A stretch of 50,142 nt of DNA, taken from positions 1 to 50,142 of the forward strand of contig JAKASS010000007.1 in assembly GCA_021818905.1 (NCBI GenBank), written 5' to 3'. A model generated the notes under the pieces. That model was given only the letters and a program-made list of their open reading frames with translations. It made no database searches and had not been told where the DNA came from. Position numbers and translations under genes: made by a program. Shown one piece after another: positions 1-50,142 of this stretch. This DNA comes from Nanobdellota archaeon. GTDB lineage: Archaea > Nanobdellota > Nanobdellia > Parvarchaeales > Parvarchaeaceae. Position 1 is the first letter of the stretch. The number at the start of each line of letters is the position of its first letter.

Positions 1-127
1 TGGGTTTGTCATAAGGTTAAACTTTGGGTTAGTCCTTCGGTTTGTTTTATAACGTCATTATTTATATTTTTAACTTTCTCTCTTAAATCGTTTAAAAAAT
101 TATTGTTAATCCACTTCTCTCCTTTAA

Positions 128-1405
128 GGGACTGTCTAATAATAAATTGCCATATTCCTAGTTTATCGAGTAGTTCCAGTCAGGATTGGTGTCGTGCAAA
201 GTGATCGCTATCTTGCCAAATTCTTCCTCTGAGATTTTTCTACCTTTTTCATATTTTTGCTTATCCATTTTTGCTGATATCCTTAATCCACTTTTTGTTT
301 TTGTTCCTTTTATTAGATTTATTATCACTTCATAACTTATCAAAGGTTTTCCCTTCCAGTTCATACTTATGAATGAGAACATTTTGTGCTCTATCTTATT
401 CCATTTACTTGTGCCTGGCGGATAATGCAAAACGGTAACTCTCAGGTTATTACTCACGGCAAATTTCCAAAGACAGTACTTCCATAATCTGTTTCTCGAA
501 CCATTACTCCCCCCACAATCCGCACATATAACCAACTCTCTCGCTTTTCGATAGTTGTGTTTCCCTATATTTTTCCACCAATTTGTGATGCTCATAACGG
601 CAAATTCGGCAGTATCAGAACTTATACCCACATTGACAAATCCCTCGTTTTTATTGATGTCATATATGCCATATGGTATTGCTTTTCCTTTGCTCAAATT
701 AATAAAGTCATAAACGTTTACCACTTCGGGTTTTCCTTTCTTCATCCATCGTTTTCCATTGTTTTTAAAATTCCCAACAAGCTCTTTTTTCTTCGTATCT
801 ACCGATATAAACGGGATACTTTTTTGGCGGTACTCTTTTGCCATGCTATTGATGTATCTAAATTGGCTATCCCTTTCCGCTGATGTTCCTCCCTCGAACG
901 ACTTTTTGTTCAATTGAAGACTAAATCCAAGATCTTTAACTATCGAAGCTACGGCATCTTTTCCTATACGTTTCTTGGGACTGTTTACCTCATTTGCAAT
1001 ATTCCGTACAGATTTGTTAGTCCATTTTATATCGCTCATCGGATCTCCAGCGGTATTCTCTTCCAGAATACTTTGGATTTCGTTTTTTATACCAGGATCT
1101 TTCTCGGCGATCTTTTTTCTGCCTCCTCCTTCTTTTCGTAATCTTGTAAGCGGTTTTCTTTTTTCGTCTTTAGCCTCTCGGATCCCCTTAATGACAGTAT
1201 GATGCGACATTCCTGTCAGTTCGCAGACTCTTGATGATCCTCCCCACCCGAGCTCTAGTGCTTTGACTCCTGCGAGTCTCCTGCGCTGAACTTCATTGCA
1301 TTGATAGAGTGTTTTTAGCCAAAGGCCGTCGATTTCGGTTCTTTTCATGAGAATATATGAATGCAATAGTATATAAATTATGGCATTTTATTCATAGACA
1401 GACCC
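128..1405 (-). mobile_element. IS element, ISAzo13-like, with terminal inverted repeats and 3-bp TSD (TAA)
   Basis: Left end GGGACTGTCTAATAATAAATTGCCATA (128-154) matches the reverse complement of the right end, GGGTCTGTCTATGAATAAAATGCCATA (about 1379-1405). Flanking TAA at 125-127 and 1406-1408. Removing the IS plus one TAA restores an open reading frame across the junction. Confidence 0.88.
158..1366 (-). CDS. ISAzo13-family-like transposase
   Basis: 402 aa. Motifs such as RLRKEGGGRKKIAEKDPGI and GDPMSDIKWTNKSVRNIANE resemble ISAzo13-type DDE transposases. Confidence 0.8.
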   Translation of the reverse strand: MHSYILMKRTEIDGLWLKTLYQCNEVQRRRLAGVKALELGWGGSSRVCELTGMSHHTVIKGIREAKDEKRKPLTRLRKEGGGRKKIAEKDPGIKNEIQSILEENTAGDPMSDIKWTNKSVRNIANEVNSPKKRIGKDAVASIVKDLGFSLQLNKKSFEGGTSAERDSQFRYINSMAKEYRQKSIPFISVDTKKKELVGNFKNNGKRWMKKGKPEVVNVYDFINLSKGKAIPYGIYDINKNEGFVNVGISSDTAEFAVMSITNWWKNIGKHNYRKARELVICADCGGSNGSRNRLWKYCLWKFAVSNNLRVTVLHYPPGTSKWNKIEHKMFSFISMNWKGKPLISYEVIINLIKGTKTKSGLRISAKMDKQKYEKGRKISEEEFGKIAITLHDTNPDWNYSIN

Positions 1406-2099
1406 TAAAGTCATTTAAAATACATAAATCGGTATTTTCGCCTACTCCAAATGATTCTTCCGATTGAAATTTTGCCCAAGAGCATAAAACCATAGCTGAA
1501 TTTAATGATTTTTTGGGATCACATTGTTTATGTATTAATGTCCAAATAGCAGAATCCGCCCCACTACCTATTGCATCAAAACCTAACTTTTCAGAGATTG
1601 AAAAATCTTGGCCATAGAACTTAAATATATGTGCACCCCCCTTGTCTAGGCCCGCAATTAAAACTCCTAAATTAAGTTGCATATTTTTAATTATTTCATT
1701 GGTCATATTTACAAAATTATCAAGTATTTGTTCTTCTACGCGCCCTTTTTGAACGATAGAATAATCAATTCCTAAAGGTTCTAGAAACATTTTACTTACC
1801 TTTTGTCGCACTATCAAATTATAAATAGAACTTCCCAATTCAGCGATATCCTTTACATTTTTTATTTTGTCTTTCATTATTTCACACTGATTTCTTAATT
1901 TTTCAAAGAAATCTGTGATTAATGACAAATCACCGCTATCGACACTAAATACTTCTATCCCTTCATTGGCGAATACTTTTTCTATTTTTGATATTGAATG
2001 TTCTATTGTTACAGTAGATAAAGAAATCATTTTGTCAGCAACAAGAATAAGGCCTGGCTTATTATTCTCACTAAAAATTCCTGCTATACCGATAGTCAT
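1392..2099 (-). pseudogene. Proteasome-like Ntn hydrolase, 3' end truncated by the IS at 128-1405
   Basis: Thr directly after Met (MTIGIAGIF), VADK and SKIEKV motifs like proteasome beta/HslV/Anbu folds. The last codons (RVCL*) come from the IS terminal repeat. Confidence 0.62.
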
Positions 2100-2146
2100 A
2101 TATCTTATCTACAATTACTTATATTAAAGTTTTAAATAAATTAATG

Positions 2147-2368
2147 GGCGTGTGCATAAGTGCTTTATAGAATCACTGCTTCTGCAAGGATATGGCGTCT
2201 AGTATCGCTAAAAACAGGGTAGAGAGGAGCGGAGGCTGCCTTGACAAACGGAGTGAACCATATGACAAGGGATCGCCGCCCCCGCCCCTTACCGATTCCT
2301 TTTTAGTGCAATTTGATGCAATATATGATAGTTTAAGCGCTATTAGGATAAGGACTTATACACGTGCC
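2147..2368. mobile_element. MITE-like element with imperfect terminal inverted repeats
   Basis: GGCGTGTGCATAAGTGCTT at the left end and the reverse complement of AAGGACTTATACACGTGCC at the right (about 15/19 match). Related to GGGACTTATGCACAAGC at 15598-15614. Confidence 0.5.
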
Positions 2369-2421
2369 TAGCTACACCAAAAATTAATTAAAGCTCGCAT
2401 AACTTAATTTTAATCCACATC

Positions 2422-3009
2422 TCAAAAGTTGAACTTTTTGTACCCCCCTAAAAAGAAATAGATACACCAATAACAGTTGCTTAAATTTGTTCTGTACCCT
2501 TTTTTAATAAAAGAATTAGTAGTAAACTCTCCTAATGAGATGTCGTCGCCCATCCTTAGGTATTTAGCATCATCCAAAACATTACAATGTAATTGTGCAA
2601 TGAAGTATTTCTTTTTTAATATTTTATTTTTTAATTTTTTGTATCTATAGAAGCCATCCATTAAAACTACTCCATACGCACTTCCATGACCAAATACAAA
2701 AATTGAAGTTGCATACTTATTTTTTGCAATCTTTTCAAACTCTTTAGAATTATTAACAAAAAATAATTTGAATCGTTTTTTACGCAGCTTTAATCGCCAT
2801 ATTAAAAATGGAACGCCACACATCGCTAATATTCCTTTATCTTTAGGATCATTAGTTAAGATTATGGCAGAAAAGTTTGTGTTTTTAATAAAGGGGAAGT
2901 TATTATGTTTTCTGTAATATTCAAAAACTATTGCGCTGAACAGCAACGGAAAAATAACAAAAAATATTATTACACTTAAAAAAGTTATTATTAGAGTTAA
3001 AACATCCAT
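2422..3009 (-). CDS. Membrane-anchored protein with possible caspase/CHAT-like (clan CD) peptidase domain
   Basis: N-terminal hydrophobic helix, then SIFVFGHGSAYGVVLMDG...KKKYFIAQLHCN. The spacing of a His-Gly strand end and a Cys strand end resembles clan CD. Confidence 0.35.
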   Translation of the reverse strand: MDVLTLIITFLSVIIFFVIFPLLFSAIVFEYYRKHNNFPFIKNTNFSAIILTNDPKDKGILAMCGVPFLIWRLKLRKKRFKLFFVNNSKEFEKIAKNKYATSIFVFGHGSAYGVVLMDGFYRYKKLKNKILKKKYFIAQLHCNVLDDAKYLRMGDDISLGEFTTNSFIKKGYRTNLSNCYWCIYFFLGGYKKFNF

Positions 3010-3078
3010 ATTAACAATTAATTATAAAAGATTTAGTTAGTATTAAAGCCTTAAATCTAAAAAATACATTTTTACTTT

Positions 3079-5811
3079 ATGGTTGATTTAGACACGATAA
3101 AGAAACTAGTTGAAAAATATGAACGCCTAACAAACGAAGGGAAACTCAAGAGTTATAACGAAGAAACGACTAAAAAAGATTTTATTATACCATTATTTAA
3201 AGCGCTCGGATGGGATACCGAAAGCTCAGACGTATCTGCCGAAGAAACGATAAAAAATAAACGCGTAGACTATGGATTTAGAATAAATGGCATGCCTAAA
3301 TTCTTCTTAGAGGCTAAATCTTTACGTGAGGATGACATAATAACTCTCAAGTACGTCGAACAAGCGATTGACTATGCTTGGATGAAATCTTGTACTTGGG
3401 CGATTTTAACTAATTTTAGAACATTGATAGTATACAATGCAGAACAAAAAAATCCGGATCCGCGCATGAATTGGTTCCTAAAGTTCACGGACCCAAAAGA
3501 TTACATAGAAAAGTCAGATAAATTACTCTTATTGTCTCGAGATTCTATAGAACGAGGATTTTTAGATAAGGCTGCGGAAGAAGTTGGTAAAAAGGAATCT
3601 AAAAAACCTATAGACAAAGCTTTGCTAGATGATATAACAACTTTTAGAGAAGCCCTATATAACAATATTAAGAAAAATAATCAAACGAAAAATTTAAGCG
3701 AAGAAGAGATAGAAGAAGCGGTACAAAGAACAATAGACCGCTTGATATTTATCAGAAATGCAGAAGATAGAGGTTTAGAACCAGAAGAATTAAGATCTAA
3801 ATTAAGAGAATGGTCAAGTTCTGAAAATAGAAACTTATTAAGTTTCTTGGCCAAAGTTTATAATTCTTATAATGAAGATTATGACAGTAAGTTATTTGAG
3901 CCACACCTTTGTGACAAAGTAAAGATAGACGACGAAGTATTAGAAGAGGTAATAAATGGACTTTATGAATCAAAGGACAAATTATATAGATATGATTTTT
4001 CTCTGATTTCAGCCGATATTTTAGGTAACATATACGAACAATATTTAGGCAGGATCTTAAAAAAGACAGGGAAAACTAATAAGCTAGAAGCAAGCAAGGC
4101 TAAGAGAAAGTCAGAAGGGATATACTATACGCCAACCTACATTGTAGATTACATTGTAAGAAATACTCTCGGAGAATTAATAAAGGATAAAAAAATGGAT
4201 ATACCAAAAATAAAAGTATTAGACCCTGCTTGTGGTTCCGGGTCTTTTTTGATAAAAACCTTCGATATACTTAATGAATATTATAGCAAGAAAAAAGATT
4301 ACAGTCAAAACAAATTGGATATTAGCGGCACAGCTGCAACTTACACAACAAAACTCAGAATAGTTAAAGATAATATATTCGGCGTAGATTTGGATAAGCA
4401 GGCAGTGGACATCGCTCAATTGAATCTGCTGCTTAAAGTTGCTGAAAAGAAAAAGAGGTTGCCTATTTTGCAACAGAACATAAAGAATGGCAACTCGCTG
4501 ATTGACGACCCCATTCTCGCTGGAGATAAGGCATTTAAATGGAACGAAGAGTTTGCAGAGATAATGGGCAATGGCGGATTTGATGTTGTTATTGGGAATC
4601 CTCCTTATGGAATTGTGTTTAATGAAAAGGAGAAGAGGTATTTAGAAAATAATTTAACAGCATTTAGAAGAAATAATGATTTGTATGTAGCCTTTATCCA
4701 AAAGGCATTAAGTATTTTAAAAGAAGGGGGCCTATTTTCATTTATAATACCAAATACTTATCTAATAGGTTCATATTTCAATGATATTAAAAATTATATT
4801 CTCGGTAATACCAAAATAATTAAAATTTTAGATTTTGGGAACAACCACATATTCAAGGATCCAAGCGTGTTTAATTCTATTATAGTATTACAAAAAGAAT
4901 CTAATGATAAAAAACGGGTAGAAAACGTTATGGTCTTCCTAAGTTTTCCGTTATTAACAGAACACGAACTGTTGAATCTAGATAATTATAGTTTATCAAT
5001 AAAAATACCTCAAAATGAATTTATTAATTTAGAATGGCGTCCAAAAAATGAGATAATTGATAAAGTAATAAATAAAATGGATGCCACGGTGTCAGATTTT
5101 TGTGAAGTTAAAGATGTTGGGTTTAATTACTGGAGTGAGGGGCGTGGTAAAAAGCGAGGTGACTCAATAGGTAGTCGGATTCTTTATGAAGACGAATGCA
5201 AAAATCCAAAAGATGTACCCTTTTTGAAAGGAAGAGACTTGCTTCGTTGGGGGTATCGATTTGGTAATCATTGGCTACGTAATGATTATAAAAATTACCT
5301 TCAAAAAAATGATACATTTAGATTTAGCTTAGATTTCTTAAGACGGTCTCCAAAAATAATATATCGTCAAACAGCAGATAGAATCATTGCTACTCTCGAC
5401 TTCAATAAATATTATTTAGACAAGACGGTTCATCTTATAGTGCCAAAGGATGGTAAACAAATAAACTTATTTTTCTTATTAGGCATTTTAAATTCTACAT
5501 TTATTTTGTATTTTTATAGAGAAACTAGCCGAGAGAAAGGTCGAACATTTGCGCAAGTGATGACTGCTGATGTCAAAAAAATACCACTAAAATTTAATAC
5601 AATAATAGAAGCAAAAATAGGAGAATTAGTAAAGACTCAATTAAGTTTGACAGAACGACTTTACAAAATCGATAATTTTAAATTGATTGATACAAGTGCT
5701 TCAATAAAAGAAGAAATCGCTAAAACAGATAATAAAATTGATGAGCTTGTGTATAAACTTTATGGAATAACAGAAGAGGAAAAGAAAGTAATAGAAAAAT
5801 CGATAAAATAA
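3079..5811 (+). CDS. Type IIG-like restriction enzyme / adenine-specific DNA methyltransferase
   Basis: 910 aa. HsdR-N-like start (DYGFRINGMPKFFLEAKS), GIYYTPTYIVDYIV, VLDPACGSGSFL, GNPPYG, then a TRD-like C-terminus. Confidence 0.87.
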   Translation: MVDLDTIKKLVEKYERLTNEGKLKSYNEETTKKDFIIPLFKALGWDTESSDVSAEETIKNKRVDYGFRINGMPKFFLEAKSLREDDIITLKYVEQAIDYAWMKSCTWAILTNFRTLIVYNAEQKNPDPRMNWFLKFTDPKDYIEKSDKLLLLSRDSIERGFLDKAAEEVGKKESKKPIDKALLDDITTFREALYNNIKKNNQTKNLSEEEIEEAVQRTIDRLIFIRNAEDRGLEPEELRSKLREWSSSENRNLLSFLAKVYNSYNEDYDSKLFEPHLCDKVKIDDEVLEEVINGLYESKDKLYRYDFSLISADILGNIYEQYLGRILKKTGKTNKLEASKAKRKSEGIYYTPTYIVDYIVRNTLGELIKDKKMDIPKIKVLDPACGSGSFLIKTFDILNEYYSKKKDYSQNKLDISGTAATYTTKLRIVKDNIFGVDLDKQAVDIAQLNLLLKVAEKKKRLPILQQNIKNGNSLIDDPILAGDKAFKWNEEFAEIMGNGGFDVVIGNPPYGIVFNEKEKRYLENNLTAFRRNNDLYVAFIQKALSILKEGGLFSFIIPNTYLIGSYFNDIKNYILGNTKIIKILDFGNNHIFKDPSVFNSIIVLQKESNDKKRVENVMVFLSFPLLTEHELLNLDNYSLSIKIPQNEFINLEWRPKNEIIDKVINKMDATVSDFCEVKDVGFNYWSEGRGKKRGDSIGSRILYEDECKNPKDVPFLKGRDLLRWGYRFGNHWLRNDYKNYLQKNDTFRFSLDFLRRSPKIIYRQTADRIIATLDFNKYYLDKTVHLIVPKDGKQINLFFLLGILNSTFILYFYRETSREKGRTFAQVMTADVKKIPLKFNTIIEAKIGELVKTQLSLTERLYKIDNFKLIDTSASIKEEIAKTDNKIDELVYKLYGITEEEKKVIEKSIK

Positions 5812-5887
5812 CGTAAAAATAACCATCTTACTTTTAATAGATTATCGTTTAGTTAAAATTTGGCCGTCATAAATTTTTGGATTTTAT

Positions 5888-5920
5888 ATTTATCATACTA
5901 GTAAGATTTATCCTACTTTT
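5888..5920. repeat. Left member of a ~33-bp inverted repeat pair
   Basis: ATTTATCATACTAGTAAGATTTATCCTACTTTT is the reverse complement of 12026-12058 with about 3 mismatches. Confidence 0.75.
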
Positions 5921-6199
5921 ATAGATAAGACTTATTATGTTTATGAGAAAAGCGAGAGCAGTTTCATATGCGAATAATTTGATTATATATCAATAATTTT
6001 AATATAATATTTAGAGCGAATACTATGCTTTTATAACACTTATTTTGATATAATTTTACGAGGATTTAATCTAAGATAACAATACTAAGATAACAATATA
6101 TTATTTGCATTATTTAAAATGCTTTAGTCAAAAATTTGCCGATGAACGTGACTTAATTTTCATAAGGCTTAAAACTAAGAATAACCAAATAACAATTAT

Positions 6200-6640
6200 A
6201 TGGGAGCTATAAGAATAAGGCCCGCTAAAGACTGCGATTCCCAGGAACTTACAGACCTATATAGGAAACTCTACGAAGGAGACGAGAAAATGAAGTTTTA
6301 TTCATCGAAAGTCGTTCCTTCCAAAGTAAGATTTGGCAATAAGATCTTTGTCGTTAGGGAGAAGAAAAAAGTGGTCGGATTCTGCTGGGCGATATGGTAC
6401 GAACATATAAAGAACAAAGGAGTCGGCGTAATCGAGGAGTTATACGTTGATAAAGAATATAGGAGAAAGGGGATAGGTAAAAGACTGGTAGAAACCGCAC
6501 TAAAGTTCCTTGGTAAAAACTCGATCGCCGTATTCGTAAGCACCGGCGATGAAATGAAAGACGCGCAGCACTTTTATGAGTCGATAGGGTTTACACTTTG
6601 TAAAGGCCCTTGGTATGTTACTGTACCTAAAAAGAGTTAA
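6200..6640 (+). CDS. GNAT family N-acetyltransferase
   Basis: 146 aa with VIEELYVDKEYRRKGIGKRLVETALKFL, the GNAT acetyl-CoA binding motif. Confidence 0.88.
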   Translation: MGAIRIRPAKDCDSQELTDLYRKLYEGDEKMKFYSSKVVPSKVRFGNKIFVVREKKKVVGFCWAIWYEHIKNKGVGVIEELYVDKEYRRKGIGKRLVETALKFLGKNSIAVFVSTGDEMKDAQHFYESIGFTLCKGPWYVTVPKKS

Positions 6641-6656
6641 AAGTAAAATCTGATAA
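6631..6656 (+). repeat. Cassette-boundary repeat copy 1
   Basis: AAAGAGTTAAAAGTAAAATCTGATAA; contains the stop codon of the preceding GNAT. Confidence 0.8.
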
Positions 6657-6768
6657 AGAAAATCATGCTTGAAATAGGATCAAACCCGCGGAAGTCGTAG
6701 TATAATAAAAAAGAAAACGCGATTAAAGTTATTAAAACCGCCGTGACGTTTATCATTACAGGTGGGTC

Positions 6769-7116
6769 ATGAAACAAGACAAGTTGTCAGAGAGATATAA
6801 CAACGTGGCAATCGAATGTGCAGAAAAGTTGGCCTCGTTTGTCTGTCAAAAGCTCGTGGAAGGGGGAGTATACCGAGAAGTGAAGTTCATAAGGGAGTAT
6901 GATAGACTTGACATAGTATATGCGGAAGGCGTAGAACTGCATAAATTCGCATTTATTGCGATAGACTCGATCAAACCCGTTAGGGGCACACTGATAGATG
7001 TCGAATTTTACTTCGGTTTATACGAAGAGGGATACGAAAATCCTGCAGTGGATAAATGCATGAATTCCGCGTTTAAAGAGTATTGCAATGCAAAAATGAA
7101 AAAAGTTGAAGATTAA
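6769..7116 (+). CDS. Hypothetical protein
   Basis: 115-aa ORF between two repeat copies; no family recognised. Confidence 0.6.
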   Translation: MKQDKLSERYNNVAIECAEKLASFVCQKLVEGGVYREVKFIREYDRLDIVYAEGVELHKFAFIAIDSIKPVRGTLIDVEFYFGLYEEGYENPAVDKCMNSAFKEYCNAKMKKVED

Positions 7117-7125
7117 ATCTGATAA
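7100..7125 (+). repeat. Cassette-boundary repeat copy 2
   Basis: AAAAAGTTGAAGATTAAATCTGATAA; overlaps the upstream stop codon. Confidence 0.7.
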
Positions 7126-7146
7126 GTAATATGTACGGAACCGAAA

Positions 7147-7644
7147 TTGACCATAAGAAAAGCAAATAAAAAAGACTTCAATGAGGTGCTTAAGCTGATG
7201 CATAAAGGAATATACGCAGAATATAGTTCCTCGGTTGTGCGGCGCATGATGAAAAACTCCTACCCACAGGGCTGGTTTTTAGCATGTTTAAATAAAATGA
7301 TAGTTGGCGGGATAGCATTTTCTTCTTATGATAGCTATTACAATGCAAGCATCTTTGAAGTATCCTTTTTGGCGGTTAATAGACAAGAACGAAGCAGGGG
7401 TATCGGTAAAGCCCTGTTTAATAGCGCATTAAAGTCCATTAGGGAAAAACTTAAAGAAAAAGGAATAAAACTAGTGATGCTTTTTGTCCAAACTGATGGT
7501 GAAAATAAAGAAGCGATAGGATTCTACAGATCTGTTTTCAAAAGAGTCGGTAAAGTGACTGAAACGAGAATAAAAGACGCCTGGCCTAAAACCTGGTCCG
7601 GAGACAAAGACGTAGTCTTCATGTTCGTAAGGCTTAAAAGTTAA
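7147..7644 (+). CDS. GNAT family N-acetyltransferase
   Basis: VSFLAVNRQERSRGIGKALFNSALKSI motif; probable TTG start. Confidence 0.82.
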   Translation: MTIRKANKKDFNEVLKLMHKGIYAEYSSSVVRRMMKNSYPQGWFLACLNKMIVGGIAFSSYDSYYNASIFEVSFLAVNRQERSRGIGKALFNSALKSIREKLKEKGIKLVMLFVQTDGENKEAIGFYRSVFKRVGKVTETRIKDAWPKTWSGDKDVVFMFVRLKS

Positions 7645-7653
7645 ATCGGATGG
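7628..7653 (+). repeat. Cassette-boundary repeat copy 3
   Basis: AAGGCTTAAAAGTTAAATCGGATGG core; overlaps the upstream stop codon. Confidence 0.65.
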
Positions 7654-7660
7654 ATACCCT

Positions 7661-8071
7661 ATGACAAAGCCAATAAGACAGGAAGATGGCATGGGCTGCG
7701 GTGTTGCTTGCGTGGCATTTATTGTCGGACAAAGTTACAAAAAAACAAAAAATGATTTAATCAAGAACAGACAAAAAGCACTAAAACAAGGATATCTTTG
7801 CAAGGAGCTGGTCGATGCACTTAAAAGGGTGGGATTGACCTATACTTATCATTATTTGAAACGCCCGTTGAAATATAGAGATTCGATGATAGTATTCATA
7901 AAAAGATCGAAGAGATTCCCTCGTGGACACTATCTTGTAAAGACTAGCATGGGCTGGATGGATCCTTGGATCAATTTGAGTCCTAATGCCGACGTAAAAA
8001 AGAGCGTAGCAGGTTTCAGAAATAGACTTCCCGGTAAAGTTAGTTATGTACTTGTGCCGATAAAGAGTTAA
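7661..8071 (+). CDS. C39-like papain-fold peptidase
   Basis: IRQEDGMGCGVACVAFIVG (Cys motif), GHYLVKTSMGWMDPWIN (His and Asp). Confidence 0.7.
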   Translation: MTKPIRQEDGMGCGVACVAFIVGQSYKKTKNDLIKNRQKALKQGYLCKELVDALKRVGLTYTYHYLKRPLKYRDSMIVFIKRSKRFPRGHYLVKTSMGWMDPWINLSPNADVKKSVAGFRNRLPGKVSYVLVPIKS

Positions 8072-8087
8072 AAGTTAAATCTGATAG
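8062..8087 (+). repeat. Cassette-boundary repeat copy 4
   Basis: AAAGAGTTAAAAGTTAAATCTGATAG; contains the upstream stop codon. Confidence 0.8.
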
Positions 8088-8206
8088 ATAAGGGCGGATT
8101 AAAGACCGATATTAGCGTACAAAGATCGCGATTTTAACGCAGCATAATAGGGTGCCGCATAAAATTTATTAAAGCTTTAAATCTTTTTGCTGCTTGGATA
8201 TCAAAT

Positions 8207-8569
8207 ATGGATAAAGGCATAAGCATAAAATATTCAGGGATAGCGGAGAGCTTTTCAAAATACCTAAGCGCCGAGATGGGGGATAGGATAGATGCTATCA
8301 TTATATATGGTTCGGTAGCTAGAAAAGAGGCTAGAAAAAACAGCGATATAGACCTTATGATCGTCACTAAATACGCGGATAACATAGGATTTTTAAGAAA
8401 ATTATACCACATTAAAACCACATTCGAACAGCTAGCCGATTTCAAGTTTATTATATCGCTGTTCACCATAACACCAAAAACATTAGCGCAGGAGAAGAAA
8501 CTAAACACCCCTTTCATATCTAATGTAAAAAGCGATGCAGTCAGGCTGTATGGAAAGAAGGTCCTCTAA
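8207..8569 (+). CDS. Minimal nucleotidyltransferase (MNT-type, antitoxin-like)
   Basis: DAIIIYGSVARKEARKNSDIDLMIV nucleotidyltransferase motif. Confidence 0.85.
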   Translation: MDKGISIKYSGIAESFSKYLSAEMGDRIDAIIIYGSVARKEARKNSDIDLMIVTKYADNIGFLRKLYHIKTTFEQLADFKFIISLFTITPKTLAQEKKLNTPFISNVKSDAVRLYGKKVL

Positions 8570-8942
8570 AAATCTGCTCGAGAGCTATCTGGACCTCGCC
8601 GATAGGACGCTTGGATATGCTTATTCAAATCTGAAAGAAGACATGGTACGGCCGGCCATAAATTCAGCGTACTACTCTATGGTGTATTCTGCAAGTGCCG
8701 CGCTTCTAAAGGCGGGTATAAAACTACCAAAGACCCATAGCGGTCTTATTTCTATGTTTAATCTTTATTACATAAAAACTAAGAAAATCGATGGTAAGTT
8801 CTCAGAGTATTTCAGTCAGGCATTTGATGCAAGGCAAAAAAGCGCATACAGTGTGCTTACAGAACCAGATAAGAAAGTAGCGGCTGCTCTGTTAAGCAAT
8901 GCAAAAGAATTTGTTGAAACCATGAGGAATATAATAAGCTGA
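8535..8942 (+). CDS. HEPN domain protein (toxin-like partner of MNT)
   Basis: LESYLDLADRTLGYAYSNLKEDMVRPAINSAYYSMVYSASAALL; overlaps the MNT gene. Confidence 0.8.
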   Translation: MQSGCMERRSSKNLLESYLDLADRTLGYAYSNLKEDMVRPAINSAYYSMVYSASAALLKAGIKLPKTHSGLISMFNLYYIKTKKIDGKFSEYFSQAFDARQKSAYSVLTEPDKKVAAALLSNAKEFVETMRNIIS

Positions 8943-8943
8943 A

Positions 8944-9020
8944 GGATTATCCTTTTAGGAGAAGAGACAGGTTTTTACTACCATTTTGACAGCTAAAGAG
9001 TTAAAAGTTAAATCTGACAT
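8944..9020 (+). repeat. Cassette-boundary repeat copy 5, extended form
   Basis: ATTATCCTTTTAGGAGAAGAGACAGGTTTTTACTACCATTTTGACAGCT followed by AAAGAGTTAAAAGTTAAATCTGACAT. Confidence 0.8.
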
Positions 9021-9029
9021 AAACCAAAC

Positions 9030-9533
9030 ATGGCAGAATATACCAAAATCTATATTAGACCTATAAAAAGGACAGACGTTAATGACATTGTATGGCTTGA
9101 AAAGGAATTTGATGAATACTTAGAACGACTTTCTAAACATCGCAGAAAACCTTTCTCAACCAAAAATCATGCAAACCGAATACTTAAGGACGGCTTCGGT
9201 AAAAACAGAGCATTCCAGGGATTTATTGCCAGACGGGGAAACAGTGCGATTGGATATATTCTCTATCATGTTGGTTATGACCCAGACGAAATGCATGGTC
9301 GCGTGCTATACATAATAGATCTCTTCGTAACAGACGGCGTACGTGGACTCGGTGTGGGCTCGCGTTTGATGAAAGCCGTCGCAGTCGAATGCAAGAAAAT
9401 TGGCGGCATAGATATCTATTTTGGAGTGTGGCTAAAGAATAAATCGGCAATCAAATTTTACAAGAAAATTGGAGCAAATTGGGTCAAAGAAGTTCCTTTC
9501 ATGCGCTGGGATAAAAGCCACTGGAAGACATAA
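9030..9533 (+). CDS. GNAT family N-acetyltransferase
   Basis: YIIDLFVTDGVRGLGVGSRLMKAVAVEC and IKFYKKIGA. Confidence 0.87.
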   Translation: MAEYTKIYIRPIKRTDVNDIVWLEKEFDEYLERLSKHRRKPFSTKNHANRILKDGFGKNRAFQGFIARRGNSAIGYILYHVGYDPDEMHGRVLYIIDLFVTDGVRGLGVGSRLMKAVAVECKKIGGIDIYFGVWLKNKSAIKFYKKIGANWVKEVPFMRWDKSHWKT

Positions 9534-9546
9534 AGAGGGCAACTCT

Positions 9547-9585
9547 CATTTTGACAGCTAAAGAGTTAAAAGTAAAATCTGATAA
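9547..9585 (+). repeat. Cassette-boundary repeat copy 6
   Basis: CATTTTGACAGCTAAAGAGTTAAAAGTAAAATCTGATAA. Confidence 0.8.
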
Positions 9586-9593
9586 TTACTAAT

Positions 9594-10004
9594 ATGGATT
9601 GGAAAACTTTTGAAAAGGTGGCTAGGGCGAGAATGAGTAAAGAATTTAAATCCGATCTAACACCCTCATTTGAAGGAATCTCAATAAACGGCAAATCTAA
9701 GAAGTTTGATATGGAGAATACGCCCAATAAAATTGTAGGCGATGCTAAATTTTATACAAATACTAGTGGTGGTAACATTCCGTCTGCCAAAAGATCAACT
9801 GCGAATGAATACGCTTTCTTGATGCAAAAACTGGGGCCAGAATGGCGTAAGTTTTTAGTTTTTGGTAATAACAATAACAACGAGGATATGGCAAGAAAGT
9901 ACGTCGAAGATTTTAAACGCTGGCTTGTTGATGAAAATACTAGTACAGTAGAAGTTTATTTTTATGACTGGAAAAATGATAAACTAACTCTAATATTAAA
10001 GTGA
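9594..10004 (+). CDS. Possible PD-(D/E)XK nuclease-like protein
   Basis: SKKFDMENTPNKIVGDAKFYTN resembles a restriction-endonuclease-like D...DAK core. Confidence 0.4.
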   Translation: MDWKTFEKVARARMSKEFKSDLTPSFEGISINGKSKKFDMENTPNKIVGDAKFYTNTSGGNIPSAKRSTANEYAFLMQKLGPEWRKFLVFGNNNNNEDMARKYVEDFKRWLVDENTSTVEVYFYDWKNDKLTLILK

Positions 10005-10035
10005 GCCGCGAGATTGATTTAGCCACTTCTAATTA

Positions 10036-10083
10036 ATTATCCTTTTGGGAGAAAGGATGGGGGTTTCACTCGCCATTTTACAG
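10036..10083 (+). repeat. Degenerate extended repeat (copy 7, lacks the AAAGAGTTAAAA core)
   Basis: ATTATCCTTTTGGGAGAAAGGATGGGGGTTTCACTCGCCATTTTACAG aligns to 8946-8993. Confidence 0.6.
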
Positions 10084-10289
10084 AGTACCCTATATAACGG
10101 GTTTGCGACGAATGATGGGGATGAAAGGCCAACTTAATCCTATTTGAGGGCCTTTTCTAACTTATATGGGGGTCTGATACTCCATTAGATAGTGGGCACA
10201 GAGGTGCTTATAGACGTATCAGATAGTCTTAAAGAGGGTAAAAGACCCCTATTTTTGGACCTTTTTAGCAGTTTTTAGTAAGGGCAGTA

Positions 10290-10397
10290 GGCTGCATCTG
10301 GACAAGCTGAAGGGGGTGAAGGCAATCGACGTGGTCTACGACATCCGGCGATGCATACAGCTTGCTTATATTATTATCACAGGATTTCTACAGAGCC
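10290..10397 (+). mobile_element. 3' remnant of an IS5-like element including the right TIR
   Basis: About 85% similar to 20283-20392; ends with AGGATTTCTACAGAGCC, the reverse complement of the left TIR at 49408-49424. Confidence 0.8.
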
Positions 10398-10414
10398 CTA
10401 CCTCTCAAACGACA

Positions 10415-10843
10415 TCATTGAAGGCCAAAATCTACGATTTTCTTGAACTCGTCTATTGTTATTGCGTTCTCTTTAAACTTGCTAAGTAGCTCCTTATCTT
10501 GGGTGATAAGCTTTACGCCCAACTCAATTGCTGCTTCTATATATGCTGCATCATAAAAAGTTATCTTATTTGACAACGAAAGCTTGCCGATCGCAGGAAA
10601 GTTCGCTATGGTGTATATTCTTAGATTGTTTAAGACTACGCTAAACATTTCAAAATTTGATGTCGGGTCCTTGATCTCTTTATCGAATCTTATCACATTT
10701 CCGAGTTCGTATCTTGTCAGGTCTAAAATAATAAAATTTTCTATGTGTTTACCAAGAAGCTCTGGATACTTCAAAATCAGAGGATAAAGTGCGGAAGTAT
10801 CAATTACATTGTGTCCCGTGTTTTCCTTACGGCTTTCACCCAT
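10415..10843 (-). CDS. PIN domain toxin (VapC-like)
   Basis: NVIDTSALYPLI...ELGNVIR...FYDAAYIEAAIELGVKLITQDKEL. Confidence 0.82.
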   Translation of the reverse strand: MGESRKENTGHNVIDTSALYPLILKYPELLGKHIENFIILDLTRYELGNVIRFDKEIKDPTSNFEMFSVVLNNLRIYTIANFPAIGKLSLSNKITFYDAAYIEAAIELGVKLITQDKELLSKFKENAITIDEFKKIVDFGLQ

Positions 10844-11031
10844 TCTTCTACGCTCACCCCCGTATTGTTTTCTCTAATCCATTTTATAGCAGATTCTAGC
10901 TCATTTTCTTTAACCTTTTTAAGCTCTTCTTCAAGAGTCTTCTCGATCAATTTTCGTATGTCTATGCCTCTTTTTACGGCTTCTTCTTTAAACTCTTTAC
11001 TTACTCTTACAGAAAGCACTTCGCTCTTCAT
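10804..11031 (-). CDS. VapB-like antitoxin
   Basis: SVRVSKEFKEEAVKRGIDIRKLIEKTLEEEL ribbon-helix-helix-like start; overlaps the PIN gene. Confidence 0.72.
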   Translation of the reverse strand: MKSEVLSVRVSKEFKEEAVKRGIDIRKLIEKTLEEELKKVKENELESAIKWIRENNTGVSVEEWVKAVRKTRDTM

Positions 11032-11072
11032 GTATACATTATGTGTTTACATGTATTTATACTTTTGTAATA

Positions 11073-11684
11073 TCAAAATCCAAGTTTCTCTTTTATGAAT
11101 ATAACGGTCACCTTTCTTGCCTCGGGCATGATCCTTTCCATTATTAATATTTCTCCTATAAAACTGCCTTTGTACCCGGCATCTTTCATCCTTTTATCCT
11201 CTAAACGAAGGGACTCGTCTTTTATTCTTTTAAAGCCATCGTCCAGGTCCTTGACTATTTTCTGTGTACCGACTACAAGGATAAGATTATCAGCGGTAAA
11301 CGCATAAGCCCCTAATTGGCTGCCACTTGCGCTAGCAGTTAGTAATTTGCCATCTTCTGTCACGGCATGTACGCTTCCCAAAAAATATTTAGTGATTACT
11401 GAATGCTTTCTTAGTTCTGCTCTCTTAGCTGCGTCTGGTTCGTTTAATACAAGTTGTTTTTTATCTCGCCATCCGTTTTTTCCAGTTTTAAGCATGTCAA
11501 GAAAACCTATTTGAGCTAAGGTCGTAGAACTAGCGGTCATTACTTCAGAACCTTCAGGAATAATTTTTTTGAGTATTTTTATTGCAGCACTTTTATCTTC
11601 AGCGATCTCAACATTTATACCGTTAGATATCAACACCTCTTTTGCTTTATTTATTTTTTCATCATCTGCTAAAGTTTCCCACAT
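11073..11684 (-). CDS. LUD domain protein (lactate utilization family)
   Basis: GSEVMTASSTTLAQIGF...VHAVTEDGKLLTASASGSQLGAYAF...LILVVGTQKIVKDLDDGFKRI. Confidence 0.82.
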   Translation of the reverse strand: MWETLADDEKINKAKEVLISNGINVEIAEDKSAAIKILKKIIPEGSEVMTASSTTLAQIGFLDMLKTGKNGWRDKKQLVLNEPDAAKRAELRKHSVITKYFLGSVHAVTEDGKLLTASASGSQLGAYAFTADNLILVVGTQKIVKDLDDGFKRIKDESLRLEDKRMKDAGYKGSFIGEILIMERIMPEARKVTVIFIKEKLGF

Positions 11685-12025
11685 AATTTTATTCTCCGTA
11701 TCTGTCTTAATGAGAGTTAAGATTAAATATGTATTGGTAACTGTATATATTGTATAAAAAAAATAGAGTTGTATTTTAAAAAAGCGAAGATTTTACTTAT
11801 ATATTAATATAAATGACATCTATATAATTACTTTTTAATCAATTTTATTGCATATAAACGACTGATATTTTATAGATATTTAAATTAATATTTTATTACT
11901 AATTAACATATCGAATATAATGATATAAAAATAACGACAACGTGCTATAATTTTTATTATTTTGTCAAGCTATATCGCGCTTGATATTATTTAAAATTAA
12001 AAACTAATAAAAACCTTTAGAAAAG

Positions 12026-12058
12026 AAAAGTAGGATAAATCCTATTAGTAGGATAAAT
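12026..12058. repeat. Right member of a ~33-bp inverted repeat pair
   Basis: AAAAGTAGGATAAATCCTATTAGTAGGATAAAT; inverted match to 5888-5920; contains two direct AGTAGGATAAAT units 18 bp apart. Confidence 0.75.
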
Positions 12059-12468
12059 AAAAGGCCGTAGATATTATAATCCAATTAAAATTATAACTTT
12101 TATAAAATCAAATCTTTTTATAAAACCATATTCAGTGCCTCACTTTATTCAACGTTTACATTTTTTGAGAACTAGTGTAACGTCCAACGCTGCCGGATTT
12201 TTCCATCGGAAATCAACTAGTAATATCCTACCCGAAAAGGCAGAGAAGACCATAGACGGGTCTTACAAAATCCTGACAGCCGAAGAGAACGTAAATGTAT
12301 AATATTTTAATGTATGAGATGGAATTGGAACCTATTATATAAGTTTACATGGCACCCCCCCCAACAGAAATCGAATATCCACAGACATCTTGCCGAACTA
12401 ATGAGCTTGGCATCGAGTTTTATGGAATTCCAAACGCGTTTTCTCCTATAACTCCTCCAGTTCGACAT

Positions 12469-13059
12469 TCAAATCCTTATGGCAACGCCAGATGTAGTTT
12501 CTAATATTTTTATCCCTTCTAAACCCAATGATAGAATCCATTCCAATGAAACCGGTTTATAATCGGTCAATTCCACGCTTACATTTATCGTCTTAGCATC
12601 CCCATTAATGAACGGATAGGTCGAAAGATCATTGTTGTGTTCGTGGCCGTGTATTATCCAGCCGTTCCATTCTCGGGGAAATTTCGAAACGCTGTGTATT
12701 TCCCTTAGGTTTAGATCCCTAACAGCATAAGGTCTGTGGACCAATAGAAAACGGTATCTATCGCGTTCTAATATCTCATAATCGCTGACTTTCGCTATTT
12801 TGTCCAGCCGTCTGTCGTGATTTCCCCTTATAAAATGCAGTTTTCCGTTTATCCGTTTTATCAGCGAAGTCAGTTTTTCAATGTCCTTTACAAGCGCGAA
12901 ATCACCTAAGATGTATAAGTCGTCCTGCTGGTTAACGAGCCGATTTATGTTATTTATGACCACTTCGTTCATTTCTTCTGCGTCTTTAAACGGCCTGTTG
13001 CAATATTTTATTATGTTCTCGTGCCCGAAATGAGTATCGCTTATCAAATATATAGACAT
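12469..13059 (-). CDS. Calcineurin-like metallophosphoesterase
   Basis: MSIYLISDTHFGHENII, LYILGDFA, FIRGNHDRRLD, IIHGHEHNN. Start placed at the MSIYLISD Met. Confidence 0.87.
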   Translation of the reverse strand: MSIYLISDTHFGHENIIKYCNRPFKDAEEMNEVVINNINRLVNQQDDLYILGDFALVKDIEKLTSLIKRINGKLHFIRGNHDRRLDKIAKVSDYEILERDRYRFLLVHRPYAVRDLNLREIHSVSKFPREWNGWIIHGHEHNNDLSTYPFINGDAKTINVSVELTDYKPVSLEWILSLGLEGIKILETTSGVAIRI

Positions 13060-13076
13060 AAAGCCTTTCCAGAATT

Positions 13077-13559
13077 TTACGGTTCGGCACCGATTGCATC
13101 CTGAACCGCGCCCCTTATTTCGTTTACTTTCTTTTCGTTCAACTTGATTAAAATCGATTTGCATTTTACCAGAAAATCCGGTGCATCCTTTATCATCTTT
13201 TCATACTGTGCATCAGGCACGGTCCTATCTATGTAGTATTGGGAGTCTATCCTCGCTTTTAGGGACGATTCAAGGAACCGTATATCTTCTTTGTCGAAAT
13301 AATCGGTAAGGAAACGTTTCGCGAATTCTATCGTGCAGGAATGGATCTCGCATCTTATTCCCGATTTCATAAACAACGAATATAAGGAAAAATAAAGGGA
13401 GTAATAGGCTGTAGAGATCTTCCAATCTCTTACGGTGTTCAAGCTTATCGACTCTAGTGCCTCTTCGGCCTTTCTGAGATACGCTTCCGATAGCTCAGGA
13501 TTAGGTGCTATAAGACGCGATCCGTCTTTCTTTCCTGCGCACCACTTTACCTTATCCAC
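13077..13559 (-). CDS. HEPN domain protein
   Basis: LSEAYLRKAEEALESISLNTVRDWKISTAYYSLYFSLYSLFMKSGIR. Confidence 0.78.
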   Translation of the reverse strand: MDKVKWCAGKKDGSRLIAPNPELSEAYLRKAEEALESISLNTVRDWKISTAYYSLYFSLYSLFMKSGIRCEIHSCTIEFAKRFLTDYFDKEDIRFLESSLKARIDSQYYIDRTVPDAQYEKMIKDAPDFLVKCKSILIKLNEKKVNEIRGAVQDAIGAEP

Positions 13560-14142
13560 GTCCGAACACCTCCTTTACAAATTGCTCGGGATTTAAAAAG
13601 ACTACGTGGGATTTTAGCACTTCTTTGACTAAGACGTCATTGCGTAAAGCTTTTCTAAAGTTTTTCAACGGATAACATTTTATACTTATGTCTACGCCAT
13701 AGGTTTGGGATGCAATGTCTATTTGTTCACGATCGCATGCACCTGCGACAAATACGTCCAAGTCGGAGTCTTTTCTGGCAAGGCCCTTCGCATAGCTTCC
13801 GAATATGACCCCCATCCCATTGACATGCCTGCTTATTTTTTCTATTATTTCGGTTATCAGAGCGTTTCCGTTGAGAAAACTTATACACTTGTATTCCTCA
13901 CAGAATGCCGTATAGCGCCGACTAGTATCACTCTTTTTTAAACGATAAGAGATTATCTTCCCCCGTTTCTTAGAGGTCAGTATCCCCCTGTTTTCGAGGT
14001 CGGCGAGTATAGTCTGAGACGTCCTTGGGCTTATTTTGAGTGCCCTTTGTGCCTCCCTTATATAAAACTCATTGTCAAAACCATTTGTAAACAGAGAAAG
14101 CGCTTGCAGGTGGTTCTCCGTTATGTTTAATTTATTATACAT
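13552..14142 (-). CDS. wHTH-nucleotidyltransferase protein
   Basis: N-terminal wHTH-like region; GVIFGSYAKGLARKDSDLDVFVAG NTase motif; overlaps the HEPN gene. Confidence 0.82.
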   Translation of the reverse strand: MYNKLNITENHLQALSLFTNGFDNEFYIREAQRALKISPRTSQTILADLENRGILTSKKRGKIISYRLKKSDTSRRYTAFCEEYKCISFLNGNALITEIIEKISRHVNGMGVIFGSYAKGLARKDSDLDVFVAGACDREQIDIASQTYGVDISIKCYPLKNFRKALRNDVLVKEVLKSHVVFLNPEQFVKEVFGRG

Positions 14143-14335
14143 ACGTATCTTTTATCATACACAGTATAAAAAGACTCGCTTTTTATGATTATCCGATCTA
14201 ATAAAGAAAAAGAATGGGCCCATCATTAACTCGACTATGCCAACAGATATGCTTGTATGGCCTTTTTTACGTTTTTCTTTAACCCCAGTCTTGTCTTCTG
14301 TAGAGCAACTAGGTAAATCTGGAACTGTGGCTACG

Positions 14336-14418
14336 GCTTGTTTCTCCACGGCCATCTTGAGAGGAAGCACCCTCCCGCCACGGACGGCACCACGCTCTTC
14401 AACGAACGCGAAGTAATG
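14336..14418 (+). pseudogene. Upstream part of a transposase remnant interrupted by the IS6-like element
   Basis: Reads GLFLHGHLERKHPPATDGTTLFNEREV and continues in frame as MRYWQQKWKE after the IS is removed. Confidence 0.6.
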
Positions 14419-15359
14419 GGCACTGTTACCAAATACGGTTGGTGAATCTTAATTACATCGGCTGCCATCTTTATTTGAGGCAAAAATGGAAAACCGATGT
14501 AATTATTGTAAAAGCAGCAGTGTGTATTTAAATGGTTTTAGAAAGACGAAGACCAGGGGAAACATACAGCGATATCGCTGTATGTCCTGCGGTAAGACGT
14601 TCGTGGAAAATGTCGGTTTCAGGTGGAAACACCATGCGAAACGCACCATGATCGGCAGTATCCACCTCCATCTGATAGGATCGTCGCTTAGGGAAGCTGC
14701 AAAGTTCCTTTCCGTGTCCACAAATTCCGTGTTCAGATGGTTCGTGGAATACGGAAAGATGATCATAGGATATGCAAAGGACATCAAGCCTTTCAGGACG
14801 GAAAGGCTTCACATGGACGAGATGTTCATAAAGATGCGCGGAAAGTCCTTTTACATATGGGCTTCCATCTGCAGGGAGAGCAGGTTTGCCACGGCTTTTC
14901 TCGCTTCCGACAGGACGAAGAAGAACGCCAGACTGCTGATGAAAGAGTCTCCGCCTGCCATAAACATCACCACAGACGGAGCCTTTGGATACGGCTCCGT
15001 CATAAGGGAAGTCAGGGGATCGTGGTACTACCACGATCATTATCACCGTTGTGCTTCCTTTGAGGACAAGAAGGACAATGATCCCATGGAAAGACGGGAC
15101 AATCCCTATCGTGCTGATACTCACGAGCTTCGCGGCTTCAAGAAGCTCGCCACTGGAGACTTGTTCGTAAGATTGTGGACGTTCTACTATGACTTCATAA
15201 GGCCGCATTCTTCCCTCGGTAGGACCCCCGCTGAAGAAGCGGGGCTTGTAAGGTATCACGAAGACGATGATTGGTTTGGACGGTGGGAACGATGGGTCGA
15301 GAGGGCTTCGCTCTCTTTTTATTTGGCTTTATATACCAACCGTATTTGGGAACAGTGCC
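14419..15359 (+). mobile_element. IS6-like insertion sequence with TIRs and 8-bp TSD (AAGTAATG)
   Basis: Left GGCACTGTTACCAAATACGGTTGGT; right ACCAACCGTATTTGGGAACAGTGCC; AAGTAATG at 14411-14418 and 15360-15367. Confidence 0.9.
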
Positions 15360-15544
15360 AAGTAATGCGGTACTGGCAGCAGAAATGGAAGGAAAAGGTC
15401 GGATACGGCAGAAGATGGCTGGTCAAATCCTTCTTCTCCGCCTTTAAGCGGAGGTTCGGGGAGCACGTATGCTCTAGAAGGTGGAAGTCTGTGCAGAACG
15501 AGGTCAAGCTGAAGGCGATGCTTTACAATCAGCTGATCGTCTGA
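14486..15544 (+). CDS. IS6-like DDE transposase reading through into a second transposase C-terminus
   Basis: CxxC zinc-finger start, HMDEMFIKMRG, TTDGAFGYGS, RPHSSLGRTPAEEAGL; the tail RRWLVKSFFSAFKRRFGEHV...LYNQLIV is typical of another transposase family. Confidence 0.8.
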   Translation: MENRCNYCKSSSVYLNGFRKTKTRGNIQRYRCMSCGKTFVENVGFRWKHHAKRTMIGSIHLHLIGSSLREAAKFLSVSTNSVFRWFVEYGKMIIGYAKDIKPFRTERLHMDEMFIKMRGKSFYIWASICRESRFATAFLASDRTKKNARLLMKESPPAINITTDGAFGYGSVIREVRGSWYYHDHYHRCASFEDKKDNDPMERRDNPYRADTHELRGFKKLATGDLFVRLWTFYYDFIRPHSSLGRTPAEEAGLVRYHEDDDWFGRWERWVERASLSFYLALYTNRIWEQCQVMRYWQQKWKEKVGYGRRWLVKSFFSAFKRRFGEHVCSRRWKSVQNEVKLKAMLYNQLIV

Positions 15545-15670
15545 AGCGCCAGCAAAGAGAAGATCCAAACGAGTCAGACAGACCTGGGCTTATTTAAGGG
15601 ACTTATGCACAAGCGTAGCTTCTACGTTAAAAGCTTAAAAGTCATTAATATGATTTATTTACATTGTCGT

Positions 15671-18016
15671 ATGTTTAGTAATAAGGGTCAGTTTCAAGTT
15701 ATTGCGATAATAATCGCAGTAATAGTGGTTGCAGTCATTGTATATAGCATAATCCAGCAGACCCATATTGTAGCAACACCGGCATCGAACAAAAACGAAA
15801 CTGCCACCGGCAAAAATGGTTCAGTATCGCTTCTTATCGTTGGAAACTATTCCATACCTGGCTCTCCGAACTATGCTTATCCTTGGAAGACTGTAGGACC
15901 GACTGATTTTCTGAATCCTCAAAACGTATCCACTTCTCCGACGCAAATCGCTTCCGGCCATGTAGGAGACGGCATAGCGGTTTATTACAGGGACCCTAAA
16001 ATAATCTACATTGAGCTTGGAGTGGGACCTGGCTACGCAGGTCCGACTAGCGCTGGAGGGGTTTACAAGACGACTGATGGTGGATTGACTTGGGAACCAG
16101 TCGACTTTGGTCTACCGTTCTCGATAGGCGATTCCATCCTGATGAACCAGTCAGATCCTAACCAGCTGATAGTCGCCTTATGGGATGGCGTCTATAGGAC
16201 CGATGATGGTGGAGGATACTGGTATGAAGTTTCTGGACTTCATGGAGTCACCAGCCTGACAATGGTAAACGGGACGGTCTTCGCTGCTAGCAAGGGGGGT
16301 GTCATAAAGAGCAATGATTTTGGTCTTAATTGGAGCGTAGTTTATAATGCTGAATGGGTGACATCGATATCGGTGTCGCATGGAGACATTTATTCGTTGC
16401 AAACTAGTACTTCTTCCAGCGAAGTATTGATGAAGTCCACAGATCTCGGGCAAACATGGCACGAGATTTATAACTTTTCTAACATATCGGACAATCTCTG
16501 GTCGGTCCGTGCTTCGCCACAAAATCCAGACATAGTGTATGTAGCGATAGGTCCTAAGGCAGGCATTAATTATGCTCTATACAGGTCTACCGATGGCGGC
16601 TACACCTTTGAACCTGTCACAAATCTACCTTATACGAATGAAATACCTAATGGTAATATTGGGATATTCGAAGTCACATTTGATCCTGCAAATAACAGCA
16701 AATTATGGGTCGCTGGTGGAGGATATGAAGCTCGCTCGACCGACGGGGGTGCCACGTTCGTGGCGGGACCGCAAGGTACTGATAACAGAGCCATAGTCGT
16801 TGATCCATTAAATGACAGTCTCCTATGGTTAGGCTGTGATCAAGGCATATACCGCTCTTATGACGGCGGACTGAAATGGACATCTTTGAACAATAACATT
16901 TCGGATGTTTTGAGTGAGGGCCTCAGCGTCAGCAACGACGGGAATCTGATTTTACTTGATATGCAGGACTACAGCGCGTTTATAACACACAACGGCGGTG
17001 GCACCTGGGTTGGCGGCAACGAGCCCCCGATACCTCTAGACAATGAAGGCACAGTCGTTTATGTAAACCCTTATAACAGTTCGTGGGTCTATGGCATGCA
17101 ATACTCCGGTGCTTACCGTTTGCTGCAAGTTTCAGACGACTCAGCATACGATTTTGTATTCATTAATGAAAGTGGCCCATCAAACTATTTGATGCCGAAC
17201 GGTATAATTGCAACAAACCCATTTGCTAAATCGGAAGTTTATGCTGGAAGTGCAAAAGGTGTGCTTATCAGCTATGACTTTGGTAAAACGTGGAGTTTGT
17301 TGAGTGGTTCACCCGGAAACGTCACCTCCTTCGGATTCGTAAGCAACACTACGACGCTTGTAGGTACTCCTGACGGGATAATGTATTACTCTGATGGCGC
17401 TTGGTACAAGTCTAACGGTATATACGGTTTTATCACATCGATCGCCATAGACCCCGGCAATACATCAGAGGTCTTTGCATCAAGCAGTTATTTTTCATCC
17501 GGGATTTTATATGTTAGCACCGACTCGGGTCATACGTTCAGGCTACTAAACAGTACATTAGCACCAAGATACAATGCAGATCCATGGAATACTATATCCG
17601 TTTTCGTCCTCGATGAGAGCGGCTACCCGATCATCACCACTACAGATCACGGCATCTATCTGTCAAAGGATGGCGGCGACACCTGGATCCCGATAAGTTA
17701 TAATATTCATGCTGGAGACATGACCGGACTTGCTTTTGTCTCGGGCAATCTGTACATTTCTACGTGGGGCGGGGGTATCATGGAGTTTCCAAACTTTGCA
17801 CTTGGCTCCCTCCCAGCCACGATCGAAGGCATTGCCCCTAATAGCAACTATACAGTCGACATAAACGATTCTCCTATCTCGATATTTGCATCACGTTTCA
17901 AGGACTTTCTTCTCCCTGGCAATTATCTTATTACGGTTTATCCGCCGGGAAGGACGCAGTATAAGGCAATTCTCACTTTAAAGGCCGGAACCATTTACAA
18001 TATCACATTATCCTAA
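15671..18016 (+). CDS. Secreted/pilin-signal-like Asp-box (BNR) beta-propeller protein
   Basis: N-terminus MFSNKGQFQVIAIIIAVIVVAVIVYSII; repeated Asp-boxes such as KTTDGGLTW, STDLGQTW, STDGGYTF, SYDFGKTW, SKDGGDTW. Confidence 0.8.
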   Translation: MFSNKGQFQVIAIIIAVIVVAVIVYSIIQQTHIVATPASNKNETATGKNGSVSLLIVGNYSIPGSPNYAYPWKTVGPTDFLNPQNVSTSPTQIASGHVGDGIAVYYRDPKIIYIELGVGPGYAGPTSAGGVYKTTDGGLTWEPVDFGLPFSIGDSILMNQSDPNQLIVALWDGVYRTDDGGGYWYEVSGLHGVTSLTMVNGTVFAASKGGVIKSNDFGLNWSVVYNAEWVTSISVSHGDIYSLQTSTSSSEVLMKSTDLGQTWHEIYNFSNISDNLWSVRASPQNPDIVYVAIGPKAGINYALYRSTDGGYTFEPVTNLPYTNEIPNGNIGIFEVTFDPANNSKLWVAGGGYEARSTDGGATFVAGPQGTDNRAIVVDPLNDSLLWLGCDQGIYRSYDGGLKWTSLNNNISDVLSEGLSVSNDGNLILLDMQDYSAFITHNGGGTWVGGNEPPIPLDNEGTVVYVNPYNSSWVYGMQYSGAYRLLQVSDDSAYDFVFINESGPSNYLMPNGIIATNPFAKSEVYAGSAKGVLISYDFGKTWSLLSGSPGNVTSFGFVSNTTTLVGTPDGIMYYSDGAWYKSNGIYGFITSIAIDPGNTSEVFASSSYFSSGILYVSTDSGHTFRLLNSTLAPRYNADPWNTISVFVLDESGYPIITTTDHGIYLSKDGGDTWIPISYNIHAGDMTGLAFVSGNLYISTWGGGIMEFPNFALGSLPATIEGIAPNSNYTVDINDSPISIFASRFKDFLLPGNYLITVYPPGRTQYKAILTLKAGTIYNITLS

Positions 18017-18193
18017 ATGCCGATTTAAACAAATTTTCGATGGGGCGTTAAATTAATGACTGTTTATCATGCAGAGATCGTTATTAATAATCTCAAGCTT
18101 AGAGAGCTTTGTAGTAAACAAGGTCCTGTCGAAAGTGCTTTGCCATAATATCTTGCTACAGCCGATGTTCGAACCGCGGGAAACGCCCCTTTG

Positions 18194-18364
18194 CCAGTTT
18201 CTGATCTAGAAAAAACACTGATAGGCTTCCTATATTTTAGACTCTACTTACCGGATGATATCTTAAAAGAAATTATAAAAATTTTAGATAAGAAAAAGTT
18301 TGATATCTACTTGAAAAGAACTGACAACACGCTAAAGAATAAGGTATGCAAACTTTTAAGATAA
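18194..18364 (+). pseudogene. AbiEi-like antitoxin C-terminal fragment
   Basis: Manual translation: PVSDLEKTLIGFLYFRLYLPDDILKEIIKILDKKKFDIYLKRTDNTLKNKVCKLLR*; no start codon or N-terminus found. Confidence 0.55.
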
Positions 18365-18453
18365 AACCTTATTGGCATAAAAAAAGGTTGATTATTGTAA
18401 TTATGTAACTTCGAGCACCAGAAACAGGCGTGATTCTCAATGAATCGGCGCCC

Positions 18454-19257
18454 CTATAAGTTAAAAATATCTTTCAACTGCGATTTCACTTTGCTAGAAA
18501 CATCATCGAAATCTATCGGTAAATTTATAAGCGAGCCGATTTCTTTTTTCCATACCGTGCTTAGCGCGTCTATCCTAGAAAAGAGTGCAGCGGGATTTAT
18601 CTTCCCCTTGTTTTTACAATAAGCATCGTACGCTGTTTTGATTTTAGATGCGTCCAGATTATTTTGGTTTTTTGCCACTATCGCCCAAATATCATATAAG
18701 TCCCTCGCAGGCAGCCTCTTCCGTTCCACAAGGGCCGCTACCTTATCCATAAGCAGCTCTTCCAGCTGTTTTACGCTAAGAGAATACGGCGGGATATCGT
18801 TATAGATCGGTGTCCTTATTATGGTCGCCGGCGCTAGGATGACCTTTTCATACGTGTTTATATCGATGGAAACCGTCTGTCTGCTGGCTTCATGTTTAGA
18901 CGATGCGAAAAGGGGCCCAGCTATCTTTATCTCGTAGCCAATCATATCTTTGTATGTTTCCGGTCCGATGAAGGTCGTTTCATATAGATCGTTGATGGAC
19001 CTGATCGCGTTTTCTACCTTCCTTAGCAGCTTGCTCTCTTTAAGTCCGTTCATCACGAAATCAAGATCGTCCGAAAACCTTCCCGACCCGTATATTTTGG
19101 CAAGCGCAGTCCCTCCCCTAAATACGAGCCCATTTTCTGGGATTTCTGAGAAAAGCGCTCTCAGTAACAGTTCTTGCAGATAATCCTTCTCGGCCATGTA
19201 CGCCTCCCTGAATCCTAGTCTCTTGGCGTAGGTCCGCATTTCATCAAGCGAATACAT
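18454..19257 (-). CDS. AbiEii-like nucleotidyltransferase toxin
   Basis: YLQELLLRALFSEIPENGLVFRGGTALAKIYGSGRFSDDLDFVM; MDKVAALVERKRLPARDLYDIW. Confidence 0.88.
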   Translation of the reverse strand: MYSLDEMRTYAKRLGFREAYMAEKDYLQELLLRALFSEIPENGLVFRGGTALAKIYGSGRFSDDLDFVMNGLKESKLLRKVENAIRSINDLYETTFIGPETYKDMIGYEIKIAGPLFASSKHEASRQTVSIDINTYEKVILAPATIIRTPIYNDIPPYSLSVKQLEELLMDKVAALVERKRLPARDLYDIWAIVAKNQNNLDASKIKTAYDAYCKNKGKINPAALFSRIDALSTVWKKEIGSLINLPIDFDDVSSKVKSQLKDIFNL

Positions 19258-19260
19258 AAT

Positions 19261-19884
19261 TCACCCGTTCACTCCCGCTTCTGCGAGGAGGAAATCTATC
19301 CTGTCCTTGGTCTTTCTAGAAAGCATTTTTTCCGAGAAATCTCTTAGCCTATCGGCTTTCAATATTTTCTTTTTTAAGCCGTTTTCAAGCGCCTCGAATA
19401 TATAGGCTTCGTTCGGATCGTTGAAATACACCGCATCGACTATCGCTTTCTCTGGAAGCGCCGCCATTATCATCGTATTCTGCATGCGCTGGAAACCAAA
19501 CAGTCTTTTCCTGTCGATCGTTACGAATCTTATGGCATAGCTGCCGAAACTTATTTTCTTATGGCGTTTTGTGGTAAGCACATCGATCGTCATTATCGAT
19601 CCTTGCGTGGTCAGACCATAGAGGCTAAAAGCCGCAAAAAGGCTGATATAAGATGGAAAAACGATATTGGAGGCTATTTCATATATGTTAGCATTGAGCT
19701 GGCAGTACTTCCCTTTTTCTATTTTTATGAGTTTATGTCTTGCTACAAGCCGGGATACGTACAGTGAGGTGTAGGTTATGCTTTTTCCTGTCAATCTCTC
19801 TATGTCTTTTGAGGTGAACACGGCCATTCGTGCATTTTGAAGCATCGCAATCAAATCTTCCACTTTCATGTAACATGCACGCAT
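19261..19884 (-). CDS. AbiEi-like antitoxin / transcriptional regulator
   Basis: wHTH start (TSKDIERLTGKSITYTSLYVSRLVARHKLIKIEKGKYCQ), SYISLFAAFSLYGLT, PEKAIVDAVYF. Confidence 0.85.
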   Translation of the reverse strand: MRACYMKVEDLIAMLQNARMAVFTSKDIERLTGKSITYTSLYVSRLVARHKLIKIEKGKYCQLNANIYEIASNIVFPSYISLFAAFSLYGLTTQGSIMTIDVLTTKRHKKISFGSYAIRFVTIDRKRLFGFQRMQNTMIMAALPEKAIVDAVYFNDPNEAYIFEALENGLKKKILKADRLRDFSEKMLSRKTKDRIDFLLAEAGVNG

Positions 19885-20079
19885 TTTATGTATATAAATA
19901 TATCATTTTTGATAGATTGCGTAGCATAAAATGCCAGGTCCATCAAAGCTTACCTGTAGAAGTCCGGATGGCAAGAGGAGAAACCTAAAGAATCTTGGTT
20001 ACTACACGTTTTAGAATCGTGGAGTCAATTTTAATATCTTAATCGGTTGGCTACTTGATTTTTTTCTTGCTCATGAAGA

Positions 20080-20403
20080 AAGCCGCATGGGTTTTCTAGG
20101 GAGAGGCTCCACGCAGAATCGATCATTCCTGCAAGGAATGAAGACGTTCCCATATGGAAAACGAAAGGCAGATGGAGGAAGCTGATGAAGACGGACTTCC
20201 CGTTGTTGGAATACCATAAACGAAGCCTTGTGGAGACTGTCAACTCCGTGGAGAAGAGGAAGTTTGGCTCCACCTTGAGCAGCAAGCTGCATTTGAGCAA
20301 GCTGAAGGAGATGAAGGTAATCGACGTAGTCTACGACATCCAGCGATTCATACAGCTTGCTTATATTGTTATCATAGGATTTCTACAGAGCCCCAGGCTG
20401 TGA
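20080..20403 (+). pseudogene. IS5-like transposase C-terminal remnant with right TIR
   Basis: Reads KPHGFSRERLHAESIIPARNEDVPIWKTKGRWRKLMKTDFPLLEYHKRSLVETVNSVEKRKFG...*; TIR AGGATTTCTACAGAGCC at 20376-20392. Confidence 0.82.
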
Positions 20404-20417
20404 TTAAAATATAAATC

Positions 20418-20933
20418 GTGGCTCTGCGCACAATAAAGATGGAAAATTGCCCATATCTAAATAAACTTGTCAAGCACGCGGGTTATCCCAGCGAAGGCGA
20501 CGTGATATTTGTGGGAAGTTTCACTAAGAAACTAGGGCCTCTAGAAGAGGCACTCGGGTCACTTTTTGCCGGCGACGCTTTCGTAATTTCAAAAGAGCCT
20601 CTTAAAGCACGGTATAATGGATACTTACGAGTAAACTATAGTGGCAAGGTGCTCTACAATAGCATGGAGAACACTGGTATTCTTGGGACGTTTTTGAGGA
20701 GATACGGGTTAATAGGGCCCGATAAAGACTGGCATAGAAAGATAGACAATTTCGATTATAGCCATGCTTTTAGGATGAAAGGCGGCAGGCTAGAAGAACT
20801 GTCTGGAAATTTAGTCGAGTTTCAAATGAATTGTTCTAATAATGTCTTAATGGACCTAGACTGGTTGGGAATAACTGAATTTCTAAAAGTCGGGGATTAT
20901 TCTCCACATGGCTCAATAAAAATTACAAAATAA
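20418..20933 (+). CDS. Hypothetical protein
   Basis: 171-aa ORF with TATA-like TTAAAATATAAA upstream; start may be ATG at 20439. Confidence 0.6.
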   Translation: MALRTIKMENCPYLNKLVKHAGYPSEGDVIFVGSFTKKLGPLEEALGSLFAGDAFVISKEPLKARYNGYLRVNYSGKVLYNSMENTGILGTFLRRYGLIGPDKDWHRKIDNFDYSHAFRMKGGRLEELSGNLVEFQMNCSNNVLMDLDWLGITEFLKVGDYSPHGSIKITK

Positions 20934-21314
20934 TCATTTTATGTCTAGACCGTAATCTTCTTGATTAAAGTCGAACTTATGCTTGGTGGTCTTTCTAGGA
21001 AATTTCTTGCCGGATAAAGCCGAGCTTATTACATCGTCCTTTGTTACCGCCTTGTACTCTTCTCTCCAGTGGTCAAGCTTGACGCTTTTATAATCGACAA
21101 CGATGCACGGCACGGACTCCGCCGAGTTTTTCTTTAGAGCGTTGAATCTGTGGTGACCATCTAAGATTACATATCTATCTTTGTCTGGTATTTTTGTGAC
21201 AACTATGGGTGTGAATTTATTCTTTTGAAGCGTCCTGTGTATCTTATTTACCTCTTCTGGATCGACTTCTTCGTGCTCTAATAAGTTTTTGGTCGGAATC
21301 CACTTTATTTCCAT
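20934..21314 (-). CDS. ParB/Srx-like domain protein
   Basis: TPIVVTKIPDKDRYVILDGHHRFNALKKNSAESVPCIVVDY. Confidence 0.78.
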   Translation of the reverse strand: MEIKWIPTKNLLEHEEVDPEEVNKIHRTLQKNKFTPIVVTKIPDKDRYVILDGHHRFNALKKNSAESVPCIVVDYKSVKLDHWREEYKAVTKDDVISSALSGKKFPRKTTKHKFDFNQEDYGLDIK

Positions 21315-21329
21315 TTTATATGATAAGAA

Positions 21330-21938
21330 TCAAACGGATTGTATTATAAGTTGAACAACAAAACCTATGCCGCCTATTATTAATGTACCGACGATGACCA
21401 TTATCGCAAGTTCTCTATATTCTTTCCTTGTAGGTTTTCTTGCCAAGTGAAGCACGCGCGAATATTCAAACCAATAATGATCCAGCTTGCTTTTAATGCC
21501 GCCAAATCTAAATGCTTTTAATTTTGTTATTAATTTTGCGAATTTGCTCCCTTTCTTCTGCTTCTGCGGCGCGACATGGGCCTCACTTTTTTCTTGTATT
21601 ACTTGTTCCTTTATTTTTTCTAGCTTTAAACTTTCGGCTTTTAATTTTTCTAATCGCTCCTGCTCCTGCTGTCTCTTTTGCTCTTCAAGTTCTTTCCTTA
21701 GTCTTGAATTCTCACTTTCGATCTCTTTTTCTATTCTTTTTTCCGCATGCTCTGTTTCTGATCCTATCTTTTTTAGCCCATTATCGTCAGTTGAACCGGT
21801 TTTCGACGCTTCTGCTTTGAGTTGCTTTATTTCCTTTTTCAGCCTATCGTTTTCATTTTCAATGGCCTGCTCGGCCTTATCTTCTGGATTAGAATCGTCT
21901 GACTTATTCGCATCTGCCAAGCTTTTCTTTTCATCCAT
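21330..21938 (-). CDS. secE: SecE/Sec61-gamma homolog with long N-terminal coiled-coil extension
   Basis: C-terminal EYSRVLHLARKPTRKEYRELAIMVIVGTLIIGGIGFVVQLI; located beside ftsZ. Confidence 0.82.
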   Translation of the reverse strand: MDEKKSLADANKSDDSNPEDKAEQAIENENDRLKKEIKQLKAEASKTGSTDDNGLKKIGSETEHAEKRIEKEIESENSRLRKELEEQKRQQEQERLEKLKAESLKLEKIKEQVIQEKSEAHVAPQKQKKGSKFAKLITKLKAFRFGGIKSKLDHYWFEYSRVLHLARKPTRKEYRELAIMVIVGTLIIGGIGFVVQLIIQSV

Positions 21939-21944
21939 ATCTTA

Positions 21945-23069
21945 CTAACTCAAGAACGTTATTCCCAGCTCTTCTTCTACTTCCCTGCGATCTTTGGCGT
22001 CTTTCTCTTCTGATATGGATTTTCCGGTTATCTGCCTAGAACTTACTCCTGTTATTATTGCAAGAACTTTTATCGTATTCTTTAAGTCTGGGAAAATGTG
22101 CGCGCCCAGTATTATATTTATGTCTTCAGGTAATTTCTTGTTTATAAGTTCTACGACTTTGTTCGCTTCTTCCAGAGTCAGCGAAGGACCCCCGCTGATA
22201 TCTATAAGCATACCTCTGGCACCAGAGACATCGACATCAATCAATGGATTATTTAGTATCTTGTCAACTACACTTTCTAACTTTTTGTCCTTGGCATCGC
22301 TTTCGCCTGTACCTATCAGGGCGACGCCACCGTTTATCATTATTCTTTTTACATCGGCGAAATCCACGTTTATAAGACCCGGCTTGGTTATAAGCTCGGT
22401 TATTCCCTTCACTGCGTTTGTCAAGACATCGTCTGCTATCTTTAGTGCGATTGGCAATGGCAGTCCTGGCGCTATCGCCAATAGCTTCTCATTCGGAACG
22501 GTTATCAAGGTATCTACAGATGCTTTTAATTTCTCTATGCCATTAAGTGCCTGGTTCATCCTTCTTCTGCCTTCAGCCTTAAACGGCACTGTGACGACTG
22601 CTATCGTAAGAGCATTTAATTTCTTAGCTACTTGTGCGACTACCGGCGCTGCACCGGTACCTGTGCCGCCCCCCATGCCGCAGCATATAAAAACCATGTC
22701 TGCGCCCTGAAGAGCCTCTTTTAATTCCTGTTCTTGTTCTTTCGCTGCTGCTTCGCCTACTGCCGGGTCTGCACCGGCCCCTAAGCCCCTTGTCATTTCT
22801 CTACCTATGAGTATCTTTTTATCCGCCGGAGTGCAAAGTAGATCTGCACCATCTGTGTTTACAGCGATTAGTTCAGCGCCTTTTATACCTATTTCAAACA
22901 TCCTGCTTAAAGTATTATTCCCAGAACCGCCTACTCCCACGACCTTTATGCTTGTCCTCCTGGAAGTTATCATCTCTTCTAGACTTTTATCGAATTCTTT
23001 TGTCCTGCTAGAATCAAAATTTGGGCTTTTTACACCCTGCCCGGATAAATTTGTGTTTAACATATCCAT
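21945..23069 (-). CDS. ftsZ: Cell division GTPase FtsZ
   Basis: VVGVGGSGNNTLSRM, GMGGGTGTGAAPVVAQ, NVDFADVKRIM. Confidence 0.97.
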   Translation of the reverse strand: MDMLNTNLSGQGVKSPNFDSSRTKEFDKSLEEMITSRRTSIKVVGVGGSGNNTLSRMFEIGIKGAELIAVNTDGADLLCTPADKKILIGREMTRGLGAGADPAVGEAAAKEQEQELKEALQGADMVFICCGMGGGTGTGAAPVVAQVAKKLNALTIAVVTVPFKAEGRRRMNQALNGIEKLKASVDTLITVPNEKLLAIAPGLPLPIALKIADDVLTNAVKGITELITKPGLINVDFADVKRIMINGGVALIGTGESDAKDKKLESVVDKILNNPLIDVDVSGARGMLIDISGGPSLTLEEANKVVELINKKLPEDINIILGAHIFPDLKNTIKVLAIITGVSSRQITGKSISEEKDAKDRREVEEELGITFLS

Positions 23070-23134
23070 ATTCTATTTATTTTCGCTTTAATTAGTTGTT
23101 TTCGGCAATATATAAATATTTAACGTAAATTTGA

Positions 23135-23782
23135 TTAAGCCCTTGCTATTTCAACTTTGTAATCTTTGCTGATGTATTTGTTTATGTCAGATACTATCGC
23201 ATCCGTCGTGTATTGCTTAAGTTCATCTTTAGAACGCAAAGTAACCTTATTTTCCTCTACAGCTACAGATTCCGGATTTTTACCGACATAATGCCCAAAT
23301 ATGGCCGCACATCTTTCCTTTAAGTCTTGGATTATCTTCACGATCTCTATCTCATAAACTAGGTCTTTCCCAGCTAAAGGATTATTGAAGCTTACCATTA
23401 CTCGGCCGCCGCTTACAGACAATACCGTGGCGAGCTTATTGTCAAGCATAAGGACGTCACCAACCGAAGGGCTGACTCCGCTTTCCCTAAAGGTGCCTAG
23501 TCCAAACGTCTTTACAAGCTTCGGATCGAATTTTCCGAATGCGTCTTCAGCTTTAACTTCTAACGTATATTTGTCGCCTATGTTCTTGTTTAAAAGAGAC
23601 TGCCCGACCGCCTTCAATACATAATTTGAATCCGGTATAACCAAAACTGGCCCGAAGTTTATTCCCTCTTGCTTTATTCCTTCCTTATTCGCGACATCTT
23701 TATCTGTTAGATCGAAGATTCTGCCAGAAGATTTAATTCTGCCTACGAAGTTTATTAAAACGAAATCATTGTTACTTATCAT
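23135..23782 (-). CDS. FKBP-type (SlyD-like) peptidyl-prolyl isomerase
   Basis: FVLINFVGRIKSSGRIFDLTD...KYTLEVKAEDAFGKFDPKLV...VMVSFNNPLAGKDLVYEIEI. Confidence 0.87.
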   Translation of the reverse strand: MISNNDFVLINFVGRIKSSGRIFDLTDKDVANKEGIKQEGINFGPVLVIPDSNYVLKAVGQSLLNKNIGDKYTLEVKAEDAFGKFDPKLVKTFGLGTFRESGVSPSVGDVLMLDNKLATVLSVSGGRVMVSFNNPLAGKDLVYEIEIVKIIQDLKERCAAIFGHYVGKNPESVAVEENKVTLRSKDELKQYTTDAIVSDINKYISKDYKVEIARA

Positions 23783-23785
23783 AAT

Positions 23786-24055
23786 CTATCTCTTTAGCTC
23801 TATCGATATAAAAGAAACATTTCTTTTTTTATTGTCCTCTCCCGCAAGTTCTTCGGTGCCTATCTCTACATTACCAAGTTTAAGGTCTTTTGAGAACTTT
23901 CTCTTTATTATCTGGGATATGTCAACCGCTTTCGATATCATCGAGCCCCTCGCCTTTATGAAAACATGGTCATGGCCCGAATTAACGTGTGTAAGTACGG
24001 CTAAAACATAAGACATTATAGGCTTTTGACCTACAAATACAAAATCGTTTTCCAT
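23786..24055 (-). CDS. albA: Alba chromatin protein
   Basis: VFVGQKPIMSYVLAVLTHVNSGHDHVFIKARGSMISKAVDISQII. Confidence 0.92.
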   Translation of the reverse strand: MENDFVFVGQKPIMSYVLAVLTHVNSGHDHVFIKARGSMISKAVDISQIIKRKFSKDLKLGNVEIGTEELAGEDNKKRNVSFISIELKR

Positions 24056-24133
24056 TCGGTACTGATTGCTGTTGCGAATATTTAAATCTTTTTTGATGCT
24101 CTGTTGACTTTTGCAAATTTATGACAAAATTTT

Positions 24134-24508
24134 TTAGGCTGTGCTTACCCCCCTGCCCCCAATTTTAAATACTTTTATGCCAGCAGATTTAGCCCGACCC
24201 AAAAGTTCCCTATCGCTCGAGATTATGGCTAAGTTTTCTTTTTTAGCCGTATCTAATATATTATCGTCTACTTTGCCACTGTTCTCGGTCCTCAAGACGT
24301 TTATTCTATAAAGACCAAGCCACTTAATCACGTCATTTCTTCCTAGCTTTTTCAGCTCTCCAACGCAAGGTGATATAATATAAAATGAAAATGAGTCTGA
24401 GAAAGATTTATCGAATTCAGAGTATAAGTCCGTTTTATTATCAAAAAAATATATCAGTGAATTTGTGTCTACAAGGACTTTAGTCATAGATAGTTCCTGA
24501 GCCTGCAA
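24134..24508 (-). CDS. PIN domain (Fcf1-like) nuclease
   Basis: VLVDTNSLIYFFDN, DDNILDTAKKENLAIISSDRELLGRAKSAGIKVF; overlaps the aIF2-gamma gene. Confidence 0.85.
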   Translation of the reverse strand: MQAQELSMTKVLVDTNSLIYFFDNKTDLYSEFDKSFSDSFSFYIISPCVGELKKLGRNDVIKWLGLYRINVLRTENSGKVDDNILDTAKKENLAIISSDRELLGRAKSAGIKVFKIGGRGVSTA

Positions 24509-25673
24509 GAACCCAAACGTTTTCTACCTTCCTGGAGATTATCGCCTTGTCGCCAGTGTAATATGGCAGATAAGAATTGTTCAATGTTATTCCTACTTTA
24601 TCGTTCGAAACCGATGAAACCGTGCCAAGAACTTTTGCTGCTAGGACGTTTAACAACACAACCTCATTTTTCTGCAGCTGCTTTTTGAAAACGTTTTTCT
24701 CCTTTTCAGCTAGCGGAGAGTATGTTATTGCTATCTTGTTCTTAAAATTCGGCGGTGCCTCATTTGAAGTAACCAAACTGCCGGCAAGACTGTCTCGTCT
24801 GCTAAGCGAAGGATCCAATTTTGTTTTTACGCCTATAGTCAAACCAGGACCTGCCTTCTGCTCTTGCCCGAACTCGCTTTGTATCTGTATTATCTCCGTG
24901 TTTACGGGTTTCCAAGAGTTTTTTATAAAAATGCCTGGGTAGATCGTGACTTTATCACCAACCCCTAGCTCGCCTTCCTTAAGGCCTCCGCCCAACACTC
25001 CACCGCTTAATTTTGATATTTCTGTACCGGGTTTGTTTACGTCGAAACTTCTTACCACGAGCATTTCCGGTTTCTCGTTGCTTTTTTCTTCATCTACGGT
25101 GAACTTTCCTATTTCCTGAATAAGTTCTATTATATTAATGTCATTTATCGAGAATACGGGTATTATCTTCATGTCGTTAAATCCGTTTTTCGAAAGAAAT
25201 TCTTTTATTTCCTTGTAGTTCTGCCTAGCTCTTTCCGCGCCTACCAAGTCTACTTTTGTCTGAGCAACGACTAAGTTTTTTACGCCTATTATTTTTATTG
25301 CTTCTAGGTGTTCCTCGGTTTGTGGCTGTGGGCACTTTTGATTCGCAGCTATTACCAGAACCGCTCCGCTAACTAACGACGCCCCGCCCAACATTATCGT
25401 CATCAATGTCCTGTGGCCGGGCGAATCTATTATCGAAACTCTAAAATGGGGGGTCGCTTTTTGCCCGCAAGTTTCACATTTTTCATTGCGGCTGAACGCT
25501 CCGCACTTATTACACTTGCATATAAAAAAATGAGCATAGCCAAGACGTATTGTTATCCCGCGCTTTCTTTCCTCACTGTGTCTTAAAGTAGATTCATTTG
25601 CCAAAGCCCTGACAAGAGTTGTTTTACCGTCTGCGAAACTTCCGACAACATCTATTATAATATCTTCGACCAT
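24480..25673 (-). CDS. eif2g: Translation initiation factor aIF2 gamma subunit
   Basis: VGSFADGKTTLVRAL, RGITIRLGYA, CNKCGAFSRNEKCETCG, DSPGHRTLMTIMLGGASLVSGAVLV. Confidence 0.95.
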   Translation of the reverse strand: MVEDIIIDVVGSFADGKTTLVRALANESTLRHSEERKRGITIRLGYAHFFICKCNKCGAFSRNEKCETCGQKATPHFRVSIIDSPGHRTLMTIMLGGASLVSGAVLVIAANQKCPQPQTEEHLEAIKIIGVKNLVVAQTKVDLVGAERARQNYKEIKEFLSKNGFNDMKIIPVFSINDINIIELIQEIGKFTVDEEKSNEKPEMLVVRSFDVNKPGTEISKLSGGVLGGGLKEGELGVGDKVTIYPGIFIKNSWKPVNTEIIQIQSEFGQEQKAGPGLTIGVKTKLDPSLSRRDSLAGSLVTSNEAPPNFKNKIAITYSPLAEKEKNVFKKQLQKNEVVLLNVLAAKVLGTVSSVSNDKVGITLNNSYLPYYTGDKAIISRKVENVWVLAGSGTIYD

Positions 25674-26050
25674 TATTCTTTCTTCGTTCCTAGTACTTCA
25701 TCCAGTGCTCTCGGGCCGTATTTGGTTATCTTCAGGTTCACCTGTGAAGTGAATTGGCTAACGGTATTTCCTGCAACGCTTTTTCTTCGTCTTATACCTT
25801 GTTTATTTCCTACGCCTTTTTCAATGAGTATCTTTTTGAGCCCTATGCCTTCGATTTCCTTTCGCATCGGTGTCCCGGTCATGTAGCTGCCTCCGCTCAT
25901 TACGGCACTGTAGCCATCAAGACCCATAAATGACAGGTCTATCTCTTCGCCTAACCGCTTACTAGATAATGAAAGCGCTTCGTCTGCCGACAGAGACTTA
26001 TTATAAGATTTTCCGGTTTTTGGATCGCTTACGACGACCTTGGTTTCCAT
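25673..26050 (-). CDS. rps6e: 30S ribosomal protein S6e
   Basis: VVVSDPKTGKSYNKSL...GYSAVMSGGSYMTGTPMRKEI. Confidence 0.92.
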   Translation of the reverse strand: METKVVVSDPKTGKSYNKSLSADEALSLSSKRLGEEIDLSFMGLDGYSAVMSGGSYMTGTPMRKEIEGIGLKKILIEKGVGNKQGIRRRKSVAGNTVSQFTSQVNLKITKYGPRALDEVLGTKKE

Positions 26051-26108
26051 AGGATTAACTAACTTTCGATTAGTATTTATATGTTATGTTTACAATCAAT
26101 AACTTAAT

Positions 26109-26795
26109 GTGGAAATGATGTTTGTAGAAGCGAGATACAAGGGAAAAATGAGCGCTAAGTTCGTCAAAGATATACAGGATAAGATAGCACCGTACAAGAA
26201 GATAAACCTGGTTGGTTCCATACAGTATCTTGATCAGATGCAGGACTTCAAAGAAAGAACGCCGGGAAAAGAATTTGTAATAAAACAATCTTTTTATAGG
26301 GCAAAGCACCCCGGTCAGATACTTGGTTGTGACGTATACGCGGCGGATTGCCCTGATTGCGACGCGACCTTGGCCTTTACCCAAGGAGTATTCCATGTAT
26401 TGGGCATACCTGTAAAATTTGGAAAGGTCGTAATAAATGCCGACCCGGAAAGCGAGACAGTAACGATAATAGAGCAGAAAGTGGCGGACAAATATAGAAA
26501 AAGAATACTTCAGGGAGTAGGCCTTGCACTAAATGCTAAGAAGATAATGTTCGTGGAATCTACAAAAGCTGGCCAGACATATGGCGTTAAATTATTGAAG
26601 AAAGCCTTGGAAGAAAAGGGGACGAAGATTTATTCGATAGTCGGCGACGAAATAAACTACAACCGTCTTAATGAATTTAGAGACATAGACGTTTTCATAA
26701 ATACGGCGTGCCAAAGGATCGCGATAGACGATATGGAAAAAGTAGAAAAACCTATAATAAACGCGGAAGACCTGGAACCTTATTTACTTAGATAA
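26109..26795 (+). CDS. dph2: Dph2-like diphthamide biosynthesis radical enzyme, short form
   Basis: HPGQILGCDVYAADC and INTACQRIAIDD match the second and third Cys motifs; the first domain is absent. Confidence 0.82.
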   Translation: MEMMFVEARYKGKMSAKFVKDIQDKIAPYKKINLVGSIQYLDQMQDFKERTPGKEFVIKQSFYRAKHPGQILGCDVYAADCPDCDATLAFTQGVFHVLGIPVKFGKVVINADPESETVTIIEQKVADKYRKRILQGVGLALNAKKIMFVESTKAGQTYGVKLLKKALEEKGTKIYSIVGDEINYNRLNEFRDIDVFINTACQRIAIDDMEKVEKPIINAEDLEPYLLR

Positions 26796-26841
26796 CTTAC
26801 TTTATAGATAATTATTTATAGCAAGATTAACTCTCATAGAC

Positions 26842-27768
26842 ATGAAAGCACTGGTTACTGGCGGCGCCGGTTTTATTGGCTCTCATATCGTTAGACGCTT
26901 AATAAATGACGGTTGGGACGTCACTGTTTTGGATAATTTCCACACTGGGAATTTAAAAAACCTGAAAGACGTAGAAAAGAGGTATACTCTAGTAAAAGGA
27001 GACGCTTCTAAGATACAAACATTACCAAAATTTGACGCTGTTTTCCATCATGGGATATATTCTTCGACACCGATGTATCGTGACGATCCTACTTTAGTAG
27101 CAAAAGCTATTTCTGATTTTGTTTCTGTTCTAGAATATTGCAGAAAGAATAAAGTAAAATTGGTTTTTGCTTCCAGTTCTTCTATATATAATGGCTATAC
27201 TCCGCCGCACAGAGAAGACATGCTTCCTTTTGTTACGGACTTCTATACAGAAGCGAGATACCCGATGGAAAGACTCTCTAACCTATACCAGCAGATGTTC
27301 GGCTTTGAGTACTGTGCACTTAGATACTTCAGCGTTTATGGTGACCATGAAGAAAGCAAAAAATCCTATGCAAATGTGGTTTCTCAAATAATTTGGAAAG
27401 GATTACTAAAAAAGCCGATAAGAATCTATGGCGACGGCTCCCAGCGAAGAGATCTAGTTCACGTAGACGATGTAGTTGATGCAACTATTCTCTGCTCTAA
27501 AAAGAACGTGACCGGAGTATTCAATATAGGCAATGGAAAATCTTATTCATTCATGGATGAGATAAAACTAGTCAACAGAAATCTAGATAATGAAGTAAAA
27601 ATGGAGTTCGTGCCAAATCCATTAAAAAATTATGTAGACATAGTCGAAGCCGACACCACTAAAATGAAAAAAGTGCTTGGCTTTACACCTAAAGTCTCTA
27701 TAGAAGAAGGCGTAAAGAGGACCGTAGAGTATTACAAATCTCTAAAAAATGTACCGGATATAACTTAA
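26842..27768 (+). CDS. NAD-dependent epimerase/dehydratase (UDP-glucose 4-epimerase-like)
   Basis: ALVTGGAGFIGSHIVRRL, ASSSSIYNG. Confidence 0.9.
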   Translation: MKALVTGGAGFIGSHIVRRLINDGWDVTVLDNFHTGNLKNLKDVEKRYTLVKGDASKIQTLPKFDAVFHHGIYSSTPMYRDDPTLVAKAISDFVSVLEYCRKNKVKLVFASSSSIYNGYTPPHREDMLPFVTDFYTEARYPMERLSNLYQQMFGFEYCALRYFSVYGDHEESKKSYANVVSQIIWKGLLKKPIRIYGDGSQRRDLVHVDDVVDATILCSKKNVTGVFNIGNGKSYSFMDEIKLVNRNLDNEVKMEFVPNPLKNYVDIVEADTTKMKKVLGFTPKVSIEEGVKRTVEYYKSLKNVPDIT

Positions 27769-27786
27769 ATTCTTAATTAAAAAAGT

Positions 27787-27824
27787 GCCTCAATGTAAGC
27801 CAAAAATCAAACCTGCATCGAGGC
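27787..27824. terminator. Hairpin between convergent genes
   Basis: GCCTCAATG...CATCGAGGC inverted repeat. Confidence 0.35.
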
Positions 27825-27858
27825 GGGAGGATATCCCTTTTTTAGGGAGCGCGATATT

Positions 27859-28758
27859 TTATTCCTCGTATCCCTGGCTTTTTGCCTGTGGTATTAACGC
27901 CATAAAAGTCGCTGGGTCAAGTTTGTCCATTAAACCTTTAAGATGATTGTAATCTACCTTTTGTATTTCACGTTGGTATGTCTGGGCAAGCAAGTTTGTT
28001 ATGTACTTTTGGTGCTCATGTTTCATGTCGTCTTTAAGTGAACCAACAAGACTCTGATAAGCCTTTTTCCCGCTTTCTATTATTGCCTTTGCATCTTCTT
28101 CGCTGCCTTTACCGGCTTTCACGTAGTTGTCTACGGCACCTTTTGATGTCAGCTTATCATAGTAAGTATCCACATTTGATGCATCGTTACTCTTAACTTT
28201 GTCGTTAAGCTCCTTTAGCATCGTCCCAAGTTCGGCGGCTCTTGCTCCGGAAGTATGGTAATCAAGGCCTGGCGCTTTCGAAACCAGGTCGCCTAATGCA
28301 ATACCGTACATGCCTGAATTTAAGAAAAGCCCTACGCCCATCGCTCTGTGGTGCTCCTCTTTCAGAGCGCCCTTTATTTTTTTTGCATATGGACCTAAAA
28401 ATGCTTTTGCATGGTTAAGTGCATCTTCGAAACCTTGTTTTGTCAGGCTACCATTGGTTATATGTCTCTGCAAAGCATCCATCATCAATGCTATGTCCAT
28501 TCTTTCGTCTTTATTTGGTATTTCCTGGACTAACTCTGAAAGGACTTGATACAGATTTTTACCGGCCGCATTTAGATTAAAACTTTCGTGGCCCCCGGTC
28601 CTATTGTAATTTAAAGCTATCGCTGCAGCATTATGATACACCGCAAAATTTGTAGCGTTTAAGATATCCTCCAGCAGTATCTCTTGTTTTGGTGCTGCCG
28701 GTCCGAGTTTCTGCTCCAAGCCGCCACCTTTAACCGATTTTTTTGCATCTGCTGTCAT
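27859..28758 (-). CDS. Hypothetical alpha-helical protein
   Basis: 299-aa ORF with strong SD (GGGAGG) upstream. Confidence 0.75.
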   Translation of the reverse strand: MTADAKKSVKGGGLEQKLGPAAPKQEILLEDILNATNFAVYHNAAAIALNYNRTGGHESFNLNAAGKNLYQVLSELVQEIPNKDERMDIALMMDALQRHITNGSLTKQGFEDALNHAKAFLGPYAKKIKGALKEEHHRAMGVGLFLNSGMYGIALGDLVSKAPGLDYHTSGARAAELGTMLKELNDKVKSNDASNVDTYYDKLTSKGAVDNYVKAGKGSEEDAKAIIESGKKAYQSLVGSLKDDMKHEHQKYITNLLAQTYQREIQKVDYNHLKGLMDKLDPATFMALIPQAKSQGYEE

Positions 28759-28889
28759 GTTTACCTCCCACGTTTATAACTTATTACTTACTAGTAAAGA
28801 AATTATCTAGTATATAAACCTTTACGCAAGGCGCGGTATTGTAAATATTCTAAAAATAAGTAGAAATACAAATCGCTCCAAAAAGTTTT

Positions 28890-29666
28890 TTATTTCTGTG
28901 TAACGCCAGTTATAAGTTTACTATTTATCATCCTTGCAAGTTTATCCGAAAAACCCTCTTTCATTCCGTTTAGTCTTATTATCTGAACGGCTTCTTTTGA
29001 TTGTTTTACGTAGAAAGATTCGCCTGCGCTCATGTCTGCTATCGATATCCCATCTTGCATTAGAGATCCGCGCCCTTTTACGACTTCTACGCATATCTCA
29101 GAATCTGCATTAAGGACGAGAGGATTCGAAAGAAGACTTTCGGTAAATAGAAAGTTTAGACATACCACCTTTTCGCTTAATATTATGGGCCCGTGTGCAT
29201 TTCGGTTATACGCAGTAGAACCGACGTTCCCTGTTATAAGAACCCCGTCCCCGCTGATAAGATACGGATAAAGGAGTTTTTTCTTATCTTTTTCTACTTG
29301 GTATACTTTAAAGAAAACTTCTTTTACAATATTCCTTAAAAGCGCCTCGTTTACCGCGAAATAGGTTTTGTCTTTGTATCTTATCTCTATTTTCTTGCTT
29401 AATTCTTCTATGGTGTATTCATTGCGTTTCAATTTATTTATTATGGTGTCGATTTTGCTTAAACCGATATCAGAATAATATCCAGTGCTGCCGCTTTCTT
29501 CTCCTCTGATCGGCAAGATTGGCCCATCAAAACTACGCGCCGCTTCTATGAATGTGCCATCGCCCCCTACCGCGATGCATATTTTTGCGTCGTCACTTAT
29601 TTCAAATTCTTTGTAAAGACTTTTGAGCGCGGGATACTGTCTCTTTGCTATGAGCTTTATTTTCAT
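28890..29666 (-). CDS. nadK: NAD kinase
   Basis: IAVGGDGTFIEAARSF, GDGVLITGNVGSTAYNRNAHGP. Confidence 0.9.
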   Translation of the reverse strand: MKIKLIAKRQYPALKSLYKEFEISDDAKICIAVGGDGTFIEAARSFDGPILPIRGEESGSTGYYSDIGLSKIDTIINKLKRNEYTIEELSKKIEIRYKDKTYFAVNEALLRNIVKEVFFKVYQVEKDKKKLLYPYLISGDGVLITGNVGSTAYNRNAHGPIILSEKVVCLNFLFTESLLSNPLVLNADSEICVEVVKGRGSLMQDGISIADMSAGESFYVKQSKEAVQIIRLNGMKEGFSDKLARMINSKLITGVTQK

Positions 29667-29689
29667 ATTATTAATTGTGCCTTTTCTTT

Positions 29690-30598
29690 TTAAAAAGTGC
29701 CCTTGGCTTCAAGGACGCTGAATACTCCTTCACCTATAACCTTAGATAAATCTACGATTTTGGCGTGAGAGTTCGGTATAGTATTCGAACCTATTATATC
29801 TCTAATACCTGCTTTTTTGAGTTTACCATAACATCCTCCAGCCATTATTAGATGTGCTGCCATCACAGATATCTTGCCAGCATTGTTTTTCCTTGCGAAC
29901 TTGGCTGCATTTAAGATCGTGCCACCGGTGCTTATTATGTCGTCTACTATTATTACATTGCGACCGCCAAAATCGTATTTGTTCCCTTTCTTCAAAGTGA
30001 CTTCTCCGCTTTTCCTGTTTCTTTCTTTATTCAGATACGTATAATCTGTTTTTAGTATAACCGCCAGCTCTTCAGCTCGTTGTATTGCTCCGTGATCCGG
30101 CGCTAGCACTACAGGCTTTTTAGCTTCTTTGCTTAATGAATGCGCAAGCGTTGGTATCGGGTCTATTATCAAAGTTTTGCCCTCAAATGCTTCAAATGAT
30201 TCTGCCCTATGCGGTTCGACTGTAACAAGTGACTCTACCCCCATAGTGCCTATTATCCTAAGAATCGCTTCTATACTTACTGGTTCGCCTTCATTAAAGC
30301 GTTGATTCTGTCGCGCATAAGCAAGATAAGGAATAACAAGTATAATTGTTTCTGGACTAAAGCTTTTGACCGCGTCTAATAGCAAAAATAATTCTATAAT
30401 ATGTTTATCCTGTGGTGGGTAAGTAGACTGCACAAGAACTATATTTTTACCAGATAAATTTTTTGGTATTCTAACGTAAGATTCTCCGTCTGGCAATATC
30501 TTATTCTCTACTTTTATTAATGGGAGCTTTAAAAATTTTGATAGCCCTTCCGCTATTCCATTTGATGCGGTGCCGCTCAAAATTACTGTATTATCCAT
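29690..30598 (-). CDS. prs: Ribose-phosphate pyrophosphokinase
   Basis: ILPDGESYVRIP, NIVLVQSTYPPQDKHIIELFLLLDAVK, NVIIVDDIISTGGTILNAAKFA. Start placed at MDNTVILSG. Confidence 0.95.
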   Translation of the reverse strand: MDNTVILSGTASNGIAEGLSKFLKLPLIKVENKILPDGESYVRIPKNLSGKNIVLVQSTYPPQDKHIIELFLLLDAVKSFSPETIILVIPYLAYARQNQRFNEGEPVSIEAILRIIGTMGVESLVTVEPHRAESFEAFEGKTLIIDPIPTLAHSLSKEAKKPVVLAPDHGAIQRAEELAVILKTDYTYLNKERNRKSGEVTLKKGNKYDFGGRNVIIVDDIISTGGTILNAAKFARKNNAGKISVMAAHLIMAGGCYGKLKKAGIRDIIGSNTIPNSHAKIVDLSKVIGEGVFSVLEAKGTF

Positions 30599-30599
30599 A

Positions 30600-31454
30600 T
30601 TATTTCTTGCCGCCGTGCAAATTAAAATCATTAATCACTGGTGGAGAAGGCGGCGTTAAGTCTTTATGCATGTTCACTTTCTCCATCTGAATTATTTTTT
30701 CTATAACTTCGTCTTTCACTCCCAATTTTGCTGACAACTGGTTTACTCCCCATTTTTCCCCGGAATCTTTCAAATAATAAAAAATTCTGTCGATAATCGT
30801 ATAATCTAGATCCAATTCGGCTTCCGCAGTCTGTCCAGTCCAAAGTCTAGGGGACGGTTTTTTGGCGGATATTGCTTTCATTACGAGTACGTTCTCCTTC
30901 TCTGCTATATAATCCAGAAGCATTCTCACTTGTGTTTTGTATATGTACTCGGGAACGTTTATGTCAACGCCACCGTCTCCATATTTTGTGTAATAACCTA
31001 AGATGTGCTCGCTCCTGTCGTCTGTGCCTACAACAAGCGCGTTATTTTTATTAGCTTCCTTATATAAAAGAACCATCCTTATCCTTGCTTTTATGTTTGC
31101 ATATGCAATCCTGTTCTTTATTTTAAGAAGATCCTCATCGGATTTTATTACGGCGTTTACTATGTCGGTTATATTTATTTCTCTTCTGTTTATCCCCAAA
31201 TCTTTTATCACTTCTTCTCCATGCAAGATGTCTTCTTTTGGAGTTACTTCGTCCTCAGGCAAGAGAACTCCTATAACGTTTTCTTTTCCTATCGCCTTTG
31301 CGGTTATATAAGCTGTTATTGCCGAGTCGCTGCCGCCAGAAATTCCTATAACTGCTGTTTTTATCGCTGCTTTTTTAAAATAATCTTTTACCCAACTAAT
31401 TCCATAGCTAAGTGCCTTTTCTGGGTCTATCTCTAATTCTACAGGAACTTTCAT
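30600..31454 (-). CDS. nadE: NAD synthetase
   Basis: VIGISGGSDSAITAYI, GTDDRSEHILGYYTKYGDGGVDINVP. Confidence 0.95.
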   Translation of the reverse strand: MKVPVELEIDPEKALSYGISWVKDYFKKAAIKTAVIGISGGSDSAITAYITAKAIGKENVIGVLLPEDEVTPKEDILHGEEVIKDLGINRREINITDIVNAVIKSDEDLLKIKNRIAYANIKARIRMVLLYKEANKNNALVVGTDDRSEHILGYYTKYGDGGVDINVPEYIYKTQVRMLLDYIAEKENVLVMKAISAKKPSPRLWTGQTAEAELDLDYTIIDRIFYYLKDSGEKWGVNQLSAKLGVKDEVIEKIIQMEKVNMHKDLTPPSPPVINDFNLHGGKK

Positions 31455-31460
31455 ACGAAC

Positions 31461-32090
31461 CTAATTGTGCTGGATGTCTTCTATAACTTGTTTTGAATCT
31501 TTTAATTTTGCGCCGTAAGAAAACTCCAGGTTCTTTAGACCTCTTTCGTGGTCCTCCTGAGTACACGCGTCTACGCAGTCTTTTATTATCACTATATTAT
31601 AACCCCTGAAGAATGCGCCCGCGGACGTATGCGTATCGCATATGTTTGTATCTAAACCGGTTATGTAGATAGTGCTTACGTTTAGCCTTCTTAGTACTTG
31701 ATCCAATGCCGTTTCATAAAAACCGCTATAGGTTCCTTTCTCGACGTTGAAAAGGGAGTGTCCAGTTAGGTCTAACTTTGCATCTAAAGATCCGCCCCTG
31801 TGAAATGTAAGCATGCCTTTACTAGGAAGTTCTTTGATTATCTGCGCTCCTTCGCTGCCTTCCATAGCGTGATCGCCCCATCTACCATGATTTCTTGTAA
31901 GTTCGGTATCCGACTTCCTATGGGCATCACTACAATATATAACTGGGACTCCTTTGTCCACCGCATTTTTTATAACTTCTTTTATCCTGGGAACTATATT
32001 TTTACCGCGCTCGCAATACGCTCCTGAATTATACCCTCCCTTTACAAAATCGTTCAACATATCAATAACTAAAATTGCCATTTTTCCCAT
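31461..32090 (-). CDS. pncA: Nicotinamidase / isochorismatase family
   Basis: ILVIDMLNDFVKGGY, YITGLDTNICDTHTSAGAFFRGY. Confidence 0.87.
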   Translation of the reverse strand: MGKMAILVIDMLNDFVKGGYNSGAYCERGKNIVPRIKEVIKNAVDKGVPVIYCSDAHRKSDTELTRNHGRWGDHAMEGSEGAQIIKELPSKGMLTFHRGGSLDAKLDLTGHSLFNVEKGTYSGFYETALDQVLRRLNVSTIYITGLDTNICDTHTSAGAFFRGYNIVIIKDCVDACTQEDHERGLKNLEFSYGAKLKDSKQVIEDIQHN

Positions 32091-32252
32091 ATTTTACCTC
32101 CTTAAATTTTTAAGTTACCCTAATATTATGATAACAATTGTCGGTTTAATATTGCCCTCTATAGGTAATTATTGCAGGCGCTTAATAAAAGATGGAAAAA
32201 TTGCCGCAAGTTATAAGGATAAATTTAAAAAGGACTTATTTACCATTGTTAT

Positions 32253-33677
32253 ATGGAAAAACGACGGTCAAAATTAGTGTATGAAAACGAGCTGGCACTT
32301 TTTCTTGATTACTACGAATTGACCGGCGGCAAAGCCGACTTCGATCATAAAAATACAGATATGATAACCGAAACTTTTTTCGTTAGAAAAATACCAAAAA
32401 ATCTTGGCTCATATATGGTCGCTGCTGGTCTCGAACAAGTAATTGATTTCATAAGTAACTATAAGTTAAGCAAAGAAGATAGAAAATGGCTAAAGAAAAC
32501 CTCCGGAAATGACTTAAGTAAAGAATTTTTAGACTACCTAGAAAATTTTAAGTTTAAAGGAGAGATTTATGCTGTACCGGAGGGCACCCCTATTTTCCCT
32601 AACGAGCCTATTTTGAGCATAACTGGGCCTTCTATAGATGTGCAGTTATTTGAGACTTATATATTGAACGTTATGAATTTCCAGACTCTAGTAGCTACAA
32701 AAGCTTCAAGAGTGGTTAACGCGGCACGAGGAAAAACCGTACTAGAATTCGGCGCTAGACGCGCACACGGCCGTGATGCGGCGATACTCGGATCAAGAGC
32801 ATCTTACATAGCAGGGAGCACGGGGAGCGCCCTCGTACTTGCAGGAAAGAAACTTGGTATACCTTACATAGGGACCATGCCGCACAAGTTTGTACAAGAG
32901 AGAGATTCTGAACTTAAAGCCTTTAGAGAGTACGCAGAATCTTTCCCCCATAACACGATTCTCTTAATCGACACTTACGATACTATACGAGGAGCAAAAA
33001 ACGCCTGTACGATTGGTAAGGAACTTAGAGAAAAGGGCTTTGATTTAAAAGGCGTTAGGCTGGACAGCGGAGACCTTGCTGAACTAAGTAAAATTGTAAG
33101 GGAAATATTAGATGCAGAAGGCTTTAAGCAAACAAAAATAATGGTTAGTAGCGACCTAGACGAATACAAAATAGATGAACTACTTTCAAAAAATGCACCC
33201 ATAGACGGATTTGGAGTTGGAACAAGACTGATAACCGGCGCAAATTACAATTCTTCTACAAAACAAGGCGAAGTATCTGCTCTTGGTGGGGTTTACAAAT
33301 TAGTCGAAATAGTCAAAAATGGTGAAACTATCCCTAAAATAAAAATAAGTGAAGATACGGAGAAAACCACTGTGCCCGGCAAAAAACAGGTTTACAGAAC
33401 ATTCAAAGACAACCTGTTCGCAGGGGACGAGATAGTTCTTTGGGATGAAAACCCTCCAAAAAATTCTAGGCCTCTTCTTGTTGGCATAATCAAAAAAGGA
33501 AGAGTTGTTTATGAGTTTCCGAAACTATCTGATGTAAGAAGATATTGCCTAGAAGAGATTTTAAAGCTACCTGAAAAGTATAAAAGAGTAGCTGATCCAG
33601 AGACTTACACGGTAAAAATAAGTGATAAATTACGCGAGCTTCAACAAGAACTAATAAGGAAATCTAAAAACCAATAA
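32253..33677 (+). CDS. pncB: Nicotinate phosphoribosyltransferase
   Basis: VLEFGARRAHGRDAAILGSRASYIAG, GTMPHKFVQ, VRLDSGDLAELSK. Confidence 0.92.
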   Translation: MEKRRSKLVYENELALFLDYYELTGGKADFDHKNTDMITETFFVRKIPKNLGSYMVAAGLEQVIDFISNYKLSKEDRKWLKKTSGNDLSKEFLDYLENFKFKGEIYAVPEGTPIFPNEPILSITGPSIDVQLFETYILNVMNFQTLVATKASRVVNAARGKTVLEFGARRAHGRDAAILGSRASYIAGSTGSALVLAGKKLGIPYIGTMPHKFVQERDSELKAFREYAESFPHNTILLIDTYDTIRGAKNACTIGKELREKGFDLKGVRLDSGDLAELSKIVREILDAEGFKQTKIMVSSDLDEYKIDELLSKNAPIDGFGVGTRLITGANYNSSTKQGEVSALGGVYKLVEIVKNGETIPKIKISEDTEKTTVPGKKQVYRTFKDNLFAGDEIVLWDENPPKNSRPLLVGIIKKGRVVYEFPKLSDVRRYCLEEILKLPEKYKRVADPETYTVKISDKLRELQQELIRKSKNQ

Positions 33678-33688
33678 GTAGATTGTTT

Positions 33689-34732
33689 CTATTTATTGAT
33701 TATATAATAAACGCTGTATCTGGTATCTCTTAATGATTTTTGTTCTCCGATTATAGAATTCTTAATCAAGTAACTCAAACCTGATCGTACAGTTCTTGGC
33801 GACATGCCGGTCATTTTAATTAATTCTTTTTGTGTTAGAGTTCCCTCGTACTGCAATACTTTGAATACAAATCTTGCTGACGGCGGCCCATTTATCGACA
33901 AAGTGTTTGTAATCTCGGCTCTTTTTCTTAATTTTTCTAATACATTTTTATCAAACTCTTTGAACCTAACAAATCTTGCCGGGTATATAGAATTTTTTAT
34001 CTTTATCTCATTACTTTTAATATTAGTCCTAAATCTGCCGTCTATAACTATCTCGGCACCCGAGTTACTTGATATCGACTTTATCGAGATGGTACTTCCG
34101 TCGTTTAATATTATCGGCCTATTCTGATTTAGAGAAGCTATCGGAGTCAGTATAAAGACTTTGGAATTAGAGAACGCGACTGGCCCGCCAGCGGACGCCG
34201 AATACCCGGTTGAACCAGTCGGAGTTGAAATTATGACTCCGTCACTGCTATCCTTAAAAATAAGCCTATCATCAACAAAAAGGTTGTAAGAAACTATTGT
34301 CGCACTTTTTTTAGAGGTTATAACAACCTCATTTAAAGCCAAGGGAAATTCTAGACCTTCCGATTTTATTTCTAATCTTGAGTGCTCTTCCAAGATATAA
34401 TCCCCGCTCTGTATTTTTTCCAATGCGCTTTGGAATACATCTGTAGTTATCTCCGGCAGAAAGTTTGTTGGGGAAGTGGAAACACTCAATACCGGTATCT
34501 TACTATTGGAAAACTCCCTAAACGTCCTAAGCACATTAAAACTATTTCCTATTGATATTACAAAATCTACTTTCATAGATTTTATATTGGATCTTTTAAA
34601 GTTTTTGGGCGAATCTGGTACTCTACTTTCTAGAATAACATCGTGATGTGCGGCCAATAATGGCTTCATTACATCCTTTACCGTTGCAATGCAAACTTTA
34701 TCTTTTGGATCAAACGTTATTCCGAATTTCAT
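33689..34732 (-). CDS. NAD kinase-like domain (degenerate GGDGT) fused to a C-terminal winged HTH
   Basis: NEVVI and TPTGSTGYSASAGGP retained; the GGDGT position reads SIGNSFN; C-terminal TQKELIKMTGMSPRTVRSGLSYLIKNSIIGE. Confidence 0.85.
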   Translation of the reverse strand: MKFGITFDPKDKVCIATVKDVMKPLLAAHHDVILESRVPDSPKNFKRSNIKSMKVDFVISIGNSFNVLRTFREFSNSKIPVLSVSTSPTNFLPEITTDVFQSALEKIQSGDYILEEHSRLEIKSEGLEFPLALNEVVITSKKSATIVSYNLFVDDRLIFKDSSDGVIISTPTGSTGYSASAGGPVAFSNSKVFILTPIASLNQNRPIILNDGSTISIKSISSNSGAEIVIDGRFRTNIKSNEIKIKNSIYPARFVRFKEFDKNVLEKLRKRAEITNTLSINGPPSARFVFKVLQYEGTLTQKELIKMTGMSPRTVRSGLSYLIKNSIIGEQKSLRDTRYSVYYIINK

Positions 34733-34750
34733 ATCTATTCTTTTTTTATT

Positions 34751-35665
34751 TTAAAGTATCTCCAGTCTTCCCACTACTCTGTTTTTTCCTGCAGCCAAAC
34801 TTGAATCAACTATTAAATGGCCTTCCTTTAATTTAACCATTGGCTTATTAAACTTCGCTCTAAGATTTTCTCCGGTCTTTTCTAAGCCCACGCTTAAGTT
34901 TTTACCTAGAAAAGATATAGTCAGGCCTTTCGATAAAAACGGGTCTATTTTATAAAATGATGACTGTTTTAAGACACATTGAAAGTCTTCCGAAATCTCA
35001 CTTAAAGAGGATATCGCATAATTATTTTCCATATCATTTTCAGCAACGTTATTTAGGGCTAAACCGACGTGCTGGCCGTTTGCTGCAGACTGAACGTCGA
35101 CATCCATTAATTGGATGCTCTTTATCGTTACTTCTTTCATAGAAGGGATCAAGTGAAACCGGTCTCCTTTCCTTATCTCCGCTCCTAGATTAAAACCGAT
35201 TATTACGTTTCCTATGCCCTTTACTATAAAGTGCTTGTCTATGGAAACGTAAGAAAAATTATATTTAGATTTCTTTGCGGATTCTTTTGGTATCGTATCG
35301 CCCAGCTTAATCTGCCTAAATTTACCTAGTTTAAAATTAGAAAAGAATTTTGAGAAACTGTTGATATCTGAAGCGTCCGAGAATACGACTACCCCATCGT
35401 TTATATTTGAGTTTTCTATTGATAGCGCTATCTCGGCATCTAGGCCAGATATCTCCTCATTCAAAACAAACATCGCCCGGTCTGCGATTGAAAGCACTCG
35501 CAGCAGCGAATTTATAGAAGAGGGATAATCTACTGGATAAACTATTATTTCGTTCTTCTTATCTACCGCCATCTGGATATTATTAATTAAATCCAACTTT
35601 TTGGAGATTGTCTGGTTCAAAATTTCGTCTTTTAGTTCTTTAGTCGACAAAAGCGCAGTTATCAT
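34751..35665 (-). CDS. EF-Tu/SelB-like protein lacking recognisable GTPase motifs
   Basis: Central VKGIGNVIIGFNLGAEIRKGDRFHLIPSMKEVTIKSIQLMDVDVQSAANGQHVGLALNNV resembles EF-Tu domain 2. Confidence 0.7.
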   Translation of the reverse strand: MITALLSTKELKDEILNQTISKKLDLINNIQMAVDKKNEIIVYPVDYPSSINSLLRVLSIADRAMFVLNEEISGLDAEIALSIENSNINDGVVVFSDASDINSFSKFFSNFKLGKFRQIKLGDTIPKESAKKSKYNFSYVSIDKHFIVKGIGNVIIGFNLGAEIRKGDRFHLIPSMKEVTIKSIQLMDVDVQSAANGQHVGLALNNVAENDMENNYAISSLSEISEDFQCVLKQSSFYKIDPFLSKGLTISFLGKNLSVGLEKTGENLRAKFNKPMVKLKEGHLIVDSSLAAGKNRVVGRLEIL

Positions 35666-35714
35666 ATTTTAATTTAGCTGATTACTTAATATATTTAGAT
35701 ATAATATAAATAAT

Positions 35715-36206
35715 ATGAGAAGAGCTGTTTACGCTGGAAGCTTTGATCCGGTTACAAACGGACACTTATGGATGATAGAAACCGGGTCAAGATTATTTGA
35801 CGAACTCGTGGTGGCGGCGGGCGCAAACTCCGCTAAGAAATATTCTTTTTCCTTGACGGAGCGGTTGGGTATGCTAAAAGCATGCACAAAAAAGTACAAG
35901 AATATAAAAATAGATAACTTTGAAGGTCAGTTCTTGGTAAAATATGCAAAGGTTGTAGGCGCAGATTACATACTGCGCGGTATAAGGACTAGCGAGGATT
36001 ATGAGTATGAACGGACCATTTCGCATGTAAATAGGGACATAGAAAAAACTGTAACTATGGTCTTCCTAGTGCCGCCTATGGAGATATCGGATATAAGTTC
36101 TAGCATGGTAAAAGGATTAGTGGGGAGTGCTGGTTGGGAAAAAATGGTAGAAAGATATGTGCCAGATGGAGTCGCTGACAATGTAATAAGGCATTTTTCT
36201 AATTAG
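35715..36206 (+). CDS. coaD: Phosphopantetheine adenylyltransferase, bacterial CoaD-like
   Basis: AVYAGSFDPVTNGHLWMIE, YILRGIRTSEDYEYE, ISSSMVKGLV. Confidence 0.9.
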   Translation: MRRAVYAGSFDPVTNGHLWMIETGSRLFDELVVAAGANSAKKYSFSLTERLGMLKACTKKYKNIKIDNFEGQFLVKYAKVVGADYILRGIRTSEDYEYERTISHVNRDIEKTVTMVFLVPPMEISDISSSMVKGLVGSAGWEKMVERYVPDGVADNVIRHFSN

Positions 36207-36774
36207 CTGTCAGTTCCTTTTCCCCTTCTTTGCTCACAAGGAAATATCTCATTTTCGGGCCATTAAATCGTTCTTGTATATACGCTATATTTTCTATCAG
36301 ATCATCAAAGAAAAGCACCTCATCGTAGCCTTCTATCAACTCTTTGAGCATACCAAATTTCCATTCCCTGTCACTTGTTTTATATCTACCGTCCGCCAAT
36401 ACTATCCTACCAGCCGGTATCCGGTGCGTCTCTATCCCGTGTTGTGTCTCTGGTCTAAGCTCTTCGCCCCGTGCGCTCATTATAATCAGTTCGTAACCTG
36501 AATCATGAAGCTCCTTATACTTCTGTATAAGTTTCTCGTTGGGATAAAGACCTTCTTTATATTTTCTGAACGCGGTAATGAATATCCTTCTTTTTTGTCC
36601 GCTATCGAGTTCTCTAAATTCTTGTCCATGTAATTCTTTGCCGGCTATTTCTTTGGTAGCCAGGGCCATACTTTTGTCCGTAAAGAAAAGCGTGTCATCA
36701 AAATCTGATATAATTAGTCTTCTCTTAAGTTTTTTAAACCTGCGTTTTTGTTTGAAGTTATTTTTTCTTTCCAT
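36199..36774 (-). CDS. HAD superfamily phosphatase-like protein
   Basis: LIISDFDDTLFFTD, ELIIMSARGEE, EVLFFDDLIENI. Confidence 0.8.
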   Translation of the reverse strand: MERKNNFKQKRRFKKLKRRLIISDFDDTLFFTDKSMALATKEIAGKELHGQEFRELDSGQKRRIFITAFRKYKEGLYPNEKLIQKYKELHDSGYELIIMSARGEELRPETQHGIETHRIPAGRIVLADGRYKTSDREWKFGMLKELIEGYDEVLFFDDLIENIAYIQERFNGPKMRYFLVSKEGEKELTAN

Positions 36775-37309
36775 TCTTTTTCTTAGGAGTCCTTACTAAT
36801 TCCATCTGCTTCATAAGTTCTTCTGCTCTGGATTTAATTCCGTCGTTTACTTCTATCAGGTTAAGACCTATATTCGGTATACCGTATATTACTATAGAAC
36901 CCTCTGGCGCCAGGTAAACGCATGGAAGTGCTGCCAGGTCCTCTTCCCCATCTACTTGGATCGCTTTATGGGTTTTCGTTTTAAGTGCATCGGCTATCGC
37001 TTGCCAAAGTCCATAAGTTATCTCTCTCTGCGGGTTTTCCACTTTTTCTCTCGCCTTAAAGTGTTTTGGCAGGCCTGAGTGTTTTACTTGCTTCCGGTGT
37101 GTTTTTAAATCAAATATCGCGAGGTCTGGTTCCATCTTATGGCGTAAAAGCGTTTTTGTGGTTTCGTCTCCAACGGTTATTACTAAAGCTTGTGAATTTC
37201 TTAGCTTTTCTACGACCTGATCCTCGGACATGGTCGCGCCGAAAGGCTGTGCAAGCGCACTTCGAAGCCAATCTGGCAACTGAAGTAACTCTCCCTCATT
37301 TAATTCCAT
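36758..37309 (-). CDS. GTP-dependent dephospho-CoA kinase (DUF359)
   Basis: LVITVGDETTKTLL...PDLAIFDLKTHRK...VDGEEDLAALPCVYLAPEGSIVIYGIPNIGL. Confidence 0.9.
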   Translation of the reverse strand: MELNEGELLQLPDWLRSALAQPFGATMSEDQVVEKLRNSQALVITVGDETTKTLLRHKMEPDLAIFDLKTHRKQVKHSGLPKHFKAREKVENPQREITYGLWQAIADALKTKTHKAIQVDGEEDLAALPCVYLAPEGSIVIYGIPNIGLNLIEVNDGIKSRAEELMKQMELVRTPKKKNGKKK

Positions 37310-37315
37310 TTCAAA

Positions 37316-38584
37316 TTAATACCAGCCCCGACTTTTCATCGCGGTGGCTACCCTGCCAAGCGCGATTATATACGCCGCGTCTCTCAGCGTTATCTTTACG
37401 CCTTTTGCTTTATAGTCTTCCTGCGTCTTCATGACTTCATTAAAAGACTTGGTCACAAGTTTATCCAGTCTCGAATAGACTTCATCCAGCGACCAGTAGT
37501 AATCCTCATTATTCTGCACCCATTCAAAATAGGAGACTATGACTCCTCCCGCGTTCACTAAAAAGTCTGGCAGGTCTATGATCCCCTTCTGGAAAAGTAT
37601 CTTGTCCGCTTCCGGGGTCACCGGACCATTGGCGAGTTCCAAGACCATTTTCGCCCTGATCTTGGACGCGTTGCTGCCGGTTATCTGATTTTCTATGGCT
37701 GCGGGTATCAATATGTCCACTTCTGTTTGAAGAAGTTGCTCGTTTGTTATTTTAGAGCCTGCTCCAGAATCGGCTACGCTGCCGCCTTTTTCTGTCGTCG
37801 TGACTAATTTGTTGTAATCCAGACCGTTTTCGGAATAGACTCCCCCCCCCACATCGCTGACTGCTACGACCTTAGAACCAAATAGTTTCGTTACCAGATC
37901 AAAGGCGAACTTGCCGGCATTCCCGAAACCTTGTATGGCGACCCTGGCCATCTTTAAGTCCAGACCGGCTCTTTTTGCGGCTTCTCTAAGTATATACATC
38001 GCCCCCATAGCCGTTGAATTGTATCTTCCTTCTGACCCCCATATCTCCAGAGGTTTTCCTGTTATGACGCTGAATTCATCATAACCTACCATCTTGCTGT
38101 ATTCATCCATCATCCAAGCCATTACCTGCGCATTTGTATTTACGTCCGGCGCTGGTACGTCGATCTTTGGCCCTATGAATTTGCCTATTGCGCGTATGTA
38201 ATCCCTGGAAAGCCTCTCCAACTCTCCAAGAGAAAGTTTGTTCGGGTCACAGATGACCCCTCCCTTCGCACCGCCAAATTGTATGCCTGCGAGGGCGCAT
38301 TTCCAAGTCATCCAGGCCCCAAGCGCTTTTACGGTCTCCAATGTTTCTTGCGGATGGAACCGTATCCCTCCTTTGCCCGGACCGCGTGCATTGTTATAAA
38401 GGACCCTGAAACCGGTAAAAACTTCTGTTTTCCCGTTGTCCATTTTCAATGGTATATTCACTATCACCGTCTGCATAGGCTCCCTCAAGAGTTTCTGCGC
38501 TTGAGGGTCTAGGTCCATCAACTTGGCTGCCTCATCAAGCTGGGCCTGCGCCATCTTAAATGGATTTAAGTCTTCCATAGTCAT
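37316..38584 (-). CDS. gdhA: Glutamate dehydrogenase
   Basis: GGKGGIRFHP-type motif (GPGKGGIRFHPQETLETVKALGAWMTWKCALAGIQFGGAKGGVICDP), VAIQGFGNAGKFA. Confidence 0.96.
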   Translation of the reverse strand: MTMEDLNPFKMAQAQLDEAAKLMDLDPQAQKLLREPMQTVIVNIPLKMDNGKTEVFTGFRVLYNNARGPGKGGIRFHPQETLETVKALGAWMTWKCALAGIQFGGAKGGVICDPNKLSLGELERLSRDYIRAIGKFIGPKIDVPAPDVNTNAQVMAWMMDEYSKMVGYDEFSVITGKPLEIWGSEGRYNSTAMGAMYILREAAKRAGLDLKMARVAIQGFGNAGKFAFDLVTKLFGSKVVAVSDVGGGVYSENGLDYNKLVTTTEKGGSVADSGAGSKITNEQLLQTEVDILIPAAIENQITGSNASKIRAKMVLELANGPVTPEADKILFQKGIIDLPDFLVNAGGVIVSYFEWVQNNEDYYWSLDEVYSRLDKLVTKSFNEVMKTQEDYKAKGVKITLRDAAYIIALGRVATAMKSRGWY

Positions 38585-38674
38585 CGCCTCCTATTTTATC
38601 CAGAAAATGCTTCATAGATAGGGTAGTGATTGTTTGTATTTATGTCTTCCTCGCGTTTGGCGAAACGCAATGAC

Positions 38675-39319
38675 TCAATCCATACTATCCCATAGATATA
38701 TCGATGCTATGGTCCTATAAGGGCGCCAGCCTTCGGACAACTTTAGCAGTTTGCCCGCGTCCGGCAGCTTTCGCATTTGATAGGCTTTCTGTGCCGCCTT
38801 TCTTATACCTAAGTCGTCGACTGGGAACACGTCTGTCCTGCGTAACGTACCAATCAGATACATCTCAGCGGTCCATCTTCCTATGCCTCTTACCTCATCA
38901 AGTTCTTCTATTATCCTAGGATCGTCCATCTTCTCAAATTTTTTAAGCTCCAGCCTTCCGTCGAGTATGCGCTCGCATAAGTCTTTAAGGTAAGAATACT
39001 TTTGAGGAGATATGCCGGCATCTCTCACGGCCCTTTCTTTTGTTTTTAAGAAGACTTTAGGCGACGGTAATTTTCCGTCGTATAAAGCTTTGAATCTGTT
39101 CAGGATCGAGTCGCCGGCGCTTCCGGAAATCTGCTGGAAGATTATCGATTTTACCAGAGAGCCATAATGGTCCGGCTCCCACCACTCTTTCGCGTTTTTC
39201 CATGCTTTTTCTGTACCCGTCCTTTTGATAAGTCTTTTGAGGACCGCGTCACTTTTACTCAAGTGCCTTACTCCGGAAATCCATACGGATCTGTTTGCTA
39301 TCGATTTATATCTTCCCAC
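38675..39319 (-). CDS. DNA-3-methyladenine glycosylase II-like (HhH-GPD)
   Basis: SIIFQQISGSAGDSILNRF, LDEVRGIGRWTAEMYLI, FPVDDLGIRKA. Confidence 0.87.
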   Translation of the reverse strand: MGRYKSIANRSVWISGVRHLSKSDAVLKRLIKRTGTEKAWKNAKEWWEPDHYGSLVKSIIFQQISGSAGDSILNRFKALYDGKLPSPKVFLKTKERAVRDAGISPQKYSYLKDLCERILDGRLELKKFEKMDDPRIIEELDEVRGIGRWTAEMYLIGTLRRTDVFPVDDLGIRKAAQKAYQMRKLPDAGKLLKLSEGWRPYRTIASIYLWDSMD

Positions 39320-39364
39320 AGATCAGATTGAAAATATATCGATTTAAACATTTAATAAAAACTA

Positions 39365-39450
39365 TGGGCCCGAGGGGATTTGAACCCCCAACACACTGGT
39401 TTCTTTAAAGTTTAAGAGCCAGTTACTCTACCGAGTTGAGCTACGAGCCC
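39365..39450 (-). tRNA. tRNA-Lys(CTT) with probable 12-nt intron after position 37
   Basis: GGGCTCG/CGGGCCC acceptor, D and T arms, anticodon stem ACTGG/CCAGT enclosing 19 nt (CTCTTAAACTTTAAAGAAA), i.e. 7-nt loop plus 12 nt. Confidence 0.85.
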
Positions 39451-39517
39451 ACAGCCCATTTATAACAAAGAAGGTTTAAATATAAAAAAGCGGTTATACT
39501 AAAATCTGCATGTTTAA

Positions 39518-39590
39518 GAGCCCATGGTCTAGTGGTTATGACGTCTCCCTTACACGGAGAAGGCCGGGAGTTCGAATCTCTCTGGGCTCA
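39518..39590 (+). tRNA. tRNA-Val(TAC)
   Basis: GAGCCCA/TGGGCTC acceptor, anticodon stem TCTCC-CTTACAC-GGAGA, T arm GGGAGTTCGAATCTCTC. Confidence 0.92.
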
Positions 39591-39815
39591 GTTTTTTCAT
39601 AAATTTCTATGGCCGCATTGTCCCTAAAGTAGTGCCTTCAAAGAGATCAGGTTTTTCCAGAAATTGATGTCCGGCATCGGGAGATGATTAATCACCAACA
39701 TCCATACAAATGACATTTCTATCATGTTGACCTTTTTTGCTTTGTTTTCATGGGACATAATATGATAATAACTAGTATAAATACTTTACTATTTATAAGT
39801 AGTTAAAATATAAGA

Positions 39816-39949
39816 ACGGTGGCGCTGTTAGTCCAAAGCTATCGTTATTTATAAGGCTTCTTTGGAGCTACGTTGATTATTCTGCCGAGAGAAAGTCCCG
39901 TCTAAGGCGTTTTTCGTCAAAATCTTTTCCTAAGAAAGGCCACCACCGT
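39816..39949 (+). ncRNA. Candidate structured ncRNA, class unknown
   Basis: ACGGTGG closes with CCACCGT; TATA-like motifs just upstream; no convincing ORF. Confidence 0.3.
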
Positions 39950-40088
39950 ACCCGTTATTCCGCCGCTGACCATGACCAAATCATATCGCATTCTCTTTAT
40001 AGTATCGGGGTGTCCGTGTATTTCAACGAGTCTCTATCGGCAAAATCTGCTTAGATTTATTATTCAAAGTAAAAAGTCTGATCGTGTC

Positions 40089-40733
40089 CTATTTTCTATG
40101 GGCAAAAAGATAGACGCTCGTGAAAAAGACCGCGAAAATGGGGATCAGGTATAAATCGGAGACACCGATAGATGCTGTCTCTAAAAACCAGAACGCTGAG
40201 AAGGATAGCAGCAAGCTGGAAACTGCTACTTTCATATTGGCCTGTTTGATCTTTCTGACCTGCGACCTTAAAAGTGCCGTCCCTATCACGACTATGACCA
40301 GACCTGTAATCAATCCCAAAAGCGTAGAAGTATGGCTCAGCGGGATAAGCACTACCAAGACGATCGCTGCTTCGAACGCTTCTACGGCGCCAACGGAGAA
40401 ACCTGTGTAAAACAATCCCCTTTCAAATTTTTCTTTGCCAAATTTTCCTTTCTTTCTAGAGTTTAAAACCGCTCTTCTTGCGCTTCTGGTAAGCCTCAGC
40501 CCGAAGTAAAGCAAAAGAAATGCGGCTATAAGATATACCATCCAGCTTGGTAATAATGCGATTGCGTTGCCGACTAAAAAGGCTACGATAAGCACTACTG
40601 TCACTCCAAGACCGACATAGAAAAACGCTTTTGGTCCGCCTTCCGTATATAAGGCGAGGGCCACTGCCGAGGCTTCGGAGATCTCAAGGAGAGTTATCCC
40701 CATCGCTGCTAAGAATATCGCTGGATCTAACAT
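40089..40733 (-). CDS. Multipass membrane protein (COG4280-like)
   Basis: Several hydrophobic helices; EISEASAVALALYTEG, VGAVEAFEAAIVLVVLIPLS. Confidence 0.65.
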   Translation of the reverse strand: MLDPAIFLAAMGITLLEISEASAVALALYTEGGPKAFFYVGLGVTVVLIVAFLVGNAIALLPSWMVYLIAAFLLLYFGLRLTRSARRAVLNSRKKGKFGKEKFERGLFYTGFSVGAVEAFEAAIVLVVLIPLSHTSTLLGLITGLVIVVIGTALLRSQVRKIKQANMKVAVSSLLLSFSAFWFLETASIGVSDLYLIPIFAVFFTSVYLFAHRK

Positions 40734-40786
40734 GAGGTAAATGGATTTTTTATCTTCGATTCAAGACTTGTAGGTCTTTCTTGTTT

Positions 40787-41194
40787 CTACTCGGAAGTTT
40801 TACCGCCGAAATGTTCTTTACTTGCCAAAGCGTCTGCCTTTGTGTGGTGGACAGTGCCGTCTTTGTGGTGAGGCGGCGAATATATCGTATAAAGCTTAAG
40901 ATGCGAAGTCTTTGATGTGTTGATCACGTTGTGCCAAGCGCCGCTTGGGACGACCACGCCAACGCCATCTTTGACCGGGTGCTCGACGCCATCGATGATG
41001 ACTTTCCCTTCTCCTTCCTCAAACCTAAAGAACTGGTCTGACGACCTGTGGACTTCCATCCCCAACTCATCACCAGGATCTACGGACATAAGGACAAGTT
41101 GGCTATGTTCTGTGGTGTAAAGCACCCGACGAAAATCGGTGTTCTTTTTTGTTTCCGTCTCTATCGGGATAGCGTAGCCTTTCATATCAAGCAC
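40787..41194 (-). CDS. Cupin domain protein
   Basis: LGMEVHRSSDQFFRFEEGEGKVIIDG...VVVPSGAWHNVINTS. Confidence 0.87.
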   Translation of the reverse strand: MLDMKGYAIPIETETKKNTDFRRVLYTTEHSQLVLMSVDPGDELGMEVHRSSDQFFRFEEGEGKVIIDGVEHPVKDGVGVVVPSGAWHNVINTSKTSHLKLYTIYSPPHHKDGTVHHTKADALASKEHFGGKTSE

Positions 41195-41195
41195 C

Positions 41196-41819
41196 TCAAT
41201 AAAGAATGCGCACTTGATAGTTAAAAGGTTTTCGCTTGTTATTTTTTCTCAGGACTTCTTCATAGATGTTAAACTTTTTATAAAACTCCAGCGATTTTTC
41301 CTTAAGGCCTTTTATGTCTACGAGTTCATTGTATACTATGTCGACGGACCTAAGAAAACTTTCACAAGAACCGAAGTAATGCTCTTTTTCTAAGCCGATG
41401 TCCCGACCCCTTCTTAGTAGGAACGCCATCTTCTGATTCTCGTCAAAAACTTCGTAGTCTCCGTAAACAAGGCTGTTTTCTAGGACCCTCAGACAAAATC
41501 CGTGTATCGTACCGACATACATGTCGCCTAATCGCAGACACGCCTCTTTGCCGCCGAGACTTTCCACCTCTGCGTATATCCTGCTTTTCATGTTCTGGGC
41601 CGCCTTGTCCGTGAAAGTGAACGCCACTATCTCGTTAGGCTTTACGTTCTCATGAAGTAGCAGATAGACTATCCGTCTGGTCAAAGTCTCCGTTTTTCCG
41701 GTGCCCGCGCCGGCGATTATCCTTGTGAATCTTGATTTTGACGTGACCGCCTTAGCCTGGCTTTCAGATAGTTTCATCGGCCGGTTTATTATGTCTTCTG
41801 CCTTGTCTGCCATGTCCAT
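41196..41819 (-). pseudogene. UvrD/Rep-type helicase N-terminal fragment
   Basis: SESQAKAV, IIAGAGTGKTETLTRRI, AFTFTDKAAQNMKSRI, GTIHGFCLRVL; later helicase motifs are missing. Confidence 0.7.
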
Positions 41820-41865
41820 ATAATTGAAGATAAATGTATTAATATTAACTTTGATATTTTAAGTT

Positions 41866-42363
41866 ATGAAAGGTGGATCTGCGATAGACCGTGATGTCCA
41901 AAGGATAAGGGGATTAAGATCAGAAAAGGGCCGACTGGAAGCTCTGCTTAGAAAGACCGAATCTACGCTACGCGAATGCCTGTTCGAAGCCAGGGAAATA
42001 ATCGATCTTATACGTAAATTTGACATGGAACATTACATGGATAATGAACTTGAAGTCTACGGAAAGTCCGAGATAACAGTAAAATTGACCGGCAAGACCA
42101 TATTGGTGGGCAAGATAACGCCAAAGCAGGGCGGTTGGCATGTCGTAATAGAGGTAAGCAAGCCGGATGTCATCAAAAAACAGCTTAAATCGAGACTCTC
42201 TAAAGTGAAAGAGCAACTGGAAAAGAGGCTTTCACAGGTAAACAAGGCGAAAATGCTGGCAGAAGAGGAGAGGACCATCCTGGACCGGGTAGAAATAAAA
42301 AAGCGATTAGACGCTGAAGTCACCGGATTAAAGGGAAAGCTGAGAGAAATGGGCGCGAGATGA
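41866..42363 (+). CDS. Coiled-coil hypothetical protein
   Basis: 165 aa, Lys/Glu-rich heptad-like segments at both ends. Confidence 0.55.
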   Translation: MKGGSAIDRDVQRIRGLRSEKGRLEALLRKTESTLRECLFEAREIIDLIRKFDMEHYMDNELEVYGKSEITVKLTGKTILVGKITPKQGGWHVVIEVSKPDVIKKQLKSRLSKVKEQLEKRLSQVNKAKMLAEEERTILDRVEIKKRLDAEVTGLKGKLREMGAR

Positions 42364-42370
42364 TAAAAGC

Positions 42371-43738
42371 CTACTCTATGACTATGCCTTTCTTCTTTTT
42401 ACGCCGAGTCTTTCTCTGATGACCACGTCGTGTCCTAGGGACGTTATCGCCCTTGCTTATCGGTTTCCTCCGCTTGCCGCCTAAAATTTCTAGGTTTATT
42501 TTTCTAAAGTAAAGCAGGTATAAGACGTTTATTATTATCAGTACTAGGACGGCGCCGCCTATTACGATCGAAAGTATCAAGATTGTATTTAGGCTTGACT
42601 CGCTTAGCTGGGTGACTAACGAAGTCCCTGTGATGGCCACGCAAGAAACGGAAACCGAGAAGGAGACGACCAAGGAAGACCCCGCACTCAATAAAATGCC
42701 GGTGGCTGGGCTGATGTCAGACGGCGTGTATTTATATGTGCATGCTTCTGTCGCATTGGTCTTAGTATATTCTAAACCGTATGCCTCTAATTCGTAACTT
42801 CCTGGTTTGGTCGTAAATGAAATGATCCCCGGCGCGATGGCGGAAGCTGTGACCCCTGCGTAAGTCATATTCCGAACGGTGCCGTTCGGTAAACCGTTTT
42901 CAGAAAATAGCGTAGTCACGTTCTTGGTCACGTTAGACACCACTACGCTCGGGATGATGGCCCGCCCGTATGCGACCGCATAGGTCGAGAAACTATTGGA
43001 ATACGCGACATAAGACGCGATAGACGGATTGGAGCTTAAAAGATAGGTGGGCAGCGGGTCCCATCCCTGCAGTCTTGAAGAACATTTATAGCGCTGTACT
43101 TGCGTGTCATTGAGGTTTTTGCTGTGTATAGCCGACTGTGCTAGTGAATAGTAATAAGAGACGTTCATTATCTTACCTGACTCGTTGAAACCGGTAGAGA
43201 TATTGACATAATAAAACGGGACCCGTATGGCAGTGCCGTAGCAGAAAAGGCTTGTATAAGAATAGTGGATCGTCATAGAAGAATTTGGTATGGTAGAATT
43301 TGAGCGTATTTTTATACCGGTTATCGGAAAAGTCTTGTTGACGATGCTTATATTTATACGGCCTTGTGGTATCGGTAATGAGAAATTTATAAGAAGAGTC
43401 TGATTATTGATGACGTGTTGTGACGAGTTTATGTTTGTAAGGCTACCGTTTATTTGTGTTATTGTGATGTTGCTGTAATTTAGTGGAAGTCTGATAGGAG
43501 TGACTATCGGCGGCGGAGGTATTATCGGGGCGCCACTGACCGGAGGAGTAACTTTGTATATCTGATATGCTTTTACCAAAACCCGCGAGGTGTAGTTCTG
43601 ATCGCCCGGTGAAGAAAGGGTATAAGTATATGTCCCTGTCGCGGATCTCGCGTCCGTTTGCGCAGCTTGCGTAATGTTACCTATCGATATCGCCGGCATC
43701 ACCCCCCCCCCAGCGGGTAAGTTCTTACCCTGATCCAA
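42371..43738 (-). CDS. C-terminal, TM-anchored part of the large surface protein, other frame
   Basis: Continues the DUF2341/MBG-like module (GGGVMPAISIGNITQ) and ends with a TM helix TILILSIVIGGAVLVLIIINVLYLLYF plus a basic tail. Confidence 0.75.
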   Translation of the reverse strand: MDQGKNLPAGGGVMPAISIGNITQAAQTDARSATGTYTYTLSSPGDQNYTSRVLVKAYQIYKVTPPVSGAPIIPPPPIVTPIRLPLNYSNITITQINGSLTNINSSQHVINNQTLLINFSLPIPQGRINISIVNKTFPITGIKIRSNSTIPNSSMTIHYSYTSLFCYGTAIRVPFYYVNISTGFNESGKIMNVSYYYSLAQSAIHSKNLNDTQVQRYKCSSRLQGWDPLPTYLLSSNPSIASYVAYSNSFSTYAVAYGRAIIPSVVVSNVTKNVTTLFSENGLPNGTVRNMTYAGVTASAIAPGIISFTTKPGSYELEAYGLEYTKTNATEACTYKYTPSDISPATGILLSAGSSLVVSFSVSVSCVAITGTSLVTQLSESSLNTILILSIVIGGAVLVLIIINVLYLLYFRKINLEILGGKRRKPISKGDNVPRTRRGHQRKTRRKKKKGIVIE

Positions 43739-46700
43739 TAAATTTTAGGCGAAGTCAATCCACTTTCATAATTTAATATCGCTGAGAAAGGGATATTAGA
43801 CGGAAGGTATGGGTCGGACTCGGTTATCACCGGCCTATAATCGAAATAAGCCATGACTTTTGTCCCATTAGCGGAAATGCCATACAAATTGTTTTTTATA
43901 TTATTAGTCACTACGGTGGATGGACTGAGTATATGCGTAGTAGAATTTATCGCATAGTCCAAATATAGACGATCTATCGTCCCTACATAAAGTTCATTGG
44001 TCGCTAATTCGACGGAATAACCAAACTGTATAGAATTCGCAAATGGAGCGCCAGTAGTGGATGGGGCGACGTACCACTCGAATATTGTCGGATAAGAAAA
44101 CGCTTCCTTTGATAATATGTAGGTATAATCATTTAAAGAGGAGGATGTGACTAAGCCGCTACTGACATTATAAGTCCCGCCGTTAGCCTCGACTGTCCAT
44201 TTGCTCATATTTAGAGTCGATCCTTTTAGATCGCTATAAAAGTCGAATACATATCCGCCATCATCATATTCGGCATATCGTGGTGAAAGCCCCGGGGCCT
44301 CACCGGTAGTGACGTTATTTAATACGTTTTCACTTTTATTAAAGAAGACCATATGCACCATCGAGAAATTACCCGCCGGGATACTGCCTATTTTTAGCCA
44401 ATACAGCGTCCCGCTGGAATTATAAGAATCGTTTATTTCTAACCAAGATGGGACCACTGTGCCGTTAGGATATGTGAACTCAATATTGTCTAAGTTTGGT
44501 GCTTCATATCTTTTGTAGGCAGATGAATTAAATATCAGCTCTTCTTGGAAACTGGCCGGCGTAGACTGGTTAAGGCTATTTTGTATTTTTATAAGCAAAT
44601 AAAACAAAGGAACTTCTGCGATTTCCGGACCATTCAAATTCCACGATGCGGAAAGCTGATTATTTAGCGAAAATAAGTTCGCAGTCGCAATACCACTGCT
44701 GCCGTTGTATGTGAAATTTGCTGGGACTGTAAGCGTCATGTTAGGCGTGGCTTTGCTTATGGCCCTAGCGAGTTTATACCGGGTCGAAGAATAATTCTGA
44801 TTGCCAGAAGTGTTGAAGACCCCGTGATAAGTCCCAGCCGTGGCGTTGAGGTAGGAGACCCTCGTCGTTGACGAGCCCTTGCTCGCTCCGCCGATGTAAA
44901 GTGTCGCGGCAAGCTGGTCGTTGACGGTCGTTATCGCCGCGCTCGTGTTGTCCTTTGTGCCGTTGTAGGTGAAGTTGCCTGGCGTGTCCGTCATCGAAAG
45001 CGTAGGGGTGGCCTTGGTGATGTTCACTTGAGTTATGCCAGACGTAGTGACGGTATAGTTCTGATTGCCGCCGCTCGTGCCGCTGTAAGTGTAGTTGTTC
45101 TTGTAGTGGACGCCTGCATACTTGTCGGACAACGCGGAGAAATTGTATTTTGCCACCGAAAGTGACGCGGAGAACGTAGAACCCGTTGAGACTGAATTGT
45201 TGTCGAGGACGAAAGACAGACCAGATTGGCCGCTCACCTGCGTACCAGAAAGAGCGTCCTGTATGACTGGCGGAGACCCAGTGTAAGTGAATTTATCCGA
45301 TGGGAAAACTGTCAGGGTCTGGGTCAATGCCGCCTGCGAGATCTCCCTCGCTATGGTCGCGGAAGCGGACGAATAGTTGACGTCGCCAGAGGCGTTGAAG
45401 ACCGCGACGTAGGCGCCAGCCGTGGCGTTGGAATACGGGGACGTCTTCGTGACGCCGTTCACGTAGAGCTTGCCCGCGACTCCCGATGCTGGCGAGACGA
45501 CCGAACCAGTGAACTTCTCGACCGTGCCGTTGTAGGTGAAGTTCGCGGCGGAAGTCCCAGCGCCGATGTATCCAGTCAGCGAAAGCACGGTCGTCGCCCT
45601 GGAGATGATGGAAGTCGTCTGCACCGAAGCGGAGGTGTAGTTCTGGCCGCCGGAAGTGTTGAAGACCCCGTGATAAGTCCCAGCCGTGGCGTTGAGGTAG
45701 GAGACCCTCGTCGTTGACGAGCCCTTGCTCGCTCCGCCGATGTAAAGTGTCGCGGCAAGCTGGTCGTTGACGGTCGTTATCGCCGCGCTCGTGTTGTCCT
45801 TTGTGCCGTTGTAGGTGAAGTTGCCTGGCGTGTCCGTCATCGAAAGCGTAGGGGTGGCCTTGTTTATCTTCTCGTAAAGCGTCATGTTTGCGATTCCACT
45901 GGTGTTGCTTCCAGCTATGATTTGGTAGTAACCTGCTGCGAGATATGATTTTGAATATGTCACTGTAAGGTGAGTCAAAGGTTCCGTCTGTGCCAACGTG
46001 CCTGTGACATTAGTCCATAACTCTACAAAGCCAGAACTAATATTGGCTGTAAATGTAGAAGTAGTGCCGTAAGTTATCGCATTACCGCCCGTCGCATTCG
46101 TGTCGACGGCTAAAGATTGAAGATAAAGCTTTACCGCCGGGGGAGTGGTGGTGGTTTTAAGTGATCCCTGGGTTATTGACGGCATGACCCCGTTCGGAGG
46201 ATAAGCTCGTGCCCTGAGTAGATTGTAATCTACAACATCTGCTGAGGTTCCAGTGTGCTGAGAGTACGGTGCTATGTACAAAGTAGTCGCGGCTGAAAGC
46301 GGATTTTTTGCGAGGGATGTCGGCACCGCGGCAGTTTCGTATTCTGGGACTGTTGTGGTTATTACGGAAAAGGATGTTGCCGCCGGCCCCGGCCAATTTA
46401 GAGTGGCCCAGTACCATGTGTTCAATGCTGAAGTCCCACTATTCGTTCCAGCTGTTGCAACACCAGCGGCGTACGAACGTGGGCTCTGCAGCGAAGTGCC
46501 AGCCTCCACGTCAGAGATTGCGTTGAATCCCTTCCCGACGGCGGAGCTATTGCTTAAACCTACTTCCCCCGTATTTGATTTTTTGATCCACTCAAAATTC
46601 GCTTCCACTATGACTGCCTGTGCCGCAAGAGATTGGCCGATATATGACCAATGGGCGTATTCGTTCGCGGTCGATTCAGTTATCTCTATGGCGTTTACCG

Positions 46701-47670
46701 TTTTAGCCCCGTAGCTGACGGAAGTGGCCTGCGCTAGTGTATCGCCGGTCAATACGCTAAAATCTGAAATCGAAGTGTTGCCATTAAAATACAGTAAGAA
46801 TGTATTGTTCCCATTGTCATACTCGCTGTAGGTCGGCGATAGGTAGGGGGCCTCTCCCGTCGTATTCGTGCTGAAAAGGTTGGTGGCATTGCTTGCAAAC
46901 CCCACTGCTACGTCTTGTGTAGTCGTAGATGCCGGCATGCCGTTCGGTAACTTTATCCAGTATAGAGCCCAATTATTCGAGAAAGAATAGTTTTCAAGCC
47001 ATGATTTCAACACCATGCCATTAGTGCTGTTGAAAAACTCGACGTTCTGAAAAGAATTGGTTCCTGTATCATTTATGTACCCGCGGTAGTTAGTTAGGCT
47101 TAAATTGACTAGCTGCTGGAACGGTCCGCTTACACCGCTGGTTTGCGAGTTTGTGATATTTACTTGCGCATATGCTATCACCCCTGCGGGCGGGTCGTGT
47201 TTAGGGGTTTGTGTATACCTAACCTCTGAGGTATTTGAACTTGCAGTTATTTTGTAAAAACCCGGCTTTAAGTTATTACTGATATATGACACGCTATTTT
47301 TTGTTGGCCCGGCGACAGGTGTGCCATTTATATAAAGTCTTATATAATTTGGGACATGGTTTGGGCTTACATATTGTGATTTAGCGGTATAATTTGTTAA
47401 AGTGTAATTAAATGGAGCGTTTCCATTTTTTATTCCATTAAGATAAAGATCTATTTGTGAGACGTTTGTACTATTGTTTTGAACAGAAAATTGATTTACT
47501 TGTGGACCGAGACTTGCATCATTTATACTTATATTATTCAAGACAAACGATGAAAAAGAGGCGATTATTAAAAGAAAAAGCACAAAAGTAAATAGCGCTA
47601 ATTTAACTTTTTTACGGCTATTTGCCTTTAAAATCTCCATAAATTTCGTTAGAATATCTCTAAATTGCAA
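43699..47670 (-). CDS. Large surface protein with DUF2341-like and MBG/Ig-like repeats
   Basis: 1323 aa; N-terminal signal/TM; repeated TPTLSMTDTPGNFTYNGTKDNTSAAITTVNDQLAATLYIGG units; many NxS/T sites. Confidence 0.82.
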   Translation of the reverse strand: MQFRDILTKFMEILKANSRKKVKLALFTFVLFLLIIASFSSFVLNNISINDASLGPQVNQFSVQNNSTNVSQIDLYLNGIKNGNAPFNYTLTNYTAKSQYVSPNHVPNYIRLYINGTPVAGPTKNSVSYISNNLKPGFYKITASSNTSEVRYTQTPKHDPPAGVIAYAQVNITNSQTSGVSGPFQQLVNLSLTNYRGYINDTGTNSFQNVEFFNSTNGMVLKSWLENYSFSNNWALYWIKLPNGMPASTTTQDVAVGFASNATNLFSTNTTGEAPYLSPTYSEYDNGNNTFLLYFNGNTSISDFSVLTGDTLAQATSVSYGAKTVNAIEITESTANEYAHWSYIGQSLAAQAVIVEANFEWIKKSNTGEVGLSNSSAVGKGFNAISDVEAGTSLQSPRSYAAGVATAGTNSGTSALNTWYWATLNWPGPAATSFSVITTTVPEYETAAVPTSLAKNPLSAATTLYIAPYSQHTGTSADVVDYNLLRARAYPPNGVMPSITQGSLKTTTTPPAVKLYLQSLAVDTNATGGNAITYGTTSTFTANISSGFVELWTNVTGTLAQTEPLTHLTVTYSKSYLAAGYYQIIAGSNTSGIANMTLYEKINKATPTLSMTDTPGNFTYNGTKDNTSAAITTVNDQLAATLYIGGASKGSSTTRVSYLNATAGTYHGVFNTSGGQNYTSASVQTTSIISRATTVLSLTGYIGAGTSAANFTYNGTVEKFTGSVVSPASGVAGKLYVNGVTKTSPYSNATAGAYVAVFNASGDVNYSSASATIAREISQAALTQTLTVFPSDKFTYTGSPPVIQDALSGTQVSGQSGLSFVLDNNSVSTGSTFSASLSVAKYNFSALSDKYAGVHYKNNYTYSGTSGGNQNYTVTTSGITQVNITKATPTLSMTDTPGNFTYNGTKDNTSAAITTVNDQLAATLYIGGASKGSSTTRVSYLNATAGTYHGVFNTSGNQNYSSTRYKLARAISKATPNMTLTVPANFTYNGSSGIATANLFSLNNQLSASWNLNGPEIAEVPLFYLLIKIQNSLNQSTPASFQEELIFNSSAYKRYEAPNLDNIEFTYPNGTVVPSWLEINDSYNSSGTLYWLKIGSIPAGNFSMVHMVFFNKSENVLNNVTTGEAPGLSPRYAEYDDGGYVFDFYSDLKGSTLNMSKWTVEANGGTYNVSSGLVTSSSLNDYTYILSKEAFSYPTIFEWYVAPSTTGAPFANSIQFGYSVELATNELYVGTIDRLYLDYAINSTTHILSPSTVVTNNIKNNLYGISANGTKVMAYFDYRPVITESDPYLPSNIPFSAILNYESGLTSPKIYWIRVRTYPLGGG
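44807..45016. repeat. 210-bp direct repeat, copy 1
   Basis: Appears identical to 45653-45862 by eye. Confidence 0.85.
45653..45862. repeat. 210-bp direct repeat, copy 2
   Basis: Appears identical to 44807-45016 by eye. Confidence 0.85.
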
Positions 47671-47856
47671 CTTTTTATACTAATCTCCTCCGTTCCCAAA
47701 TAAGTTTCTATACAATCCGCTCAAAGACTACATATAGTATTATAATAGCTTATAAATTTTTAACTTATTATAGTTGAAATCTTTTTTAAAGACTAGAAAT
47801 TTCACTATTACAGGATAACTAGAAACGTTTCAAAACTACTTTTTTATAAAAAAATA

Positions 47857-47920
47857 CGGGGGCTATTGGAAGCCCATTAGAGTGGAGGAAATGTTGTTGA
47901 TGAGCGTAATCTGGATAAAT
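47857..47920 (-). repeat. Dispersed repeat A (GGGGGCTATTGGAAGCCC...)
   Basis: Aligns with 48320-48375 and the window end; sits just 3' of a minus-strand gene. Confidence 0.6.
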
Positions 47921-47935
47921 CGATGCACTGGCTGT

Positions 47936-48196
47936 TTAAAATTCGGAAAGAAGCTTCTTCCTTATCCTTGAAAAGTGGTGCTGGTCCGTACCTAAGTAGG
48001 CTAGGGTTTCATTGTCGGCGTTTTTTATGATCGATTTTATGGCTTTCTGGTCCACGGAGTATTTCTTGTATAACTCTTTTAGAAGGACGATATCCACACT
48101 GGAATGGAGTAGGGGGCCGAGTATATCCACTGCGTCTTTTTGGCCCTTTATGCTCTCGTGCCCGTCAATAAATGCCCCCAGTTTCAAAATGAGCAA
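47936..48196 (-). pseudogene. Possible nucleotidyltransferase C-terminal fragment
   Basis: LILKLGAFIDGHESIKGQKDAVDILGPLL resembles the C-terminal region of NTase/AbiEii-like proteins; no catalytic motif present. Confidence 0.4.
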
Positions 48197-48203
48197 GACT
48201 TCC

Positions 48204-48269
48204 GGCGTAGGCCTATCTTTCGATTTATGTCGAAAGATATAAAAAGACAGCCTGCCAAATGCCTACGCC
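48204..48269. repeat. Nested perfect inverted repeats
   Basis: Outer GGCGTAGGC/GCCTACGCC; inner TATCTTTCGA/TCGAAAGATA. Confidence 0.75.
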
Positions 48270-48310
48270 AAGATTATTCCTCTGTAGATCTGGATATTAA
48301 AACGGTTAAA

Positions 48311-48375
48311 TAAAAATAATGGGGGCGACTGGGTACCATATTAGAGCGGAAGAAATCTTTGTCGAGGTGAACGTG
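48311..48375 (-). repeat. Dispersed repeat B
   Basis: AAATAAAAATAATGGGGGCGACTGGGTACCATATTAGAGCGGAAGAAATC aligns with repeats A and C. Confidence 0.6.
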
Positions 48376-48377
48376 GG

Positions 48378-48797
48378 CTAATCTCTCAATGATTTTATTA
48401 TGTGCTTGCACGTTTCTAGGCTCTTCCGCACCGCCTCGAAATATTTGTCGACAAGTTCCTTAAGCATCGTGTTGGATGTCCTGCTATCATACATGTATCC
48501 GCTTTCGTTGCGCAGCCCGAGAAGGATATAAAAAAGGTCTACTATCTCGGTCACGGCTTTCTGGTCTATGTTTTTATTTTTAAATTCGTCGAGGACCCTT
48601 TTGACTACATTACCTATGTCGTGGGTCTTTAGCGGGTCTGCCCTCGTCGCCATCAGGATCGCTTTTAACATTATCTCCAGGGACATCTCGAGCGAATAAA
48701 GACTGACGTTGTAACTCCCGCCGCGTCGCGTGTCTTCCGCGGCTTTAAACCACAAACTGGATGTTTCGAGCGCTGCGTCTATCCTGTCTTTTTCCAT
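48378..48797 (-). CDS. HEPN domain protein
   Basis: LETSSLWFKAAEDTRRGGSYNVSLYSLEMSLEIMLKAIL; overlaps the NTase gene. Confidence 0.78.
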   Translation of the reverse strand: MEKDRIDAALETSSLWFKAAEDTRRGGSYNVSLYSLEMSLEIMLKAILMATRADPLKTHDIGNVVKRVLDEFKNKNIDQKAVTEIVDLFYILLGLRNESGYMYDSRTSNTMLKELVDKYFEAVRKSLETCKHIIKSLRD

Positions 48798-49363
48798 CTC
48801 ATGACCCTTACGCCTTCGATAATATCGTACGAAGTTTTTATTCTATTTATACGCTTAAAGAAATCGGACAATACTGAATCCCTCTCGAATAAGATTATGC
48901 CGTCTCTTGCGATATCGATATAGATCGGCCTGAACGATGCAAGGTCCTCTCTAGCGACTATGAGGGGGCTTATGTAGAGATAAAGTCCTTTCTTTAAAAA
49001 CCTATCCTCGTATTCGTGCAGTTCCGAACGCACTGAATAGAGCTTCTCTATCACCCGTGGGGTCTTATCGGCGACCACGATGAATAAGTCTATATCGCTA
49101 TACTTACGATAAGTCCCCCTTGCTACGGAACCGAATATGGCCGCACCTATCACGTCATCGAATTTTTTTATTTTTTCTGCGAAATTGTACAGATACTCCC
49201 TTACATCCTTGTCTAAGGCAGTTATCGCATACTCCGTCGATACGAGACGCCGTATAATGCTATTGAAAGTGGCCTTGCCCGACTCCTCTTCCAATGCTTT
49301 TTTTAGTCTCTTGAGTTTTTCGTAAGTATCCTCACTCAGTAGCACCGGTCTATATGTTTTCAT
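48779..49363 (-). CDS. Nucleotidyltransferase with N-terminal antitoxin-like DNA-binding region
   Basis: GAAIFGSVARGTYRKYSDIDLFIVV; N-terminus VLLSEDTYEKLKRLKKALEEESGK. Confidence 0.85.
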   Translation of the reverse strand: MKTYRPVLLSEDTYEKLKRLKKALEEESGKATFNSIIRRLVSTEYAITALDKDVREYLYNFAEKIKKFDDVIGAAIFGSVARGTYRKYSDIDLFIVVADKTPRVIEKLYSVRSELHEYEDRFLKKGLYLYISPLIVAREDLASFRPIYIDIARDGIILFERDSVLSDFFKRINRIKTSYDIIEGVRVMRWKKTG

Positions 49364-49407
49364 ATTATATATAAGTTTTTATTATATATAAATCTTGGCA
49401 TCTTCTT

Positions 49408-50111
49408 GGCTCTGTAGAAATCCTCTAAAGTAACTACCTCCTTGATTATTATATAAAACAAACAAAAAAGAGGTGCTTATGAATAAAAATGGGAGTCCTT
49501 ACTATAAAAGATTTGCGTCTATCGTATCGGGCATAGCGAGGAGGGCGTTGTCGCCCTTCTCAAGCAGATTCTCGAAGAAGACGTACACGCAGCCGCAGCT
49601 TGCCGCGTGCATCTGCCTGATGAAACACGAGAGAAAGCCTTATCGGGACGTCGTAGACGAGCTGGAAGAGCTCAAGGGGTTGTTTGACTTCGATAAAGTC
49701 CCTCATTATACGACACTGCAGAAATTCTTCAAACGGATACCGCTGCGAGTATGGGATGCGATGCTGTCCTTCGCGTTTAGACTGTTCGGGATAAGAAGAA
49801 TGGACGCCGCCATAGACTCCACTGGATACGAAGAGCGAAACGCTTCCTATCACTACCTGTGGAGAATAGGAGAAGAACTGCGTAGAAAGGTGTTTACCAA
49901 GCATTCCATCGTCGTAGACCCGAAGACGGAAGCGATAGCCGTTTCCTCCTCTAACCGAAGGTATGAAAGCGACAATAAGACCTTCAGACCGCTCATGAAG
50001 AAAGCCGCCGAGATAGTAAAGATCGATAAGATACTGGCTGATAAAGGATACGATTCGGAGAGAAACCACAGGTTTTCGAGGGAGAGACTCCGGGATTATG
50101 TGCATGCTAGA
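49408..50111 (+). mobile_element. 5' part of an IS5-like element: left TIR plus N-terminal transposase
   Basis: TIR GGCTCTGTAGAAATCCT (49408-49424); ORF from ATG 49479 reads MNKNGSPYYKRFASIVSG...MDAAIDSTGYEERNA...ILADKGYDSERNHRFSRERLRDYVHARNK, then joins repeat C. Confidence 0.82.
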
Positions 50112-50142
50112 AATAAAAATAATGGGGCTATTGGAAGCCCCA
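50111..50142. repeat. Dispersed repeat C, at window edge
   Basis: AAATAAAAATAATGGGGCTATTGGAAGCCCCA; contains palindrome TGGGGCT-ATTGGA-AGCCCCA. Confidence 0.6.

Follow-up and report, generated by a model that had tools for sequence, protein, structure and literature searches.

The window, the whole 50,142-nucleotide stretch of DNA analysed here, comes from a 945-kb Parvarchaeota genome (G000) and carries an array of small plus-strand genes that ends at a conserved noncoding element, with a second, mirror-image array on the opposite side of that element. The features of the locus are as follows.

5860 to 6120, no strand: left AT-rich block; its TTATCCTAC (5908) is the inverse of the right-block motif
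6200 to 6640, plus strand: cassette 1, GNAT acetyltransferase (Pfam); homologues at the element in G020 and, truncated, in G004
6631 to 6656, plus strand: repeat copy S1, promoter type; an ATG at 6665, 29 nt past the core, starts an 11-codon remnant
6665 to 6700, plus strand: remnant ORF MLEIGSNPRKS, probably the relic of a lost cassette
6769 to 7116, plus strand: cassette 2, orphan of 115 aa without Pfam match
7100 to 7125, plus strand: repeat copy S2, degenerate
7147 to 7644, plus strand: cassette 3, GNAT acetyltransferase (Pfam), TTG start
7628 to 7653, plus strand: degenerate repeat copy S3, with a start codon 28 nt past the core
7661 to 8071, plus strand: cassette 4, C39-family peptidase-like protein (Pfam)
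8062 to 8087, plus strand: repeat copy S4, without a start codon at promoter distance
8207 to 8569, plus strand: cassette 5a, MNT-type nucleotidyltransferase (Polbeta, Pfam); the G023 homologue lies immediately before the element
8535 to 8942, plus strand: cassette 5b, HEPN protein (Pfam)
8946 to 8992, plus strand: left-edge copy of the element, made up of hairpin TTATCCTTTTAGGAGAA and a tail ending GACAG
8995 to 9020, plus strand: repeat copy S5; it is fused with the left-edge copy, and an ATG follows 30 nt past the core
9030 to 9533, plus strand: cassette 6, GNAT acetyltransferase (Pfam); homologues in G004 (82% at the DNA level) and G023 (opposite side of the element)
9542 to 9557, plus strand: tail CATTTTGACAG, common with S5
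9560 to 9585, plus strand: repeat copy S6; ATG 29 nt past the core
9594 to 10004, plus strand: cassette 7, 136 aa without Pfam match; missing in G004, where the element directly follows cassette 6
10036 to 10246, plus strand: conserved element (anchor), ~211 nt; its right-edge module extends to about 10295
10415 to 10843, minus strand: PIN-domain protein (toxin-like), oriented toward the element
10804 to 11031, minus strand: short partner gene, antitoxin-like by position alone
11073 to 11684, minus strand: LUD-domain protein, with homologues to the left of the element in G012 and to its right in G024
11700 to 12062, no strand: right AT-rich block; the motif GTAGGATAA occurs at 12030 and 12048

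Pfam confirmed most of the unit contents named in a first-pass annotation of this DNA, namely, three GNATs, a C39 peptidase, an MNT protein (Polbeta) and a HEPN protein. The label "nuclease-like" for the gene at 9594 to 10004 is unsupported, because the Pfam search gave no family for it.

The 26-bp repeat that separates these units occurs in six copies, four near-identical and two degenerate, all on the plus strand, in agreement with the annotated count of at least six same-strand copies. With up to three mismatches allowed, the 26-mer matched at 6631, 8062, 8995 and 9560 (one or two mismatches each), with 0 matches expected from 100 dinucleotide shuffles; two further copies, at 7100 and 7628, are genuine but degenerate, with more than three mismatches. 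A profile derived from six window sites and five from relatives, 11 in all, gave E values of 4e-7 to 3.4e-4 for all six window copies, which were themselves training sequences, and in a scan of 37 genomes the next-best match was already at chance level. The repeat was not found in its own genome outside this array, which disposes of the possibility, raised earlier, of a genome-wide promoter or terminator motif.

At 8 of the 11 repeat sites, from the window and three relatives, a start codon lies 28 to 30 nt past a TTAAAA-like (TATA-like) core, a spacing that agrees with the promoter position of the genus. Judged by its sequence, the repeat is mainly a common leaderless promoter, and each cassette would therefore bring its own; as in a co-regulated promoter array, the genes have this promoter sequence in common at an upstream position. 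The proposal that the repeat is a new attC-like site serving promoterless genes is thus unsupported, since the repeat itself carries the promoter. Copies S1 to S4 consist of the repeat alone, without a clear hairpin; S5 has a clear one.

Two features had been overlooked in the earlier reading, the conserved element after the array (10036 to 10246) and the partial left-edge copy at 8946 to 8992. The noncoding element, ~211 to 250 bp long at the array end, is present in about 13 genomes, with one strong match in nearly every positive genome and neighbor genes that differ between genomes. Its core hairpin motif has 12 exact matches in the 55 genomes searched, of which ten coincide with element copies and the remaining two with array junctions; no match lies away from these. 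When genome contigs were scanned for the element pattern, 11 records matched; four isolated ones from outside the group (Ligilactobacillus, Saprospiraceae, Rhodospirillales and Gemmatales) are of the kind that chance would produce for that pattern. A known RNA family was rejected as the identity of the element: no tRNA and no Rfam family matched it, its consensus fold is weak, and covariation in the hairpin was not above control. A viral carrier was rejected as well, as the element pattern was not found in IMG/VR; no viral genes were noticed near the locus.

The element, usually one copy per genome, is flanked by two clusters of small variable genes, and 75 of 79 ORFs in this pocket are oriented toward it; ORFs outside the pocket are also biased toward the element (111/163). 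Left-side cassettes comprise their own leaderless promoter (the 26-bp repeat) followed by a single ORF or a two-gene unit, with, in some, a 3' module copied from the left edge of the element (hairpin and ~28-nt tail). The promoter region common to right-side cassettes is a different one, and some of these cassettes have a 3' module copied from the right edge; some right-hand genes may be paralogues, so their common promoters could reflect duplication. Left-edge copies lie between left cassettes (at 8946 in G000 and at -819 in G010) and right-edge copies between right cassettes (at +840 to +896 in G010, nhmmer 1e-5, and a weaker one in G026), so that target-end repeats mark unit borders on both sides. 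The copy at 8946 to 8992 is 78% identical to the element edge, with a Smith-Waterman score of 24, where shuffles reached no more than 11. Judged from these copies, the edge of the conserved element is a stronger candidate joining site than the repeat. The idea that the whole pocket is a transposon with AT-rich inverted ends was rejected: G010, G026, G015 and G020 have neighborhood genes in common, and the locus therefore looks fixed in that clade.

Pairwise comparisons between genomes, all of them MAGs and several with element copies near contig ends, indicate that cassettes are gained, lost, reordered and transferred, with gain and loss not polarized. Low-complexity AT-rich matches, which swamped one comparison, were excluded as homology. 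In the sister genome G004, the first and third GNAT genes are joined by one repeat, without the four intervening units and the last unit; all five are missing at repeat borders, the direction (loss or gain) not being polarized. The order of these two GNAT genes is reversed in G020. The presence and absence of cassettes that the first-pass annotation sought between strains is seen in this sister genome, relatives have other cassettes at the same element, and gene order is not conserved.

Several of these comparisons bear on where the borders lie. G016 and G031, from different genera, have in common a cassette 3' end (87%) that includes the hairpin and tail; the homology ends at ...GGACA, and unrelated cassettes then follow. 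S5 and the element diverge at the matching place (GACAG|, TTTACAG|). The same membrane-protein cassette with its linker lies at the element in G016 and at an internal hairpin in G010, where the break is at the hairpin, not at the end of the tail. Between G010 and G015, a 90-aa/107-aa unit and the left part of the element are ~99% identical, and the adjoining MNT-HEPN pair is 77% identical. Besides S5, a clear hairpin marks internal junctions in G010, G016 and G031; a composite junction in G015 was not above shuffles.

The array had been described as an integron-like cassette system, and it does behave as a cassette array, with units missing in G004 and varied cassettes at the element; the repeat as attC and the promoterless genes are not supported. 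Tyrosine recombinases (PF00589) gave 0 matches in G000, which is 100% complete, with 14 of 14 control genomes positive, and were also absent from G004, G010, G012, G015 and G016. Serine recombinases (PF00239) and the Y1 transposase of IS200/IS605-type HUH elements (PF01797) were absent from these same six genomes, and none of the pocket proteins examined by Pfam is a recombinase. The tyrosine or serine recombinase anticipated by an array end was therefore not found anywhere in the genome. As had been remarked, the repeat copies show on inspection no paired RYYYAAC, and the sole GTTRRRY-like word varies among them (S1 and S6 read GTAAAAT). Because the recombinases searched for were not found in G000 and attC structure is lacking on inspection, the repeat array is no integron.

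Integrons and CALINs have been described in archaea (PMC9668308), and the locus resembles them: its cassettes are small, lie on the same strand, mostly hold a single gene, are rich in GNATs and toxin-antitoxin-like units, adjoin one special site and differ in presence and order, and some have ~75-bp junctions that contain a hairpin. Nevertheless, a bona fide integron or a CALIN with divergent attC sites is very improbable: the complete genome has no PF00589 protein, the R''/L''/L'/R' structure with its paired core sites is missing, the cassettes have their own leaderless promoters, and two arrays converge on one element with element-edge copies at the junctions. An origin or terminus of replication, with the gene variability incidental, would account for a usually single-copy element on which genes converge and for AT-rich blocks without counterpart elsewhere on three contigs. 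It is nonetheless improbable, as neither long-range strand bias nor a skew extremum was seen in G023 or G004, five genomes with the element have cdc6 on a different contig, and most of them lack an Xer-type recombinase.

Two further scenarios come closer to the data. The locus may be a tolerated hotspot of accessory genes with no dedicated system, in which promoters are co-regulated or duplicated and short common sequences allow genes to be swapped or deleted by ordinary homologous recombination. The promoter at the standard leaderless distance, the negative recombinase search and the ~99% tract between G010 and G015, which tapers off within the element as expected of a tract exchanged by homology, are all compatible with it. 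At rudivirus genome ends, accessory gene arrays share an early promoter, and small unrelated genes each carry a near-identical TATA/BRE regulatory sequence (PMC11065993), much as here, although the present locus is chromosomal and anchored on an element whose edges recur between genes. Alone, such a hotspot is unlikely, leaving unexplained the presence of element-edge copies, besides promoters, between cassettes on either side, the near-fixed orientation and a hairpin motif found nowhere else. Alternatively, very small nonautonomous islands may have accreted in tandem into an unrecognized noncoding RNA gene (the element), with visiting mobile elements providing the integrases in trans and the gene end restored at each integration. 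The ssrA islands of Dehalococcoides, an example of tandem accretion at tRNA/tmRNA genes, include some without an integration module (PMC3146451) and share with this locus one fixed target, its end repeated at unit borders, strain-variable cargo and many units without integrase; moreover, tyrosine recombinases are present in some genus members (G008, G009, G011, G013 and G017). Here, however, units are ~0.4 to 0.9 kb with one or two genes, both target edges are used, the target folds weakly as RNA and lacks a tRNA or Rfam match and above-control covariation, and no serine or tyrosine integrase is associated, tyrosine recombinases being absent from most element-bearing relatives searched. We consider this accretion somewhat unlikely; it overlaps with the explanation we prefer and is its most conventional version.

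With moderate confidence, we favor the explanation that Parvarchaeota possess a two-sided gene-cassette pocket anchored on the element and that the array forms one of its arms. Cassettes would enter at the element edges in fixed orientation, each entry leaving an edge copy behind; the element would therefore play the part of an attI-like site, or of a target gene, and the ~75-bp junction of edge and promoter that of an attC-like site. In CRISPR arrays, insertion at a fixed site duplicates a short boundary sequence, as each insertion would here, but the units of the pocket are genes, not spacers. The enzyme may work in trans, belong to an unrecognized family or be the host homologous recombination machinery acting on common modules. 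The comparisons show cassettes being gained, lost and reordered at edge and promoter borders, and moving there from one species to another. More tentatively, the pocket could be a two-sided site-specific system in which promoter-carrying cassettes insert on either side of the element via a putative enzyme, copy the edge each time and circulate among DPANN genera.

Acid-mine Parvarchaeota, on sequence evidence, appear to swap small promoter-bearing genes, such as toxin-antitoxin pairs and acetyltransferases, at one chromosomal spot, which by analogy would resemble a bacterial integron in its working but use none of the integron's known parts. The element and its edge modules offer simple handles for metagenome tests. 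If cassettes do move at defined borders without a known integrase, both the recombination mechanism and the route of gene flow among DPANN archaea would be new. Sub-megabase, host-dependent archaea, held to be streamlined, appear here to retain a dedicated place for rapid gene turnover.

The 26-bp repeat that the first-pass annotation had read as the backbone of a cassette array (plus-strand copies S1 to S6, at 6631, 7100, 7628, 8062, 8995 and 9560) is real: four copies have at most two mismatches, where none is expected in shuffled sequence, and those at 7100 and 7628 are degenerate. It is not a genome-wide motif, being confined to the array in a genome of 945 kb on 25 contigs whose completeness is rated at 100%, and at the same stringency is virtually absent from 140 relatives. 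Pfam bore out the proposed contents for GNAT, GNAT, C39, MNT (Polbeta) plus HEPN, and GNAT; the "nuclease-like" label of the last cassette (9594-10004) is unsupported, as neither it nor the orphan has a family match. Junctions S1 to S4, examined for hairpins, have none and consist of the repeat only.

Motif discovery in the upstream regions of 236 genes of this genus returned AARYTTWWAW at about -33/-32 relative to the ATG, a position that, judged from sequence, marks leaderless promoters in the genus. Among the 11 repeat copies, which come from this array, its sister genome G004 and the relatives G015 and G020, eight have a start codon 28–30 nt past a TTAAAA-like core. Since this spacing matches the leaderless position, the repeat is predicted to be the cassette's own promoter, and the idea of promoterless cassettes fails. 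This promoter would nonetheless be limited to these loci, a repeat profile recovering 11 sites in 37 genomes, all of them training sites, with remaining matches at chance level. The start codon that follows S1, the G015 copy or one of the G020 copies opens a remnant of only 11, 14 or 34 codons, as though a former gene had been trimmed off there.

Three further features frame the cassettes:
5860-6120, AT-rich block with inverted GTAGGATAA motifs, flanking the cassette pocket
10036–10246, element of ~211 nt, noncoding, directly 3' of the last cassette
11700-12062, AT-rich block with inverted GTAGGATAA motifs, flanking the pocket

About 13 genomes from the genus and the family retain the element, usually with a single strong copy apiece, and it is weakly conserved in one other family. 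The relatives that carry it are titled Candidatus Parvarchaeota or Nanoarchaeota MAGs; all compared genomes are MAGs, and because several copies lie near contig ends, some absences may be assembly gaps. The element has no Rfam match and no convincing RNA fold. In G009 and G016, the word ATGGGGAT at ~10117-10124 within it is replaced by its reverse complement ATCCCCAT; further genomes have different G/C-rich four-letter centres at this position, in otherwise conserved surroundings; the GGGG/CCCC switch separates the close relatives G010 and G016.

Edges of the element recur within arrays. Exact matches to TMTCCTTTTRGGAKAA, the motif with which it opens, number 12 in 55 genomes, 10 at element copies and 2 at internal junctions (S5 here, one in G010). 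At S5, the left edge is copied in the stretch from the HEPN stop codon to the repeat (Smith-Waterman score 24, against 11 for the best of 300 shuffles); the corresponding G015 junction scores no higher than shuffles. G016 and G031, from different genera, have in common a cassette end (87%) with hairpin and tail, and their match ends after GGACA, followed by unrelated cassettes. At this same place S5 switches from edge to promoter (GACAG, then CTAAAGAG) and the intact element carries on (TTTACAG, then AGTACCC).

The cassettes themselves turn over. In G004, a truncated GNAT1 is followed by a single variant repeat and by GNAT3 (82% DNA identity), next to which comes the element; this genome lacks the orphan, GNAT2, C39, MNT–HEPN and the last cassette, with gaps falling at repeat borders. 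The order is reversed in G020, where a GNAT3 remnant precedes GNAT1, and in G023 an MNT homologue with a truncated HEPN adjoins the element, with a GNAT3 homologue on its opposite side. A 133-aa membrane-protein cassette and its linker lie at the element in G016 and at an internal hairpin in G010, where the homology stops. A unit with a 90-aa gene is common to G010, G015 and G016 at 97–99% DNA identity, whereas the MNT–HEPN genes next to it in G010 and G015 show 77% identity. This unit lies about 760 bp left of the element and comprises two genes (90 aa and ~107 aa) in a toxin-antitoxin-like arrangement, with no confident match in Pfam; its copies in G015 and G010 agree at ~99% beside genes that are ~75% identical between the two species, which argues for its recent transfer.

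The pocket is two-sided. Genes right of the element lie on the minus strand, and right-side junctions carry copies of its right edge, clear in G010 (+840..+896; nhmmer E 1.1e-5) and weak, or by eye, in G026; in both genomes, dissimilar ORFs are framed by a common ~70-nt promoter region and this right-edge 3' module. Of 79 ORFs called mechanically between the AT-rich blocks of 12 loci, 75 point to the element, and outside the blocks 111/163 do; the p-values of these counts are not literal because the ORFs are not independent. The G023 (316 kb) and G004 (100 kb) sequences examined and the 50-kb window contain no other blocks of this kind. As an origin or terminus the element is unlikely, with no long-range strand bias around it and cdc6 on other contigs.

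Just left of the pocket lies a Type IIG restriction-modification enzyme (3079-5811; PADLOC REase_MTase_IIG), and the region is flanked by an ISAzo13-type DDE transposase (158-1366; Pfam) and, by inspection, a second transposase-like gene (14486-15544). The genome seems rich in nucleotidyltransferase/HEPN-like modules; inspection gave two more candidate pairs outside the pocket (13077-14142 and 48378-49363). A minus-strand tRNA at 39365-39450 was found by Rfam and missed by ARAGORN, which called only tRNA-Val at 39518.

Tyrosine recombinases were not found in this genome, G004, G010, G012, G015 or G016, and some are present in G009; serine resolvases were absent from the genus members searched, and Y1 transposases from the element-bearing genomes searched, G009 excepted. 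Movement may thus depend on an unrecognised enzyme, on one supplied in trans, or on homologous recombination between shared modules. The rival explanations built on integrases acting in trans and on homologous recombination overlap with the proposal of entry at the element's edges, since either could drive this same locus.

The locus does not qualify as an integron, a system that in archaea has so far been defined by IntI and attC (PMC9668308), on any of three counts: integrase, attC structure, and cassettes without promoters. No mention of cassettes, integrons or repeats was found in a Parvarchaeales genome paper (PMC10134863), in a search mainly of open-access literature. Rudivirus arrays have shared early promoters (PMC11065993) that resemble the left promoter module here.

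Modular units with shared borders turn over and are transferred at this locus under an orientation rule. To our knowledge, rudivirus arrays have no anchored element. We propose that cassettes enter at the edges of the element and that each entry would leave a copy of that edge behind, much as in integron attI x attC recombination and in tandem accretion at tRNA/tmRNA genes (PMC3146451).
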